From an uncultured Dehalococcoidia bacterium (GTDB taxonomy: Bacteria; Chloroflexota; Dehalococcoidia; Lucifugimonadales; Lucifugimonadaceae), in assembly GCA_958295935.1 (NCBI GenBank), contig OY282385.1, forward strand, positions 2,397,545 to 2,461,544: a stretch of 64,000 nucleotides of DNA, read 5' to 3'. Of the stretch, positions 1 to 64,000 are shown one piece after another (positions within the stretch are counted from its first letter, which is position 1; each line of letters starts with the position of its first letter). The position numbers and the translations under genes are program-made. The notes beneath the pieces were generated by a model, which made no database searches, was not told the DNA's origin, and saw only the letters and a list, made by a program, of their open reading frames with translations.

Positions 1-52
1 AGCGAGCACCTGAAGGCTTTCCAAGCGTGTTGTCGGCCATTTTCAATTTTGT

Positions 53-373
53 CTACTCCGGCCCTGGGAAGAAGTCCGCTCCCTGCATGATCATGTCCTG
101 CTGCGCCACGATGATTCCCTGAACGCGTGGTATGTAGTCGCGCTGCCACCTGGGGTCAGTTCTAACCGCGTCTCTGGCCTCTTCAAAGTGTGCAAAATCC
201 CGGTACGCCCAGATGTGCACGACTCTGTTGAGCTTGCCGACGTCAGCGTAGTACCAGCCGGCCAATTTGACGCCGTGGTCGTCCCGAATCTTCAGGGCCA
301 CCTCTCGGACGGCCGCCATGTACTGGGGGACGGTACCTACCTTGAGGTCGTATATCCTCATGTTATAGATCAT
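53..373 (-). CDS. NIPSNAP family protein
   Basis: A 106-residue protein starting MIYNMRIYDLKVG, the typical opening of NIPSNAP domains (a ferredoxin-like alpha/beta barrel fold, usually about 100 residues). The middle contains a VHIWAYRDF-like strand followed by EARDAVRTDPRW, which matches the family pattern of an aromatic strand and then an R-x-x-x-x-x-D-P-x-W helix. The whole protein is this single domain. A GGGAAGAG ribosome-binding site lies about 7 bases before the ATG. NIPSNAP proteins have no general assigned reaction. In bacteria they often sit beside catabolic genes, which fits the dehydratases and dehydrogenases in this window. It is divergent from the DinB-like gene. Confidence 0.85.
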   Translation of the reverse strand: MIYNMRIYDLKVGTVPQYMAAVREVALKIRDDHGVKLAGWYYADVGKLNRVVHIWAYRDFAHFEEARDAVRTDPRWQRDYIPRVQGIIVAQQDMIMQGADFFPGPE

Positions 374-692
374 CGTTTGGTCTCTTCCCTGGTCACCTGC
401 CCGAACTGAGGGGCAGTCGGGTCCAAGCTTGTGTTCCTTTTGACGAATGGGCCGTCGTGTGTGCGTTCGTTGAAGCGGCGGCGGTTGTTAGACGGCTTGG
501 GTATGTACGGAATCCTACACGTTCTCCGTTGGCGTTGCGTCAAGTGCGGGTTTGACTTGCTCGGCAGTTCTGGCGGAGTTTAATTATTGACACTGGCTTG
601 CGCTGACCCGACACTCCGGGGGCTGAAGCGGCGGGCGTCTTACCGCGACCTGGCTGATGGTTCGTCGGTCACCTTGCCGGATGAGGGTCTAA
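374..692. promoter_or_regulatory. Divergent intergenic region with a possible promoter for the DinB-like gene
   Basis: About 320 bases between two divergent genes with no convincing coding frame. A perfect TTGACA hexamer sits at 587-592, followed after 17 bases by GACACT at 610-615, which matches only 3 of 6 positions of the sigma-70 -10 box. This would drive the plus-strand DinB-like gene. No operator symmetry was recognised. Confidence 0.3.
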
Positions 693-1361
693 ATGCCGAT
701 GAACGCGGAATATGCAGACAGCGCTCCCGCTAGGGCAGCGTTTCCTGAGTACTGGTCGCTGGAAAGCCAGGCCAGGGCGGAGGTGGAAGGGCTGAGCGAC
801 GCGCAGCTCGACTGGACTTCAGATCGGTGGGAATGGAGCAGGTGGAGCATCCGTCAGAACCTCTCTCACATGGGTTCGGTGTTCTACCGCTGGATGCTTG
901 AACGCTGGGGCGAAGAGCTGTATCCCAGGGGTCTGCCGGTGTCAGCGGCTGAGACCGCCCGAATGTCGTCTCCGTCTCATGACCGCCGCATGGACGACAG
1001 AGTGGTATGGGAGGTCGTTGACATTCTTGCTTCTCTTGCAGGCGGCGTGGATCTGGTACGGCGGGTCTTGTCGAGCGAGACGATGGGGTCTATGCGCTCA
1101 AAGGAGGTAGTCCGCAGTCCTTCGCCGCAGTGGCCGATGATGGCGGCGGCGCACCCTATCGGCGTTGTTCTGGATGAAGACGGCAACGGCGGCTCGATCA
1201 CTCTGGAGGCGACTGTCCGGCACATGTACTTCGAGTTCGTCACTCACTTGTACAACATCCAGCGTCTGAAGCGTGCCCAAGGTCTTGTCGCCGTTGTCAA
1301 ACTGCCCAAGGTGGGCTATTGGATGCTGCCGGGCTGGGACCGCAGCGAGCCGCCGGTTTGA
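693..1361 (+). CDS. DinB/YfiT-like four-helix protein
   Basis: A 222-residue protein with the pattern of the DinB-like helical bundle: an early helix ending in R-x-N-L-S-H-M (near residue 55), a central helix, and a last helix H-M-Y-F-E-F-V-T-H-L-Y-N followed by Q-R-L-K-R-A. The spaced histidines are the likely metal ligands of this fold. Members include thiol S-transferases (bacillithiol or mycothiol dependent) and many proteins of unknown role, so no reaction is assigned. The ATG at 693 has GAGGG about 5 bases upstream; a second ATG two codons later is equally possible. It is followed after 160 bases by an SDR gene in the same direction. Confidence 0.6.
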   Translation: MPMNAEYADSAPARAAFPEYWSLESQARAEVEGLSDAQLDWTSDRWEWSRWSIRQNLSHMGSVFYRWMLERWGEELYPRGLPVSAAETARMSSPSHDRRMDDRVVWEVVDILASLAGGVDLVRRVLSSETMGSMRSKEVVRSPSPQWPMMAAAHPIGVVLDEDGNGGSITLEATVRHMYFEFVTHLYNIQRLKRAQGLVAVVKLPKVGYWMLPGWDRSEPPV

Positions 1362-1521
1362 ACCTTCAGACTTGATACCCTACCCGGGCGTGACGGTACT
1401 TCGTCCTATCAGGCTGTTCCTGTTTATCGACTGAACGGCGATATCGGTAGGGCGTCTGATTGGGCAGGATCGAACCGATCCTGGAATTTCTCAAGGGGCC
1501 ATTCGTCAGGAGCGTAAGAGG

Positions 1522-2445
1522 ATGACCAATAAACGGCGAGTCTTGATAACCGGTGCGAGCGGCTACGTAGCGTCGCAGATGCTCCCCGAATTCCGAGATC
1601 TTTACGACCTCGTGCTGGTCGACGTGACCAGGGAGAATAGGGACGGCGAAACGGTTCCGGGGGTTATCGTCGCGGACTTAGCTGATCCCGACCGTACAAA
1701 GTATCAGCACCTTTTCGAGAACGTGGACGCGGTCATACACCTGGGCTACATGAGGTCTGCCCCGGGAGGCGTCTTCGGAACTGAGACTCCGCAGATCGAC
1801 CGCTTCGACATGGAGCTCAACAACGTGCGGATGGCCAACAACGTGTATCGGGCGTCGTTCGACGCGGGGGTTAGGCGAGTGGTGTCGGCAAGTTCCAACC
1901 ACGCAGCCGATTGGTACGAGGACTATCAGATTCACGTCAGGCAAAAGGAGTTCGTGGCGCCTGGCGAATTGCCTCTGTCCAGCAATTTCTACGGCTGGGC
2001 GAAGGCATCCTATGAGTTGTTGGGCTGGCCCTACGCCTGCGGCGCGTTCGGGCGGCGGCTGGAATTCGTGATGGTGCGCATAGGGCATCCGACCCCGGTA
2101 AACGCCAGTAGGCACATGGACGAGGAGCCGGGCTCACCGCCTGCCGGGTCTGCTATCGCCAACTTCAAGCGGAACCTGGCGTGCTACTTCAGCCCGCGAG
2201 ACCTGCGGCAACTTTTTCTGAGGGCCGTAGAGACCCCGGAGATAACTGGAGATTCGACGGGCGTGCCATTCGTCATCGTCTATGGGATCAGTGGTAACAC
2301 CAGAGCTTTTTGGTCCCTCGAAACGGCCAGGAGCGTCTTGGGCTATGAGCCGGAGGATGACTCTGAGGTTGTGTACGCCGATGACGTCCGCCGCTATCTC
2401 ACCGGCCCCGGCTCTGCTGACCGCGGCGGTCGCGTGGGTGGCTAG
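1522..2445 (+). CDS. NAD-dependent epimerase/dehydratase (extended SDR, uronate dehydrogenase-like)
   Basis: A 307-residue extended short-chain dehydrogenase. The N-terminus has the Rossmann motif TGASGYVAS, an acidic residue ends the second strand (VLVDVTRE, favouring NAD), and the catalytic pair is Y157-G-W-A-K161. An SSN stretch before it (SASSNHAADWY) supplies the catalytic serine. The SNFYGWAK context and the length around 300 resemble uronate dehydrogenases and sugar-nucleotide epimerases. The substrate cannot be fixed from sequence. Start ATG at 1522 with AGGAGCG upstream. Its placement among enolase-superfamily dehydratases makes a sugar-acid role reasonable, as inference only. It is convergent with the helicase gene. 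Confidence 0.75.
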   Translation: MTNKRRVLITGASGYVASQMLPEFRDLYDLVLVDVTRENRDGETVPGVIVADLADPDRTKYQHLFENVDAVIHLGYMRSAPGGVFGTETPQIDRFDMELNNVRMANNVYRASFDAGVRRVVSASSNHAADWYEDYQIHVRQKEFVAPGELPLSSNFYGWAKASYELLGWPYACGAFGRRLEFVMVRIGHPTPVNASRHMDEEPGSPPAGSAIANFKRNLACYFSPRDLRQLFLRAVETPEITGDSTGVPFVIVYGISGNTRAFWSLETARSVLGYEPEDDSEVVYADDVRRYLTGPGSADRGGRVGG

Positions 2446-2568
2446 CCTCGCCTACACGGATCGCGGATTAGCGGGCAGATCCAGCGGGTCTACACCGAAC
2501 CTCGACTCACTTCCATGGCTTCCGTGGGCAGTAGGGCCGGTCTGGCTTCGACGGGCAGGGAGGCGCGG

Positions 2569-4173
2569 TTACTTGCGGTCGGCGTAGATGCTTAGCAGCC
2601 TGCGTTCGATCTTTTCTGAGCCTACCTTTTCGAGCACCCTCTCGAGGCTATCCAGGTCCCACTCGCCTACGAAACTGATCGCTGTACCCCGGTTGCCCAT
2701 GCGGGCTGTTCTACCTACTCGATGAATGTATTCTTCTGCGGTCTCTGGGAGGTCGTAGTTGAGCACGTGGGTTATTGTTGATATGTCGATTCCTCTGGCC
2801 GCCAAGTTGGTTGCGACGAGTATGCGGAGTGAGCCGTCTCGAAAGCTTCTCATGACGCTGTTTCGTTCGCCTTGTGACATTCCGCCATGTATGCCTCGGG
2901 CCGGGAATCCATCGCCCTTTAGATCTCGGGAGAGCCGGTCGACGCCCACCTGCATCCGCCTGAATATGAGTATCTGCGCCTCGTCGCCTGCTCCCGATAG
3001 CACTTCCCGCACCGCTTCGGGTTTGTCTCGCTCAGCCACTTCGTAGTAGGACTGCTCTACTTCGTCCACTGTGTCCGTGGCATCGAATCCGCTTACGAGC
3101 TGCACCCACTCCGGATTGTCCAAGTAGCGGTAGATCAACCTCATGATGAAGCGGGGGATGGTCGCGGAGAAGAGGGCTGTCTGCCTGCTATTGGGAGTTC
3201 GACGGAGTATGTACTCCATGTCGTCCGCGAATCCAATGTCCAGCATCTCGTCAGCTTCATCCAGCACTGCAAAGTCGACCGAGCTCAGATCCAGCGTTCG
3301 GCGGTTCATGTGGTCCTTGACTCGTCCGGGCGTTCCCACCACGATATGCGCGCCGTTCGTCAGTACGCGTATTTGTTTGGCTATAGGCTCTCCTCCATAG
3401 ACGGCCAGAACACGGACACCTCGTCCATTGCCGATCCTGGATAACTCCCTTGAGACCTGCATCGCCAGTTCTCGGGTCGGTACAAGTATCAGGCCTTGAA
3501 CGAGGGGAGAGGACGTATCGATCAGTTCGCACATAGGCACACCGAAAGCGGCAGTCTTTCCTGATCCTGTTACGGCTTGGCCCACAAGGTCTCGCTTTTC
3601 CAGCAGGGGAGGTATGGCGCGAGCCTGGATATCTGAGGGTGATTGGTAGCCCATTGCAGCGAGGGATGCTGCGACGGGCTTCGAGAGAGTAAGGGGGCCC
3701 CAATCCACGTCTCTATCGAGGGGCTTGCCCAGCGCGGCGGCCGCGACGTCGAATGGTTCCGAGCCTTGGGCAGTTTTGTTCTCCTGTGGACGTGTCGCTC
3801 TCCTGCCCCTCCGGCTTCCTCTTCTGCTCCTTCTGCTTCGTTCACTGGGTGCGGTCTGGTCCAGTTCGTCCTGTTCTTGCCTGCTGCGTGCAACTACCGG
3901 CAGGTCGTCAGCCCCGACATGGCCGCCACTTCGAGGGATCCGTTCTTGCGGCCGCTCGCGGTTGTTGGGTCGAGGAGCATCGGGTCTGTCTGCGCTTGAA
4001 GAGGGCTCGCTCGCGGTTTCTCCGGGGCGGCCGAGGCGCGTCGCGGCAGATGGCTCCGACCGGGAGGGGGTAACGGTTTCGAGATCCGGCCTGCTTTCGC
4101 TTCTTGATAGTCGGCGAATGCGGGTCAATAGCCCTTGCCAGATAGGGGATCGGGATTTGCGGGACTGAGTCAT
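2569..4173 (-). CDS. DEAD-box ATP-dependent RNA helicase
   Basis: A 534-residue protein with the full DEAD-box core from about residue 160 to the end: Q motif (F/L-SKPVAASLAAMGYQSPSDIQ), motif I AVTGSGKT (200-207), PTRELAMQV, GTPGR, DEAD at 306-309, SAT at 337-339, ARGIDI, and HRVGRTARMG. It unwinds RNA duplexes with ATP, typically in ribosome assembly, cold growth or RNA decay. The first 150 residues are an unusual Arg/Ser/Pro-rich, low-complexity tail (including RRSRRGSRRGRR near 113-125), whereas bacterial relatives usually carry such basic tails at the C-terminus. This protein stops soon after motif VI. Specific orthology (CshA, DeaD or RhlE) cannot be decided. Confidence 0.93.
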   Translation of the reverse strand: MTQSRKSRSPIWQGLLTRIRRLSRSESRPDLETVTPSRSEPSAATRLGRPGETASEPSSSADRPDAPRPNNRERPQERIPRSGGHVGADDLPVVARSRQEQDELDQTAPSERSRRSRRGSRRGRRATRPQENKTAQGSEPFDVAAAALGKPLDRDVDWGPLTLSKPVAASLAAMGYQSPSDIQARAIPPLLEKRDLVGQAVTGSGKTAAFGVPMCELIDTSSPLVQGLILVPTRELAMQVSRELSRIGNGRGVRVLAVYGGEPIAKQIRVLTNGAHIVVGTPGRVKDHMNRRTLDLSSVDFAVLDEADEMLDIGFADDMEYILRRTPNSRQTALFSATIPRFIMRLIYRYLDNPEWVQLVSGFDATDTVDEVEQSYYEVAERDKPEAVREVLSGAGDEAQILIFRRMQVGVDRLSRDLKGDGFPARGIHGGMSQGERNSVMRSFRDGSLRILVATNLAARGIDISTITHVLNYDLPETAEEYIHRVGRTARMGNRGTAISFVGEWDLDSLERVLEKVGSEKIERRLLSIYADRK

Positions 4174-4330
4174 GTGGCGTAACCCGGATTTTATGGGTTT
4201 GCGGTCGATAGGTCAACGAATTTCGTAACTATGCCCGCGGCGGCATCGTCTCCGTGCCTAATTCAACTCGCCCAAACTCGCATCAGGCTTCATGTGCGCC
4301 GGGTGTGGCCTTGTTGCTAGGTTCGTGCGG

Positions 4331-5764
4331 ATGAACACTTACGAGCAGTTCCTGGAATCCGAGCGCGGCACGCGGCCAATTCGGGCTGCTGTTGTAGTTG
4401 CAGCGCTTGGCAGTTCTGCATTCCTTTCCTTCAATTCCTTTAGCGAGGCGCCATTTCCGCTTGCACTAGCGGTCCCGGGGGCTTACGCCGCGTGGTATGT
4501 ATTTGTCCGACTGGTGTGGTTGGCTCGTTGCCGGTCGAGCCGCCGGGTCTATGTGATGCTCGGCGTCGAGGCTGCACTGGCGGCGTTTGCCCTGTGGACC
4601 TTTGGGTTGGCAAGCCCGGCGATCGCACTCCCGATAGCCTTGGTTCCATATTTTGGGCATCTGCTGGGCAGGGTTGGAGCTTACACTGCATCTGTCGCCG
4701 GATTGGGCGCGGCGCTGGTGGTCGTACCTTTTAGTGGAGTTGGTGGAGCGTCCAACGAGGTGAGTGTGATAGTTGCCGCGGCTATCAGCATCGGTGCGGT
4801 CGGCGGCATTGTGGGTTTGATCGCCGACGAGCGTTTTCGCGAGTTCAGTAGCAAAGAGGCTGCGGCAAACCTTGCGGGTCAGGGGGCGAGATCGAGCCGC
4901 CTAGTTCAGGCGATGCTCGGTATGTCGTCGGCGAAGGGGGACGACGCTGTAAGCAAGGCCCTTGCGGACGGTATGCTCATTGCTACCGGATACCCGACGG
5001 CGGTAATTCTGTCCTTCCGTGCGAGCGACAATTCATTTGTTCCCAGTGCGGTCAGTTCTTCCCGACCGGGCCTGGCTTTCGAATCGATACCGATTGAGGC
5101 GGCGGAAGACCATACCGCCTCCGGCAGGGCGGTGAGGCAAGGCTCGGTTATTGCGGTGGGGGCAGACGGCCTTAGCGCTGACTTGCTGCCGACTTGGGCG
5201 ACGGAGCAGGGTTATCGTTCAGGGATCGCAGCGCCGATCACTCGCGGTATGGACGTGCTGGGGGTCGTGTACTTGCTCCACAGCGAGGTGCAGGCGCCAA
5301 GCATCGAGGCGCTGGAGCAAGCCGAAATGCTGATAGGATTCGCCGCCCGGCTGTTCTCGACAGGTTCTGTCCCGGCTGTATCTTCACACGTTGCTGAGTT
5401 GGACGAAATTCTCTCCCGCGCCGGTAGAGGAGCTACGCCTGATGAAAAATCGCCGATTGATCTGCCAGGTATGAAGCTGGATCCGGTTGCCGAGAAGTCT
5501 GTGATTGGAGGCGTTGGGGTTTCATTGTCCCGTACGGAATTCTCCATGCTCTATGCTCTGGCTGGTTCAGCGGGAAACGTCGTGGCCCCATCCCACCTTC
5601 TCAGTGCATGTTGGGATGATGGCTCGGCGCCCAACGCCGGGGCTGTGGACGTCACGGTGTACAGGCTGCGGCGCAAATTGGCGAAGACACCGGGTGGCAA
5701 GGGGATAGTCCGTACAGTGCGCGGCAAGGGCTATATGCTAGTACCTCCCGACGCCTCTAGCTAA
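4331..5764 (+). CDS. Membrane-bound transcriptional regulator: TM segments, GAF-like domain, OmpR-type winged helix
   Basis: A 477-residue one-component regulator. About five hydrophobic segments occupy residues 15-165. A region near 190-340 looks like a GAF sensor domain (it ends PITRGMDVLGVVYLLHSE). The last 90 residues are an OmpR/PhoB-type winged helix, with LSRTEFSMLYALAGSAGNVV, VDVTVYRLRRKL and VRTVRGKGYML. There is no receiver domain or kinase core, so the GAF part probably senses a ligand directly and the C-terminus binds DNA near the membrane. ATG at 4331 is preferred over the ATG at 4292 because the 13 extra residues are unlike a mature N-terminus and the shorter form leads directly into the first membrane segment. 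The target genes are unknown. A hairpin terminator follows. Confidence 0.7.
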   Translation: MNTYEQFLESERGTRPIRAAVVVAALGSSAFLSFNSFSEAPFPLALAVPGAYAAWYVFVRLVWLARCRSSRRVYVMLGVEAALAAFALWTFGLASPAIALPIALVPYFGHLLGRVGAYTASVAGLGAALVVVPFSGVGGASNEVSVIVAAAISIGAVGGIVGLIADERFREFSSKEAAANLAGQGARSSRLVQAMLGMSSAKGDDAVSKALADGMLIATGYPTAVILSFRASDNSFVPSAVSSSRPGLAFESIPIEAAEDHTASGRAVRQGSVIAVGADGLSADLLPTWATEQGYRSGIAAPITRGMDVLGVVYLLHSEVQAPSIEALEQAEMLIGFAARLFSTGSVPAVSSHVAELDEILSRAGRGATPDEKSPIDLPGMKLDPVAEKSVIGGVGVSLSRTEFSMLYALAGSAGNVVAPSHLLSACWDDGSAPNAGAVDVTVYRLRRKLAKTPGGKGIVRTVRGKGYMLVPPDASS

Positions 5765-5782
5765 CGATTGCAGATTTCAGCG

Positions 5783-5830
5783 GGCGGGCAGCGCATGAGG
5801 GGGGATACGCTGCCCGCCTTCGCGTTTTCT
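5783..5830 (+). terminator. Intrinsic terminator after the membrane-bound regulator
   Basis: A perfect 11-base-pair inverted repeat (5783-5793 with 5808-5818; arm GGCGGGCAGCG) with a 14-base loop, followed by TTCGCGTTTTCT. It begins 18 bases after the stop codon. The U tract is interrupted but the GC-rich stem is strong. Confidence 0.75.
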
Positions 5831-6110
5831 ATCGTCCCGGTCCTGGGGCAGGGATAAACGGTTTCGCGCGGTTGTTGCGATAGTTGAGGACGCCTTGAAA
5901 TGTTCCATATCCAAACGAGGGCTTTCGGCGTGCGGGAGTCAATTTTCCCTGGTCCGAGGGATCTTGGACGCGGCGTTCTCAAAGGCTGTCGAGGCTTTAG
6001 TCGGACAGGCGGGGTAACTAACTCCACGAGGCTTAGGATCGTTGCCAAGGCGAACATGCGTGAGGCCTGGGGCCGGAAGCAGACCGCCGCCTTAGCTGGG
6101 CTTCTGTCGA
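5831..6110. other. Intergenic region with no supported gene
   Basis: About 280 bases between the terminator and the 3-prime end of the aminotransferase gene. Short open frames exist on the plus strand but lack a ribosome-binding site and protein-like composition. No RNA gene or repeat was recognised. Confidence 0.5.
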
Positions 6111-7292
6111 TCAGCCATGCAGCATGCGCCTGATTCGGCGTACTGCCTCGTTGAGATTCTTTGCGGAGTTGGCGAAAGAGATGCGTACGTAACCTTCCCC
6201 GAAGTTGCCAAATGCCGTTCCAGACAGCAACGCGACCCCGGCTTCTTCCAGGCAGCGGTTGGCAAATTCCCCGCTGGACAGTTCGGTACGGGTGATGTTG
6301 GGGAAGGCGTAGAAAGCGCCCTGCGGCATGGGGCAGCTAATGCCCTGGATAGAGTTGAGGCCGTCAACTAAGACCTTGCGTCGCGTCTTGAACTCGGCCA
6401 CCATTTCTCTTACTGCGTCCTGTGGCGAGTCGAGAGCGGCGATGCTGGCGATCTGCGAGAAAGTGGCTGTTTGGGAGACGCTGTTGATAATCAGTCGCGA
6501 GATGGGTTCGACGAGCCAGTCGGGCATCACCCCGTACCCTGTGCGCCACCCGGTCATGGCGTAGCTCTTGGAGAGGCCGTCCAGTATGACCGTCCGATCC
6601 CTCATGTCGTTAAACCGGCTGATGGATGCGTGCTTTCCCTCGTAGTAGAAGTCTTTATAGATTTCGTCGCTCAACACGATCGCGTCCACCTCTTTGGCGA
6701 TGTTGGCGATCTCCTCGAGGTCCTGTTCCGGAATGACGCTCCCGCAAGGGTTGTTGGGGGAGTTGACTATGATCATCTTGGTGGAGTTGGAGGCCTTGGT
6801 GCGCAACTCGTCCAGGTCAACGCTGAAGCCAGACTCTTCGGCCAGTCGTAGGGGTATCGCCTTTCCCCCCGTGAAGTTGATCATCGATTCATATATTGGG
6901 AAACCGGGATTGGGGTAGATGACCTCATCGCCCTCTTCAATGAGGGCCATGATGGTGAAGAAGATTACGGGCTTGCCGCCTGGCGTGAAGACGACGTTCT
7001 CCGGCTTAACCTCGTAGCCCTGTCGTTTCGACTGGTAGCGGGCCACTGCCATTCTGACTTCCGGCAGGCCCGGTGGCGGTCCGTAGTGGGTGTATCCGTC
7101 GTCCAGGGCGTTCTTGGCGGCTTCCCTGACGTGTGCAGGCGTGTCGAAGTCTGGCTCGCCGATTTCCAAGTGCACGATGTCGTGTCCCTGAGCCTCCAGA
7201 GCCTTGGCCTTGGCGAGAGTTTCGAAGGCGGTTTCCGTGTCAAGGCGTTCCATTCGGGATGCCAAATGGGTTCCGGTTGCAATCTGGTTCAT
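6111..7292 (-). CDS. PLP-dependent aminotransferase, class I (AspC-like fold type I)
   Basis: A 393-residue enzyme of fold type I. Visible hallmarks are EIGEPDFDTP (44-52), THYGPPPGLPEVR, NSPNNPCG (N178-region asparagine contacting PLP), the D209/Y212 pair in LSDEIYKDF, and the Schiff-base lysine K242 in LSKSYAMTGWRTGYG with R250. A C-terminal arginine in GYVRISFA would bind the substrate carboxylate. It transfers amino groups between an amino acid and 2-oxoglutarate or a similar keto acid. The aspartate, aromatic or broad-range type cannot be settled. It is divergent from the ThDP enzyme at 7552, and the shared upstream region has an 11-base tandem repeat. Confidence 0.88.
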   Translation of the reverse strand: MNQIATGTHLASRMERLDTETAFETLAKAKALEAQGHDIVHLEIGEPDFDTPAHVREAAKNALDDGYTHYGPPPGLPEVRMAVARYQSKRQGYEVKPENVVFTPGGKPVIFFTIMALIEEGDEVIYPNPGFPIYESMINFTGGKAIPLRLAEESGFSVDLDELRTKASNSTKMIIVNSPNNPCGSVIPEQDLEEIANIAKEVDAIVLSDEIYKDFYYEGKHASISRFNDMRDRTVILDGLSKSYAMTGWRTGYGVMPDWLVEPISRLIINSVSQTATFSQIASIAALDSPQDAVREMVAEFKTRRKVLVDGLNSIQGISCPMPQGAFYAFPNITRTELSSGEFANRCLEEAGVALLSGTAFGNFGEGYVRISFANSAKNLNEAVRRIRRMLHG

Positions 7293-7328
7293 GACTCACC
7301 TGCTGGCTAGCTTTAGCGCGGGGATTGC

Positions 7329-7350
7329 TATTGGGCATGTATTGGGCATG
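7329..7350. repeat. 11-base tandem repeat in the divergent promoter region
   Basis: TATTGGGCATG occurs twice head to tail (7329-7339 and 7340-7350), about 37 bases upstream of the aminotransferase start and 200 bases upstream of the ThDP-enzyme gene. It could be a paired operator, or a chance duplication. Confidence 0.5.
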
Positions 7351-7551
7351 GGCGGGTTCAGATGGGGGCAAGTGTGAATTCTTACCATGCACGGGGTCGA
7401 TGTCAACTCGCAAAAGCGGATATTCTTCGGTCCATGAGCGGCATCGACTGATTGCGGCCCGGAGAGGCGGGGCATACACTGAGGCTATCCAGGAGTTGAC
7501 CTGCATGGATGGCAGACGCGCCATCCTTCACGGCATACGGAGGTCCAGACC

Positions 7552-9198
7552 ATGAACGGCTATGAAGCCATTGCCCGCATCCTGAAGATGGAGGGCGTCG
7601 AGTGGATAGCGTGCTTTCCTTCCAACCCGCTGATAGAGGCGGTGGCGAAGGAGGACATTCGACCAATCACATTCAGACAAGAGCGGGGCGGTATCATGGC
7701 CGCGGATGCTTACAGCCGGATGACCAACGGCAAGAGGGCTAGCATCTTTGCATCGCAAGGCGGTCCTGGCGTTGAGAACTCATTCGGGGGCATTGCTCAG
7801 GCTTGGGGCGACGGGGTACCGATCATGTATTTCCCCGATGGTCCGGGCTTGTATAAGTCCAGTGTGCGGCCACACTTTCGGACTACTTTCAGCTATCAGT
7901 ACGTGTCCAAGTGGGCGGAGACTCCCACGAGCTCTGATTACATCGTGCCGATGCTCCGTCGCGCCTTCCACGCGCTGCGAAACGGTCGTCCCGGCCCGGT
8001 CGTCTACGAGCTACACCGCGAGGTGATGCAGGGAGAGGTCAACAACCTCGATACTTGGCGATCTCCGCAGGAGTGGAAGGTCATGCCGTCTAGGAGCGAC
8101 ATCAATGACGCGGTTGCGAAGTTGCTGTCGGCCAAGCGTCCGGTCATCTGTGCGGGCCAGGGCGTCTTCTATGCGGAGGCTACCGATGAGCTCAGGGAGC
8201 TTGCCGAGCTCACGCAGATACCGGTGATGACGACTATGGAGGGCAAGGGCGCCATTTCGGAGGACCATCCTCTCGCGCTGGGCGCGGCGAATCGCACGGC
8301 GCCGCTTGGGGTGTGGACGTGGTTGAAGGAATCGGACGTGTACCTTGGCATAGGAACGAGTTTGACCAGAACCAGTTACGGCATCGACGTTCCCTCCGAA
8401 GGCAAGTTCATGATCCACTCCACGAACAACGTGGACGACATCAACAAGGACTATTCGATAGACTTGGGACTGCCGGGCGATGCGAAGCTAGTGCTTGAGG
8501 CGATGATCGACGAGGTGAAGGCTCAGCTCGGTGAGGGCGGACGGCGCGGTGATACCGCGGTGCAAGAGGACGTGGCGGACGTTAAGCGCAAGTGGTTGGA
8601 GGAGTGGAGCCCTCTACTCGGCTCCGGATCAAAGCCAATCAACCCTTATCGGCTGGTCAACGAGATCAACAAGGCAGTTGATCACGACAACTCGATACTC
8701 ACACACGATGCCGGACATCCTCGCGACCAGATCATGCCTTTCTATCGGGCGACGGTTCCGCACGGCTACATCGGATGGGGCAAGACGACCCACCTCGGGT
8801 ATGGCATTCCGCTGATGATAGGTTCCAAGATCGCGAACCCAGATAAGTTCTGCATGAACTTCATGGGCGATGCGGCTTTTGGCATGTCCGGGCTGGACAT
8901 CGAGACCGCGGTGCGTTCCGGAGTGGCAATCACCACTATCGTGTTGGATAACGGAACGATGGGCGGCTACGACCAGAGTATCCCCACTGCCATGGAGAAG
9001 TACGGCGCGGGGAACATGGGCGGCGACTACGCGCGAATCGCGGAGGGGCTCGGAGCTGTTGGCATCACCGTCGAGGATGCAGATGAGATCGGCGGGGCTA
9101 TCGCCAGAGCGAGGCAGCTCAACGCGGAGGGCAAGTGCTGTCTGTTGGACGTCAAGACCATTGACGAGAACAAGATGTCCATCTACCAGACCTGGTAG
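7552..9198 (+). CDS. Thiamine diphosphate-dependent enzyme (acetolactate synthase-like)
   Basis: A 548-residue ThDP enzyme of the acetolactate synthase/benzoylformate decarboxylase family. The N-terminal PYR domain has the catalytic glutamate E44 in FRQERGGIMAADAYSR, and the middle domain resembles the FAD/NAD-like domain. The C-terminal PP domain has MGDAAFGMSGLDIETAVRSG and, about 28 residues on, a VLDN sequence (the GDG-N type metal/ThDP motif, with A replacing the second G). It is distinct from the ilvB in this window and has no adjacent regulatory subunit, so a decarboxylase or carboligase role in catabolism is as likely as acetolactate synthesis. The ATG has GGAGGT 8 bases upstream. It is divergent from the aminotransferase. 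Confidence 0.85.
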   Translation: MNGYEAIARILKMEGVEWIACFPSNPLIEAVAKEDIRPITFRQERGGIMAADAYSRMTNGKRASIFASQGGPGVENSFGGIAQAWGDGVPIMYFPDGPGLYKSSVRPHFRTTFSYQYVSKWAETPTSSDYIVPMLRRAFHALRNGRPGPVVYELHREVMQGEVNNLDTWRSPQEWKVMPSRSDINDAVAKLLSAKRPVICAGQGVFYAEATDELRELAELTQIPVMTTMEGKGAISEDHPLALGAANRTAPLGVWTWLKESDVYLGIGTSLTRTSYGIDVPSEGKFMIHSTNNVDDINKDYSIDLGLPGDAKLVLEAMIDEVKAQLGEGGRRGDTAVQEDVADVKRKWLEEWSPLLGSGSKPINPYRLVNEINKAVDHDNSILTHDAGHPRDQIMPFYRATVPHGYIGWGKTTHLGYGIPLMIGSKIANPDKFCMNFMGDAAFGMSGLDIETAVRSGVAITTIVLDNGTMGGYDQSIPTAMEKYGAGNMGGDYARIAEGLGAVGITVEDADEIGGAIARARQLNAEGKCCLLDVKTIDENKMSIYQTW

Positions 9199-9268
9199 GC
9201 GAGGGAGGGAGAGGGGGCAAATAACCTCCTTATCTTTCCTTTTTCGCGGTATAGCTGCGGTGGTCGCC

Positions 9269-12200
9269 ATGTTGCTCGTTGCGGCTGCCTGCTCCGGGGC
9301 AATGCCGGAGCCCACTGTGAGGTCACGGACGACCCCCACGGTGACACTGTGGCTGGCACCCACCTCAACGCCGCGGCCAACTTCTGTTTCGACTCCTACG
9401 TTTACGCCCACTGCAGCCCCGACTCCGGAGGCCACAGTTACGCAGATCTTGCCTTTGCCGTCGTCTATCGCGGTGGGCAATCTGGATCTTACTGTTTTCA
9501 AGGTTGAGACGGCCACTAAAAGCGTTAGTCTGACGCCTGGGGCCACAACATTCCGAGTTCTGGTTCAGGCCGCGAACAATCGCGGAATACCTTCAAGGGA
9601 GGTCGGTTTTTTTGCCTCTCAGTTTGAAGTGGGAGATGCGAATGGCGTCACGTATGATGCTGTGCGGTCATGCTATAGTGGCTGTTCTTCCCAGATAAGC
9701 AGGGAGTATATTCCGGACGGCCGCAGCCTCACAGGGTATCTGTATTTTGACATTCCCGGCGGTCGGCAGCCCGTTGAATTGATTTATGACCCACCTGAAG
9801 CCCGCAAAGTACGCGTTGATCTGAGTGAACTGACAGCATCAGAGGGAGATGTCCCGACGTATTTACCGGTTAAACCTCTTTCTGGGTTGCAGCCCAGACT
9901 TGGGGAGAAGGTCCAGTTGGGAGTGTTCGACGTAACTGTTCTCGACCACGGCCCACCAGTTACCACTATCTACAGTGGAATATTCGATGTCCAGAACTAC
10001 CCAGTACGAGTTCTGATCGAGAACGTTCGCGGCAATCGGACGGAAGACGCGCAACTTTCAGTTGGATGGGAATTTGAACTCGTCGGCCAATCGGGTCTTT
10101 CCTATGATCCGCCTCTTTCTTGTGAAGGTTGTCCAGAACATCTTTCTGAAGTTGAGATTCCCCGTGGCAGGCAGGTAGAGGGGTTGCTGTATTTCGAGGT
10201 GCCCGAAAGAGATGGGCCGCCTGAAATCGAGAGGATGGTGGAACTTCGTTATTCGCCCGCTTTTTCTGACGAATTTACCCGCATCTGGCTTAGCGAGCCC
10301 CTTGAGTCAATGCCCGCCGCAACGCCGCGGCCAACCCCGGCTCCCACTTCAGCGCCAACCCTTGGACTGACTCCCACGCTTACGCCTACAGCCGCCTCGA
10401 CTCCCACTTCAACGCCAACTCTTGGACCGACTCCCACGTTTACGCCCACAGCAGTCCCGACTCTGGGGCCTACAGCTACGCAGACCTCGCCTCCGTCGTC
10501 GATAAGCGCGATGGTCCAGCGCGTCAGGCCGGCGGTGGTGAGAATCCGTAACTCTTTGGTGTCCGGTTCCGGCGTCATCTTCGAAACTCTGGATCGGACT
10601 GCTTTCGTTATAACTAACCATCACGTTGTCGAAGGCGCTACGCAGGTCGAAGTTGTCGTCAACGACGGATCCACCTATACAGGGACGGTGTTGGGAACGG
10701 ACGACGTCAGGGACTTGGCGGTGGTCAGTATCTGCTGCGGGAGCTTCTTGGCTTTGCCCTTCGGCGACGCCTCGGAACTGAATCCCGGGGATGAGGTCGT
10801 CGCCATCGGCTACGCATTGGGCATTGATGGGGCGGCGACCGTGACCAAGGGCATCGTGTCGGCCATCCGCTATCTCCCCCGATATTCTATTGACGCCATT
10901 CAGACCGACGCCGCTATAAACCCCGGCAACAGCGGTGGACCCATGCTCTCCCTTGCGGGAGAAATCCTAGGGATCAACACCTTCAAGGTAGCGGAGGCCG
11001 GTGTTGAGGGATTGGGCTTCGCTGTGTCGGAGGCAACGGTTCAGGAGCAACTTCCCGTACTGCGTGCTAAACATGCTGCTGCCACACCAACCGCTGCGCC
11101 GTCGGCGAACGGGCCGCGAACCTCATTTGGCCCGGGAGTATGGATAGTGGGTGTGGATATTGCCCCTGGTTTGTACAGGAGCGCTAAAGGTTCCGGTTGT
11201 TACTGGGAACGTTTGAGTGGCTTCAGCGGCACCTTTGGCGACATTATTGCTAACGATCGTTTATCCGACGCGGCAAGCGCTATTGTCGAAATAGAGCCCA
11301 CAGACGCTGGATTCAACGCTAATGAAAATTGCGGCCAATGGTCTCTAACCGCTGCGCCGTCGGCGAACGGGCCGCGAACCTCATTTGGCCCGGGAGTATG
11401 GATAGTGGGTGTGGACATTGCCCCTGGTTTGTACAGGAGCGCTAAAGGTTCCGGTTGTTACTGGGAGCGTTTGAGTGGCTTCAGCGGCACCTTTGGCGAC
11501 ATCATTGCTAACGATCGTTTATCCTACGCAGCAGGCGCTGTTGTAGAAATATATCCTACAGACGCTGGATTCAACGCTAATGGAAATTGCGGCCAATGGT
11601 CTCTTATCGTTGCATCGGCCGTTGCTACACCTGCACCGCAGACGCCAGAGAATTCCCGGAATAATCCCGTTCCTGTTGGGTCAACAGGGACCATTACGAT
11701 CGACACCAAAACGTTCGAGCTTGAAGTCGTCAGTCTATTCCGTGGTCCTTCCGCCTACATTCGTTTGTATGCTGCTCGTGAATCTAACGCCCTACCTAAG
11801 CCGGGATACGAATGGATTCTGTTCAAACTTGGCATCCGATACATGTCCGAACCCTCTGATAAAATAGCCGACGTTGATCGGTACGATCTAGATATATTCT
11901 CGGCGGCAGGGTCCAAATATGTGACAGAACCGGATCCTGATTTTGACTTTGATTTTTTCCCGGGTGCCTATGCAGAGGGATGGCAGGCCTGGCAGGTGTC
12001 GATACTCGATGAGCATCCCGTTCTCTTGTTTGGAGCAGATTATAATCATGAAGGCGGGCTGTGGCTGGCCCTATCGGAAGCTGCTGGCGGAACACCAACA
12101 CCCGCTGCTACCCCCTCGCCTGATGCTACTCCGGGGCCTAGTTCCACTGATGAGACTTCTGTTGGCTCACAGATTATCAACATATCGGGCACTGGAAATG

Positions 12201-12730
12201 GTGAGTGGGTGGGTGAATTTACTGAGGGTTCCTATCAGTTGATAGTAAATGAAAGAGAACCCGGAATTCCCTCTTTTGCACTTCAGAACTGTGGCAACCC
12301 TGGTACCGTGCGTCGCTTCAGAAACGGTGAAATTTTACATGTGGGAGACAAACCATCTGATTGTCCTGTTGGCGAGAGTCTGATTGTAGGTATCAATGCT
12401 CTGGAGGAATTTCAATGGGATGCTCAGATAGTTCCTATACAGACCATGCCCATTGAATCGCACATCTCGGAGCAGAGTCGGAAATCCGGTTCAGGCAGCG
12501 ACGTTTGGGTGGTGGATTTTCCGAGGGGTTCATACAAGCTGCTGTTGGCAAAGAGCGAAGAGGATCCTGATGAATTTCCTTTCCGAATTCATGGCTGTTC
12601 GGCTACACTGCGAAGCGGCGAGATCCTGTATGTTGGTTACATTGAGTCTCATTGCTACCCTGGGCGCGCTGCCATAGAGATCCGGCAAGAGCCTAGCGTA
12701 AAATGGCTTGTCGTAATAACCCCGCAGTAG
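9269..12730 (+). CDS. Mosaic lipoprotein with HtrA-like trypsin protease domain and repeats
   Basis: About 1,153 residues if started at ATG 9269; GTG at 9260 is also possible. The open frame extends further upstream but overlaps the ThDP gene and has no usable start there. The start gives MLLVAAACSG, a short lipoprotein-like signal with Cys8. Two beta-rich DUF4352-like modules follow (about 65-190 and 209-345), then Thr/Pro-rich linkers. A trypsin/HtrA-type protease domain comes next, with H452 (TNHHVVEG), D482 (RDLAVV) and S555 (NPGNSGGPM); no PDZ domain is visible. Two 86-residue repeats span 608-693 and 694-779, a third DUF4352-like module lies near 798-940, and two related C-terminal modules each contain GSYxLxx and GEILxVG. 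It is probably surface-anchored. The substrate is unknown. Confidence 0.75.
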   Translation: MLLVAAACSGAMPEPTVRSRTTPTVTLWLAPTSTPRPTSVSTPTFTPTAAPTPEATVTQILPLPSSIAVGNLDLTVFKVETATKSVSLTPGATTFRVLVQAANNRGIPSREVGFFASQFEVGDANGVTYDAVRSCYSGCSSQISREYIPDGRSLTGYLYFDIPGGRQPVELIYDPPEARKVRVDLSELTASEGDVPTYLPVKPLSGLQPRLGEKVQLGVFDVTVLDHGPPVTTIYSGIFDVQNYPVRVLIENVRGNRTEDAQLSVGWEFELVGQSGLSYDPPLSCEGCPEHLSEVEIPRGRQVEGLLYFEVPERDGPPEIERMVELRYSPAFSDEFTRIWLSEPLESMPAATPRPTPAPTSAPTLGLTPTLTPTAASTPTSTPTLGPTPTFTPTAVPTLGPTATQTSPPSSISAMVQRVRPAVVRIRNSLVSGSGVIFETLDRTAFVITNHHVVEGATQVEVVVNDGSTYTGTVLGTDDVRDLAVVSICCGSFLALPFGDASELNPGDEVVAIGYALGIDGAATVTKGIVSAIRYLPRYSIDAIQTDAAINPGNSGGPMLSLAGEILGINTFKVAEAGVEGLGFAVSEATVQEQLPVLRAKHAAATPTAAPSANGPRTSFGPGVWIVGVDIAPGLYRSAKGSGCYWERLSGFSGTFGDIIANDRLSDAASAIVEIEPTDAGFNANENCGQWSLTAAPSANGPRTSFGPGVWIVGVDIAPGLYRSAKGSGCYWERLSGFSGTFGDIIANDRLSYAAGAVVEIYPTDAGFNANGNCGQWSLIVASAVATPAPQTPENSRNNPVPVGSTGTITIDTKTFELEVVSLFRGPSAYIRLYAARESNALPKPGYEWILFKLGIRYMSEPSDKIADVDRYDLDIFSAAGSKYVTEPDPDFDFDFFPGAYAEGWQAWQVSILDEHPVLLFGADYNHEGGLWLALSEAAGGTPTPAATPSPDATPGPSSTDETSVGSQIINISGTGNGEWVGEFTEGSYQLIVNEREPGIPSFALQNCGNPGTVRRFRNGEILHVGDKPSDCPVGESLIVGINALEEFQWDAQIVPIQTMPIESHISEQSRKSGSGSDVWVVDFPRGSYKLLLAKSEEDPDEFPFRIHGCSATLRSGEILYVGYIESHCYPGRAAIEIRQEPSVKWLVVITPQ
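11089..11604 (+). repeat. Tandem duplication of a 258-bp coding unit
   Basis: Two head-to-tail copies (11089-11346, 11347-11604), each exactly 258 bases, or 86 codons, inside the protease lipoprotein gene. Nucleotide identity is very high, with scattered substitutions, so the duplication is recent. Each unit encodes a module starting with an Ala/Pro linker, then GPGVWIVGVDIAPGLYRS and ending CGQWSL, with two cysteines. Confidence 0.95.
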
Positions 12731-12774
12731 CCCTAGCGGCGCACTGTTCAGGTTCAGCACTCGAACTTCCACCC

Positions 12775-13947
12775 ATGAAGACCACGTCGTTCAGAACTGC
12801 TGTACTGGGTACGCCCTGGCGCAACCTCACTTACGTTTTCGTGGAAACGGATGAGGGGATAACCGGGGTCGGGGAGGCACGTGTACTCGGCAAGACGCAC
12901 ACGGTGACTGAGTATCTGCGGGACGCGGAACGCCACTTCATCGGGCACGACCCCTTCAACGTCGAGGCCCTTTACCGCCGTATGACGCTGCTCGACTTTG
13001 GCAAGCCCGGTGAGGTGGTCTACACGGGGCTGGCGCTCGTGGAACTGGCGTACTGGGACATTATCGGCAAGGCGTGCGGTCAACCCGTCTATCGACTGCT
13101 GGGCGGGCAGGTGAAGGATCGCGTACCTGCCTATGCGAACGGCTGGTACACGGTGGAACGCTCCCCTTCGCAGTTCGCGGCTGCGGCGCGGCGCGTCATG
13201 GAGCGCGGGTACCGGGCAATGAAGTTCGACCCTTTTGGTAACGGGGATCTGGAGTTGGAGCGGCCTGAGTTCTATAAGTCGCTCGATCTCATAGAGGCCG
13301 TGGCATCGGTGGCTGGTACCAGGGCGCAAATCATGCTGGAGATGCATGGCCGCTTCGCTCCTCACCAGGCGCGCGAGGTGGCTCGTATGGTGGAGCGTTA
13401 CAACGTTGGCTGGATCGAGGAGCCTGTGCGCCCTTCGGACATTCTTGCTCTCAATTCAGTGCGCCAGCATACGTCGCTGCCCCTAGCCACCGGCGAGCGG
13501 CTGTACGGGGCGCCGGAGTTCGTACCTCTGTGGATGAGCGGCGCGGTGGACATAGTGCAGCCGGACATTACTCAGAGCGGAGGCATCCTGGAGGCCAAGA
13601 AAATCGCGTCTACTGCGGAGACCCACTCGGTCATGGTAGCCCTGCACAACGTGGGCGGCATCATCTCGACCTCGGCGGCTCTGCACCTCATGCTGACGCT
13701 GCGCAACGGCAAGATACTGGAGCACTTCAACGATTTCGCCGACTTGTTTGTGAAACGGGCGGGGACGAACTACCCGGAAGTGGTGGACGGATACTTCCCG
13801 GTGCCGGAGGGACCTGGCTGGGGAGTGGAGATCGACGAGGACTACATCAGGTCGCATCCTCCGGAATCGATTGGCGGAGTAGTCGCAGACCCCGGCTTGA
13901 ACATGTTTGAAAACGCTGACTGGGCTCGTCGAGGTCAGGAAGGTTGA
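12775..13947 (+). CDS. Enolase-superfamily dehydratase (mandelate racemase/muconate lactonizing family)
   Basis: A 390-residue enzyme starting MKTTSFRTAVLG at ATG 12775; an upstream in-frame ATG at 12703 lies inside the preceding gene and is rejected. The capping domain is followed by a modified TIM barrel with the catalytic lysine K150 (AMKFDP), metal ligands E189 (LEMHG), E216 (IEEPVRP) and E241 (TGERLYG), and a histidine H291 (ALHNVGG). This layout resembles galactonate or related sugar-acid dehydratases, which abstract an alpha proton from a sugar acid to give a 2-keto-3-deoxy acid with Mg2+. The substrate is not predictable. A paralogue lies at 37895-39055. It starts 44 bases after the protease gene. 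Confidence 0.85.
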   Translation: MKTTSFRTAVLGTPWRNLTYVFVETDEGITGVGEARVLGKTHTVTEYLRDAERHFIGHDPFNVEALYRRMTLLDFGKPGEVVYTGLALVELAYWDIIGKACGQPVYRLLGGQVKDRVPAYANGWYTVERSPSQFAAAARRVMERGYRAMKFDPFGNGDLELERPEFYKSLDLIEAVASVAGTRAQIMLEMHGRFAPHQAREVARMVERYNVGWIEEPVRPSDILALNSVRQHTSLPLATGERLYGAPEFVPLWMSGAVDIVQPDITQSGGILEAKKIASTAETHSVMVALHNVGGIISTSAALHLMLTLRNGKILEHFNDFADLFVKRAGTNYPEVVDGYFPVPEGPGWGVEIDEDYIRSHPPESIGGVVADPGLNMFENADWARRGQEG

Positions 13948-14124
13948 TGATCTTCCAAGCGGCAAAGCAGGTTGGCGGATAGCCTTCACCAGACCTGTTC
14001 TGTCTCTATGCATCGTGCGTTCCTGAAGCGTTCGGCTGTTTGCCTAGCCCTGAGTAATGGCAGTATGCTGAAATCCCCTTCGGCGGCGCTTGGGCGGCTC
14101 TCGGCCAGTGCATCTCAGTAGGAC

Positions 14125-15558
14125 ATGGCGACTATAGACAGATTTTCCAAGGCGGTTGAGGCTGGTCTCTGTCGCGCGTCAATCGATCTGAGCCGCCCCC
14201 TGGTCATTGCATTCTCCGGCGGGCCTGATTCGTCGGCTCTTCTGCTGGCTTGCGCCACTTTGAGAGCCGGTGCGGGTTTGGAGATTGTTGCAGCGCATTT
14301 CAATCACCGCCTACGGGGAGCGGAATCCGACAGGGATGCGGCATACGCTGAGGCCACTTGCTGTCGTTTGGGCGTCGAGTATGACGCAGGCGCCGGGGAC
14401 GTGTCCGGCTACGCTCGCGACACTGGCACGTCGCTAGAAGCGGCGGCTCGGGAATTGCGCTATGAGTTCCTGTCGCAGGCGGCGGACAGGGCCGGGGCTC
14501 AGGCTGTCGCTACGGGGCATACCCTCGATGATCAGGCCGAGACGATATTGCTCAACATCGTCAGGGGGGCCGGTCTGCGGGGCGTCGCGGGTATGCGCCA
14601 CGCGGTCGATCTGCCCATATCGGGCGATGGTCGGCGGCTTCGTGTTGTGCGGCCGATGTTGGCTCTTCGGCGGAGCGAGGCTGTTCGGTACTGCCAGGAG
14701 CGCGGCCTGGAACCACTGATTGACCGCTCCAATGCTGACACCAAGTTTCCTCGCAATCGCTTAAGGGTGGAGGCGATACCTGCACTGGAATCGATCAATC
14801 CGGCAGTAGCGGAGGCGATCTATCGGCTGGGTCAGAGCGCTCAGGGCGACTTCGAGGTAATCGATGAGTTGGCGCGAGGTGCGGCAGAGGCTGCAATCAG
14901 CGCATCCGACGGCGGGGTTGCGATCTCGAAAACCCGGATCCGGGGCTTGCACAAGGCGGTGGCCCGTCGGGTGATGATGTGCGCGTACGAGTCGGTTGCG
15001 GGAACGCTCGAGGGACTTTCGGGCGTGCATTTAGAGGACATGCTCGAAGTAGGATGCGGCCGGGCTGGAGCGTCGCTCGATCTTCCGGGCGGTCTGGTGA
15101 TGGTTTCAGATCGCGAAAGCGTTCGGCTTGCGCTGGCGGAAGATTTGGACAGTGATTGCCCCTATCCGCCATGGGTTGCCGAGCAGAGTCTCAAGACGCC
15201 GGGGGAAACACACCTGGCGGGGGGGTTCAGGCTTGTTGCGCAGGAGCAGGGGGTTGAATCGTTAGAGGCGGGGCGCGGGTATACGGCTATGCTGGCGCCT
15301 TGGCTTGTCGAGCAACCTTTGGTGGTGCGATCGCGTCGGGCGGGCGATCGCTTTCACCCGCTGGGCGCGTCGGGGCCGGTCAAGTTACAGGATTTCCTGG
15401 TAAACGCTGGGGTGCCGCGCAGATGGCGGGACAGGGTGCCTCTGGTCGAGTCTCCCGCGGGTATCGCGTGGGTTGCCGGGCAGCGGCCTGCCGAGTGGGC
15501 CAGAGTTGACCCTTCACTGGGACGAGCGCTGCGCATCGAGCTCTTTGGGCCGGGCTAG
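14125..15558 (+). CDS. tilS: tRNA(Ile)-lysidine synthase
   Basis: A 477-residue protein with the PP-loop SGGPDS near residues 30-35 and the TilS signature HFNHRLRGAESDRDA. ATGHTLDDQAETILLNIVRGAGLRGVAGM and IDRSNADTKFPRNRLR are also present. The substrate-binding and C-terminal domains are complete, ending with the RRAGDRFHPLGASG-type TilS C-terminal motif. It ligates lysine to C34 of the AUA-reading isoleucine tRNA using ATP, changing both codon and amino acid identity. Its last four bases overlap the 3-prime end of the convergent NAPRTase-like gene. Confidence 0.95.
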   Translation: MATIDRFSKAVEAGLCRASIDLSRPLVIAFSGGPDSSALLLACATLRAGAGLEIVAAHFNHRLRGAESDRDAAYAEATCCRLGVEYDAGAGDVSGYARDTGTSLEAAARELRYEFLSQAADRAGAQAVATGHTLDDQAETILLNIVRGAGLRGVAGMRHAVDLPISGDGRRLRVVRPMLALRRSEAVRYCQERGLEPLIDRSNADTKFPRNRLRVEAIPALESINPAVAEAIYRLGQSAQGDFEVIDELARGAAEAAISASDGGVAISKTRIRGLHKAVARRVMMCAYESVAGTLEGLSGVHLEDMLEVGCGRAGASLDLPGGLVMVSDRESVRLALAEDLDSDCPYPPWVAEQSLKTPGETHLAGGFRLVAQEQGVESLEAGRGYTAMLAPWLVEQPLVVRSRRAGDRFHPLGASGPVKLQDFLVNAGVPRRWRDRVPLVESPAGIAWVAGQRPAEWARVDPSLGRALRIELFGPG

Positions 15559-16553
15559 AGTACTCTCTCGAGCCGTAGATTCTCTCTGATTCCCGGAATG
15601 CGTCCTCGCTTGGCCACAGGTCGGCCGTCTATCTCTTTAATGTCTACGGTGAAACCGATGGGAGGCGATGCGGCTATGTATCTCCCTACTGCAAAGACGC
15701 TTACCGGCGCTTCTGCTTTGTTGAATGCCTTGATTCGCTCAGGATCCAGACCGCCGCTGACGTAGATGTCTACGTGCCTGAAACCGCCTTGATCGAGTCT
15801 GGCTCTCACCTCGTGTACGAGTTCGGGTGTGACTCCTCCTCGCTCACGCGGCGTATCGAGCCGCACGCCTCTCAGGCGTTCTCTCATGTGGCTGGCTACG
15901 GCCAGTGACTCTTCACCCTCATCTCTGAAGGTGTCGACAAGGGCTACTCTTGGGACCTCTGGGGGTATGTGTCGGTCGAATGCGGTTACGGCGCGGGCGG
16001 TGTCTCCGATGAGCAGAATCATGGAGTGCGGCATGGTTCCAAAGGGCGTTAGGCCGGTGAGGCGTCCGCCAAGGACTGTTGAGCATGCCTGGCATCCGCC
16101 TGCACATGCGGAGTAGTCCAGAATGCCTGCAACGGAGGGGTGGACGTACTTGGCTCCGAAGGACATTACCGGCACGCCATTTGCAGCTTCGACGCATTCC
16201 TGGGCGCCGGTGGCCCATCCTGAGGATGCCGACAAGGCGCCTGTCACGGCGGTCTCGTATAGGCCGAACGCGGCGTATGGCGCTCGAATCCGCAGACATA
16301 CCTCGTCCCGGGCCATGTGAGATCCCTCTTCCAGGGCCCAAACTTCGCGGCCGGTTTCTGGCAGGACGCGGCTGAGGAGCGAACGCACCTCGGCGACGCC
16401 TGCGATCACTCCATCCCGATCTGAGGTGAACTCCACTGCCACGTCGGGGTTGATGCCCTCGTTGCGAAGGATGGTAAGGGTTCGGTGCAGGTATATGTCG
16501 GCGGTATCGCCCACCAGCACAGAGCGTGCGATTTCGAAATCGCGGGTGGTCAT
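15555..16553 (-). CDS. Nicotinate phosphoribosyltransferase-like protein
   Basis: A 332-residue protein with NAPRTase family features: an N-terminal TADIYLHRT, EGSHMARDEVCLRI, and the conserved ATGAQECVEAANGVPVMSFGAKYVHP region. GTMPHSM is followed by VALVDTFRDEG, and IYVSGGLDPERIKAFN supplies the phosphoribosyl-binding strand. The family makes nicotinate mononucleotide from nicotinate and PRPP for NAD salvage. It belongs to the short bacterial/archaeal group (about 330-390 residues). It lies downstream of the purine genes on the same strand, 74 bases after the glycosyltransferase gene, which would fit shared use of PRPP. Its end overlaps tilS by four bases, tail to tail. Confidence 0.85.
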   Translation of the reverse strand: MTTRDFEIARSVLVGDTADIYLHRTLTILRNEGINPDVAVEFTSDRDGVIAGVAEVRSLLSRVLPETGREVWALEEGSHMARDEVCLRIRAPYAAFGLYETAVTGALSASSGWATGAQECVEAANGVPVMSFGAKYVHPSVAGILDYSACAGGCQACSTVLGGRLTGLTPFGTMPHSMILLIGDTARAVTAFDRHIPPEVPRVALVDTFRDEGEESLAVASHMRERLRGVRLDTPRERGGVTPELVHEVRARLDQGGFRHVDIYVSGGLDPERIKAFNKAEAPVSVFAVGRYIAASPPIGFTVDIKEIDGRPVAKRGRIPGIRENLRLERVL

Positions 16554-16627
16554 TCAGGTTCCTGTATTTCAGCGTTGAAGATGTGACTGGGGCTGTGTTC
16601 AACTCTATCGACGCGCTGGGCGGAGGG

Positions 16628-17365
16628 TCAAGGGCCGGAGTTTTTGCGGGGCATCCCGCCGAATCTGAGCCGTAGCAATCCCTTTACGTCTTCCATTGCG
16701 GTTGAGACGATACGAACGCGAGAGTCTGGGTCGTCCTTCCAGTGTACGGGCACTTCCTTTATGCGGTATCCGAACTTTTCGGCGATCAGTAGGAGTTCGG
16801 AGTCGAAGAACCAATTGTTGTTCTTTACCAAGGGGGCGAGGGCCATTGCTGCGTCTGCGGATATGGCTTTGAAGCCGCACTGGGCATCTCTGAAGCTTGA
16901 GCAAAACATCAATCTGATGAGCAGGTTGTAGCCTCGGGAGGTGATTTCGCGTTTGAGACTGCGCCCTTCTACGACTGAGCCCGGTCTCAATCGCGATCCG
17001 ATAGCGATGTCGTAGCCCTCGTCCGCGACTGCGGCGATCAGGTGCGGGAGGCTCTGCAAGTCGGTGGAGAGGTCCACGTCCATGTAGCATCTCACCTCTG
17101 CGTCGCTCTCGGTCCATACCCTTTTGAGAGCCCGTCCTCGTCCTCGTTGGTCTATGCGCAGCATCCCTACTCGCGGGTCAGCCTGGGCCAGGTCACAGGC
17201 TACTTCAGGCGTTCGGTCGGTGGAGCCGTTGTCGGCGATGGTGATCTTCCAGTCTTGTTCGGGATGTCTATCGATGAACCTGGTGAGCCTGGAAATGCAG
17301 AGTGGCAGAGAGTTTTCCTCATTTAGCACCGGTATTGCTATGTCTACGGAGGTTTTCATGTTCAT
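16628..17365 (-). CDS. Family 2 glycosyltransferase (dolichyl/polyprenyl-phosphate sugar synthase-like)
   Basis: A 245-residue GT-A enzyme: DIAIPVLNEENSLP at the start, ITIADNGSTDRTPEV, and the metal-binding CYMDVDLSTDL (DxD-like). Next come IGSRLRPGS and a late LIRLMFCSSFRDAQCGFKAIS stretch typical of polyprenyl-phosphate glucose or mannose synthases. EVPVHWKDDPDSRV near the C-terminus is also a hallmark. No membrane anchor is seen, so it would act on the inner face of the membrane using a nucleotide sugar. It sits 45 bases after purH in the same direction, an unusual guest in a purine cluster. Confidence 0.85.
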   Translation of the reverse strand: MNMKTSVDIAIPVLNEENSLPLCISRLTRFIDRHPEQDWKITIADNGSTDRTPEVACDLAQADPRVGMLRIDQRGRGRALKRVWTESDAEVRCYMDVDLSTDLQSLPHLIAAVADEGYDIAIGSRLRPGSVVEGRSLKREITSRGYNLLIRLMFCSSFRDAQCGFKAISADAAMALAPLVKNNNWFFDSELLLIAEKFGYRIKEVPVHWKDDPDSRVRIVSTAMEDVKGLLRLRFGGMPRKNSGP

Positions 17366-17410
17366 GAATCCGGTATATGAGATGCGCCTTGCGACAGTTT
17401 GTCCGGCGGC

Positions 17411-18946
17411 TCAGTGCAGGAAGTGACGGACGCCGGTGTGTATCATGGCGAGCCCTAGCCTGTTGGCGGCTGCGGTGACCTCCTCGTCTTTTATGGATCC
17501 CCCCGGCTGAATGACCGCGGTCACTCCTGCCTCTGCAGCGAGTTCGACTCCGTCCTGGAAGGGGAAGAAGGCGTCGGATGCGAGGACAGAGCCGGCGGCG
17601 CGGCTGCGAGCGACCCGCACGGCTATTTCAACGCTGCTGACACGGTTGGGTTGCCCTGCACCCATACCCACTATGGCCCGGTCCTGTGCTAGTACGATGG
17701 CGTTGGAGTGGACGTACTTGCACGCCTGCCATGCGAATTCCAAGTCTGCCTGCTCGGCATCGGTTGGCGGGCGTTTGGTGACTACTTGCCACGCGGATGG
17801 GTCTTCAGGGATGTCGTCGGGCGTCTGCACGATGGCTCCGCCTGATATCGACCTGATGTCTACGAGTGAGTTCCCGGGGTGTGCGGCCCGAAGTATTCGC
17901 GTTCTCTTGCGGCGTTTCAGCGCTTTGAGGGCGTCTGCTTCGTAGTCCGGCGCCACAATCACGTCTGAGAGGAGTCCCCGCATAGCGTTGACCGTTGTCA
18001 TTGTGACGACCGAGTTGAATCCGATGATGCCTCCGTAGGCCGATATCGGGTCTCCCTCCAAGGCGTGCCTGAAGGCTTCCTCCTGGCGGTTGCGCACTGC
18101 CAGGCCGCAGGGGTTTGCGTGTTTGACTATCGCTACCGCGTGTTGCGGGAATCCGAAAGCGGCGCGCCAGGCGGCGTCGGCGTCTAAGTAGTTCAGGTAG
18201 GACATCTCGATGCCGTGCAGTTGTTCGGCGTTTACCACTCCTCCGGTCTCGCCCGGTGATGAATAGATGCCGCCGGTCTGGTGTGGGTTTTCTCCGTATC
18301 GGGGTGTACGGACGAGCGACCATCCTGCGGTGAGTTCCTTTGGCAGGTGCGCGCCGATGCGCCGGTCTGCTCGCAAGTAAGTGGAGATCGAGGTGTCGTA
18401 GAGGGCTACGTGTTGGAAGGCTTTGGCGGCCAGCTTTCTGCGTTCGTCCAGCGGCACGTTCCCGGTGGAGATGAGTCGGCCTACTCGCTCGTAGTCTGAT
18501 GGATCCACGACGACGATGACGTCGTGGAAGTTCTTGGCTGCCGCCCGCGTCATAGCGGGCCCGCCGACGTCGATGTTTTCCAGTGCGTTCTGGAGGGTAG
18601 CGTTATTGCGTCTCACGGTCTCGGTAAACGGGTAGAGGTTGTTGGCCACCACGTCTATCGGCGAGATGCCTCGGCGCGCAAGCTGCTCGGCGTGCGCGGG
18701 GTCTGACCGCTTTGCGAGCAGGCCGCCGTGTATCGCGGGGTGGAGCGTCTTTACTCGCCCGTCGAGTATCTCCGGGAATCCTGTGACCTCGGCCACCTGC
18801 TGCACGTCCAGACCGGCGTTCCGGAGGGTCTCCAGCGTCCCTCCAGTGCTGATCAGGCGATATCCGGCGTCCGCGAGGGTGCGTCCGAACTGCTCGATTC
18901 CGGTCTTGTCGTACACGCTCAGCAGGGCGTACGCCTTTTCCCTCAT
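17411..18946 (-). CDS. purH: Bifunctional AICAR formyltransferase / IMP cyclohydrolase
   Basis: A 511-residue PurH of normal length. The N-terminal IMP cyclohydrolase domain shows ALLSVYDKTGIEQFGR, LISTGGTLETLRNAG, VTGFPEILDGRVKTLHPAIHGG and VVANNLYPF. The C-terminal transformylase has RYGENPHQTG, VKHANPCGLAVR, and a late DAFFPFQDGVELAAEAGVTAVIQPGGSIKDEE-type end (only part quoted here). It carries out the last two steps of IMP synthesis using 10-formyl-THF. It starts 28 bases after the purM stop, giving the order purF-purM-purH on the minus strand. Confidence 0.96.
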   Translation of the reverse strand: MREKAYALLSVYDKTGIEQFGRTLADAGYRLISTGGTLETLRNAGLDVQQVAEVTGFPEILDGRVKTLHPAIHGGLLAKRSDPAHAEQLARRGISPIDVVANNLYPFTETVRRNNATLQNALENIDVGGPAMTRAAAKNFHDVIVVVDPSDYERVGRLISTGNVPLDERRKLAAKAFQHVALYDTSISTYLRADRRIGAHLPKELTAGWSLVRTPRYGENPHQTGGIYSSPGETGGVVNAEQLHGIEMSYLNYLDADAAWRAAFGFPQHAVAIVKHANPCGLAVRNRQEEAFRHALEGDPISAYGGIIGFNSVVTMTTVNAMRGLLSDVIVAPDYEADALKALKRRKRTRILRAAHPGNSLVDIRSISGGAIVQTPDDIPEDPSAWQVVTKRPPTDAEQADLEFAWQACKYVHSNAIVLAQDRAIVGMGAGQPNRVSSVEIAVRVARSRAAGSVLASDAFFPFQDGVELAAEAGVTAVIQPGGSIKDEEVTAAANRLGLAMIHTGVRHFLH

Positions 18947-18974
18947 TATTTGGTGCGTTCCCTTTTTCGCGTCT

Positions 18975-20024
18975 CTAGAGCAGTTGGTCTGCTGTTCTTC
19001 CGATGAACTTTATCCGGTCTTTTGAGCTCTGATGGATCACCCTGCCCATCCGCCATGAGCCGTCGATATGTTCCTGCACCTCGTCGGCAACGTCGCCGCC
19101 CACTATGGCCGCCATGCCGACGCCCATGTTGAAAACGCGGTACATTTCCGCAGCGTCCACGCCCTGTTCCTGTATGAAGCGGAACAGGGGAGGCGGAGTC
19201 CATGAATCGAGGTCTATCTCGGCGGCCAAGCCTGGAGCCAGGGAACGGGGCAGGTTCTTGTGGAAGCTTCCGCCGGTGACGTGGGCTAGTCCCTTGATGC
19301 GGTTGAGCACAGGCCGGAGTTGGTGCAGGTACTGCCGATGCGGCTCAAGCAGGGCTTCCCCCAGTGTGCGTCCATCTTCCGGGAGCGGTGCGGCAAGGGC
19401 GTCCGTGTTGCGGTCAAGGTGGAACACGGATCGCACCAGTGAATAGCCGTTGGTGTGGAGACCGCTTGAGGGTATTCCTATCAAGGCGTCTCCGGGTTGT
19501 GTTGACGCAGGTGTGAGCAGGCGGTTTCTTTCGACGCTTCCTACGATAAATCCTGCCAGGTCGAAGTCTCCGGTGGCATAGATGCCTGGGAGTGTTGCGG
19601 TTTCACCTCCTAGGAGGGCGCAACCGACGTCGTAGCAGGCTGAGGCGACCCCTCCGACCAACGCGGTTACCACGTCTTGATCTAGTTCGCCGACGCCTAT
19701 GTAATCGAGGAAGAATAGCGGTGTTGCGCCTGCCGGGAGTATGTCGTTGACGCAGTGGTTTACGATGTCTCGCCCCAGCGTGTCATATTGTCCGAGGGCC
19801 TGAGCGATGCGTATCTTGGTGCCTACCGAGTCGGTACTGGCCACAAGCAGGGTGCTGGCTGCGGGGTCAGGATCGAATACGCCTCCGAAGGATCCCGGCC
19901 CACTGATCGCTTTTGGTCCTAGCGTCTTTGCGGCGAGGTCATGGATTCGTTCCTTTACCTCGGCTGCCTGTTGAAGATCGATGCCGGCATCGCGGTATGT
20001 GAAGCGGGTGTTCTTGAGGGCTAT
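18975..20024 (-). CDS. purM: Phosphoribosylformylglycinamidine cyclo-ligase, apparent AUA start
   Basis: The conserved PurM N-terminus (TYRDAGIDLQQAAEV, then KTLGPKAISGPGSFGGVFD) lies upstream of the first ordinary start codon (GTG 19844). The frame stays open back into purF but offers no ATG, GTG or TTG there. The best start is ATA at 20022-20024, giving ALKNTRFTYRDAG after it and 349 residues, the normal PurM length. GGAG lies 8 bases upstream. The ATA shares two bases with the purF TAG stop (ATAG), in the position where an ATGA overlap is usual. Downstream motifs are normal (DSVGTKIRIAQ, ALLGGETATLPG, HVTGGSFHKNLPR). It converts FGAM to AIR with ATP. A sequencing error in the start is the alternative. 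Confidence 0.88.
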   Translation of the reverse strand: MALKNTRFTYRDAGIDLQQAAEVKERIHDLAAKTLGPKAISGPGSFGGVFDPDPAASTLLVASTDSVGTKIRIAQALGQYDTLGRDIVNHCVNDILPAGATPLFFLDYIGVGELDQDVVTALVGGVASACYDVGCALLGGETATLPGIYATGDFDLAGFIVGSVERNRLLTPASTQPGDALIGIPSSGLHTNGYSLVRSVFHLDRNTDALAAPLPEDGRTLGEALLEPHRQYLHQLRPVLNRIKGLAHVTGGSFHKNLPRSLAPGLAAEIDLDSWTPPPLFRFIQEQGVDAAEMYRVFNMGVGMAAIVGGDVADEVQEHIDGSWRMGRVIHQSSKDRIKFIGRTADQLL

Positions 20025-21463
20025 TTGACCGGCTCCAACTGCATCTTGTTCATTTCCAGCTGCACGGGTATGGGGTATTGACCTGTGAAGCAGCCTTTGC
20101 AGTAGCTTCCGGCGCTCGCTCCGACTGTCTTCATCAGGCCCTCCACGCTGAGATAGCCGAGGGTGTCTGCGCCGATGTAGTCTCTTATTTCTTCTATGGT
20201 CTTGTTGGCGGCGATCAACTCTCTCAGGGTGGCCATGTCAACTCCAAAGGGGCAGGTGGAGATGATGGGCGGGGCTGCTACCCGGACGTGTATTTCCTTT
20301 GCTCCTGCGGAGCGGAGCATCTTGATGACCCTGATTATGGTGGTTGATCGGACGATGGAGTCATCGACGACGACTATGCTCTTGCCCTGTATCACGCGTG
20401 CCATGGCGTTGAACTTGGCCTGTACGCCTACGTCTCTCATGCGTTGATCGGGCTCGATGAAGGTGCGTCCCACGTATCTATTGCGAATGATTCCTTCGCC
20501 GTATGGTATGCCTGCGGCTGCGGCGTAACCGACGGCGTGAGGGGTGGAGGAGTCGGGTATCCCGATCACGAGGTCTGCGTTGGCTGGGCGCTGTCGGAAT
20601 AGTTCTGCGCCCATTCTGGTGCGGACCTCGTAGGTGAGATTGCCATCGAGTACGCTGTCCGGGCGTGCGAAGTAGATTTGCTCGAAGATGCACAGGGAGT
20701 GTTGGTCTGGCCCGCCGGGGCGTGTGAAGGACCTGAGGCCGCGTGAGTTGATGACGATGGTTTCTCCGGGCCGTACCTCTCGTTCGAGTTCGGCTCCGAT
20801 GTTATCGAGTGCGCAGGACTCGGAGGCTAGGATCCATCCGCCGTTGAGTTTTCCTAGGCAAAGGGGCCTTACTCCGAGTGGGTCTCTTACTCCTACGAGT
20901 TCGTCTTTGGTGAGCATGACCAGCGAGTAGGCGCCCTGCAATCGTCTCATGCAGTATGCGGAGCGTTCTTCCCAATCCTCGCCTGGGGCCTTGGCGAACA
21001 TTTCTGCGATGACTTCGGAGTCGCTGGATCCCTTGAACTCGGCGCCCCACTCTTCGGATATCTCGGTTCTGAGTTCAGACGCATTGATCAGGTTGCCGTT
21101 GTGCCCGAGGGCCAAGGTTCCATGGGGGCCTTGGGCCAGCAGGGGTTGGGCGTTGCACTGCAAGCTCGACCCCATTGTTGAGTATCGGGTGTGGCCGATG
21201 GCCATGGAGCCGGGCAGAGTGGAGAGGTCTTCTTCCCGGAAGACCTGGTTGACCAAGCCCATTTCGGTGCGTGTGAAGATGTCCTGGCCGTCTGAGGAGG
21301 AGATTCCTGCGCTTTCCTGGCCTCGATGCTGCAGGGCAAACAGGCCGAAGAAGGCGGGTCGGGAGGCCTGCTCGTTCGGGAGGTATACTCCAATAACGCC
21401 GCATGCTTCTCGCGGCTTATCGGTCTCCGGTTCCGAGGATTCAGGGCCTGGTTTCTGATGCAC
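20021..21463 (-). CDS. purF: Amidophosphoribosyltransferase (Fe-S, propeptide type)
   Basis: A 480-residue PurF with an N-terminal glutaminase and a C-terminal PRTase domain. The catalytic cysteine is C21 in EACGVIGVYLPN, so about 20 residues must be removed as a propeptide, as in the Bacillus type. Glutaminase motifs are FALQHRGQESAGI and GHTRYSTMGSS. The PRPP loop is SIVVVDDSIVRSTT. Cysteines in SLCIFEQIYFARP, STCPFGVDM and YCKGCFTG match the four ligands of the 4Fe-4S cluster in that type. It makes phosphoribosylamine from PRPP and glutamine, the committed step of purine synthesis. It is the first gene of the purF-purM-purH cluster and overlaps purM. Confidence 0.96.
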   Translation of the reverse strand: MHQKPGPESSEPETDKPREACGVIGVYLPNEQASRPAFFGLFALQHRGQESAGISSSDGQDIFTRTEMGLVNQVFREEDLSTLPGSMAIGHTRYSTMGSSLQCNAQPLLAQGPHGTLALGHNGNLINASELRTEISEEWGAEFKGSSDSEVIAEMFAKAPGEDWEERSAYCMRRLQGAYSLVMLTKDELVGVRDPLGVRPLCLGKLNGGWILASESCALDNIGAELEREVRPGETIVINSRGLRSFTRPGGPDQHSLCIFEQIYFARPDSVLDGNLTYEVRTRMGAELFRQRPANADLVIGIPDSSTPHAVGYAAAAGIPYGEGIIRNRYVGRTFIEPDQRMRDVGVQAKFNAMARVIQGKSIVVVDDSIVRSTTIIRVIKMLRSAGAKEIHVRVAAPPIISTCPFGVDMATLRELIAANKTIEEIRDYIGADTLGYLSVEGLMKTVGASAGSYCKGCFTGQYPIPVQLEMNKMQLEPVK

Positions 21464-21712
21464 TTTCCCGCCTGTACGGGGCGGCGCAGTGGGCGCAAGA
21501 GCCGGCCACCAGCCTATGCAGATTTTTCTCTCCGCAGTTTAAGATTCTACGCGGACTTGGCGCGAATCGGGTATTCGGAGGAAGCGCGGTACGGGCAGCT
21601 TCGCACTTGCGGATTCTACGCACACTTGAGGCAGCGGGCAACGTCCGGGGCGGGTTTTCCAAGGGTTCATTGGCTGCTGCGGCAAGAGTGAGGTGCATGG
21701 GGCCGTAAGTCT
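21464..21712. other. Intergenic region before purF with an imperfect direct repeat
   Basis: About 250 bases between the GNAT gene end and the purF start, presumably holding the purF promoter. A 17-base sequence GATTCTACGCGGACTTG (21543-21559) recurs with two changes at 21612-21628, 69 bases away. An open frame runs through on the plus strand but shows no family match and no ribosome-binding site. Confidence 0.45.
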
Positions 21713-22705
21713 CTACGCCAATGCCAATTCGTACCAGTCTATGATCTGATGGGTTTTGAATCCGGCCCGCGTGTATATGTGCAGGGCGGGTTTGTTTGCT
21801 TGTATCACTTCCAGATGGATTTCCTTAGCGCCTGCGTTGGCGAGTTGGGCCACTCCGGCGGCGACTGTGGAGCTGCCCAGTCCTGCCCCTCTGTAATCTG
21901 GAAGGACTCCGGTCATTTGTATGTATCCGATGAGTTCGGGTTCTGGATTGCCTTGGGATGTATTAGCGTGGGTGTCCGGGGTTGGCTCAGGCGGGGCTAT
22001 GCGAGTCCAGTTGAATGCGGCGGCGCGACCGTGGTCGTCCTCTACGATGAGCAGGTTTTCGGGGCCTGTTCCGGGCATTCGGAGTCTGGCTTCAACCTCT
22101 TCGACGCTGTTGGGGGAGTATCCCCACGATCCTTCAAAGACTTCGTTTTGCATTGAGGTGAGCAGGGTGGCTTCATCCTGCTTGCCGCGCCGGAGGGAGA
22201 AGCCGTTGGGTATTGGAGAGGGTTTGGAAGCGTCCGGGGAGGGGTTGGAGAGGCTCATTCTCAGCATTCGCGCTACCGGCTTGAATCCGATTTGGCGTAT
22301 AGCGTTGGTGCGGGTCGGATTCTTGTCATCGGCGAGGTGGGCGACTTTTGCGCCCTGTTCTCGTGCTCGGTCGAGTGCCCGGTCTATCAATTGGCGTGTC
22401 AGGTTGGTATCTGCCAGTTCCGGTTCCACACCAACGCCGATCACGGCCCGGTCTATGTTCAGTTCGGGGTATGCAAACGCGTAGGCTGTGAGGCGGCATC
22501 GCTGGCCTGTGACGAACAGGTTTTGCCTGGGCTGTACTCTTGGGGCGTCTAGGTATGCCTTCAGTTCACGCGGGGAGGCTGGCCAGTCGAGGTGTCCATG
22601 GGGTCCGATGCGCTGTAGCAGAGCGGCGAATGGTTCAAGGTCTTGGGCCGTGTAGGGCCTAGCATGATGATTATGTACGCGGGCGGCTTGTCGAGCCTGG
22701 TACAC
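21713..22705 (-). CDS. Tandem GNAT N-acetyltransferase
   Basis: A 330-residue protein built from two GNAT folds. The C-terminal copy is complete, with the acetyl-CoA loop VLPDYRGAGLGSST and the closing LEVIQANKPALHIYTRAGFK. The N-terminal copy is divergent (VIGVGVEPELADTNLTRQLIDRAL in the loop position, NAIRQIGFKPVAR at its end) and may be structural. This layout is that of MshD-like and other tandem GNATs. The acceptor is unknown. It is transcribed away from the ilv operon, so 22706-22850 is a divergent region. Confidence 0.8.
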   Translation of the reverse strand: MYQARQAARVHNHHARPYTAQDLEPFAALLQRIGPHGHLDWPASPRELKAYLDAPRVQPRQNLFVTGQRCRLTAYAFAYPELNIDRAVIGVGVEPELADTNLTRQLIDRALDRAREQGAKVAHLADDKNPTRTNAIRQIGFKPVARMLRMSLSNPSPDASKPSPIPNGFSLRRGKQDEATLLTSMQNEVFEGSWGYSPNSVEEVEARLRMPGTGPENLLIVEDDHGRAAAFNWTRIAPPEPTPDTHANTSQGNPEPELIGYIQMTGVLPDYRGAGLGSSTVAAGVAQLANAGAKEIHLEVIQANKPALHIYTRAGFKTHQIIDWYELALA

Positions 22706-22851
22706 GATCCGTTCTCCTGGCGGGGGTCGGTGGACATCCGGCGCTGGGTGGTCGGGTCGTCCGGTACAGCATCATATAGAGTGCGTGCGCGTTTGCGAAT
22801 GTTGTTTTACAGCTTGCCGGGTTGAGGGCTGTGAGCGCGCCGGATGCAGCG

Positions 22852-22879
22852 TTGCATCAAGCGTTTTGGCTGTTATCCT
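22852..22879 (+). promoter_or_regulatory. Probable sigma-70 promoter of the ilv-leu operon
   Basis: TTGCAT (22852-22857) and TATCCT (22874-22879) are separated by 16 bases, placing transcription initiation near 22886, immediately upstream of the T-box leader. Both hexamers are imperfect. The position relative to the leader is the main support. Confidence 0.4.
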
Positions 22880-22886
22880 GTATGGT

Positions 22887-23150
22887 TATACAGGCTGTGA
22901 ACGGGAGTATTACCGAGATTGGCGGGCGCGAGAGAGCCGGTGGTTGGTGTGAACCGGCGCCTGTCCGCTTGGGAACTCGCCCGGGAGCTTTTGGTCTGAA
23001 CGTCCCGGCTTTCTGGGGGCTGTAGGGTCGAACGTTTGCCGCGTTACGGCAATGAGCGGTCGTTGCGGGTCTGGTATTCCGGATCCGGTCGGCAATCGAG
23101 GTGGTACCGCGGGATTCAGGTCTCGTCCTTTGGAGGGCGAGGCTTTTTTT
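22887..23150 (+). promoter_or_regulatory. T-box leader, leucine (CUC) specifier, with antiterminator and terminator
   Basis: The leader carries AGAGAGCCGGTGGTTGGTG (from 22931), the conserved distal stem I segment. GGGAACTCGCCCGGGAGC (22971-22988) has the specifier CUC at 22976-22978 in the standard position ten bases before the end of the GGGAGC-type block. The T-box proper, GGTGGTACCGCGG, starts at 23100. A terminator follows at 23120-23150: a 10-bp stem with two G-U pairs, a 4-base loop and seven Ts. In known T-boxes, uncharged tRNA pairs with the specifier and with the T-box bulge and prevents termination. Here uncharged tRNA-Leu would switch on ilvBNC-leuACDB. The exact 5-prime boundary is uncertain. 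Confidence 0.88.
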
Positions 23151-23247
23151 GTTGCCCTCTATCGCCGCCTCGTTGAGTTGGGTTGCGATTGATACGCGTC
23201 CCCGGCGTGATTCAGGGGATAGCGGGAAAACTGAGTCGGAGACTGGG

Positions 23248-24927
23248 ATGTCCACGAAAACGGGCGGACAGATAGTTTGCGAGAGTCTGATACGCGAGGG
23301 CGTGGACGTGGTATTTGGTTTGCCCGGCGGGGCTATCTTGCCTCTTTACGGGACGCTTTCCGAGTACCCGCAGTTGCGTCACATTCTGGTACGGCACGAG
23401 CAGGGGGCTGCTCATGCTGCGGATGGATATTCTCGTGCGAGCGGTCGTGTGGGGGTTGCGTTTGCGACTTCGGGTCCTGGGGCTACGAACCTTATAACGG
23501 GTCTTGCGACGGCGATGATGGACTCTGTTCCGGTGGTTGCCATCACGGGTCAGGTGGGTCGTGCGGGCATTGGTACGGACGCTTTCCAGGAGACGGACAT
23601 CACCGGGGCTACGCTTCCGATTACGAAGCATAACTATCTTGTCATGAGGGCCTCGGAGATTGCATCGACGATCAAGGAAGCTTTTCACATAGCGAGCACG
23701 GGTCGTCCGGGTCCAGTGCTGGTAGACATACCTCGCGACGTTTTTCAGGAATCTGCTGAGTATGTTTATCCTGAGAGTCTGGACTTGCCTGGTTACCGGC
23801 CGCCTGGTGCGGCTGCGGAGTCTGAGATCGCGGCTGCGGTGGAGGTGATCAACTCTGCTGAGCGTCCTGTGATCCTTGCGGGGCACGGGGTGATCATTTC
23901 ACGGGCTTACAGGGAGTTGCGGGAGCTTGCTGAGAAGGCGCAGATTCCGGTTGTAACCACTTTGCTGGGGATATCGTGCTTTCCGGAGGACCATGTTCTT
24001 AGCGTGGGCTTTCCGGGTATGCACGGCATGGCGTATGCGTCTCTGGCGCTGGATCATGCGGATGCGTTGATTGCGATTGGTAGCCGCTTTGACGACCGCA
24101 TAGTTGGGGATGCGAGCCGTTTTTCTCGCGGGTCTCGGAAGGTGCACATAGACATCGACCCTGCGGAGTTCAACAAGAACGTTCGCGTAGACGTTACGGT
24201 TATGGGTGACGTTCGGCAGGTTCTGGATCAGTTGAACCCGTTGGTGAAGCGGGCAACGCACGAGGAATGGGTGCGTCACATAGAGCATCTGAAGGCGGAG
24301 CATCCTTCGCTGAGGATACCTGAGACGGACCGGCTGCTTGGGCAGCAGGTGATTCGTAGTCTCTCTGAGGTGACGAAAGGCCGTTCGGTTGTGGTTACGG
24401 GTGTTGGTCAGCACCAGATGTGGGCTGCGCAGCACTATCGATTTACGCGCGCGAATTCCTGGCTGAGTTCCGGCGGTCTTGGGACGATGGGCTACGAGGT
24501 TCCTGCTGCGATGGGGGCTCAGGTGGCTCGTCCTGGGGAGTTGGTGTGGTCTGTGTGCGGTGACGGCGGTTTCCAGATGACGATGTCTGAGCTTGCGACG
24601 GTTGCGGAGAACCGTTTGCCTGTGAAGTACGCCATTTTGAACAACAATCACCTGGGGATGATTACGCAGTGGCAGGACTTGTTCTATAACCATGATCATC
24701 AGGCGGATGCTTACACTGCCAACCCGGACTTCGTGAAGTTGGCGGAGGCCTTTGGGATCAAGGGCTTGCGCGTGAGGGAGCAGGAGGAGGTTGTTCCTGC
24801 GATACTGGCGGCGAACAACCACCCTGGTCCTGTGGTGGTGGATTTCGTGATCGACCGTGTGGACCACGTCTACCCGATGATTCCGAGCGGTCAGAGTGTT
24901 GAAGAGCTGATCGAGGAGCCGCTTTAG
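23248..24927 (+). CDS. ilvB: Acetolactate synthase large subunit
   Basis: A 559-residue enzyme starting MSTKTGGQIVCESL at ATG 23248. The frame is open upstream only through the T-box leader. The PYR domain has VFGLPGGAILPLYG and the catalytic E51 in VRHEQGAAHAADGYSR. SGPGATNLITGLA follows, and the PP domain has VCGDGGFQMT and LNNNHLGMITQWQ, the GDG-N ThDP motif. It condenses two pyruvates, or pyruvate and 2-ketobutyrate, for valine/leucine and isoleucine synthesis. It is the first gene behind the leucine T-box. ilvN begins 12 bases after its stop, as expected for the two-subunit enzyme. Confidence 0.97.
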   Translation: MSTKTGGQIVCESLIREGVDVVFGLPGGAILPLYGTLSEYPQLRHILVRHEQGAAHAADGYSRASGRVGVAFATSGPGATNLITGLATAMMDSVPVVAITGQVGRAGIGTDAFQETDITGATLPITKHNYLVMRASEIASTIKEAFHIASTGRPGPVLVDIPRDVFQESAEYVYPESLDLPGYRPPGAAAESEIAAAVEVINSAERPVILAGHGVIISRAYRELRELAEKAQIPVVTTLLGISCFPEDHVLSVGFPGMHGMAYASLALDHADALIAIGSRFDDRIVGDASRFSRGSRKVHIDIDPAEFNKNVRVDVTVMGDVRQVLDQLNPLVKRATHEEWVRHIEHLKAEHPSLRIPETDRLLGQQVIRSLSEVTKGRSVVVTGVGQHQMWAAQHYRFTRANSWLSSGGLGTMGYEVPAAMGAQVARPGELVWSVCGDGGFQMTMSELATVAENRLPVKYAILNNNHLGMITQWQDLFYNHDHQADAYTANPDFVKLAEAFGIKGLRVREQEEVVPAILAANNHPGPVVVDFVIDRVDHVYPMIPSGQSVEELIEEPL

Positions 24928-24939
24928 CGGGACGCTTGT

Positions 24940-25545
24940 ATGACCAACGATTACGGTATACGTGCGGGGGTTCGCACGATAACTGCGCTGGTGCAGGACC
25001 GGCCTGGCGTTCTTGCCCGGATTGCGGGGATGTTTCGCCGCCGCGGTTTCAACATAGCCAGTCTTGCGGTGGGCCGCTCTGAGTCGCCGGGTTTGTCTCG
25101 TATGACCTTTGTGGTGGAGGGTCCTCAGAATATCGTTGCTCTTGTTGCGGCTCAATTGGACCGGCTTGTGGAGGTTGTGCAGGTGACGGACATTACGGAC
25201 AAGAACCTGGTGTGGCGTGAGTTGGCCCTGATCAAGGTCAGGACGACGCCTGAAACCCGCAGCGAGATCATCGAGTTGGTGGGTATCTTCCGTGTGAACG
25301 TCGTGGACGTTGCTGCTGAGAGCCTCACGGTGGAGATCACAGGCGGCCAATCGAAGATCGACTCTCTCGTGAAGCTTCTGGATGAGTATGGAGTTCAGGA
25401 GGTGATGCGCACGGGCCGCGTGGCTACGTTGCGCGGCAGCCTGGTTACTGGCGGCTCGGATGGTGAGTTCGAGGTGGGTTCGATAGGCATGACGGACGAA
25501 TCGGGTTCTGGTCTTGGGCCGGTTGGCGATAGCGGCAGCGTGTGA
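24940..25545 (+). CDS. ilvN: Acetolactate synthase small (regulatory) subunit
   Basis: A 201-residue regulatory subunit with an N-terminal ACT domain (TITALVQDRPGVLARIAGMF, FNIASLAVGRSE) and the C-terminal ALS small-subunit domain (KVRTTPETRSEIIELV, VTGGQSKIDSLVKLL-like, VMRTGRVATLRG). It gives valine feedback control and stimulates IlvB. The last 30 or so residues form a Gly/Ser/Asp-rich tail beyond the usual end (family length about 160-175). The cassette ilvB-ilvN-ilvC is tightly spaced. Confidence 0.95.
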   Translation: MTNDYGIRAGVRTITALVQDRPGVLARIAGMFRRRGFNIASLAVGRSESPGLSRMTFVVEGPQNIVALVAAQLDRLVEVVQVTDITDKNLVWRELALIKVRTTPETRSEIIELVGIFRVNVVDVAAESLTVEITGGQSKIDSLVKLLDEYGVQEVMRTGRVATLRGSLVTGGSDGEFEVGSIGMTDESGSGLGPVGDSGSV

Positions 25546-25572
25546 AGAGAGCATTTGAAAGGCAACGAAAGA

Positions 25573-26571
25573 ATGGCAGAGCTGTACTACGACAATGACA
25601 TAGACGACTCTCCGCTGCGGGAGAAGACCGTGGCGGTCATAGGCTACGGGAGTCAGGGTCATGCTCACGCGTTGAACCTCAAGGACAACGGTTTCGACGT
25701 GATCGTAGGTTTGTACGAGGGTAGCCGGAGCAAGCAGAAGGCGGAGGCCGACGGGCTTGAGGTGGTGGACAATGCGGAGGCTGCGCGGCGCGGCGACGTG
25801 ATCGTGATGCTATTGCCGGACACAAAACAGGGGATGGTTTACCGTGATGCTGTTGAGCCGAACCTTGGGCGCGGCAAGACGTTGCTCTTTGCGCACGGTT
25901 TTACGATCCACTACGGGCAGATAGCGCCTCCGCCGGAGGTGGACGTGGTGATGATCGCTCCGAAGGCTCCCGGTCACCGCGTGCGCGCCGTGTTCACGGA
26001 GGGTTTGGGTGTGCCGTGCCTTGTTGCGGTGCACCAGAACGCGAGCGGCGGTGCGCGTGAGCTTGCGCTGGCGTATGGGAAGGGTGTTGGCGGGGGTCGG
26101 GCCGGCATACTTGGTACGACCTTCAAGGAGGAGACGGAGACTGATCTATTCGGCGAGCAGGCTGTGCTTTGCGGGGGGGTCACTGCGTTGATCAAGGCTG
26201 GGTACGAGGTTCTGACGGAGGCTGGGTATCAGCCGGAATCTGCGTATTTCGAGGTGCTGCACGAGTTGAAGCTGATAGTGGACCTGATCTATCAGGGTGG
26301 TCTTGGCTACATGAGGTACTCGGTTAGCGACACAGCCGAGTACGGGGACTACTCTCGAGGTCCAGCCGTGGTTGACGATCACGTCAAGGAGAACATGAGG
26401 AAGGTGCTGGCGGATGTTCAGTCGGGTGCGTTCGCGCGGGAGTGGATTGCGGAGAACGACGAGGGTTTGCACCGTTTCAGCCGGTTGCGCAAGGAGGATG
26501 CGGACCATCCCATCGAGTCAGTAGGTAAAGAGCTTCGCGACATGATGCCGTGGCTGGAGTCCACGGCATAG
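25573..26571 (+). CDS. ilvC: Ketol-acid reductoisomerase (class I)
   Basis: A 332-residue class I enzyme, full length. ATG 25573 ([12 protein letters not shown]) is preferred over the TTG at 25555. The Rossmann motif is [15 protein letters not shown], and the beta2-alphaB loop [11 protein letters not shown] keeps the two serines that usually contact the NADPH phosphate, although the common Arg before them is Tyr here. The knotted C-terminal domain has [18 protein letters not shown] and the metal-binding acidic residues around it, then [14 protein letters not shown]. It converts acetolactate or acetohydroxybutyrate to the dihydroxy acid with Mg2+. ilvD is not in this window. Confidence 0.96.
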
Positions 26572-26657
26572 GGGGGTAAGGGTCCGGCCCCAGTATTTTG
26601 CTATGGGGCGTCCGTCTTGGGGGAGTTCGGGCGCTTCGGAATATGGGAGAGATTGCG

Positions 26658-28235
26658 ATGACAACAAAAACGAGATCGGATAGCGATGATCGTGTGATAA
26701 TTTTCGACACGACGCTTCGTGACGGTGAGCAGTCGGCGGGGGCGGGTCTGACGGTCGAGGAGAAGCTGCGAATCGCTCGTCAGTTGGCTCGTCTTGGTGT
26801 TGACGTAATCGAGGCGGGTTTTGCGGCGAGTTCTGCTGGGGATTTCGAGGCTGTGCAACGTGCGGCTCGTGAGATCGAGGGTCCGGTGATAGCGTCTCTT
26901 TCGCGTGCGGTTGCGGGGGACATCGACGCGGCGGGACGTGCGCTCGAGGGGGCTGCTCGGCCTCGCATTCACACGTTTCTGTCGTCATCAGAGATTCACA
27001 TTCTTCACCAGATGCGGCGTGATCGGGAGACGATCATGGGCATGGCGGTTGATGCCGTGAAGCGTGCCAAGGGCTATGTCGAGGACGTTGAGTTTTCCCC
27101 TATGGACGCGTCTCGTACGGAGCCTGAGTACCTGTATTCGATGCTGACTCAGGTAATCGATGCCGGTGCGACGACAGTGAACATTCCGGACACTGTGGGT
27201 TATAGCAATCCTCGGGAGTTTGGTTCTCTCATTCGCGGGATATTCGAGAACGTTTCGAACATCGATCGTGCTGTGGTGAGCGTGCATTGCCACAACGACC
27301 TGGGGATGGCGGTTTCCAACAGCCTGGCTGCTGTGGAGAACGGCGCTCGTCAGGTCGAGGGTTGTATCAATGGGTTGGGTGAGCGGGCGGGCAATGCCGC
27401 TCTGGAGGAGGTGATCATGGCGATCGAGACGAGGCGGGACCATTACCGGGCGTTTACCGGGGTGGATACCCGCGAGATTGGTCCTGCGAGCCGTTTGATC
27501 AGTGCGATTTTTGGTTTTCCGGTGCAGTACAACAAGGCGGTTGTTGGTCAGAATGCGTTTCGGCATTCTTCAGGGATCCACCAGGACGGCTACCTGAAGG
27601 AGCGAACGACGTTCGAGATCATGGAGCCGGAGTCCGTGGGCTGGCGTGGGGAGGCGTTGGTGCTGGGCAAGCTGAGCGGTCGCGCCGGTCTGCGTTCGCG
27701 ATTGAGGGATCTTGGCTACTCGGTGTCGGAGGAGGGTGTGGACGACGTGTTTGCGTCTTTCAAGAGCCTTGCGGACCGCAAGCGTGAGGTTACGGACGCG
27801 GATCTGGAATCTCTGATGGCTGAGCATTTTCGCTTTGCGGATACTGAGCGGGCGTACAAGGTGGACAAGGTTCACGTGGTTTGCGGAGACGACGTTACGC
27901 CTGAGGCGACGGTGTCTCTGGAGCATCCGGATGGAGAGAAGAAGACGCACACGGCGCGCGGTACGGGTCCTGTGGATGCGGTTTGCAAGGCAATCGACGC
28001 GCTGATCGAGGGTGAGGTGAAGCTTACGGAGTTTGCCGTGAATTCCGTAACGGAGGGGATAGACGCGTTGGGTGAGGTGACGATTCGCATCGAGAAGGAC
28101 GGTTGGACGTATTCTGGTCGGGGGAGTTCTACGGACATAGTGGTGGCGTCTGCGAAGGCTTACGTCAACGCCATCAACCGCGCTCTTGCGATCGGTATGC
28201 AGACTTCGCCGCCGCAGTCTGTTGCGGTGGTGTAG
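26658..28235 (+). CDS. leuA: 2-isopropylmalate synthase
   Basis: About 525 residues from ATG 26658, which has GGGAGAG in front; ATG 26643 is a possible alternative. The HMGL catalytic barrel shows FDTTLRDGEQSAGAGL, FLSSSEIHILHQM, HCHNDLGMAVSNSLAAVENG and the metal-binding INGLGERAGNAALEE. The C-terminal half has the LeuA dimer/regulatory domain (GTGPVDAVCKAIDALI, YSGRGSSTDIVVASAKAYVNAIN), the site of leucine inhibition. It condenses acetyl-CoA with 2-ketoisovalerate, the first committed step to leucine. Confidence 0.96.
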   Translation: MTTKTRSDSDDRVIIFDTTLRDGEQSAGAGLTVEEKLRIARQLARLGVDVIEAGFAASSAGDFEAVQRAAREIEGPVIASLSRAVAGDIDAAGRALEGAARPRIHTFLSSSEIHILHQMRRDRETIMGMAVDAVKRAKGYVEDVEFSPMDASRTEPEYLYSMLTQVIDAGATTVNIPDTVGYSNPREFGSLIRGIFENVSNIDRAVVSVHCHNDLGMAVSNSLAAVENGARQVEGCINGLGERAGNAALEEVIMAIETRRDHYRAFTGVDTREIGPASRLISAIFGFPVQYNKAVVGQNAFRHSSGIHQDGYLKERTTFEIMEPESVGWRGEALVLGKLSGRAGLRSRLRDLGYSVSEEGVDDVFASFKSLADRKREVTDADLESLMAEHFRFADTERAYKVDKVHVVCGDDVTPEATVSLEHPDGEKKTHTARGTGPVDAVCKAIDALIEGEVKLTEFAVNSVTEGIDALGEVTIRIEKDGWTYSGRGSSTDIVVASAKAYVNAINRALAIGMQTSPPQSVAVV

Positions 28236-28294
28236 GTGTAAGGCTGGACTTTCCGTTTTCGGTGGTCCATTTATGAGAGGAGCCGAGGTCGCCG

Positions 28295-29704
28295 TTGTCA
28301 AAGACGATGTTCCAAAAGATCTGGGATAGGCACGTGGTGGCAGAGCCTGAGGGTCAGCCGCCGTTGCTGTACATCGACCTGCACCTCGTGCATGAGGTGA
28401 CGTCACCACAGGCGTTTGACGGGCTACGTTTGGCTGGCCGGTCGGTCAGGCGGCCTGAGTTGACGGTGGCGACGGTGGATCACAACGTTCCTACGGACTT
28501 GCGGCCCGGGCCTATCACGGACGCGATAGCGCGCAATCAGATTGAGGCTTTGAGGAGGAACTGCGAGGATTTTGAGGTCAGGCTGTATGACATAGAGTCT
28601 CCCCGGCAGGGGATAGTGCACGTCATCGGTCCTGAGCTTGGCTACACGCAGCCAGGCAAGACGATAGTTTGCGGGGATTCGCATACTTCGACGCACGGGG
28701 CTTTCGGGGCTCTGGCCTTTGGGATTGGGACTTCGGAGGTTGAGCACGTTCTGGCGACGCAGACGCTTCGTCAGCAGCGTCCTGCCACGATGGAGGTTCG
28801 CTTCGAGGGGGAGTTGCCTTTAGGGGTGAGCGCGAAGGACATGATCCTTGCTGCTATCGGTCAGATGGGTGTGGCCGGGGGTGTGGGGCACGTGTTGGAG
28901 TACACCGGCGAATCTATACGCGGCCTCGACATGGACGGTCGTATGACGGTCTGCAACATGAGCATAGAGGCCGGTGCGCGTGCGGGGATGATAGCCCCGG
29001 ATGAGACTACGTTCGAGTGGCTGGAGGGCCGCCCTTTTTCTCCAAAGGGCGGTGAGTTCCAGGAGGCTGTGAATGTCTGGAGGGGTCTGTCCACGGATTG
29101 CGATGCGGAGTTCGACGCTGAGGTTGAGATAGATTGCGCTGCTCTGGAGCCTTACGTTAGTTGGGGTACGAATCCGGGTCAGTCGTCGAAGATCACGGGT
29201 TCTGTTCCTGAGCTGTCTGATTTCGAGGATGCTGCGGACCAGGAGAATGCGGCTCGTGCGCTGGAGTACATGGGTCTTGTCGGGGGCACTCCTATGCAGG
29301 AGATAGTCATCGATCGGGTTTTCATTGGTTCTTGTACCAATGCACGCCTGGAGGATTTGCGTTCGGCGGCGCGCGTGGTTCGCGGCAGGCGTGCTGCTCC
29401 GAACGTGCGTGCGATGGTGGTTCCGGGTTCGACGGCTGTGAAGTTGCAGGCGGAGCGTGAGGGTCTTGACGAGGTTTTCAAGGATGCCGGGTTCGAGTGG
29501 CGGGAGGCTGGTTGTTCGATGTGTCTGGGTATGAATCCTGACATTCTTGCGCCTGGTGAGCGTTGCGCTTCTACTTCCAACCGTAATTTCGAGGGTCGTC
29601 AGGGCAAAGGCGGGCGTACGCATCTGCTTAGCCCGGCGATGGCGGCTGCGGCGGGGGTTGCGGGTCGTTTCGTTGACATCCGGGACTGGGATCTGGGGGA
29701 CTGA
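28295..29704 (+). CDS. leuC: 3-isopropylmalate dehydratase large subunit
   Basis: A 469-residue aconitase-family large subunit. TTG 28295 gives [14 protein letters not shown], matching the usual LeuC N-terminus better than the ATG four codons later. The three 4Fe-4S cysteines lie in [15 protein letters not shown] and [10 protein letters not shown]; other hallmarks are [31 protein letters not shown] (partly quoted) and [21 protein letters not shown]-type end. With LeuD it isomerises 2- to 3-isopropylmalate. Unusually, leuD does not follow directly: a DUF4328 gene lies between them. Confidence 0.96.
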
Positions 29705-29707
29705 TCG

Positions 29708-30778
29708 GTGGTTCGGATGTCGAAACCCAATCGAGGCAGGCGGTCCGATAGGGAAGATCGGGGTCGGGTGCGCGGTGCGTGGCGGCGCTTCAGCGGGCGG
29801 GAAGATCTGGAGCGTGCGATGCAGGCCAGGTACGATCCGTACCGGTATGAGTCCAACGGGAATACGTTGGGGTGGCTGTCGGCTTTCCTGGGGGTCTGGA
29901 TTGCGCTATCGCTTGCGCTTATGTTGAATGACTGGTCCACGGCGAATCACCTGGAGGAGCTTTCGTCGGGCGGTCTTGTCTATACGCCTCCCGGTGACAT
30001 ATATCCGGAGACGATAACGTCCTACTCGGAGGCGGAGGGTTTGAATTGCGACACCACTGAGGAGTTGGTGGAGTTGACGGCGGCTTGCCAGCGGGTGATT
30101 GACATCCAGCGAGATTTTGGTTCCCGGCGTGATCGCGGCAATTTGATGTTTGCGGGTATCGTGGTTCTGTTGATAGTGATTTCGTTTCCGTTTTCCACGT
30201 TCGTGCATCGTGCGAGCAGGAACGTTCCTACTCTGAAGTCGTTCGGGCAGAGATTTTCGGCGGACTCTGCGGTGATTTGGTTTTTCGTGCCTTTGGCGAA
30301 CGTGGTGCGGCCTGCTCAGGCAGTGATGGAAATTTTCAGGGGGAGCGACCCTTCGGCCAGCACGCACGAGGAGGAGGACTGGAAGCGGTCGGGCGGGGTT
30401 CCCTTGATTGCGTACCTGTGGGCGTTGGCGTTCGGGGCTGCGGTGCTGTTCAATCCTGTTACGGTGCAGCGTATCTACTTTCGTCCCGGGGATACGATAG
30501 CGGGTGCGATTTCGACTTTGGAGACGAGTTTTTGGTCGGACATAGTTTTGGCGATAGCCGGTTTGTCTGCGATACTGATGGCGATGGCTCTTCACCGTCG
30601 GCAGGAGGCCCGTCGGGCCAAGGTGGGTGATTTCGTCTACACTCCGCCTCCGCCTGAGCCTGATCTGATTCAGCAAGCTCGGGAGGAGCGTAGGAGCCGG
30701 CCGCGGCCTCGCCTCGAGGGGCGTGTGGGAAGAGGGCGCGATGACGTTGGGCCAGACGGCGACGGCAGGCCGGAGTGA
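29708..30778 (+). CDS. DUF4328-type membrane protein inserted between leuC and leuD
   Basis: A 356-residue protein. A basic N-terminus ([17 protein letters not shown]) is followed by four hydrophobic segments (about 55-77, 148-170, 225-250, 278-297) and a basic, Pro-rich C-terminus. The sequence [24 protein letters not shown] is the recognisable core of the DUF4328 family, which has no known function. It starts at GTG 29708, three bases after leuC, or at ATG 29717, and ends overlapping the leader of leuD. It has no obvious link to leucine synthesis, so it is either a passenger or a membrane factor co-expressed under leucine control. Confidence 0.72.
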
Positions 30779-30795
30779 TTGTCGAGGGGGATACG

Positions 30796-31401
30796 ATGGA
30801 GCCTTTTGTGAAGTTGACTGGGTTGGCTGCGCCGCTGGATCGGGCGAACGTAGATACGGATCAGATTATTCCCAAGCAGTTCCTGAAGCGGATAGAGCGC
30901 ACGGGCTTTGGGGAGTTTGCGTTTTTCGATTGGCGCTACCTGGAGGAGGGGGTTCCCGATCCGAGTTTCACGCTGAATGATGAACGCTACCGGGGCGCGT
31001 CCATACTGATAGCGGGGCGTAATTTTGGCTCTGGCTCTTCGAGAGAACATGCGCCCTGGGCGTTGGGCGAGTATGGTTTCCGTGCGATCATCGCGCCGAG
31101 TTTCGGGGACATATTCAGGAATAATTGCATGCAGAACGGCATGCTGCCGGTGGAGTTGTCGGCGGTCGAGGTGGACCGCCTCATGGCGCGTGCGTTGCGT
31201 GAGGATGGGTACCGAGTGACTGTGGACTTGGAGTCGCAGACTGTGACCGACGGTTGGGGGTTCTGTGCGAGGTTCGAGATAGATCCTTATCGTAGGGATT
31301 CCTTGCTGCAGGGTCTTGACGACATTGGCCGTACGCTTGAGCTGGAAGAGGCTATCGACCGGTTCGAGGCTGGTTTTCTAGCAAGCACAGGATCTTATTG
31401 A
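30796..31401 (+). CDS. leuD: 3-isopropylmalate dehydratase small subunit
   Basis: About 201 residues from ATG 30796, which has GAGGGG five bases upstream; a GTG at 30775 overlapping the preceding gene is less likely. The swivelling domain has [13 protein letters not shown] and the substrate-loop [17 protein letters not shown], followed by the [19 protein letters not shown] segment. It pairs with LeuC. leuB follows after 115 bases. Confidence 0.96.
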
Positions 31402-31516
31402 CGCGCGCGGCGCTTCTGGCGTCTCTGAGACATTCACAGGATCTTGTTGGGCACGCGGCACTTGAGTAGCTGGGATTTGCCGGGCAGTCTTGGCGCGTAG
31501 TTAGGAGAGATTCGAC

Positions 31517-32623
31517 TTGCAGGCACGAATAGCGGTACTGGGCGGTGACGGGGTTGGCCCTGAGGTGACTGCGGAGGCGGTCAAGACGTTGGGGGCTGTG
31601 GCGGATCGTTTCGGGCATGGATTCGAGTTTCGTTCCGGTTCGGTCGGCGGCAGGGCGATGGACGAGTTGGGCTCCCCGCTGCCTGATGAGACGATGGAGA
31701 TTGTGCTGGGTTCTGATGCGGTGTTGCTGGGCGCGGTTGGGGGTCCGAAGTGGGATGATCCTGCGGCTGAGTCTCGTCCGGAGGACGGTGTGCTTGGTCT
31801 GCGCAAGGCTCTTGGTCTTTTTGCGAACCTTCGGCCGGTCAAGGTGTATCCTCAGTTGATCCATAGCAGCCCGCTGCGGCCGGAGCGGTTGAAGGGCGTT
31901 GACTTCATCATCATCCGGGAGTTGACGGGCGGTCTCTACTTTGGGGAGCCCAAGCGGCGGTGGAATACTTGTGAGGGCCGTCGGGCGGTGGATACATTGG
32001 AGTACACGGAGCAGGAGATTGAGCGGGTTGTGCGGGTGGGTTTCGAGTTGGCGGGGGTTCGGGGCAAGCGTCTGCACTCGCTGGACAAGATGAACGTTAT
32101 GCAGACGTCTCGTCTTTGGCGTGAGGTTGCGAGCGAGGTGGCCGAGGAGTACCCGGAGGTGGAGTTGGTGCACATGCTGGCGGACAATGCTGCGATGCAG
32201 ATAGTGACGAATCCCGACGTGTTCGACGTGATCGTTACGGAGAACACTTTTGGGGATATTCTGTCGGATGAGGCTGCTGTGATCGGTGGGTCCATGGGTA
32301 TGCTGCCGTCTGCGTCGTTGACTAGCGTGCCTTCTATGGGGTCGGGCCTGCGTCGCGGGGGCAAGCCGGCGCTCTATGAGCCGATCCATGGTTCGGCGCC
32401 GGACATAGCGGGTCAGGGAGTGGCGAATCCGGTGGCGTCTATCCTGAGCGCGGCGATGCTGTTGCGGTGGTCGCTGGGGCTTCAGCGGGAGGCGGATGCC
32501 GTGGAGGATGCTGTGGAGGGTGTACTTGCGGAGGGTTACCGGACGCGGGATATAGCGTCTCCAGGGGAGGAGGCACTGGGTACGCGGGAGATGGGGGACC
32601 TGATCGCTTCCCGGTTGGGCTGA
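31517..32623 (+). CDS. leuB: 3-isopropylmalate dehydrogenase
   Basis: A 368-residue beta-decarboxylating dehydrogenase beginning at TTG 31517 with GGAGAG 6 bases upstream. Motifs: [18 protein letters not shown], the substrate loop [30 protein letters not shown] (LeuB-specific), and K in [30 protein letters not shown] carries the metal aspartates and [13 protein letters not shown] the cofactor-binding end. It oxidises 3-isopropylmalate with NAD+. It is the last gene of the ilvBNC-leuACDB operon and is convergent with the dehydrogenase at 32688. Confidence 0.96.
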
Positions 32624-32687
32624 TTTTTACTGGCGTTGTGCCGGCGGTTGGGGTTTTGGGCTGGCTTGAAGCGGTAGGCGCTGCGGG

Positions 32688-33689
32688 TTATTGGTTTGGT
32701 TTTATGGCGACCTTTACGCCTGCGGGGTCTGCGGCGTCTGCGAAGGCTGCGGCGATTTCTCGCAGGGGGTAGGCGGTGGTGATGATCTTCTCGACGTTGG
32801 GTACCTGGGTTAGGAGGTCTAGCGCTCGGTGGAATGATCTTCCGCCGCCGAAGGCTCCTCGTATGGAGAGTTCCCGGTAATGCACGTCGAACATGTCGGC
32901 TGGCATGATGCTGCCCTGTGGGTTTACTCCGACTAGTTGTACGTTTCCCCTGGGTCTCGTGAGGCGTATGGCCTGTTTTACGAGGTCGGGTTTTCCGACG
33001 GCTTCGCATGCTACGTGGACGCCGAGTCCTTCGGTGAGGTCGTCGATGAGGCCTTCGAGATCGTCTGTGGCGGGGTCGATGGTTCGGTCGGCTCCGAGGT
33101 TGGCTGCGATCTGTCGTCTGGCGCTGATTGGTTCTGAGACGATGACGGTCGCTGCGCCTCTGAGTTTGGCGAATGCTGCGGTCATGAGTCCTATCACGCC
33201 TGCTCCCATGACGAGTACGACGGCGTTTTGTGGCATTTGGAACATTTCGAGTCCTGATAGGCAGCAGGCTGAGGGTTCCATGAGCGCGGCTGTTTGGAGG
33301 TCTAGGTCGTCAGGTATTGGTATGGCGTTGCCGGCTGGCATGACTGCGTATTCGGCCATGCCGTGTGCGCGTTTGGCGTTTTTGCATGACTGTCTGAGCC
33401 CTGCTCGGCATCCTGGGCAGTTTCCGCAGGTCCAGGTTGGTATGGCCGCGATTCCGTTTCCGCGTATGGATTGGTCGATGCCTGGGCCGGTGTCTACGAT
33501 CACGCCTGTGAATTCATGTCCCATGACCCATGGGGGTTCGCCTGGGAAGAGTCCCTGGGTCATGTGTACTTCACTGCCGCATATGCCTACTGTGTCGACT
33601 TTTACGAGTACCTGGCCGTGTTCCGGTACGGGGTCTGGGGCGTGATCTATGGTGAAGCTATCTCCGCCTCTCCACGTAGCGACTTTCAT
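32688..33689 (-). CDS. Zinc-dependent alcohol/polyol dehydrogenase (MDR superfamily)
   Basis: A 333-residue medium-chain dehydrogenase. Catalytic zinc ligands are C37 (VGICGSEVH) and H58-E59 (MGHEF). Four cysteines, C88, C91, C94 and C102, make the structural zinc lobe. The Rossmann motif is VMGAGVIGLM, followed by VIVSEPISARRQIA; the acidic end of strand 2 favours NAD. This pattern is that of threonine, sorbitol and related polyol dehydrogenases; the substrate is unknown. It ends 64 bases from leuB, tail to tail, and is divergent from the lactonase gene, so the two may share control. Confidence 0.88.
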   Translation of the reverse strand: MKVATWRGGDSFTIDHAPDPVPEHGQVLVKVDTVGICGSEVHMTQGLFPGEPPWVMGHEFTGVIVDTGPGIDQSIRGNGIAAIPTWTCGNCPGCRAGLRQSCKNAKRAHGMAEYAVMPAGNAIPIPDDLDLQTAALMEPSACCLSGLEMFQMPQNAVVLVMGAGVIGLMTAAFAKLRGAATVIVSEPISARRQIAANLGADRTIDPATDDLEGLIDDLTEGLGVHVACEAVGKPDLVKQAIRLTRPRGNVQLVGVNPQGSIMPADMFDVHYRELSIRGAFGGGRSFHRALDLLTQVPNVEKIITTAYPLREIAAAFADAADPAGVKVAIKPNQ

Positions 33690-33896
33690 GTTGTTTTCCC
33701 TCGTGCTAGGGTTTTTGCGTTTTCACAGGCCAGATTGTGCAACCGTGGGCCTGGGTTGTCACCCCTGGTTTCCTGGGATTTCTCCCGGCCCTTGTGACGG
33801 CTCCATCCGGTAGACTTTGGCGGCGTCGGGATCCACGTAAAGTTCTCCAAATCCAGGCGTGGAAAGCCCCGTAGCAGGAAGCGCGTAATATCCCCC

Positions 33897-34919
33897 ATGC
33901 CCCCCACGTCCATCGCATACGTCTCGCTCTCGGGCGACGATAAGATCGCAGCCCTCGCCCTGGACCTCCAGACAGGCCGCCTCGAACGCCTCTGGGATAC
34001 ACGCGTGGAGGGAGGCCCGGCTCCACTGGCCCTCTCGCCCGATGGCCGCACCCTATACGCCGGTCTCAGGCGCTCCTGCCAGATGGCCGCCTTCAGGGTG
34101 GACCCGCGGAGCGGCCGCCTCAGCTTCCTGAACACCATAGACCTCCACTCCGATCCATGCTGCATCGCCGCCGATCGCACGGGACGCTTCTTGCTGTCCG
34201 CATACTACGCGGCAGGCGGGATCGCCGTGCACCCCATCAATGAGCGCGGGTCACCTGTAGAGCAGCCGGCGGCGATGCGAAAAACCATGCCCAAAGCTCA
34301 TTGCGTACGCACAGACCCCTCTAACCGATTCCTCTTCCTGCCACACGTCGGAGAATCCAACGCAATCTTCCAGTTCCTGTTCGACCCAGCCTCGGGCCAA
34401 CTCCACGACAACAATCCTCCGATCCTGCGGGCTGCGGAGGGACACGGTCCGCGCCACTATTGCTACCTACCCAAGGGAAACATCGTCTACTTCGACAACG
34501 AGCAGGGGTCGAGCGTCACCGCCTACCGACTTGACCCAAACGCCGGAACCCTCACACCTTTTCAGACTATCTCCACACTGCCTAGGGGATACCGGGGGGA
34601 TAACTCCTGCGCCCAGATATGGCTGCATCCTTCCGCCCGCAGCCTGTACGTCTCGAACCGGGGGCACGACAGTATCGCCATCTTTGCAGTGCACCCCGAA
34701 ACTGGCGAGCTAACCTTTCTTCGCGCACAGCCCACGCTTGAAACGCCCAGGGCGTTCGGCATCGACCCGTCCGGCGCCTACCTGCTCGCGGCCGGACTCG
34801 AAACGGGGGAGCTGGCCTCATACCGGATCGACCCGTCCTCCGGCCTGCTGCACCCCTTGGCCGTCCAGCGGGTCGGCGACACCCCCATGTGGGTACTGCT
34901 ACACCAATTCCGAAAATAA
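33897..34919 (+). CDS. Seven-bladed beta-propeller lactonase (6-phosphogluconolactonase-like, YbhE type)
   Basis: A 340-residue protein made of repeated blades with IAALALDLQTGRLERL, LALSPDGRTLYAG, FRVDPRSGRLSFL and YVSNRGHDSIAIFAVHPETGELTFL, the pattern of the Pgl/YbhE lactonase family. It has no signal peptide, so it is probably cytoplasmic. The family hydrolyses 6-phosphogluconolactone or other sugar lactones. Divergence from a polyol dehydrogenase and nearness to sugar-acid dehydratases fit a route from sugar to lactone to acid. Codon choice here is more C-ending than in the ilv-leu genes, hinting at a different history. The start ATG at 33897 has no strong ribosome-binding site. Confidence 0.82.
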   Translation: MPPTSIAYVSLSGDDKIAALALDLQTGRLERLWDTRVEGGPAPLALSPDGRTLYAGLRRSCQMAAFRVDPRSGRLSFLNTIDLHSDPCCIAADRTGRFLLSAYYAAGGIAVHPINERGSPVEQPAAMRKTMPKAHCVRTDPSNRFLFLPHVGESNAIFQFLFDPASGQLHDNNPPILRAAEGHGPRHYCYLPKGNIVYFDNEQGSSVTAYRLDPNAGTLTPFQTISTLPRGYRGDNSCAQIWLHPSARSLYVSNRGHDSIAIFAVHPETGELTFLRAQPTLETPRAFGIDPSGAYLLAAGLETGELASYRIDPSSGLLHPLAVQRVGDTPMWVLLHQFRK

Positions 34920-35464
34920 GCGACCCTCCGCAACACTGCGAAGATTCCGCGTTTGTGTGTGCGTCGTTTGCTCATTTCGGTCAATGCGCACAGCGTTTTG
35001 ATAGTAGTAATAGTCGCGGTCAACCGTCGCGTCACCGAGAGCTCGACCTCGGCACTGTACTTCCGGAAGTCGTGGATGGCGCTCACTCGCTGACCGGAGC
35101 GCGGCATGGCGCTGTCGCGATGTTTGAGGACTTTGGGCGCATACATGCTTCATGACCTCCGGCATCAATCCTGAAGGGCGGCAATTGCTGGGGGTCTGCA
35201 CAGGGAGTTGGGAACCACGATGGGACCGTTATAGACTCTGGATCGTCGTTTACCTGGAGCCAAGGGGAATTTCTATATGACCTAGCCGAGCTGGAGAGGG
35301 CGGTTCGGATCAACGAGTAACATCAGAGACGCCTGACCCGGTCGCGGATCATGCGTCAAGTTAGCCCACTCCGCCCGGGCGTCTAACCTCTCGACATTGA
35401 TGATCTTTATGGTCAAGCCAAGGTTTGCCTTGCCTGCCGCAAGTAGCACGAGGATCGGAATCCA
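34920..35464. other. Intergenic region with gene debris
   Basis: A 545-base stretch without an intact gene. Its centre carries the GAF-domain fragment listed separately. Beyond it, 35172-35321 is open on the plus strand with a protein-like tail (WSQGEFLYDLAELERAVRINE, ending at a TAA) but no start codon. The rest looks non-coding. Confidence 0.5.
35020..35195 (+). pseudogene. Decayed GAF-domain fragment (sensor kinase or GAF-regulator type)
   Basis: Three short pieces in shifting frames join into one familiar GAF-domain segment: VNRRVTES (35020-35043), then LDLGTVLPEVVDGAHSLTGAR and HGAVAMFEDFGRIHA in another frame (35042-35148). After a further shift comes FMTSGINPEGRQLLG (35149-35193). Known GAF-containing kinases and LuxR-type regulators read this order continuously, with a central LTGARYG motif and a D-F-V-T-S-G motif. 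At least two frameshifts and the loss of both ends mean it is not functional. Confidence 0.7.
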
Positions 35465-37804
35465 ATGCGCATTGCTGATGCTATGCACGGAGTCGTAAGT
35501 TCCAACGGGATTGCATACGGCCCCCCTGCAACGGCTGTTGCCTGGGGAAGCGCCGGTTGCCCGATATTTCCTGCGTGTATCCGAGAGCACTTCAAATCGG
35601 TTGAAGTTCCTGCAAATCTGAGCAGGATGTTCGGGATGACCCTTACATACGCCCAACTCGATTCTGAAGTTCTTGAGCGATCCAACCTCGACAATCTTCC
35701 AACTCTGGGTCGCAACATCGTCCTCGACATTGTGCGGAAGCGGTTCACTCTCCTGTCGAATGAGATTCTTATACCCTCTGGCATTCCTCTAAGCTGGCTT
35801 CAAGCGTTGCCTCTCAGCCCTCGTGCCAGGAATGCAGTTCAAAGAGCATTCGGGGAGAGAGGGGAAGATGACCAATTGGGTTGGCCAATGTCAGTCTTGG
35901 AATTTCTTAGCATTCCTAACGTGGGGATCACAACGTCCATAGAGATACTCTGCGTAGTAGAGAGCGCTGAGCTTGGGCAGCTTGGCGACGTGGATTGGGA
36001 CCAAGTAGACGGTGGAGAATCCGGGTTCAATCGCATTGCCTTTGAATGGGCGGTCGAGCGAGCCTTTCAGCGACGTTTGAAGGCGTTTTCTCCCCTTATC
36101 GAACCGGTACAACTTTTTTCGGAGTGGGCTCAGTCAGAAACCAATGCAGAGACTTTGGGTGAAGCGATCAGGACAGCGGCTTCGCGCCATGACTCGGTCC
36201 GCCGCTGGGAAATGGTTGCCGGACTGAGGCTGTCGAATTTATCGATACCTCAGCCACATCCTTACGCTCTCCTGGACTCATGGTCTGAGGAATTGGACGT
36301 CCGGGAAGCCACCATATTCAGGCATCGCATCTGTCGCTCCGAACGCACTACTTTGGAAGAGTTGGGCCGGATGTTTTCACTCACTAGAGAGCGAATACGA
36401 CAGATCGAGGGGCACGTGCGTAGAAAGCTGCGAAGTTTCCTTGCCGGGCCGGACGCCGAGCCAATTCATTGGCGGGTTGGTTCTCTCCGGAACGTGATCA
36501 GGGTGGCTGCTCCCCGTCGTGTTGCAGAGAAGCTTCTCGAGGCGCCCGTGGGCAGCGGAGATTATCGAAGTATCCTATTGGACGTTGCCGGTCCATATGC
36601 TTTAGAAGGCGACTGGCTGATACATCAAGCATCGCGGGACAACGACCCTACCGATAGCATACGACTGGGAGCTGATGAATTTGGCCGTATCGACCCAGAG
36701 GCAGCGACTTCAGCGTTGTCGTCGTGGGGCCTCGACACTTCCTTTCACCGCGAATGGCTGACCCGTGACTCTTCAATCCGTGAATTCAATGGAGGACTGG
36801 TATGCTGGAGCGCCTCCTTGGGCGGTCGTTTAGCGTTTGCTCTTGCTGATCTTGGCCGGCCTGCTACGATCTACGAGTTGATGAATTACCTGCAAGAGGA
36901 CAGTAGCCTTGCTTACGTACGCAACACCCTGACTTCGGATGAGCGTGTAGTCAGAGTGGACAAAGTTCGCTATGGCCTTAGGTCGTGGGGACTCGACGAG
37001 TATGAGGGTATTGTGCACTCGATTCGCGAATTGATCGATGAGGCCAAGGGCCCTCTGCCCATCGATGACGTAGTGGATCGAATAACGCAAAACTTTGGCG
37101 TGGCGGAGACCTCTGTTCGGCAGTACGCTCATGCCCCTATTTTCGTAGTGGATGGCGATGTTGTTCGCCTGCGAACGGAGGACGAACCGTTTCAGTATCC
37201 GCGTAGTTCGGTCAGGCGGGCTCCGGGGGTTTTCGCATTAGGTCCTGGACGCGTGGCGCTGATAAGGAAGGTTGACGCTGACTTGCTGAGAGGGAGCGGC
37301 CATATCCTCGCTTATGCGGCCGGCGACATCCTGGGAGTGGAAGTGAACAGCAGGGTGACACTGAAGAACGTCGAGGGAGACATCGCGGCCTTAACGTACC
37401 CTGAGTCCTCTATTGTTGGCCCTTCAATCGGCTCTATCCGCGCACTCGCGGAACGGCTATCGGCAAAGATAGGCGACTATATGACGTTAGTCATGGATCG
37501 ATCTGATCTGTCGGTCTCGGCTCAGGTGACGCGGCCGGACGTTAGCGCTCCAAGTTGGGATCTCGTGTCCCGACTAACGGGGATTGAAGCTCAAAGTGGT
37601 ATGGCCGGCCTTGCAAAAGCCCTGCAATGCACCCCGACAGAAGTTCGCTCGATTCTGGGGTCAAGGGGAGACGAAGTCGTTCTTGAAGCTCTCCCTCGTG
37701 TGGAGTGCGAACTGCGGGAAGGCGGGCTGGCGGCTGATGGCGTGGTCACCCCGCAAGGGCGTCAGTGGGTAGGACGGCAGGAAGCCTCTTTACGCTCACG
37801 ATAG
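35465..37804 (+). CDS. Large multi-domain DNA-binding protein with a sigma-70 region 4-like helix-turn-helix
   Basis: A 779-residue protein not recognised as a named family. Residues near 65-95 (LDNLPTLGRNIVLDIVRKRF) and 142-165 (FLSIPNVGITTSIEILCVVE) look like helix-hairpin-helix or alpha-CTD-type elements. Residues 293-327 (ERTTLEELGRMFSLTRERIRQIEG, then VRRKLRSFL) match sigma-70 region 4.2. Residues about 458-515 (FALADLGRPATIYELMNYLQ, then VRVDKVRYGLRSWGLDEYEG) resemble a HARE-HTH winged helix, and a second such unit follows (PLPIDDVVDRITQNFGV). The C-terminal 200 residues are uncharacterised. No sigma region 2 is present, so it is unlikely to be a true sigma factor. It is a lone gene after decayed DNA; ATG 35465 is chosen, and a later ATG at 35627 is possible. 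Confidence 0.6.
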   Translation: MRIADAMHGVVSSNGIAYGPPATAVAWGSAGCPIFPACIREHFKSVEVPANLSRMFGMTLTYAQLDSEVLERSNLDNLPTLGRNIVLDIVRKRFTLLSNEILIPSGIPLSWLQALPLSPRARNAVQRAFGERGEDDQLGWPMSVLEFLSIPNVGITTSIEILCVVESAELGQLGDVDWDQVDGGESGFNRIAFEWAVERAFQRRLKAFSPLIEPVQLFSEWAQSETNAETLGEAIRTAASRHDSVRRWEMVAGLRLSNLSIPQPHPYALLDSWSEELDVREATIFRHRICRSERTTLEELGRMFSLTRERIRQIEGHVRRKLRSFLAGPDAEPIHWRVGSLRNVIRVAAPRRVAEKLLEAPVGSGDYRSILLDVAGPYALEGDWLIHQASRDNDPTDSIRLGADEFGRIDPEAATSALSSWGLDTSFHREWLTRDSSIREFNGGLVCWSASLGGRLAFALADLGRPATIYELMNYLQEDSSLAYVRNTLTSDERVVRVDKVRYGLRSWGLDEYEGIVHSIRELIDEAKGPLPIDDVVDRITQNFGVAETSVRQYAHAPIFVVDGDVVRLRTEDEPFQYPRSSVRRAPGVFALGPGRVALIRKVDADLLRGSGHILAYAAGDILGVEVNSRVTLKNVEGDIAALTYPESSIVGPSIGSIRALAERLSAKIGDYMTLVMDRSDLSVSAQVTRPDVSAPSWDLVSRLTGIEAQSGMAGLAKALQCTPTEVRSILGSRGDEVVLEALPRVECELREGGLAADGVVTPQGRQWVGRQEASLRSR

Positions 37805-37894
37805 CTGGCCTTCTTCCAAGCCAGGCAACCGGTCCTGGCCACTCCAGAGGAGTTTCCGAGATTTCTGCCTGCTTACGCGGGCGGGTTGTTAGAG

Positions 37895-39055
37895 TCAGTG
37901 CCAGTTTCGTTCGTCTTCGACGGTGCGTATGGGTCTTTTGGGGAATGGTTGGAATGGGTATTCGGCGAGTTTTTCTTCGTTGATTTCGACTCCGAGTCCG
38001 GGCCGCTTGGGGAGTTCTACGTATCCCTCGTGGTCGGGTTCGAGGTATCCGTTGCATACGTCTCTGGACATGGGTTCGACGCTGAGCGCGTATTCGTATA
38101 TGAGAAAGTTGGGCATGACGGCGGAGGCGTGTATGGCTGCTGCGCATCCTATTCCGGTGCTGTTCCATCCGTGCGGCGATACTGCGACGTACCAGGGTTG
38201 TGCCATGGCGGCGATTTGCGTCAGTTCGAGTATTCCGCCCGTGTTGCAGATGTCCGGGTTTATGATGTCTGCTGCTCGTTTTTCGAGTACTTCCCGGAAT
38301 CCGCTTCGGGTGTACAGGGCTTCTCCGGTGACGACGGGTATGGTGGTTGCCTTGCGCACTTCTGCTATGGCGTCGAGGTTGTCCGGGGGGCAGGGTTCTT
38401 CAAACCAGTATGGGTCGTACTCTTCCATCTTCTTTGCTGCTCGTATGGCGTTCATAGGTGAGAGGCGTCTGTGGACCTCGATCAACAGTTCTACTTCCGG
38501 CCCTACGGCTTCTCTGACGGCTCTTACGACTTTGGCGGCGTGTTCGAGGGCGTCTCTGTTGACGTACTCGGCCCATGGTCCTGGGAACGGGTCGAATTTG
38601 AGGGCGGTGAATCCTCGCTCGCGGACGACTTTATGTGCTTCCTGTCCGGCTTCTTCGGGTGACCCGCTTCCTCCCCATCCGTTGGCGTAGAGTCGAATGC
38701 GGGGTCGGCATGGGCCTCCGAGGAGGTCGTATATCGGGCGGTCGAGGGTTTTTCCAACGATGTCCCACAGTGCGATTTCTATTCCGCTGAGTGCGCAGTG
38801 TAGGTCCATGGCTGGCCGCTTGGTTGAGAAGTCTTCGTGTGCGACGTGTGTGAAGTGGCGTATGTGGAAGGGGTCTCGTCCTTCCAGGTATCTTGCGAGT
38901 TGGAGGACGTGTGCTTCGATCTGGGTGTCCCGGTCGGCCTGTGTGTATGCTTCTCCCCATCCGGTGATGCCCTGGTCTGTCTGTACCTTTACGAAGATGA
39001 AGTTCTTGCCCACGCCGGGGTTCATCTTGTGTACTGTGACGTCGGTGATTTTCAT
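37895..39055 (-). CDS. Enolase-superfamily sugar-acid dehydratase (galactonate dehydratase-like)
   Basis: A 386-residue member of the mandelate racemase group starting MKITDVTVHKMNPG. The capping domain carries the 20s loop, and the barrel has K153 (TALKFDPFPGPW), metal ligands E193 (LIEVHRRL, with H195), E220 (WFEEPCPPDN) and E245 (TGEALYTR), and the catalytic histidine H295 (VSPHGWNSTG). E-V-H-x-R-L-S-P and the SPHG motif favour D-galactonate/gluconate-type dehydratases, which make 2-keto-3-deoxy sugar acids. It is clearly paralogous to the enzyme at 12775 but distantly so. Its 3-prime end faces the 779-residue DNA-binding protein gene. Confidence 0.86.
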   Translation of the reverse strand: MKITDVTVHKMNPGVGKNFIFVKVQTDQGITGWGEAYTQADRDTQIEAHVLQLARYLEGRDPFHIRHFTHVAHEDFSTKRPAMDLHCALSGIEIALWDIVGKTLDRPIYDLLGGPCRPRIRLYANGWGGSGSPEEAGQEAHKVVRERGFTALKFDPFPGPWAEYVNRDALEHAAKVVRAVREAVGPEVELLIEVHRRLSPMNAIRAAKKMEEYDPYWFEEPCPPDNLDAIAEVRKATTIPVVTGEALYTRSGFREVLEKRAADIINPDICNTGGILELTQIAAMAQPWYVAVSPHGWNSTGIGCAAAIHASAVMPNFLIYEYALSVEPMSRDVCNGYLEPDHEGYVELPKRPGLGVEINEEKLAEYPFQPFPKRPIRTVEDERNWH

Positions 39056-39503
39056 GTTGGCTCTCCCGGCCTGGGTTGGTTGTTGCTGGTTGTGTATCGT
39101 ACACTCCGGTCGGGGGTTTCGGATGCTGATGGGGCTATCTGCTCAAGCGCTGGTCTGTTATCTTCCCCATCTGCTTCCTGAGAACTCCAAACTCATCAGA
39201 CAAAGACGGTGATTCATCCATCTCTCACCCCTTGCCCTATATTCTTCATACTTCTTGATGATTTTGGAAAGGCCCCGGGGCGTCAAGGGGGAGGTTGACA
39301 GGCGAGAATTTGCTGTGACACTGCCTGCCGCGCGAGCAGGTCAACAACAACCCGTTGTCGGCCAACGCCCCAAGGAGACGCGGGCCGGCTCAGGCATCCG
39401 AATGAGTCGTGGCTGCTGGGGGTTTGTATACTGGGCACGACGACGGCATCCTTCTTCGCAGGAAATAACACATCAAGAACCTTGATACAGGAGGTGGCTC
39501 AGG
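39056..39503. other. Intergenic region with one copy of a dispersed 30-bp repeat
   Basis: About 450 bases between the divergent dehydratase and the 62-residue membrane protein gene. It includes repeat copy 1 (39109-39138) and a locally AT-richer stretch around 39200-39270. A TATACT hexamer at 39427-39432 could serve as a -10 box for the small gene, but no good -35 is seen. No coding frame is supported. Confidence 0.45.
39109..39138. repeat. 30-bp dispersed repeat, copy 1
   Basis: This 30-base sequence containing GGGGGTTTCGGATGCTGATG recurs at 39708-39737 in the same orientation with one mismatch. It lies about 55 bases upstream of the dehydratase start. Confidence 0.85.
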
Positions 39504-39692
39504 ATGGCACATTGGAGATTGTTGGTAATATTGATCGTCGCTGGATTCTTTTCGGGCTTCGCGGTCGAGATAGCGGGGGAGAGGCTGCCAGATGCGGGCT
39601 TCGTGGTTCACTATCTGGTTGGGTCTGGCACCGCGGTCGTCGTCGGACTGCTGATCGCCGGGGTTACTTCGCACATCAAGCCAAGAGAATAG
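39504..39692 (+). CDS. Small two-span membrane protein
   Basis: A 62-residue protein with two hydrophobic segments (about 5-24, LLVILIVAGFFSGFAVEIAG, and 33-55, ending AGVTSHIKPRE). A strong AGGAGGT ribosome-binding site lies 8 bases before the ATG, the best such site in this part of the window, which argues that it is really translated. No family is recognised. The basic C-terminus should be cytoplasmic. It is flanked by the two copies of the 30-bp repeat. Confidence 0.6.
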   Translation: MAHWRLLVILIVAGFFSGFAVEIAGERLPDAGFVVHYLVGSGTAVVVGLLIAGVTSHIKPRE

Positions 39693-39707
39693 AATCGCAA
39701 AAATCGG

Positions 39708-39737
39708 GTCGGGGGTTTCGGACGCTGATGGGGCTAT
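39708..39737. repeat. 30-bp dispersed repeat, copy 2, overlapping a TATAAT box
   Basis: Same orientation and one mismatch relative to copy 1, 599 bases away. A consensus TATAAT hexamer occurs at 39735-39740, partly inside the repeat, so it may form the promoter of the JAMM protease gene. No matching -35 is visible. Confidence 0.85.
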
Positions 39738-39763
39738 AATCGGCAGCTGTTGGTTGATCTGAG

Positions 39764-40243
39764 TTGGCTGGGTCGTTTCGGTCCGGTTATCATGCGGGGT
39801 TGCGTTTGGCGCACATCAAGATTCATCGGAAGGTGATAGGCGAGATGATTGCGCACGCATTGGAGGAGGACCCGTTGGAGTGCTGCGGGGTTCTTCTGGG
39901 TTCGGAGACGGAGGCGCGGCGTCTGGAGCGTATCAGGAACGTTTCGGAGGATCGCGAGCGTCGTTATTCGATGGATCCGTTGGAGCAGGCTGCTGCTGAG
40001 CAGCGGGCTGATGCGGCAGGGGAGGGGATCACGGCTATCTATCACTCTCACACGTACACGCAGGCTTATCCTTCGAAGACGGACGTGAGGAACGCGGTGA
40101 ACTCGATGTGGACGGGGCCTTTCTACGTGTTGGTGTCGCTGGTGGAGAAGACTCGGCCTGTGGTGCGCGCTTTTCGTATATCAGACTCGGGGGAGGTGAC
40201 CGAGGCGGTTATTACCACGGATGGGCGGGCGTATCGGTCGTAG
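39764..40243 (+). CDS. JAMM/MPN zinc metalloprotease (M67 family)
   Basis: A 159-residue single-domain JAB1/MPN protein. The catalytic set is complete: E39 in DPLECCGVLLG, then H94-S-H96, seven residues, S104 and D107 (HSHTYTQAYPSKTD). Bacterial stand-alone members cleave isopeptide or C-terminal bonds of ubiquitin-like sulfur carriers (MoaD/ThiS/CysO type), for example in cysteine synthesis. No sulfur-carrier, E1-like or CysM gene is adjacent. The start is uncertain: TTG 39764 or an in-frame TTG at 39806 just before HIKIHRKV. It is convergent with the amino acid transporter ATPase gene. Confidence 0.85.
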   Translation: MAGSFRSGYHAGLRLAHIKIHRKVIGEMIAHALEEDPLECCGVLLGSETEARRLERIRNVSEDRERRYSMDPLEQAAAEQRADAAGEGITAIYHSHTYTQAYPSKTDVRNAVNSMWTGPFYVLVSLVEKTRPVVRAFRISDSGEVTEAVITTDGRAYRS

Positions 40244-40277
40244 GGGGTTTAGCGGGCGCGGCGGGCCGGTTGCGGGC

Positions 40278-41036
40278 TCACAGTATCTGTGACAGGAAGA
40301 GTTTTGTGCGGTCCTCCTGTGGGTTGTTGAATATCTGGTCTGGGGAGCCGTCTTCCACGATGTTGCCGTGGTCGAACATGAGCATTCGGTCTGAGACTTC
40401 CTGAGCGAATCCCATTTCGTGGGTAACGACGATCATGGTCATGCCGGATGCCGCCAGTTCCTGCATGACGTCGAGAACTTCCTTGATCATTTCGGGGTCC
40501 AGGGCGGAGGTTGGCTCGTCGAAGAGCATGATCTTTGGCTGCATGGCGAGGGCTCGGGCTATGGCGACTCTCTGCTGCTGTCCGCCGGATAGTTGCGCCG
40601 GGTATTTGGTTGCCTGTTCGGGTATGCCAACTCGGTCGAGCAGTCCCATGGCGACTTCGGTCGCTTTGTCCTTGGGCCATTTTCTGACTCTTGAGGGGGC
40701 GAGTGTTATGTTTTCCATGACGGTGAGGTGCGGGAAGAGGTTGAAGGACTGAAAGACCATGCCGACTTCTCTGCGGATGGATTCTATGTTTCGTATGTCG
40801 TCGGTTAGTTCTATTCCATCGACGATGATGTCGCCTTTCTGGTGTTCGTCAAGGCGGTTGATCATGCGTATGAAGGTGGATTTTCCTGATCCTGATGGGC
40901 CGAATACGACTACGACCTGCCCCTGTTTTACGGTGGTGGTTATGCCTCTGACGGCGTGGAATTGTCCGAACCACTTGTGAACGTCTCTGCAGACGATCAT
41001 GTCCTGGGTTGCGGCGGTTTCCTGGTTGGCGTTCAC
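40278..41036 (-). CDS. aapP: Polar amino acid ABC transporter ATP-binding protein
   Basis: A 252-residue ABC ATPase of the GlnQ/AapP group: Walker [11 protein letters not shown]-loop [13 protein letters not shown], signature [16 protein letters not shown], Walker [14 protein letters not shown], and the switch histidine [14 protein letters not shown]. It powers import of amino acids together with the two permeases and the binding protein encoded upstream on the same strand (43748-44839, 42346-43557, 41098-42342). The symbol rests on operon layout resembling the Rhizobium Aap system; the gene could equally be called glnQ-like. Confidence 0.93.
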
Positions 41037-41097
41037 GAGGTCCTCCGAAGCGTTCTTCTTCGAGCTGCGTCCGGTTCGGTTTCCACTGTGTGTTCGG

Positions 41098-42342
41098 TCA
41101 TCTTGTTCCGACGCCGAGGTTTTGCTCTACGCGGCGGCTGACGTATGACATTCCATACGTGAAGATCCAGAAGACGATGGCCAGGAAGATGAAGAGTTCC
41201 TTTGCGCTGGCGAGGTATTCCGGGTTTCCCTGTATGAATGCTCTGCCTATTTCTACTACATCCAGCATTCCGATGATGTATACGAGGCTGGTGTCCTTGA
41301 AGAGGGCGATGAACTGTCCGACGATGGCGGGGATTACGTTGCGGATGGCTTGGGGGAGGGATATGAGGAAGGTGATTTGCCATCCATGGAGTCCCAGGGC
41401 GCGGGCTGCTTCGGCCTGTCCCGGGTGGAGTGACTGCAGTCCGCCGCGTATGTTTTCGGCCATGTATGCGGAGCTGAAGAGCGTGATTACTATGGCCGCG
41501 CGGAAGAGCGAGTTTTGGGAGAAGTCTTGGGGGAATGCGAGGGGCACGACGACTTGGGACATGAAGAGTAGGGTTATGAGGGGCACTCCCCGGAACACTT
41601 CGATGAAGACGACGCACAGTGTCTTTACTACAGGCAGGTGGCTTCGCCTGCCGAGAGCGAGGAGTATGCCAATGGGTAGGCTGAGCGCGATGCCTGCGAC
41701 TGCGAGTATCACGTTCAGCAGTAGTCCGCCCCATCGCAAGACCGGGACGGGCTGCAGTCCTGGGACCCATCCTCCGAGCAAGACGAGTGTGAGCGAGAAT
41801 GCTGCGACGCCGGCCAGTATGATTCCTCGTACGTTTCCGAGGGGTGTGTAGCGGGCGAGGGCGAGTCCGGCGAAAACGGCTGGCAGGTTGGCGAGTAGCA
41901 ATAGCCTCGTGTCCCAGCCCATTCTGTCGAGGCTGTATGGGACGAATGCCATTGCGGATACGGCTATTGCGGCTGTGAGTGCGACGGGCTTTGCGATGCT
42001 CTTTCCTGCGACGCCCCATGCCATTCCGAGCAGGAATATTCCGAGGAGCAGGCCCACCTGGGGTCTCCATGCGCAGTTTTGTCCCGGGCATGCGGATTCG
42101 GTGTTGTATTGGCCTATGACGAACTGACTTCCCAGGCGTGTTACAACTTTCCAGTCGGCTTCTGAGGCTGCCCATCTGATGCTGAACCATAGGGTGAGGA
42201 TTATGGCGATTGCGGCTAGTACGGTGAGGACGCCGTTGAACCGCGAGTTGAAGAGGTTTTCTCGGGCCCATCCGATGGCGCCGGTTTCTGAGCGCGGCGG
42301 CGGCAGGGCGGGCGAGTCGAGGGAGTGGGCGTTTGCAACCAT
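41098..42342 (-). CDS. aapM: Polar amino acid ABC transporter permease (AapM-like)
   Basis: A 414-residue inner-membrane permease of the HisM/GlnP family. The C-terminal 200 residues hold the conserved transport domain with the EAA-type loop [18 protein letters not shown] and [13 protein letters not shown]-like start. The N-terminal half carries extra membrane segments and a periplasmic stretch with [10 protein letters not shown], the layout of AapM rather than short HisM proteins. It starts only three bases downstream of the AapQ-like stop, so the two permeases are translated together. Confidence 0.9.
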
Positions 42343-42345
42343 GGC

Positions 42346-43557
42346 CTATCTTCCTCTGATCCTGACTCGCCGGTTGTATAGGTTGCCTATGAGTGAGTAC
42401 GTGAGGCTTATGGCGAGGTAAGCGATCATGACCATCACGAAGATGGAGACTGCCGGGGCTGTCTGGGTCATGGTCTTGGCGATGTTCGTTACGTCTGAAT
42501 ATCCGATGGCGCCTGCGAGGCTGCTGTTCTTTGTGAGGTTGAGATATTGGCTAATCATTGGGGGGATTATGACTCTGAGGGCCTGTGGGAAGGTTACGTG
42601 GCGCAGCGCCTTGAGGGGCGATAGTCCCAAGGCTTTGGCTGCTTCGGTCTGTCCTTTTCCGACGGCGGTTATTCCTGCGCGCACTATTTCTGCCATGAAT
42701 GCGGCGGTGTACATGACGAGGCCTATCATGAGTGCGATCAGTCCGGCTGGGGCAGTAAAACCTCCGGCGAGTCTTCCAAATGCTCCGTGGGGTTCGGGGT
42801 TGGAGATGACTAGTGGGGCCTGTCCAAAGGCGGCGGCTACGACGAACCAGGAGACTATGCCGATGGCGACGGCTGCGATGGCTCCGTACAGGACGGGGTA
42901 AGAGGTCTTGCCGGTCATGGTTTCTCGGCGGGTCAATCTCTTGTATAGGGATACGCCTGCTATGACGGAGAATGCGGCGAGGGCTATCCACGCGGCCGCG
43001 GCTGGGGCGCTGGGGGCTGCGGGCCATGGTGTGGAGACGCCGCTGTTGTTGATGAAGAGGCGTCCTGCGATGGCGTAGCCTTCTCTTATGGGGGGCAGGG
43101 CCAAGACTACGTAGAACCAGAAGAATAGCTGTACGAGGAGTGGGACGTTGCGGAAGAACTCGATGAATGCGGTGGCGAGTTTGGATACGATCCAGTTGTC
43201 CGACAGGCGCGCTACGCCTATGAACGTGCCCAGTATGGTGGCGAGTATGACGCCTATGATGGATACGATAATGGTATTTGTGAGGGCTGCCAGGAAGGCG
43301 TATAGAAAGGTATTGGATGGGCTGTATGGTATGAATGAGTGTCCTATGGGTGTTTGATATGCTCTTTGGAGGAAGCTGAACCCGTATGGGATATCTCGTT
43401 CATTTATTGCGTTTCCGATGTTGAAGAAGAACCACGTAACGAGTACTACGACGAGGACCCCGGATACGATCTGCAAGGCCCACTGAAGTACCCGGACATG
43501 CCGCCAAAGGGGAATGCCCTGGTAGGTGAGGAATTGGGGTATTCCTTCGGTTGTCAT
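42346..43557 (-). CDS. aapQ: Polar amino acid ABC transporter permease (AapQ-like)
   Basis: A 403-residue permease with about eight membrane segments. The conserved domain begins ATAFIEFFRNVPLLVQLFFWF and has the ATPase-contact loop GKGQTEAAKALGLSPLKA. An insertion of several membrane helices between the first and second halves of the domain is typical of AapQ. It works as a heterodimer with the AapM-like permease. The gene begins 190 bases after the binding-protein gene. Confidence 0.9.
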   Translation of the reverse strand: MTTEGIPQFLTYQGIPLWRHVRVLQWALQIVSGVLVVVLVTWFFFNIGNAINERDIPYGFSFLQRAYQTPIGHSFIPYSPSNTFLYAFLAALTNTIIVSIIGVILATILGTFIGVARLSDNWIVSKLATAFIEFFRNVPLLVQLFFWFYVVLALPPIREGYAIAGRLFINNSGVSTPWPAAPSAPAAAAWIALAAFSVIAGVSLYKRLTRRETMTGKTSYPVLYGAIAAVAIGIVSWFVVAAAFGQAPLVISNPEPHGAFGRLAGGFTAPAGLIALMIGLVMYTAAFMAEIVRAGITAVGKGQTEAAKALGLSPLKALRHVTFPQALRVIIPPMISQYLNLTKNSSLAGAIGYSDVTNIAKTMTQTAPAVSIFVMVMIAYLAISLTYSLIGNLYNRRVRIRGR

Positions 43558-43747
43558 GCTCTACGTTGGGCGCGTTTGGCGGTGCCGGGCATCTTTGAGG
43601 CGCCTCGTCGGGGGGCGCGTGGCTTGTGCGCGAGTAGGGTCGGTCCAAAGCGGCAGTTCCAGACCGGTTCAGGGGGAATTTTCAGCTGGTTGTATTGCCT
43701 GCCGCGTCCCCTTCATTGGCGCGGTAACGTTGCGAAGGCGCTTGCTC

Positions 43748-44839
43748 TTAGCGCAGCGGCGGGGCGTATATCTGTCCACCCTTTGGGCAGTCGCTGCACG
43801 GGGCGTTTGCCCATAGAGCGTTTCGGGATCCTTCTCTGGGTAGGTTTACGCCGTTGGCGCCGAGGTTTCGTTCGTATATTTCTCCGTAGTTTCCTACGGC
43901 CCTGATGACGTCCTGGGCTGCGGTGAGGTTGATGCCGAGGGTTTCCTGTCCGAATGATCCCGAGATCCCGAAGAGTCGGTCGACTTTGGTGTTTCCTGTG
44001 GCGGCTGAGGGTACGTTGCCCTGGTTTATGCCGTATGCCTCAGCGTATATGAGCATTCCCATAACGGTTTTGACGACGTCGTACCAGTTTTCGTCTCCGT
44101 GGGGTACGACGGGTCCGAGGGGTTCTTCAGAGATGGTCTCCGGGAGTATGACGTGCGCGTTCCTGTCCTGGAAGGCGGAGCTTATGGCTGCAAGTTGAGA
44201 TCGGTCGTTGGTGAATGCGTCGCACTGTTGGCTTTCGTATGCTGCGACGACAGCGTCGGTGTCTTCGAAGGTTACGACCTGCACGTTGAGGTTGTTCTGC
44301 GTGGAGTAGTCCTCGAGGTTTTGTTCGGTGGTGGTGCCCTGGGTGACGCATACGGAGGCGTCTTTGAGTTCGAGTGCGCTTGAGATTTCGAGGTCTTTCC
44401 TTACGAGGAATCCCTGTCCGTCGTAGAACATAGTGGGAGCGTAGTTGCCCCATTGAGCGTCTCTCGAGGATGTCCATGTGACAGTGCGTACGAGCATGTC
44501 AATTTCGCCTGCCTGAACGGTTGGACCTCTCTCGGCGGCTGAGATGAGGCGGATTTCGATGGCGGTTGAGTCTCCGAGTACGGCTGCCGCTACTGCTCTG
44601 CAGAGGTCAATGTCAAAGCCGACGTTGTTTCCGTCTGCGTCTGTTGATCCGTATCCCGGGACGTCGTTTCTGCTGGCGCAGAGGATTCTGCCTCGTTCCT
44701 TGACAGTATCGAGCCTTGAGGTCTCTGAGGTCTCTGGCTGTTCTGTCGGGGTTTCTTGAGTTTCGCGGCTGCATGCTGCGACGGCTATGGCGACTGCGGC
44801 CAGCAGGGCGATTGCGATGATGAGCCTCGACAGTGTCAC
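43748..44839 (-). CDS. aapJ: Amino acid ABC transporter substrate-binding lipoprotein (AapJ-like)
   Basis: A 363-residue family-3 solute-binding protein with an N-terminal hydrophobic segment and lipobox VAAC (Cys23). A short Thr/Glu/Pro-rich spacer follows, then the ligand-binding domains: LCASRNDVPGYGSTDADGNNVGFDIDLCRAVAAAVLG, ERGPTVQAGEIDMLVRTVTWTSSRD (both partly quoted) and a C-terminal CSDCPKGGQIY. It captures amino acids outside the membrane and delivers them to the AapQ/AapM permeases. It is the first gene of the aapJQMP set. Confidence 0.92.
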   Translation of the reverse strand: MTLSRLIIAIALLAAVAIAVAACSRETQETPTEQPETSETSRLDTVKERGRILCASRNDVPGYGSTDADGNNVGFDIDLCRAVAAAVLGDSTAIEIRLISAAERGPTVQAGEIDMLVRTVTWTSSRDAQWGNYAPTMFYDGQGFLVRKDLEISSALELKDASVCVTQGTTTEQNLEDYSTQNNLNVQVVTFEDTDAVVAAYESQQCDAFTNDRSQLAAISSAFQDRNAHVILPETISEEPLGPVVPHGDENWYDVVKTVMGMLIYAEAYGINQGNVPSAATGNTKVDRLFGISGSFGQETLGINLTAAQDVIRAVGNYGEIYERNLGANGVNLPREGSRNALWANAPCSDCPKGGQIYAPPLR

Positions 44840-45086
44840 TTTCGTTTCCTCCGTTTGTTATCCATCGGATGGCCTTTGGCTCTCCTGCGGATGGTTGGCT
44901 GTGCGCACGGGGTTGGTCAGGGGTTGGTCATATGGTCGCGGGGACGTATGGTAATACGTTGCATAGCGCAAGGAAAGGGGGCGCGCTGGCTGCGCGGGTT
45001 ACGGATTTGGGGCTTTCACGGGGCGGATCGAGGTTCCATCTATCCTAGTCGTGTTCGGCTCGTGGTCATCGCGAGTTGCTTGGGTG

Positions 45087-46142
45087 TTATGTCGGGACGG
45101 TCGCGGCGGGAGTGGGTACGGGGGCGCTGTATGCGAAGACGCTGGCGACGTCCCTGTCCTGGAGTTCGGGGGTGTCGCTGTATAGGAGGCAGCTTGCGGT
45201 GCGGTGCTCGTCGACGGCGTAGAGGGGCGGGGGTGTGTCCAAGCAGTTTTCCATGACCATTGGGCACCTGTCGGCGAATTTACATCCTGTTGCGCTTGCT
45301 GTTTCTTCGCCGATGCGTAGTGCGGAGTCGTCTTCTCCCCAGCGCCGGTCTGGGTCTGGCTGTGGAATGGACTCTATGAGTAGCCGCGTATATGGGTGTT
45401 TTGGGTCTCGAATAACTCTTTCTACGGAGCCAGCTTCGGCGACGGATCCCTTGTACATGATGATGATGTTGTCGCTGATCTGGTATGCGGTGGTGAGGTC
45501 GTGTGTGATGTATACGACTGCTATGCCTAGTTCGCGGGTGAGTCTGCTGAGGCTGTCCAGGATGGTGGCTCGGAGCGATGCGTCGACCATGGAGACGGGT
45601 TCGTCTGCCAGTATGATTCTGGGTTTGAGGAGGAGGGCGCGTGCGACCATGACCCTTTGCCGCTGTCCTCCGCTGAGTTGGTGGGGGAACCTACCTAGGG
45701 TTTCCTGTGGTCGGAGTCCGACCATTTGCAGGGCTTCCTCTATCATTTCTCGTCGCTGCGACCGGGGGGTTGGGCCCATGAAGTTTCCGATGGGGGAGTT
45801 GAGCACGTGGTCGATCTTGTAGAAGGGGTTATAGGACTCGAATGGGTCTTGAAAGATGGGCTGGACCTCTCGCCTGAACTCTCTCTGTTCTCGGCGTCCC
45901 ATGCCTGCGACGTCTTTGCCTTTGTAGAACACCTGCCCTGAGGTTGGTTTGGCGACTCCGAGCAGGAGCCTGGCCATGGTGGTTTTTCCGCTTCCGCTTT
46001 CTCCGGCGATTGTGGTGATGGATGGTCTGTCGGGCTGTATGGTGAAGGAGACGTCGTCTACGGCGACTGTTTGGGGAGCTTTTCTGAGGAATCCGCCTCC
46101 GAATATCTTGGTTACGTTCCTTAGTTCAAGTAGCGGGGTCAA
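45087..46142 (-). CDS. oppF: Oligopeptide ABC transporter ATP-binding protein (OppF/DppF-like)
   Basis: About 351 residues. The best start is TTG 46142 (then TPLLELRNVTKIFGG), overlapping the oppD stop as TTGA and preceded by GGGGGAAG. An upstream ATG at 46229 would overlap oppD by 90 bases and adds an unlikely basic segment. Walker A GESGSGKTT, signature LSGGQRQRVMVARALLL, Walker B IILADEPVSMVDAS and the C-terminal oligopeptide-transporter extension with CKFADRCPMVMENC are present; this last cysteine set resembles the 4Fe-4S region of some DppD/OppF proteins. It forms the ATPase pair with OppD. Confidence 0.93.
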   Translation of the reverse strand: MTPLLELRNVTKIFGGGFLRKAPQTVAVDDVSFTIQPDRPSITTIAGESGSGKTTMARLLLGVAKPTSGQVFYKGKDVAGMGRREQREFRREVQPIFQDPFESYNPFYKIDHVLNSPIGNFMGPTPRSQRREMIEEALQMVGLRPQETLGRFPHQLSGGQRQRVMVARALLLKPRIILADEPVSMVDASLRATILDSLSRLTRELGIAVVYITHDLTTAYQISDNIIIMYKGSVAEAGSVERVIRDPKHPYTRLLIESIPQPDPDRRWGEDDSALRIGEETASATGCKFADRCPMVMENCLDTPPPLYAVDEHRTASCLLYSDTPELQDRDVASVFAYSAPVPTPAATVPT

Positions 46143-47170
46143 TTGTCTTCCCCCTTTTGTTCGAAGAGGTGGCATGCTGCGGAGCGTCCTTGCATGACCT
46201 CCAGGAGTTGTGGGGTTACGGCGCTGCATTTGTCGAATACGTCGGGGCAGCGCGGGTTGAATGAGCAGCCTTGAGGTAGGTCAAGGAGTGTGGGTGGGAG
46301 CCCTGGTATGGCTATGAATTCTCCTTTTCCTGCGAGTGAGGGCAGGCTCTTGATGAGTAGTCTGGTGTATGGGTGGAGGGGGTTTTGGAAGATTTGTCTT
46401 GCGGGTGCGATTTCGACGAGCCTTCCTGCGTACATGACTCCGATGGTATCTGCGAATTGTGCGACGAGTCCCATGTCGTGTCCGACGAGCACGGTGGATG
46501 CGTCGAGTCCTTCCTGCAGTTGGCCGAGGGTTTGCATGATCTGTCGTTGCACTACTACGTCGAGTGCGCTGGTGGGTTCGTCTGCGAGTATGACTTTTGG
46601 GCTCAGTGAGGTGGCGATGGCCATGGCGACGCGCTGCTTCATGCCTCCGCTGAGTTCGTGGGGGAACATGCGTGATACGGAGGTGGACAGTCCGACGCGG
46701 CGTAGGAGCTCGTGGACACGGGGTCTTAGTTCGGGTTTGGCGGCGCGTCCGGTTTCGGAGTGGTCGACCATGCCGTCTATGATCTGATCTTCAACCCTCA
46801 TGACCGGGTTCAGAGAGTTCATGGCTCCTTGGGGCACGAGTGCAATTTCGGATAGTCGTACTCGTCGGATCTGTTCTGCGGTGAGTGGTAGGAGGTCCTT
46901 TCCGTCGAGAATGACTCTTCCTCCGGCGACTCGTCCGGGGGATCGGGTCATTCTCATTAGGGCAGTTGCGAGTGTGCTCTTGCCACTGCCGGATTCGCCT
47001 ACGATGGCCAGCCGCTCGCCTCGCGTGAGTGTGAAGCTGACGCCGTCGACGGCTTTCAGCGGGCCGCTTGGGGTGTCGTAGTAGACCTTGAGGTCCTCTA
47101 CGGACAGGACGACTTCGTTGTTTGCCTCGGCCGTGTGGGCAGGCGGCGATTTGGTGACTGGATCGGCCAA
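46139..47170 (-). CDS. oppD: Oligopeptide ABC transporter ATP-binding protein (OppD/DppD-like)
   Basis: A 343-residue ATPase: Walker A GESGSGKST, Q-loop ALVPQGAMNSLNPV, signature LSGGMKQRVAMAIATS, Walker [15 protein letters not shown] in LVGHDMGLVAQFADTIGVMYAG. The C-terminal extension with GCSFNPRCPDVFDKC is characteristic of OppD. It shares four bases with oppF downstream and follows oppC after 104 bases. Confidence 0.94.
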   Translation of the reverse strand: MADPVTKSPPAHTAEANNEVVLSVEDLKVYYDTPSGPLKAVDGVSFTLTRGERLAIVGESGSGKSTLATALMRMTRSPGRVAGGRVILDGKDLLPLTAEQIRRVRLSEIALVPQGAMNSLNPVMRVEDQIIDGMVDHSETGRAAKPELRPRVHELLRRVGLSTSVSRMFPHELSGGMKQRVAMAIATSLSPKVILADEPTSALDVVVQRQIMQTLGQLQEGLDASTVLVGHDMGLVAQFADTIGVMYAGRLVEIAPARQIFQNPLHPYTRLLIKSLPSLAGKGEFIAIPGLPPTLLDLPQGCSFNPRCPDVFDKCSAVTPQLLEVMQGRSAACHLFEQKGEDN

Positions 47171-47274
47171 ATTTCGTGTTTGCCTTTGCTTTGGTTGCCA
47201 GTTGGAGCAGCTGGCGGTTTCCGGTTTCCGGGAATGGGTGAGCGAGGAGGTTTGGGGACTCGCGTGGGCTGGTT

Positions 47275-48123
47275 CTAGGTGATTTTTCGGAGTCTTGGGT
47301 TTGCGATTCGGTCAAGTCCTGCGGACATGAGGAAGAGTCCTATGAATAGTAGGACGATTACGATGATGGGCGGGGCCCACCACCACCAGAGTCCCCTGAC
47401 GACGGAGCTGTGGTATAGGGACCAGTAGATGGTCATTCCGAGGGTGTTTTCGTTCTGCGGGCCGAGGCCGAGGGCTTCGATGCCTATGGATCCGAGGATG
47501 GCCTGTGCGACGGCGCCTACGAAGGATACGGCGATGTATGGGAGCAGGTTGGGTATGAGTTCGATGAAGATGATCTGGAAGCCGTTGGCTCCGGAGGCTC
47601 GCGCTACGTCTACATATGCGCGTTCGCGCATCGATAAGACTTGGGATCTGATGATCCGCGTCGGTCCCATCCAGGTTAGACCTGCTAGCAACAGGGCTTC
47701 CATATTCACGGTGAGTGCGCTGGTGAGCGTAGATGCGACGACGACGAGCAGTAGCAGAACGGGTACTGTGAGCAGGGTGTCGGCGGAGCCTCTGATGATG
47801 AGGTCTGGGAGGCCGCTGTAGAATCCGCTGACGAATCCGAGTATGACTCCTATGGCTAGTCCTAGTCCGCCTGCGATGACTCCGACCCTTAGGGTGAGCG
47901 GCATGCCGGTGATGATGGTTGGCAGTATCTGGCGTCCGACGGTATCGGTGCCTAGCAGGAATTCCCTTCCGGGGCCCTGGTCGGGCATGGCGTATCCGAT
48001 CTTGGTGCCCTGTTCGTCGATGAGATATGGGCCTATGAGGCTTATGAGCAGGAGGATGATGACGATGACGAGACCGGCGGTTAGCAGCCTGTTCTGACCC
48101 GTCCAGCGTATAGCGGAGTTCAT
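47275..48123 (-). CDS. oppC: Oligopeptide ABC transporter permease (OppC/DppC-like)
   Basis: A 282-residue permease with six hydrophobic segments. The first is LLTAGLVIVIILLLISLIG, with the OppC N-terminal domain continuing to FLLGTDTVGRQILPTI. The EAA loop is ERAYVDVARASGANGFQ. It starts with an ATGA overlap with oppB. It forms the transmembrane channel with OppB. Confidence 0.94.
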   Translation of the reverse strand: MNSAIRWTGQNRLLTAGLVIVIILLLISLIGPYLIDEQGTKIGYAMPDQGPGREFLLGTDTVGRQILPTIITGMPLTLRVGVIAGGLGLAIGVILGFVSGFYSGLPDLIIRGSADTLLTVPVLLLLVVVASTLTSALTVNMEALLLAGLTWMGPTRIIRSQVLSMRERAYVDVARASGANGFQIIFIELIPNLLPYIAVSFVGAVAQAILGSIGIEALGLGPQNENTLGMTIYWSLYHSSVVRGLWWWWAPPIIVIVLLFIGLFLMSAGLDRIANPRLRKIT

Positions 48124-49157
48124 GCCTGTTGATACCTGATGCGGGGGTCTAGGATGGGGTTCAGGAGGTCGATGATGAGGGTTGCGAGGCCGACGGAGAG
48201 AACGATGATGAACACGATGCCGTTGATGACGAAGAAGTCGAGGTTTCGGATTGCGCTAAAGAGGAGAGTTCCGATGCCCGGGTAGCTGAAGACGACCTCT
48301 ACGAGTACGCCTTGCGTGATGATGAGTCCGAGGGTGAGGGCGAGGTTGGTTGCCTGTGGGAGTATGGCGTTGCGCACGGCGTATCTCAGGAACAGTCTCG
48401 TTCCCTTTAGGCCCTTGGCCTCTGCGAGCTGCATGTAGTCTTCTTCCTGTACGGTGACCATCATGCCTCTCATGTGGAGTCCCCAGAAGCCGATCTGTGC
48501 GAGGACGATGGAAAGGGCCGGCAGTATGGCGTGGTGGCCTGCCTGGCGTATGAAGTTCCAGCTTACGTCGGGAATTGTGCCGTAGTCGTATCCTCCGCTT
48601 AAGGGGAAGAATTGCCAAGTGAATGCCAGTATGAAGATCAGGCCTATGCCGAGTAGGTAGTAGGGAATGGCGGAGAGTGCGAGTATGGGCGGGCCGATGA
48701 CTTTGAGCATTGTGGAGTCTCTGCGCCAGACCATCAACGCTCCAAGCATCGAGCCCAGTATGAATGAGAATATCGTTGCTAGGCCGATGACCATTACGGT
48801 CCAGGGCAGCGCCTGCAGAATCATTCGCAGTACGCTGGCCGGGAAGTTGACTATGGAGAATCCCAGGTCAAATCGTGCGATGTCGCCCATGTAGCGCACG
48901 TACTGTTTCCACAGGGGCTGGTCGAGTCCGAATTTTCTTTCCCAAGTCTTTACGGTTTCTTCGAAGAGGCTTTTCTCTTCACCGCTGGCCCTTGTGGCTG
49001 TGACTCCCGATGCGACTCCAAAGGCCTGTAGCCTGGCGAGCCTCTGCCGGACAGGGTTTACGTTCGCCGTATGGGGTAGGAGAAAGTTGAGGCTGGCAGC
49101 CAGCCATACGATAAGGAAGAAGACGGCGATCCGTCTTGCTACGTAGCCCGATGACAT
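48120..49157 (-). CDS. oppB: Oligopeptide ABC transporter permease (OppB/DppB-like)
   Basis: A 345-residue permease. An N-terminal membrane segment is followed by a periplasmic stretch (KFGLDQPLWKQYVRYMGDIARFDLG, partly typical) and then the conserved domain with EEDYMQLAEAKGLKGTRLFLRYAVRNAILP. VVFSYPGIGTLLFSAI lies near the end. It is the first gene of oppBCDF on the minus strand, divergent from the binding-protein gene at 49600. Confidence 0.94.
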   Translation of the reverse strand: MSSGYVARRIAVFFLIVWLAASLNFLLPHTANVNPVRQRLARLQAFGVASGVTATRASGEEKSLFEETVKTWERKFGLDQPLWKQYVRYMGDIARFDLGFSIVNFPASVLRMILQALPWTVMVIGLATIFSFILGSMLGALMVWRRDSTMLKVIGPPILALSAIPYYLLGIGLIFILAFTWQFFPLSGGYDYGTIPDVSWNFIRQAGHHAILPALSIVLAQIGFWGLHMRGMMVTVQEEDYMQLAEAKGLKGTRLFLRYAVRNAILPQATNLALTLGLIITQGVLVEVVFSYPGIGTLLFSAIRNLDFFVINGIVFIIVLSVGLATLIIDLLNPILDPRIRYQQA

Positions 49158-49599
49158 GTGCGTTTGCTTACCTTGGCATTCGGGGGGATTCTGGTGGGTT
49201 GGTCAGGCAGGGCGCAAGTTTACTTTCAGCGTTGCGAGCGGTCAAATTGTAGTGAGTCGACAGGTTTCGCGGGGCGTGCTGCGGCGCTGGAGCCGTGGGC
49301 AACACGCGGTACGGCGGCGTCTCAAGGGGAATGACGCCTCTTCCGGTTTTCGCTGCGGAGTTGCCTCGGGCAGGTCCTGGTTGGAGTGATGGGATGGTGG
49401 GGGCAGGGTTTGTCGATAGTGTGCGTATGGGGTTCTGCGGGGCTGGTTGACAATTTCGCAGGGCGCCAAATAGACTTCCACGTTGCCTAGCGCGTGCCCG
49501 CGTGTTCTATTTTTCATTTCGGGCATTTACGGGGCGGGCGCAAACGCTAATGGCTGTAACCCATTCCATCACCGTATTCATAAGACGGGGGGGAGAAAT
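49158..49599. promoter_or_regulatory. Divergent control region between oppBCDF and the peptide-binding protein gene
   Basis: A 440-base non-coding stretch. On the plus strand TTGACA (49447-49452) and TAGACT (49471-49476) are 18 bases apart, a good sigma-70 candidate for the binding-protein gene, leaving a leader of about 115 bases. The binding protein has GGGGGGGAGAAAT before its ATG. No promoter was chosen for the minus strand. Confidence 0.4.
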
Positions 49600-51549
49600 A
49601 TGACGATTCCGAAACGAAGTCAGTGGGGCCTTGTCCTGCCGATCCTTGCGGTCTTGCTTTTGGCATTGGCGGCATGTAACAGGGGAGCTGATCCCACTGC
49701 GACGCCTCAGCCTACTGCGATGCCCCAAGCGACTGCGGAGCCTCAGGCTACTGCGATGCCTGCGACTGCAATGCCTCAGGCGACGGCTACTGCGATGCCT
49801 GCGACTGCAATGCCTCAGGCGACGGTGGCTGCGATAGACAGGGACGTACCTCGCAACAAGACCTTCATCATGGTCATTGGCGAGGCTGGATCCGGCGGCA
49901 GGAACCCGGGTTACGAGAATTTCAGCATGTTCCTTGGCTGGCCCACTTGGCACACCGGGGCGCACGTTTTGATGAACGATCCGGCGATCATGTTCAACGT
50001 TCTCACCGGCGAGTGGGAGAACTGGACTATTGAGGGCTGGGAGTACAACTCGACCTTCGACGAGGTTACTGTCAACCTCAAGGATCACGTTTACTGGAGC
50101 GATGGCAAGCAGTTGAACGCGGACGACTGGGTTTTCATGTTCAACTATCTTCGCGACGCTGCGGGTAAGGTTGGCGAGTTGGCTGCGATTGACGTATTGG
50201 AGCCGGGCGGGGCCTCGAAGGTGGACGACTTCACGGTGAAGTTCCAGCTTTCTGAGCCGAACCCGATCTGGTGGAACACGACGATCAGCAGCAACCACGG
50301 CGTAACGGAGCAGATGCTTCGGGAGGACGTTTGGGGCGACAAGGACATCACGGAGTTCAGCAACTACGATCCTGCGAAGGGTTGGCCTCTGGGAACCGGG
50401 CCGTTCAGTCTGACGTCGACTTCTCCGGAGCAAACTATCTGGGACCGCCGGGATAGCTGGTGGGCCTCGGACGTTGGCTTCAAGAACATGCCTGAGATCG
50501 AGCGGGTGGTGATGCTGCCTGGTCGAGAGGAGAGCGAGCAGCTTCTGATGCTGGTGCGGAATGAGATCGACGCTTCGGGTCAGGTCTCGGTGGCATCGGT
50601 GAAGAGCGCGATCCAGCAGAACCCTGATGTGTTGACGTTTACGGGCAGAGACGGCGCGTTGGGTTACATCGACTGGTGCCCGCACGTGCTTGGTTTCAAC
50701 GCCAGCGAGCCTCCGTTCGACGACAAGGAAATCCGGTTTGCGGTGAACTGGGCCCTCGACCGGCAGCGGCTCATAAACGTGGCGGAGTCTGGCGCGGGCC
50801 TTCCCGCCCTGCACCCGTTCGTGCCGAAGGGCCAGGGTCGCGGGGGTTACTCGGAGACGGGTTGGTCGAAGCCGTTCCTGGACATCATGGACCCGATCGT
50901 GGAGCGGTTGGGCATCGACGCGCAGGGTCACCCGGACAGGTTGGAAGAGATCATGACCCGGAAGGGATACACGATGAACTCTGACGACCTTTGGGAGAAG
51001 GACGGTGAGACTATCCCGTTCAACTTCTACATACCGGAGTTCTGGAAGCACTATGGTCCGCCGTTGGCGGAGATGCTTCGCGAGGGTGGCTTCGACGCCA
51101 CATTCGACACGTCGCCTGGCAAGACCGAGCTTCACAGCGCGGGTGAGATTCCGTACTTCGGCTGCCGCGGTCCTAGCGGTGTGCAAGGTATGGACCCGTG
51201 GTTCATGATGGACATCTACCACACTCGGCACAACGTGCCGACCGGGGACCCGGGTGGGGGCTGGATGCCTGACCGTTGGTCGAATGCTCGATTCGACGAG
51301 ATCGTGGACGAGATCAAGACGCTTGAGGCTGACTCTCCGCGGACGCTTGAGCTGTTCAAGGAAGGTATGGAGATCTGGATGGAAGAGATGCCGCAGGTCT
51401 ACGTTGCGCAGCTTCACGTCCGGAACCCGAAGAGCCAGAAGTACTGGACGGGCTGGCCGACTCTTGACGACCCTTACGGGGTGGACTTGCCTGTTCAGCA
51501 AGAGTTCCTGAAGGTGATCATCAACCTGAAGGCTACCAACGCTCAGTAG
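49600..51549 (+). CDS. oppA: Peptide ABC transporter substrate-binding lipoprotein (OppA/DppA-like)
   Basis: A 649-residue family-5 solute-binding protein starting MTIPKRSQWG at ATG 49600; an upstream start at 49483 adds a non-signal-like segment. The signal LAVLLLALAAC ends at lipobox Cys26. Then comes a low-complexity spacer of Ala, Thr, Met, Pro and Gln (about 30-78) containing a perfect 13-residue duplication, and the binding domain with NLKDHVYWSDGKQLNADDWVF, IRFAVNWALDRQRLI-like and the closing YVAQLHVRNPK. It is likely the partner of the divergent oppBCDF. It is somewhat longer than typical OppA (about 550). A strong terminator follows. Confidence 0.9.
   Translation: MTIPKRSQWGLVLPILAVLLLALAACNRGADPTATPQPTAMPQATAEPQATAMPATAMPQATATAMPATAMPQATVAAIDRDVPRNKTFIMVIGEAGSGGRNPGYENFSMFLGWPTWHTGAHVLMNDPAIMFNVLTGEWENWTIEGWEYNSTFDEVTVNLKDHVYWSDGKQLNADDWVFMFNYLRDAAGKVGELAAIDVLEPGGASKVDDFTVKFQLSEPNPIWWNTTISSNHGVTEQMLREDVWGDKDITEFSNYDPAKGWPLGTGPFSLTSTSPEQTIWDRRDSWWASDVGFKNMPEIERVVMLPGREESEQLLMLVRNEIDASGQVSVASVKSAIQQNPDVLTFTGRDGALGYIDWCPHVLGFNASEPPFDDKEIRFAVNWALDRQRLINVAESGAGLPALHPFVPKGQGRGGYSETGWSKPFLDIMDPIVERLGIDAQGHPDRLEEIMTRKGYTMNSDDLWEKDGETIPFNFYIPEFWKHYGPPLAEMLREGGFDATFDTSPGKTELHSAGEIPYFGCRGPSGVQGMDPWFMMDIYHTRHNVPTGDPGGGWMPDRWSNARFDEIVDEIKTLEADSPRTLELFKEGMEIWMEEMPQVYVAQLHVRNPKSQKYWTGWPTLDDPYGVDLPVQQEFLKVIINLKATNAQ
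49747..49824 (+). repeat. Perfect 39-bp tandem duplication in the lipoprotein spacer
   Basis: Two identical head-to-tail 39-base units (49747-49785 and 49786-49824) encode 13 residues each in the Thr/Ala/Met/Pro-rich linker after the lipid anchor. Being in frame and identical, the array may vary in copy number between strains. Confidence 0.92.
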
Positions 51550-51571
51550 TTAGCCTGAGTCTGATGGCATT

Positions 51572-51610
51572 AGGGGCGCCGCGCGTATTGCGGCGCCCCT
51601 TTTCGTTTTC
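51572..51610 (+). terminator. Intrinsic terminator after the peptide-binding protein gene
   Basis: A perfect 11-bp stem (51572-51582 with 51590-51600; arm AGGGGCGCCGC), a 7-base loop, then TTTCGTTTTC. It lies 22 bases after the stop codon. Confidence 0.88.
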
Positions 51611-51713
51611 AGGGTTCCAGGCTGGCGCTTGCATTGTGGCATTTGTTCTGTGCGCCTAGAATGACGTTCTCCGGGCGCGCTGCTCCCGGTCGGGATGCTG
51701 AAGCGAGCGAGAG

Positions 51714-52235
51714 ATGCACCACGATTTGGCCCTTGTGGATTCACTGACGCCTGAGGCGATCGGCGAGCCTGGTCGTCGGACCTTTCGTATCATCGCTACG
51801 AGCGGTCGCGGCAAGGCGGTGGTGTGGATGGAGAAGGAGCAGTTGTTCCAGATCGGTGTTTCGGTGAAGCAGGTGATTTCGACTCGGAAAGCGACGCCAT
51901 TTCCCGAGGCGTTCGCGGCGGATTCTCCGCCTGAGCCGATCCCCATCGAGTCTGAGTTCAAGAGCGGGGAGATGTCTCTGAAGCACGATGCGTCGTCTGA
52001 TGTTTTTACGCTGTCTGCCCAGAAGATGGAGACGGAGGACGAGGATGACGGGGGTGGGTCTGAGTCGGTCCAGTTCAGTTTCACGCGTCGGTTTGCAGAG
52101 GAGATGGCTGAGCGTGCGTTGGAGATAGTGGCGGCCGGTCGTAAACCCTGCCTGCTGTGCGGCGGTCCGGTGGATCCTAGGGGTCATTTCTGCGTGAAGG
52201 TGAACGGGCATCGCGCGGGCCTGAGTGAGACGTGA
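51714..52235 (+). CDS. DUF3090 family protein
   Basis: A 173-residue protein with the DUF3090 pattern: an N-terminal RTFRIIATSGRGKAVVWMEKEQL, a FSFTRRFAEEMAERALEIVAAGR helix, and the C-terminal zinc-ribbon-like CLLCGGPVDPRGHFCVKVNGH. The function of this family is unknown. In Actinobacteria it is regularly found beside SCO1664-type proteins, and the same pair occurs here, with the partner starting 122 bases downstream. A central acidic stretch (METEDEDDGG) is unusual. Confidence 0.85.
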   Translation: MHHDLALVDSLTPEAIGEPGRRTFRIIATSGRGKAVVWMEKEQLFQIGVSVKQVISTRKATPFPEAFAADSPPEPIPIESEFKSGEMSLKHDASSDVFTLSAQKMETEDEDDGGGSESVQFSFTRRFAEEMAERALEIVAAGRKPCLLCGGPVDPRGHFCVKVNGHRAGLSET

Positions 52236-52357
52236 GCGTGGTAGTGGGCCCAAGCCCCGTCAGGCGACGCGTGTCAGGCGCCTTCCATAACGTTGTATGG
52301 GCTTTTCTATTTCTGGCAAAGATGCGTTGAAGACGTGCGAGATGCGCTTTCACGGCA

Positions 52358-53107
52358 TTGGATGAGCGCGCGACCGACCTGATTCTTGCCCGGCTGCGGG
52401 AATGGCCGATTACGGCTATGGGTCTTCATCCTGGTGGATCGAACTACGTATTCGTGGTCCGTTTGGAGAGGGAATTGGGCAGCGCCGATTCGGGCGACGC
52501 CGGGGATCAGCTTCTTGCCATCTACAAGCCGGCTTCGGGGGAGCGTCCTTTACGGGATTTTCCTTACGGTACTCTGCATCTGCGGGAGCGTGCGGCGTTC
52601 CTGCTAAGCAGGCAGCTTGGCTGGCCGCTGGCGCCTCCTACCGTGGTGCGCGACGGTCCTCACGGTGAGGGCAGCGTGCAGTTGTTCGTGGATGCGGATC
52701 CTCGGCAGAACTTCTTTACGATGCGGGATGAGATGCTGGAGTCTTTTGCGCCTGTGGCGATGTTCGACGTACTGATTCAGAACGCGGACAGGAAGGGCGG
52801 GTCTTGCCTACTGGGCAAGGATGGCCGTTTGTGGGCTATCGACCATGGCTTGACTTTCAATCCACGTGCGCGTGCGCGGACTGTGATGCTGGAGTTCTGC
52901 GGCAGGGCTTATCCTCGTGAGGAGCTGGCGTGCGTGGCGGAGTTGTATGAGGCGTTGAGCGGCGACGGGGGGATAGCGTGTCAACTGCGGGAGATCCTCG
53001 ACGACGCGGAGGTTGACGCGCTGATAGAGCGTGCGGGTCGGATGATTTCCGATGGGGCCTATCCGCTGTTGGACCCGAGCATAAACGTCCCTTGGCCGTT
53101 CATCTGA
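52358..53107 (+). CDS. SCO1664-type conserved protein (kinase-like fold suspected)
   Basis: A 249-residue protein matching the SCO1664 family: LLAIYKPASGERPLRDFPYGTLHLRERAAFLLSRQLGWPL, QLFVDADPRQNFFTM, MFDVLIQNADRKGGSCLL and LWAIDHGLTF (each partly quoted). The NADRKxG and IDHGLTF motifs resemble the catalytic and metal loops of PI3/4-kinase or HipA-like folds, so an ATP-dependent phosphotransfer is possible but unproven. It starts at TTG 52358. Its last eight bases overlap the convergent phosphatase gene. Confidence 0.82.
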   Translation: MDERATDLILARLREWPITAMGLHPGGSNYVFVVRLERELGSADSGDAGDQLLAIYKPASGERPLRDFPYGTLHLRERAAFLLSRQLGWPLAPPTVVRDGPHGEGSVQLFVDADPRQNFFTMRDEMLESFAPVAMFDVLIQNADRKGGSCLLGKDGRLWAIDHGLTFNPRARARTVMLEFCGRAYPREELACVAELYEALSGDGGIACQLREILDDAEVDALIERAGRMISDGAYPLLDPSINVPWPFI

Positions 53108-54086
53108 TCCGTTTGGAGTTTCTGAGTCGTCGTATGACGTTGTGCAGGAGGGATGGCTTTCTTGGTTTGAGGTTGTTGGCGATGAATTGGGCTGTTTTGG
53201 GATCGGCACAGATGATGGTGCGGCGCCATGCTCTTATTCGTCGTGACGTTTCGGAATCGAGGGAGTACGGGTCTCCCCATCGGTCGAACGGGTTCCATTC
53301 GCCTGTATCGGAGAGTGCGAGGATCTTTCCGCCTGCCTCTGCTACGAGCAGTGATCCTGCTGCGAAGTCCCATACCCATGCCGGGCCTGTAACGGAGTAT
53401 TCCATGATGCCTGCGGCGACCATGCACATGTCGAATGCGGCGCTGCCGTATACGCGGGGCTCTCCGTATGCTCTTCGGAATCCCTTTCCGATGCGGTACC
53501 TGAATGGAAGGTCCAAGGGCACTCCGGATAGCCTGCCGGGTGCGGGTTCTCCGTTTGTCGCCGGTTGCCTTACGGCAAGTCTTTCCTTGTCTCTCCAAGC
53601 GCCTCCGCCCAGTCTTCCGTGGAAGATCGTGTACCCTCCCATCCTGGGCCAGGGCATCCATACAGCGGCGGCGACCGGCCTGCCCCAGTGGAGGGCTGCC
53701 ACGGATATTGCGTGTACGGGTATGCCGTTTACGTAGTTGGTCGTGCCGTCAATGGGGTCTACGGCCCATACGAATTCCTTTGCCGGGGGTTCCTGTTGAG
53801 GCGCGTCTTCTTCACCAAGGAGCATGTGTTCGGGGAATTGTGCGGCCACCACCTCTGCGATGAGTTTCTGGCTTTCGCGGTCTACGTCGGTGACGAGTCC
53901 TTTTCCGTCCTCGTCGATCTTGGAGGACACTTGAAGGGGGCCTCCAAGCCGTTCCGCTACGAGCCCGCCGGCTGTTCTGGCGGCTTTACATGCGGTTTGG
54001 TGCAGTTCAAGGAGCAGTGTGCTTTGGAGCGTAGTTTTGTCGGTTTCGGTGGGTTGACTGACGCGATTTGACAAACTGTTCTTCAT
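53100..54086 (-). CDS. Inositol monophosphatase family protein
   Basis: A 328-residue Mg2+-dependent phosphatase. Metal ligands are E92/E93 (LLGEEDA), D110 and D113 (VDPIDGTTNYV) and the late WDFAAGSLLVAEAGG aspartate. Residues 60-69 hold the usual GLVTDVDRESQ. GSAAFDMCMVAAG is the substrate-binding segment. Relatives hydrolyse inositol phosphate, fructose bisphosphate or PAP. An N-terminal extension of about 25 residues and a basic C-terminal tail (RRLRNSKRIR) exceed the usual 260-residue core. Confidence 0.9.
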   Translation of the reverse strand: MKNSLSNRVSQPTETDKTTLQSTLLLELHQTACKAARTAGGLVAERLGGPLQVSSKIDEDGKGLVTDVDRESQKLIAEVVAAQFPEHMLLGEEDAPQQEPPAKEFVWAVDPIDGTTNYVNGIPVHAISVAALHWGRPVAAAVWMPWPRMGGYTIFHGRLGGGAWRDKERLAVRQPATNGEPAPGRLSGVPLDLPFRYRIGKGFRRAYGEPRVYGSAAFDMCMVAAGIMEYSVTGPAWVWDFAAGSLLVAEAGGKILALSDTGEWNPFDRWGDPYSLDSETSRRIRAWRRTIICADPKTAQFIANNLKPRKPSLLHNVIRRLRNSKRIR

Positions 54087-54322
54087 CCTCTTTGGCGCGG
54101 TGCGAACCTTCCCGGTGGATACTGGAACCTTCAGATGGGTCGCGGCGGGGACTTCCTTTGCGGTTCTGCGAACCTTACCGCACTACGGACGCTTGACGCT
54201 GCGGGTTAGACCTCAGGTTGTCTGGGAGTTAGAATCATTCTAGCGCGGGGAGTCCGCGCGGCGCCGTTGCGGGGCTTCCCGGTATTCCGGCACGTGTACC
54301 CTGGCGGCAGGCAGGAGCGAGT

Positions 54323-55243
54323 ATGACGACATTTACGACACGGCGGTTCAACAAGGATTCCGGCCTTGTGATGCGCATGTACTTCACCATGCTGATGCTT
54401 GGTTTTCTCTATGGTTTATTTGCCCTGTTTCTGTGGAGTATCAATTTCCCGATCATCTTCATAGGCGTGATCGTGGGTGTGATGGTGGGCGTGCAGTACT
54501 TCCTTTCGGACCGGTTGATCATGTGGACGAGCGGGGCGAAGGAGGTTAGCCGAGCGGAGGAGCCGAAGCTGTATGCGATGGTGGAGCGGGTGGCTGCGAA
54601 GGCCGGTATGCCTATGCCAAAGGTTGCGGTGATGGACAGCCGTGTTCCGAATGCCTTTGCAACGGGCCGCAATCCGAAGAACGCTTTGGTGGCGGTGACA
54701 GTTGGCATCTGCGAGCGCCTTTCTGAGCGGGAGTTGGAGGCGGTGTTGGCGCACGAGATGGCCCACGTGCGGAACCGGGACATGCGTGTGCTTGCGATAG
54801 CCAATTTTCTGGTGACCTTGACGAGTTTCCTGATGACGATGTTGTTTTGGAACATGCTCTTTGGGGGGTTTGGCGGTCGTCGAGACAATCAGGGCGGCGT
54901 CATCATGATTGTGTTTCTGGTAACGCTGGTGGTTCAGTTCCTGGGTCAGCTTCTGGTACTTGCGTTGACTCGTTACAGGGAGTATGGGGCTGACCACAGC
55001 GGTGCGGAGATATCGGGGGATCCTGGGGCTCTTGCGAGTGCGCTTGAAAAGATCAGCGGTGTTATGGCTCGCATACCGGATGAGGATTTGCGTCGTCTTC
55101 AGTCGGCGAGCGCTTTCATGATCATCCCTGCGGCACTGAAGGGCGAGGGTGGTATGAACCTTTTTTCGACGCACCCGCCGGTTGAGGAGCGTGTGCGCCG
55201 TTTGAGAGAGCTTGAGAAGCGCGCCCGTATGGGCATGCGCTAG
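54323..55243 (+). CDS. htpX: HtpX-type zinc metalloprotease
   Basis: A 306-residue membrane M48 protease. Two membrane segments near 20-40 and 43-62 are followed by VAVMDSRVPNAFATGRNP, the zinc site H144-E145-M-A-H148, another hydrophobic pair (NFLVTLTSFLMTMLFWNMLF; VIMIVFLVTLVVQFLGQL), and the third-ligand helix REYGADHSG. STHPPVEERVRRLREL closes the domain. HtpX removes damaged membrane proteins under envelope stress. The next gene begins four bases after its stop and encodes PspAB, a partnership seen elsewhere. Confidence 0.95.
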   Translation: MTTFTTRRFNKDSGLVMRMYFTMLMLGFLYGLFALFLWSINFPIIFIGVIVGVMVGVQYFLSDRLIMWTSGAKEVSRAEEPKLYAMVERVAAKAGMPMPKVAVMDSRVPNAFATGRNPKNALVAVTVGICERLSERELEAVLAHEMAHVRNRDMRVLAIANFLVTLTSFLMTMLFWNMLFGGFGGRRDNQGGVIMIVFLVTLVVQFLGQLLVLALTRYREYGADHSGAEISGDPGALASALEKISGVMARIPDEDLRRLQSASAFMIIPAALKGEGGMNLFSTHPPVEERVRRLRELEKRARMGMR

Positions 55244-55246
55244 GCC

Positions 55247-55846
55247 GTGTGCTGGTTTCTTTCTCGTCAGCGCGGGCCGCGTGATGATTGGGAGGCGATG
55301 TCCTCGGTCATTCGCGCGGAGTCTCGTTTGCGTGCGAGAGGTGAGGTCGCGCCTGCGAGGCGGGCGGGGATAATCTTCAGCGATCCTGGTGACAACGCCT
55401 TTCTTTCGAGCCTCGACGCGGAGTTGCGCCCGGTTCTGTACGAGGGCGAGGGTGCGACGCGAACCTCCTTTGAGCTTGCCGTTGACGATCATGACATGCA
55501 CTGGGTGATCCTCGAGGACGGCAATTTCCAGGACCTAGTGTCTTCGACCTACACGGTTGGCAATGCGATGAGCGCTAACGGGGCATCTGAGAGCCTTCTG
55601 GCGGCGGTGTTCGAGTTTTACTTTACGGGGGCGTCGGGGGATGGCGCGTACCGTTCAGCGACTCGGAGCTACTGGATATATCGGTATGACCTGAAGGCGT
55701 TCTATCCTTTCGTGCCTGTTGGTGACTCCGAGGGGGAGCGGGATCGTCCGACGGAGATGCAGTTGGCGCAGTCGATACGGAAAGAGGGAGTGCGGGTAGA
55801 GAGTTCGCTCGAGGAGTGGCTGGGTCTCTGGGGGATACCGTTTTGA
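55247..55846 (+). CDS. PspA-associated protein PspAB-like
   Basis: A 199-residue soluble protein. The mid part (FELAVDDHDMHWVILEDGNFQDLVSS) and the end (YWIYRYDLKAFYPFVPVGD, then SSLEEWLGLWGIPF) match the pattern of PspAB proteins, which end with a W-x-x-x-W-G-x-P motif. PspAB accompanies HtpX or PspA in actinobacteria, archaea and Chloroflexota; its biochemical role is unknown. Tight coupling to htpX suggests control of membrane stress proteolysis. No pspA lies in this window. Confidence 0.7.
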   Translation: MCWFLSRQRGPRDDWEAMSSVIRAESRLRARGEVAPARRAGIIFSDPGDNAFLSSLDAELRPVLYEGEGATRTSFELAVDDHDMHWVILEDGNFQDLVSSTYTVGNAMSANGASESLLAAVFEFYFTGASGDGAYRSATRSYWIYRYDLKAFYPFVPVGDSEGERDRPTEMQLAQSIRKEGVRVESSLEEWLGLWGIPF

Positions 55847-55916
55847 GTGCGGCGTTTGCGGATATCCACTGTAGGTTATCGGCGCGTGGGCCGGTCTGTT
55901 TCTTCTTGCCGGGCTG

Positions 55917-56528
55917 ATGGTCGGCTCGATATCGCTCATCGCGCCATGCGATGACGACCCTGGTCCTTATGCGGATGCGATTGGCTTAGTTGGGGGGTGC
56001 GCGGTCCGCGTGCGCGCAGGCGATGCGCTGCCTGGCGCGTCGACGGGGGTTCTTCTTGCCGGCGAAAGCGGGTCTGCGAAGATTGCGGCCGGGGTCTATG
56101 CGGTGCGGGAGGGGCTTTTGCGCGGTCTACCGATTTTAGGCATTGGGTGGGGTATGCACGCGATAAATGCAGCTTTTGGCGGCGGCGGGGCTGTGGAGAC
56201 GCGGGGGCATGGGCCGGCTCCTGGGGGTGGTTCTGTGCGTCATGGCGTTTTTCTTTCCCCGGGTGCGAAGATTTCGTACACCATCGGGGGTTCTGGCTGG
56301 GTCACGGTGAACAGCGCGCACGCCCTTGGGATCAGCGGGGCTCAGTTGGCGCCTGCCTTGCTGGCCGCAGCGTATGCTGAAGATCGTGTCGTGGAGGCGG
56401 TAGAGTTGCCTGGTCGTCGTTGGGTGATCGGTGTTCAGTGGCGGGCGCAGTTGCTGGAGGAGTTGCCCAAGGGTTTCGACAGCCTTCTGATGGCGTTTGC
56501 GGAGCGGGCGGGCTTCTCGTCGGTTTGA
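55917..56528 (+). CDS. Glutamine amidotransferase-fold protein lacking catalytic residues
   Basis: A 203-residue protein with class I amidotransferase (C26/PuuD-like) layout: GVLLAGESG, then LPILGIGWGMHAINAAFGG where active members read GICRGMQ. It continues with VNSAHALGI (His135 kept) and WVIGVQWRAQL where active members read GVQWHPE. Thus the nucleophile Cys is Gly77 and the His/Glu dyad is Arg/Gln. It is probably an inactive relative with a binding or regulatory task, or a decaying gene; the frame is intact and the codon use is like its neighbours. It precedes gyrA by 138 bases. Confidence 0.7.
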   Translation: MVGSISLIAPCDDDPGPYADAIGLVGGCAVRVRAGDALPGASTGVLLAGESGSAKIAAGVYAVREGLLRGLPILGIGWGMHAINAAFGGGGAVETRGHGPAPGGGSVRHGVFLSPGAKISYTIGGSGWVTVNSAHALGISGAQLAPALLAAAYAEDRVVEAVELPGRRWVIGVQWRAQLLEELPKGFDSLLMAFAERAGFSSV

Positions 56529-56666
56529 GCTTCTTCAAAAAGGTGTTTTTCGGCTGGCCTGAATAGTTGCATGAGCATTGGGCAAAAGATACCTTTGAGT
56601 TGATCAGGAAGGCGCGGTCCGGCGCCGTTTGGGGCGGCGTTGCGGTCTCCAGTAGGTGGGTTTGCT

Positions 56667-59219
56667 ATGGTCAATTCTGATATAGGAGTTATCCGTCCAC
56701 GCGGCATTGCCGACGAGATGCGTACATCGTATCTGGATTACGCTATGAGCGTGATCGTCTCCCGTGCGCTTCCGGACGTGCGGGACGGGCTGAAGCCTGT
56801 GCAGCGCCGCATTCTGTATGCGATGCACGACCAGGGTATGAGGCCTACTTCTTCCTACAAGAAGAGCGCTCGGCTGGTGGGTGAGGTGCTTGGGAAGTAT
56901 CACCCTCATGGGGATGCGCCTGTTTACGATGCGTTGGTGCGGATGGCTCAGCCCTTTTCTCTTCGCTACAAGCTGGTGGACGGTCAGGGGAACTTTGGCT
57001 CGGTGGACGGGGACCCTCCGGCTGCGATGAGGTATACGGAGTGTCGTCTGGACTCGATCACGGAGATGGCTCTTGGGGACATCGATCGGGAGACGGTGGA
57101 TTGGAATGACAATTTCGACGCTTCGCTGAAGGAGCCTGTGATACTGCCGGCTCGTCTTCCGAACCTGCTTGTGAACGGTGCGTCGGGGATTGCGGTTGGA
57201 ATGGCTACGAACATTCCTCCGCACAATCTGAGCGAGATGTGCGACGCGATAGTTCACTTGATCGAGCACCCTGAGGCGACTGTGGACGACCTGATGGTGT
57301 TTGTGAAGGGTCCGGACTTTCCTACTGGTGCGCACATATGGGGTATAGAGGGTATCCGCAATGCGTGCGCGACGGGTCGCGGTCGCGTGATGGTGCAGGC
57401 GCATCACGAGATCGAGGACGTGGGGCGCAATGATCGTAAGCGTCTGGTCTTTACGGAGATTCCGTATCAGGTGAACAAGGCGAACCTTGTGGCTCGCATT
57501 GCCGATTTGATCAAGCAGCGGAAGCTGGACGGGGTGTCTGAGGTTCGGGATGAGTCTGACCGTAATGGTATGCGCGTGGTGATCGAACTTCGCCGCAGCG
57601 CAGCTCCGGCGGTGGTGTTGAACAATCTTTATCGTCACACGCCGCTCCGGACCTCGTTTTCGGTCAACATGGTGGCGCTTGTGAATGACATTCCTCGGGT
57701 GGTGACTCTCAAGTCGGCTTTGCGTCACTACCTCGAGTTCCGTGAGGAGATTGTGCGTCGGCGGGCGGAGTTCGATTTGCGGAAGGCTCGCGCTCGGGTG
57801 CACGTTCTGGAGGGGTTGAAGGTTGCGATAGACAATCTTGACCGTGTGATTGCGATCATCCGGGGTTCTGAGGACGTTGAGCGTGCTCGTTTGAACCTGA
57901 TGTCTGAGTTTTCGCTGTCTGAGATCCAGGCTCAGGCTATTTTGGACATGCAGTTGCGTCGTCTGGCGGCTCTGGAGCGGGAGAAGATCGAGACCGAGTA
58001 CCGGGAGTTGCTGGAACTTATAGCTCGGCTGGAGGATCTTCTTGCCAGTCCTGCGAAGGTTTTCGGGGTGATCCGCAAGGAGACTCTGGAGCTGAAGCGG
58101 AAGTATGGTGACGAGCGTCGGACGGTCATCCACTCGGAGGAGCTTGGGGAGTGGCGCAGGGAGGACACAGAGCCTCACCTCGAGGTTGTGATTACTCTGA
58201 GCCAGAATGGTTATCTGAAGCGCGTCCTTTCAAGTACCTACCGTTCTCAGCACCGGGGCGGCAAGGGTGTTCGCGGTCAGCGTATGACGAGGGACGACGA
58301 CGCAACGCCTCACTTGCAGGTTGCGGATACTCACGACACGCTTCTGTTCTTCACCGACCGCGGTCGTGTTTTTTCGACGCGCGTGTTCGAGTTGGCTGCT
58401 GAGCAGTCGAGGAATTCGCGCGGCACTCCGGTGCAGAACCTGATCAACATCGAGCCTCGAGAGAGTGTTCAGGCGATTCTGTCGGTGCATAGCTTGCTGG
58501 AGGACGTGTATTTGTTGCTTGCGACGCGGCGGGGTCAGATCAAGCGAATGCATCTACCTCTGTTGCGGAACATCAATCGCGGTGGTCTGAACGCCTTCAG
58601 CATGAAGTCTGGGGATGAGCTTGTGGCGGTGAACCTAGCGAGGGAGGACCAGGACGTGGTGATGTTCACGAGGCAGGGTATGTCGATCCGGTTTCGGTCT
58701 TCGCAGGTGACGGCTCGTCAGAGAGCTGCGGGCGGGGTCAAGGGTATAACTCTGGAAAGTGAGGACGAGGTGGTGGGTATGGACACGGCTGATGCGGAGG
58801 ATTGGCTGCTGGTAGTTGGCCGCAACGGCAACGGCAAGCTTTCCCAGATACGTCATTACCGGCAGCAGTCCCGCGGCGGCAGGGGAGTTATCACCCTCAA
58901 GATCACCTCCAAGACGGGTAACGTTGCGGCTGCTACTGTGGTTACGAACGAGATGCGCAGCGACTCGGAGGGCAAGCTGTTCGTTTTGACGGACAGGGCG
59001 CAGGTGTTGCGTACGAACCTGTCGGAGATTCGTTCGACGGGTCGTAATGCGCAGGGGGTTAAGATAGTGGTTCCGGAAGAGGGAGACTACATCAGCGCGA
59101 TCCGGGTGATAGAGCGTCAGCGTGAGGCTGAGCCTCAAGTGGATCTGGAGGCCCTTATCAACGGGAATGGGCGCAATGGCTCGGGCGGTAAGGGTGATGC
59201 GGAAGAGGTTCGGAGTTAG
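56667..59219 (+). CDS. gyrA: DNA gyrase subunit A
   Basis: An 850-residue type IIA topoisomerase subunit from ATG 56667 ([18 protein letters not shown]); a TTG at 56640 is less likely. [24 protein letters not shown] opens the breakage-reunion domain, the catalytic tyrosine is Y123 (AAMRYTECR), and the quinolone-pocket region reads [13 protein letters not shown] with Ala84 at the E. coli Ser83 position. The C-terminal beta-pinwheel has the GyrA box at about 528-534 as QHRGGKG (canonical QRRGGKG/RG), which supports GyrA over ParC. With GyrB it introduces negative supercoils. A terminator follows. Confidence 0.95.
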
Positions 59220-59251
59220 TTGAGTCGGGCGGAAATCGAATCGTCAAGGAC

Positions 59252-59284
59252 AGCGGGGGCTTTCATGGCCCCCGCTTTGTTTTT
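59252..59284 (+). terminator. Intrinsic terminator after gyrA
   Basis: A 9-bp perfect stem (59252-59260 with 59268-59276; arm AGCGGGGGC), a 7-base loop, then TTGTTTTT. It starts 32 bases after the gyrA stop. Confidence 0.88.
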
Positions 59285-59317
59285 GGCGGCGAATCCCGGC
59301 GCTGAGATAGCGTTCTG

Positions 59318-61525
59318 ATGTTCGAGCAGTCGGGGCGCCTCACATACCGTTGGCGTTACGTGATTGTGGGGGTTTGGGCGGCGTTGGTGATTGCATCCCT
59401 TCCCTTTGCGCCTCGGGTCCGTGAATTTCTGAAGCCTGGGGGTTTTACGAGCGACAGTTTTCAGTCTGTCGAGGCTCGCCGGGTGCTTCAGGACAGACTC
59501 GATCTTTCGATCATCACTGTCGAGTTGATCTTCAGTCACGGCGAGTGGACAGCGTATCAGCCGGAGTTTACCCGTGCGGTGGATAGGGCCCTTGGTCCGT
59601 TGGGTGGCTTGTCATGCGTTACGGGCGTGACGACTCACGGTGCGGACCTTTCGCGGGTTTCGGAGTCGGGCCATAGGGTTCACGTTACGGTTTCGATGAA
59701 CACGTCGTTGGAGGAGTCGGGTCAATGCCTTGACAGTGTGACGGGATCGGTGGCGGCTGGGCCTTTGGAGTTGACGGTTACGGGTGGTGCGGCGCTGTAT
59801 CGGGATATAAGCCGGGTGAGCGAGAGGGATTTGCGTCGGGGTGAGGCGATTGCGTTTCCTCTGGCCTCCATCGCTTTGTTGCTGGTTTTCGGGACGCTGG
59901 TCGCGGCGATCACGCCGGTTGCGGTTGGGGGCGCGGTGGTTGCCGTGGGGCTTGGGGCGGTCTTTTTCCTGTCTCAAGGGACGGACATGTCGATCTTTGC
60001 TCTTAACATCGTCACCCTGCTTGGTATCGGTATTGGCATCGACTATGCGCTTTTCTACACGAGCAGGTTCCGGGAGGAGTTGCGCGGGGGTAAGTCGGTC
60101 GAGGATTCTATCGTGACGGCGCAGTCGAAGGCGGGCCGTGCGATTGTGTTCTCTGCGGTCACGTCGCTCATCGGTCTTGCGAGCCTGATTTCGTTTGACA
60201 TCATGATGCTGCGTTCGATCGGGATTGGCGCAGTGATCGTGATCGGCGCGGCCTTGGCGGCTGCGATGACGTTGCTGCCGGCTTTGTTGAGTGTGATTGG
60301 TCATCGGGTCGAGCGCTTCCGGGTGGTACCGATCATGGCGGGGCGGCGGTCGATATGGAAACCTCTGGCGAGTCGGGTGATGTCTCGGCCCGTGTTAACG
60401 CTGATGCTGGCTGCGCTCTTCCTTTCTCTGCTGGCTCTTCCGGTCAGGGAGCTACGTTTGGGGTCTGTAGATGCGACTATCCTGCCTGGCGATCTGGAGT
60501 CTCGTCGCGGCTTCGACATTCTGCGGGAGGAGTTTGGCTTTGCTCAGGCGACGTTCATTCCGGTGGCGTATACGCTGGAGGGGGACCCTCTGTCGGCTGA
60601 CAACATCGGCTTCCTGTACGATTTCGGGCGTGCGCTGGAGGAGATGGAGGACGTTGAGAGAGTGGTTAGCATCGTCAACCTTTCTCCGTCGTTTGGGCCG
60701 GATCACTATCGGTTGATGTATTCGAGGCCGGAGTCAGTTTCGGACGTAACAGCGAGGCGTCTGTTGCGTGACTCGGTGCGGCCTGGCGCGGTGATGTTTG
60801 CGGTGCGCAGTCCGGTTCACCCTTTTTCCTCTGAGGCCCGTGGCCTGGTAGGGAGGATACGCGCATTGGATCCGGGGCCTGGCCGGGAGGTGTTCGTGGA
60901 CGGGGGCTCTGCGGACGTGGAGGACATGATCGACGGTCTGTACGGCAGGTTTCCATGGGTGGCGGGTTTCGTGCTGGCGGTGACCTATGTTTCTCTGCTG
61001 TTGTTGTTCCGCTCGCTTCTGTTGCCGCTAAAGGCTGTGGTTCTGAACGGGTTGAGTATTCTTGCGAGCTACGGGGCGCTGGTTTTTATATTCCAGCAGG
61101 GTAACTTGAGCGGTTTGTTGGGTTTCGAGCCTTTGGGATTCGTGGAGACGACGACGCCGATCCTGCTGTTTGCCATAGTCTTTGGTCTGAGCATGGACTA
61201 CGAGATATTCCTGTTGTCGCGTGTGGCTGAGGCTTGGCGGCGGACGGGCAGGAACCGTGAGAGCGTGATCGAGGGGCTACAGCAGAGCGGTCTTATCATT
61301 ACCGGCGCGGGGGCTATCCTCATTTTGGTGGCTGCGGGTTTCGTGGCTGCGGACATCGTGATGATCAAGGCTATCGGCCTGGGTTTGGCCATAGCGGTGT
61401 TCGTGGACATCACGATAGTGCGGGGGCTTGCGGCTCCGGCTCTGATGCGCATCTTTGGGCGCTGGAACTGGTGGATGCCCGGTTGGTTGGATCGTGTGTT
61501 GCCGGACGTGAGCTATGGTGCGTAG
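59318..61525 (+). CDS. MMPL/RND-family membrane transporter
   Basis: A 735-residue transporter with the duplicated RND plan: a first membrane segment (YVIVGVWAALVIASL), a periplasmic domain, and five clustered helices including NIVTLLGIGIGIDYALFYTSRF, the MMPL signature with the GxxxDY motif. A second periplasmic domain follows, then five more helices with ILLFAIVFGLSMDYEIFLLSRV. It probably exports lipids or other hydrophobic molecules using the proton gradient. Its last 11 bases overlap the start of the CrtC/AttH-like lipoprotein gene, so the two are likely co-translated and may act on the same substrate. Confidence 0.9.
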   Translation: MFEQSGRLTYRWRYVIVGVWAALVIASLPFAPRVREFLKPGGFTSDSFQSVEARRVLQDRLDLSIITVELIFSHGEWTAYQPEFTRAVDRALGPLGGLSCVTGVTTHGADLSRVSESGHRVHVTVSMNTSLEESGQCLDSVTGSVAAGPLELTVTGGAALYRDISRVSERDLRRGEAIAFPLASIALLLVFGTLVAAITPVAVGGAVVAVGLGAVFFLSQGTDMSIFALNIVTLLGIGIGIDYALFYTSRFREELRGGKSVEDSIVTAQSKAGRAIVFSAVTSLIGLASLISFDIMMLRSIGIGAVIVIGAALAAAMTLLPALLSVIGHRVERFRVVPIMAGRRSIWKPLASRVMSRPVLTLMLAALFLSLLALPVRELRLGSVDATILPGDLESRRGFDILREEFGFAQATFIPVAYTLEGDPLSADNIGFLYDFGRALEEMEDVERVVSIVNLSPSFGPDHYRLMYSRPESVSDVTARRLLRDSVRPGAVMFAVRSPVHPFSSEARGLVGRIRALDPGPGREVFVDGGSADVEDMIDGLYGRFPWVAGFVLAVTYVSLLLLFRSLLLPLKAVVLNGLSILASYGALVFIFQQGNLSGLLGFEPLGFVETTTPILLFAIVFGLSMDYEIFLLSRVAEAWRRTGRNRESVIEGLQQSGLIITGAGAILILVAAGFVAADIVMIKAIGLGLAIAVFVDITIVRGLAAPALMRIFGRWNWWMPGWLDRVLPDVSYGA

Positions 61526-62600
61526 TGCGGGCTGTGCCTGGGCGCTTGCGATGATGTTGGCTATGGTGTCGGCGGGTTGTACTGCTGCCTCGGTGGTGCG
61601 ACCGGTTCCGACTGCGCGGCCGTTGGAGCCGGCCTCTATTCCTCGGCCGATTTCCTTGCCTTCCGACGAGGGTGCTCATGCCAATAACCTGGAGTGGTGG
61701 TACTACAACGGGCATTTGCTGACAGATTCGGGAGTGGAATATGGGTTTCACTTCGTTATATTTCAGTCGTTTTTGGGGGACGAGGCGGGTTATGCCGCTC
61801 ACTTTGGGATTACGGACGTGGAGGGCGGGGCTCATCGGCACGACTACCGTTTGGACTCTTCTTCGGGGCCGACGTTGGGCAGGGCCGTGGAGTTGTCCGT
61901 ATCGGGATGGCGATTGGGGATTGAGGAGGGTGTTCACCTGTTTTCAGTCACGGGGGATGGAGCGTCTTTGAGGCTGTCTCTGGAGCCATCGACGCCTCCG
62001 ATGTTGCATGACGAGACAGGCTGGCTGAACGGGCCGTTCGGCTGGACGTATTACTATTCCTGGCCTCGAATGGACGCGGTCGGCGTTCTGGAGTTGGACG
62101 GGGAGGAGTTTCGGGTGACCGGTGAGGCGTGGTTCGACCATCAATGGGGGGATTTCTTCGTGATGGGCTATCCGGCCGGGTGGCAGTGGATGGCAATCCA
62201 ACTGGATGATGGCTCATCTTTGATGCTCAACGAGTCCCGCGGGCTTGACGGGGAGGTGCTGGAGACGATTGGGAGTTTCATGGACTCTTCGGGGCAGGTT
62301 ACTGCGCTGCGGTCCGGGCGCGACGGTGTGAGCATCGAGGCGTTAGACACCTGGACAAGCCCGGATACTGGGGGTGTGTACCCGTCGCGCTGGCGAGTGG
62401 GCGTTGATTCTCTAGACTTGCGTATGGAGGTTTTGCCGCTTGTCAGCGACCAGGAGATCGACGAGGGGGTTCCTGAGCCATCCATCTACTGGGAGGGCAA
62501 GTCCGTTGTGAGGGGCGCTGTGGGCGGTAAGGCTGTTGCGGGACGGGCCTACGTGGAGTTGACGGGTTACGCGCATCCGCGGCCGATCGAGTGGCGTTGA
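61515..62600 (+). CDS. CrtC/AttH-like lipocalin-fold lipoprotein
   Basis: A 361-residue protein with a signal and lipobox (AMVSAGCTA, Cys22). The start of the mature part carries NNLEWWYYNGHLLTDSGVEYGFHFVIFQ and later GEAWFDHQWGDF, the two hallmarks of the carotenoid hydratase CrtC / AttH family, a paired lipocalin-like fold. In these proteins the E-W-W-Y and W-x-D-H-Q-W-G motifs line the hydrophobic pocket. No carotenoid genes are near, so lipid binding or hydration at the outer face of the membrane is the cautious reading. It is translationally coupled to the MMPL transporter. Confidence 0.82.
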   Translation: MVRSAGCAWALAMMLAMVSAGCTAASVVRPVPTARPLEPASIPRPISLPSDEGAHANNLEWWYYNGHLLTDSGVEYGFHFVIFQSFLGDEAGYAAHFGITDVEGGAHRHDYRLDSSSGPTLGRAVELSVSGWRLGIEEGVHLFSVTGDGASLRLSLEPSTPPMLHDETGWLNGPFGWTYYYSWPRMDAVGVLELDGEEFRVTGEAWFDHQWGDFFVMGYPAGWQWMAIQLDDGSSLMLNESRGLDGEVLETIGSFMDSSGQVTALRSGRDGVSIEALDTWTSPDTGGVYPSRWRVGVDSLDLRMEVLPLVSDQEIDEGVPEPSIYWEGKSVVRGAVGGKAVAGRAYVELTGYAHPRPIEWR

Positions 62601-62634
62601 GAGGTTTTCGGCTCTGAGGCGTGAGGAGGGCAAC

Positions 62635-63135
62635 ATGAGTGTGGGACAGCAGGAATACCGTCGGGCATGGTCTCACTTTGCGACCGGTGTGACGATCATT
62701 ACTACGCTGGAGGCTGACGGGAAAGTGCATGGCATGACGGCCAACGGGGTGACCTCGGTGTCTCTGGATCCACCGCTGGCTCTGGCGTGTGTGGGGCACG
62801 AGCGAAACACCTACGGGCTGATCATGGCTACCGGTCGTTATGGCATGAGCGTGTTGTCTTGGTCTCAGGCGCATGCGGCGAGGCACTTTACGCTGCCGCC
62901 TGAGAAGCGGCCGGAGGATAGTTCGATCCGGTTTGGCTGTTTGGGTGGGTCGCCGTTTTTGGAGGGGGCTATTGCGGCTATGGATTGCCGCGTGGTGTCT
63001 TCTCACGCGGTTGGCGACCACACTATCTTCGTGGCTGAGGTGGAGGGGCTGCTTTTAGGGGAGGGTGAGCCTCTTGTCTGGTACAAGGGCGGTTTTGGCG
63101 GTTTTGCTGCGGAGGCTGTTGAAGGGGAGGGGTGA
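62635..63135 (+). CDS. Flavin reductase-like FMN-binding protein
   Basis: A 166-residue split-barrel flavoprotein: EYRRAWSHFATGVTIITT, GMTANGVTSVSLDPPLALACVGH and TYGLIMATGRYGMSVL, the typical flavin reductase sequence of two-component monooxygenases. A CLGGSPFLEGAIAAMDCRV and DHTIFVAEVEGL end complete the domain. It reduces FMN with NAD(P)H; no monooxygenase partner is adjacent. The ATG has GAGGAGGG before it and follows the CrtC-like gene by 34 bases. Confidence 0.88.
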   Translation: MSVGQQEYRRAWSHFATGVTIITTLEADGKVHGMTANGVTSVSLDPPLALACVGHERNTYGLIMATGRYGMSVLSWSQAHAARHFTLPPEKRPEDSSIRFGCLGGSPFLEGAIAAMDCRVVSSHAVGDHTIFVAEVEGLLLGEGEPLVWYKGGFGGFAAEAVEGEG

Positions 63136-63223
63136 CCGGGATAGTGATGGGCGTCTGGTGCGGCGAGGTGTGCGGTATCGGGCGGCTATGGGTTTGGGGC
63201 CCGGTTGAGCTGGACGCTGGTAG

Positions 63224-63300
63224 AGGTTTTCCAGTGTGAGGATAGCGGGGCGGTTTATTTCTTCGGTCAATCAGTATCCTCTCAGGTTTTCCAGTGTGAG
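63224..63300. repeat. 17-bp direct repeat pair, 60 bases apart
   Basis: AGGTTTTCCAGTGTGAG occurs at 63224-63240 and 63284-63300 in the same orientation between the flavin reductase gene and the convergent final gene. It could be a pair of protein-binding sites or a remnant of a longer duplication. Confidence 0.8.
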
Positions 63301-63341
63301 CGGAGCTGGATCTGTTGGCCGGATTCAATTGGCTCTTCTGC

Positions 63342-64000
63342 TCAATCTTGGCGGACGAGCCAGATATTCCAGTAGGGTCGGTCGTTTACGCTGGTTCTTC
63401 CGCCTGTTGGGGCTCCGAATGGGTAGTAGTCGTGTTCCTGGGCTGGGAGTAGGTCTACTGCGTCGAACTTGAGTCTGGTCGTTTGAGCGAACTGTTCGGC
63501 TGTGTCGGCGCTACAGTCCGCGAAGGCGAAGTCGCCTATTTCGTGAGCGGGCAGTACGCCTTCCTCGATGGATTTTCTTATCCACTCGGCCGGCCCGCCG
63601 TCTGTCTTGAGTACGATGCCCATGCGTCGCTTTCCTCCCTGTGAGGTGCGTGCGACCTTGTAGTCGATGGCTGGGCAGTCGTATGCGCCGGCAACTCTTG
63701 CGGGCCATCTGGTTTCGCCGTCCGGTCCGCCGTAGAAAGTGACTCCTGCGTAGCCGTCCTGTCCTTGCAAGAAGGCTACGAGGGGCTTTTGCTGGGGGCT
63801 GTCATTTATTACCCATCCGTCGATCATCAGTAGGGGTTCAGATTGGTTTTCCACCCATTGGCTGAGCCGCTTTCGGTATCCGGGCTGGTACGTGATGCGG
63901 TTGTATTCGACTGTTACGCCGTTCTGGGACATGGAGAGATTTATGGGATAGACCTCTACGACGACGAAGTTTCCTGGCGGTACGAAGTCTCTGGCGAATA
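63342..64000 (-). CDS. Protein of unknown function, 5-prime end outside the window
   Basis: The frame reads through the ATG at 63932 and continues with protein-like sequence (RDFVPPGNFVVVEVYPINLS) to the window edge, so the true start is beyond it. The visible 218 residues contain beta-rich stretches, PLVAFLQGQDGYAGVTFYGGPDG and YDCPAIDYKVA, and end YWNIWLVRQD. No family is recognised. It is convergent with the flavin reductase gene. Confidence 0.6.
   Translation of the reverse strand, partial: FARDFVPPGNFVVVEVYPINLSMSQNGVTVEYNRITYQPGYRKRLSQWVENQSEPLLMIDGWVINDSPQQKPLVAFLQGQDGYAGVTFYGGPDGETRWPARVAGAYDCPAIDYKVARTSQGGKRRMGIVLKTDGGPAEWIRKSIEEGVLPAHEIGDFAFADCSADTAEQFAQTTRLKFDAVDLLPAQEHDYYPFGAPTGGRTSVNDRPYWNIWLVRQD

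Follow-up and report, generated by a model that had tools for sequence, protein, structure and literature searches.

The window, by which we mean the whole 64,000-nucleotide stretch of DNA analysed here from an uncultured Dehalococcoidia bacterium, contains a gene on the forward strand (35465–37804), referred to below as P0001, which is open over 779 codons without a stop and has the sequence GAGGA visible 10 nt 5′ of its ATG. The reading frame is supported by a full-length relative (738 residues aligned, 42% identity), residues past 746 are not conserved, and the third-position G+C of 0.56 is lower than the 0.64–0.76 seen in the neighbouring genes. From reading the translations by eye, we take the flanking genes to encode a lactonase-like protein (33897–34919, +) and a mandelate-racemase-type enzyme (37895–39055, −). 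The features of the locus are as follows (all on the + strand):

35216–35446, +: sspD pseudogene remnant, comprising the final 76 codons and the stop, and interrupted by two in-frame TAA codons (match to the SspD of Chloroflexota locus L075)
35465–37804, +: P0001, an alpha-CTD/sigma 4/winged-helix/B3 protein of 779 aa (open reading frame, Pfam, relatives and structure model)
35789–35977, +: alpha-CTD-like helix-hairpin domain, residues 109–171 (profile–profile comparison with RpoA CTDs)
36260–36445, +: sigma-70 region 4, residues 266–327, with the motif TRERIRQIE intact (Pfam and VIA structure alignment)
36449–36625, +: putative winged-helix unit 1, residues 329–387 (order of secondary structure in the model)
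36626–36805, +: putative winged-helix unit 2, residues 388–447 (order of secondary structure in the model)
36818–36979, +: HARE/delta-like winged helix, residues 452–505 (alignment with RpoE delta and weak delta profile matches)
37010–37171, +: putative second HARE-like winged helix, residues 516–569 (position and topology in the model)
37229–37531, +: B3/EcoRII-N-like DNA-binding domain, residues 589–689 (domain model and structure alignments)
37553–37690, +: C-terminal helical tail, residues 697–742 (structure models)

The AlphaFold2 model of P0001, for which the input was P0001 plus 31 relatives, has a mean pLDDT of 81 and reaches about 90 or more across most of residues 260–745, with a low-confidence linker between the alpha-CTD-like domain and sigma region 4. 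The original prediction of a sigma-70 region 4 without region 2 was confirmed, as Pfam Sigma70_r4 matches residues 276–323 with an E-value of 8.6e-7 which exceeds the gathering cut-off, the modelled region aligns with solved sigma-A region 4 structures at Z-scores of up to 9.7 (VIA), and no region 2 (the part that binds core RNA polymerase and melts the −10 element, as against −35 and beta-flap binding by region 4) was found with Pfam or NCBIfam, where sigma matches were confined to residues of about 250–330. The only NCBIfam matches were to region 4 of MzaA and of RpoH/RpoD-type models. The hairpin-like elements noticed earlier correspond to the alpha-CTD-like domain, for which the family segment (P0001 included) aligned with 14 RpoA C-terminal domains at a probability of 97.4% and an E-value of 9.6e-12 using hhalign, and PF03118 matches one family member (6.8e-4).

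Where one or two HARE-like winged helices had been proposed, the model predicts four winged-helix units in tandem, of which the last two may be HARE/delta-like. Residues 439–509 of the model align with RpoE (delta) with a Z-score of 7.8, and RNA polymerase delta subunits top a PDB search with the family profile, if weakly (E 0.5–1.3). The HARE profile PF05066 matches four of eleven family members (best E 0.0038), and it reaches a P0001 paralogue in the same genome at an E-value of 0.57 (12.3 bits against a gathering threshold of 25.9) and leaves P0001 itself unmatched, so that P0001 differs from known delta and HARE-HTH proteins in this respect, as well as in its tandem units and far larger size.

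The B3-like C-terminal domain had not been recognised in the original prediction. Modelled alone (pLDDT 93.9, pTM 0.88), it aligns with LlaJI.R1-N (Z 6.5), EcoRII-N (Z 5.2), BfiI (Z 4.2) and also plant B3 domains, with every entry aligned above Z 2.6 having a B3/EcoRII-N-type fold at what are modest Z-scores (4.2–6.5). The domain thus has a pseudobarrel of the kind with which restriction enzymes read DNA, on a structural match of modest score; P0001 has no nuclease domain attached, and the sequence identity is about 10%. As no catalytic or enzyme domain was found in P0001, it most likely reads DNA.

P0001 as a whole falls outside the well-described families in the libraries searched, with no full-length model in Pfam, NCBIfam or PADLOC. 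The nearest is MzaA (NF041931, the MZA anti-phage sigma-70 protein), which like P0001 is sigma-70-derived, linked to a defence operon, and shares region 4 (E 2.5e-9). However, P0001 reaches 36.5 bits where the MzaA model requires 800, lacks region 2, and adds the alpha-CTD, four winged helices and B3 domain. A Pfam match to DUF4777 (3.6e-4) was under its cut-off with a best stretch of only 21 residues and was rejected, and matches to mannose-6-phosphate isomerase (E 0.56) were regarded as chance.

The decayed DNA which had been noted beside P0001 is the 3′ remnant of sspD with two stops, being 61% identical over 35216–35443 to residues 203–278 of the L075 SspD (E about 2e-23). It ends exactly at the SspD C-terminus and its stop lies 18 bp 5′ of P0001, and in L075 too sspD is directly 5′ of the P0001 relative. 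Because the remnant adjoins it, P0001 probably came to this site as part of a defence operon, and it is evidently the orphan survivor of an operon of the Ssp type. Apart from this remnant there are no other Ssp or Pbe genes in the window, SspB was not found in the genome of the organism, and no trace of what caused the operon to be lost was seen, with only short, imperfect repeats around P0001.

Relatives were identified by a pattern and tblastn scan of one genome per species across 84,980 species (139 relatives found and 80 kept), and in a survey of 395 Gemmatimonadota genomes in which 28 had family members. The species scan yielded the loci L075 and L077 discussed below, and the Gemmatimonadota survey added L210, L214, L221, L222 and L194. 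When P0001 by itself was used in an initial genome scan, no relative came up, nor did any in three scans of viral contigs. Among phage records, one match to region 4 only, in a 1.5-kb record, was ignored. In the Chloroflexota and Gemmatimonadota, the relatives usually follow sspD and precede pbeA, with no gene in between, in hybrid operons for phosphorothioation, where the matches to SspA–D, PbeA and PbeC are very high-scoring. Seven loci were found with SspD, PbeA/PbeC and a family member. Three have the order SspA–SspB–SspC–SspD–member–PbeA–PbeC (L210, L221 and L222), one at a contig edge has SspC–SspD–member–PbeA–PbeC (L214), one from the Gemmatimonadota has SspD–member–PbeA–PbeC–dnd_assoc_4–GIY-YIG–DndB (L077), and in the last two the order is rearranged (L194, and L061/L076 which are one locus in G207). 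The Chloroflexota locus L075 runs from SspA–D to the member and then reaches the contig end. The original prediction had considered a mobile or a defence function for P0001, among others. A mobile role suits only the plasmid-borne relatives from mycobacteria, whereas a defence function has good support from the neighbourhoods of homologues and from the adjacent sspD remnant, and P0001 belongs to a defence-linked family.

Among 15 Gemmatimonadota loci with SspD, a member is present in six of six with Pbe versus one of nine without (Fisher p 0.0014, where the test treats related loci as independent, several of them sharing up to about 84% identity in SspD). The sole Pbe-less locus with a member (L220, 8031–9143 in G539, SspABCD) encodes a 370-aa protein without the alpha-CTD and sigma 4 parts. 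A 768-aa protein in L230 with a region 4 match only was not counted as a member; counting it would give a p of about 0.006. No member was found in six Chloroflexota PbeA loci without SspBCD (L184–L189), two of which are at contig ends. In one SspBCD–PbeA–PbeC operon from the same class as the window genome, the last gene encodes a complete sigma-70 factor (L190, 4535–5917 in G319; best NCBIfam match MzaA, 3.2e-57) and there is no family member. The family is found in all but this one of the Ssp–Pbe hybrid loci seen in the two surveyed phyla.

The window genome has one P0001 paralogue (46% identical), which lies in an operon at about 2.046–2.057 Mb (L033 12699–17080 and L034 427–5381) with the order PDC-M33A–PDC-M33B–PDC-M33C–member–PbeA–PbeC–dnd_assoc_4-like. 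Matches are strong for PDC-M33A (E 1.6e-76), PbeA (1.9e-170) and PbeC (1.3e-56), PDC-M33C is a DUF6339–SspD-like fusion, and the operon is apparently an intact PDC-M33/Pbe hybrid. In a phylogenetic tree P0001, the paralogue and the L075 member group together with 100/100 support, with the L077 and L076 members joining at 97/95. We also note a TIR-type effector-like protein on the opposite strand upstream of the paralogue operon (PADLOC 9.1e-11; L033 11033–12016), and a short protein with a type I specificity domain and a Fic-like C-terminal domain just after it (L034 5570–6292).

The explanation which we favour, with moderate confidence, is that P0001 is an orphaned DNA-reading specificity or coupling subunit of hybrid Ssp–Pbe phosphorothioation restriction–modification systems. 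In intact operons, SspA–D place sulfur on the DNA backbone and restriction is carried out by PbeA, which combines an HKD nuclease with an SF2 helicase, together with the CxC ABC ATPase PbeC. The P0001-type protein would bind duplex DNA via sigma region 4 (predicted to read a −35-like sequence), the alpha-CTD-like domain, the B3 domain and the four winged-helix units, and might either direct PbeA/PbeC to their place of action or connect them with sites that Ssp has marked. It may in this way stand in for the DndE-type PbeD, and PbeD/DndE was not noticed in the Ssp–Pbe loci of the family. We infer a coupling role because members co-occur with Ssp and Pbe combined and not with either alone, and it is from the intact region 4 motif only that reading of a −35 sequence, or contact with RNA polymerase, is suggested. 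Counting against a coupler, there are members without Ssp or Pbe, those of mycobacteria lack an intact region 4 motif, and the scores of the HARE and B3 matches, both structural, are modest.

It is possible, if doubtful, that P0001 is instead a transcriptional regulator which has no contact with PbeA or PbeC but attaches to promoters by sigma 4, the alpha-CTD and B3, and there recruits RNA polymerase or keeps it away, so turning the defence operon (or promoters of phage) on or off. The three modules derived from RNA polymerase (alpha-CTD, sigma 4 and delta-like) are those of its accessory parts, and they suggest that P0001 may modulate RNA polymerase, as had been proposed at the outset. Chromosomal members beyond defence operons, and the complete sigma-70 factor in the L190 operon, also fit a regulator. 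Nonetheless, P0001 is much larger, and has more domains, than would be expected of a local regulator, and eight SspABCD-type loci without Pbe have no member, which would be unexpected for the regulator of a modification operon. We think it unlikely, though worth stating, that the transcription machinery guides this sulfur-based restriction, in which case a sigma/alpha mimic at promoters or on RNA polymerase would aim the Pbe helicase–nuclease at active unmodified phage promoters; this would explain the recurrence of sigma-type proteins, whether of this family or MzaA-like, in Ssp–Pbe operons.

Members are also found outside Ssp–Pbe operons. In the Streptosporangiaceae (L082–L154) they are chromosomal sigma 4/HARE members, part of a conserved set with a second family member, a UvrD-like helicase and cysS, where we take the helicase and cysS to be such from reading their translations; the UvrD-like helicase, second member and cysS are nearby in 63 of 80 loci. 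The Gemmatimonadota also have members of about 500 residues in a conserved chromosomal context, next to genes presumably encoding an aminotransferase, an MFS protein and a Rho-like protein. Mycobacterial plasmid members have varied gene neighbours and a degenerate region 4, and all seven full-length members without the [TS]RER[IV]RQ motif are mycobacterial (the motif is present in 69 of 76). The chromosomal relatives in the Streptosporangiaceae and Gemmatimonadota suggest that the family has other roles too. A member in L062 (1–9280 in G336) is beside genes we read as encoding a GHKL ATPase, Mrr-type helicase and C5 methyltransferase, possibly another restriction system. An 880-aa relative in L066 (8549–11191 in G137), which apparently combines sigma 4 and HARE-like units with a pair of alpha-CTD-like ones, has a different neighbourhood and shows that there is a wider superfamily.

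These chromosomal members raise the alternative that the family is a general factor associated with RNA polymerase or replication, chromosomal in the Actinobacteria and Gemmatimonadota and recruited by defence operons, and that P0001 now has a housekeeping job in the window. Although the recurring helicase, second member and cysS and the vertical-looking Gemmatimonadota members would fit, we consider this quite improbable as the sspD remnant indicates a defence-operon origin for the window copy and none of the 60 genus- and family-level relative genomes searched carries the P0001 gene (region 4 matches there were to sigma factors only, and four such loci examined encode housekeeping RpoD-type proteins).

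Finally, that P0001 has become a pseudogene and is at an early stage of decay, simply uninterrupted so far, is very improbable even though the adjoining sspD is truncated with two stops and the end after residue 746 is unconserved, since about 20 stops would be expected in 779 codons at the rate seen in the remnant and none is observed (with the lower 95% bound of that rate, P is still 0.026). Of the 114 positions at which three operon members are identical, P0001 retains 85, which is within the range of intact members. By its sequence P0001 does not appear to be decaying, and its intact state would be explained by continued service to the second (PDC-M33/Pbe) locus of this genome or by a decay that is only recent.

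Surveys of phosphorothioation and BREX systems cover the components of Ssp, of Pbe and of Type-4 BREX as well as an HTH in DndH that is related to sigma factors (PMC10853773, PMC12839542), and the passages of these two papers considered here have no description of a P0001-type protein. In the same way, the SspABCD and PbeABCD systems in whose operons the relatives of P0001 sit have no alpha-CTD/sigma 4/winged-helix/B3 component as described in PMC6459918 and PMC10853773. The DndH variant in the latter is another protein of phosphorothioation-based restriction with a sigma-type HTH, but there the HTH lies between REase and HerA–FtsK domains, neither of which is found in P0001. No description of such a protein was found in the part of the wider literature that was searched. 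There is as yet little explanation of how the modification module and the restriction module of phosphorothioate systems come to share their sites, and the P0001 family is a candidate for the reader or coupler that is missing from these systems. It would tie RNA-polymerase-type DNA recognition to DNA-sulfur defence.
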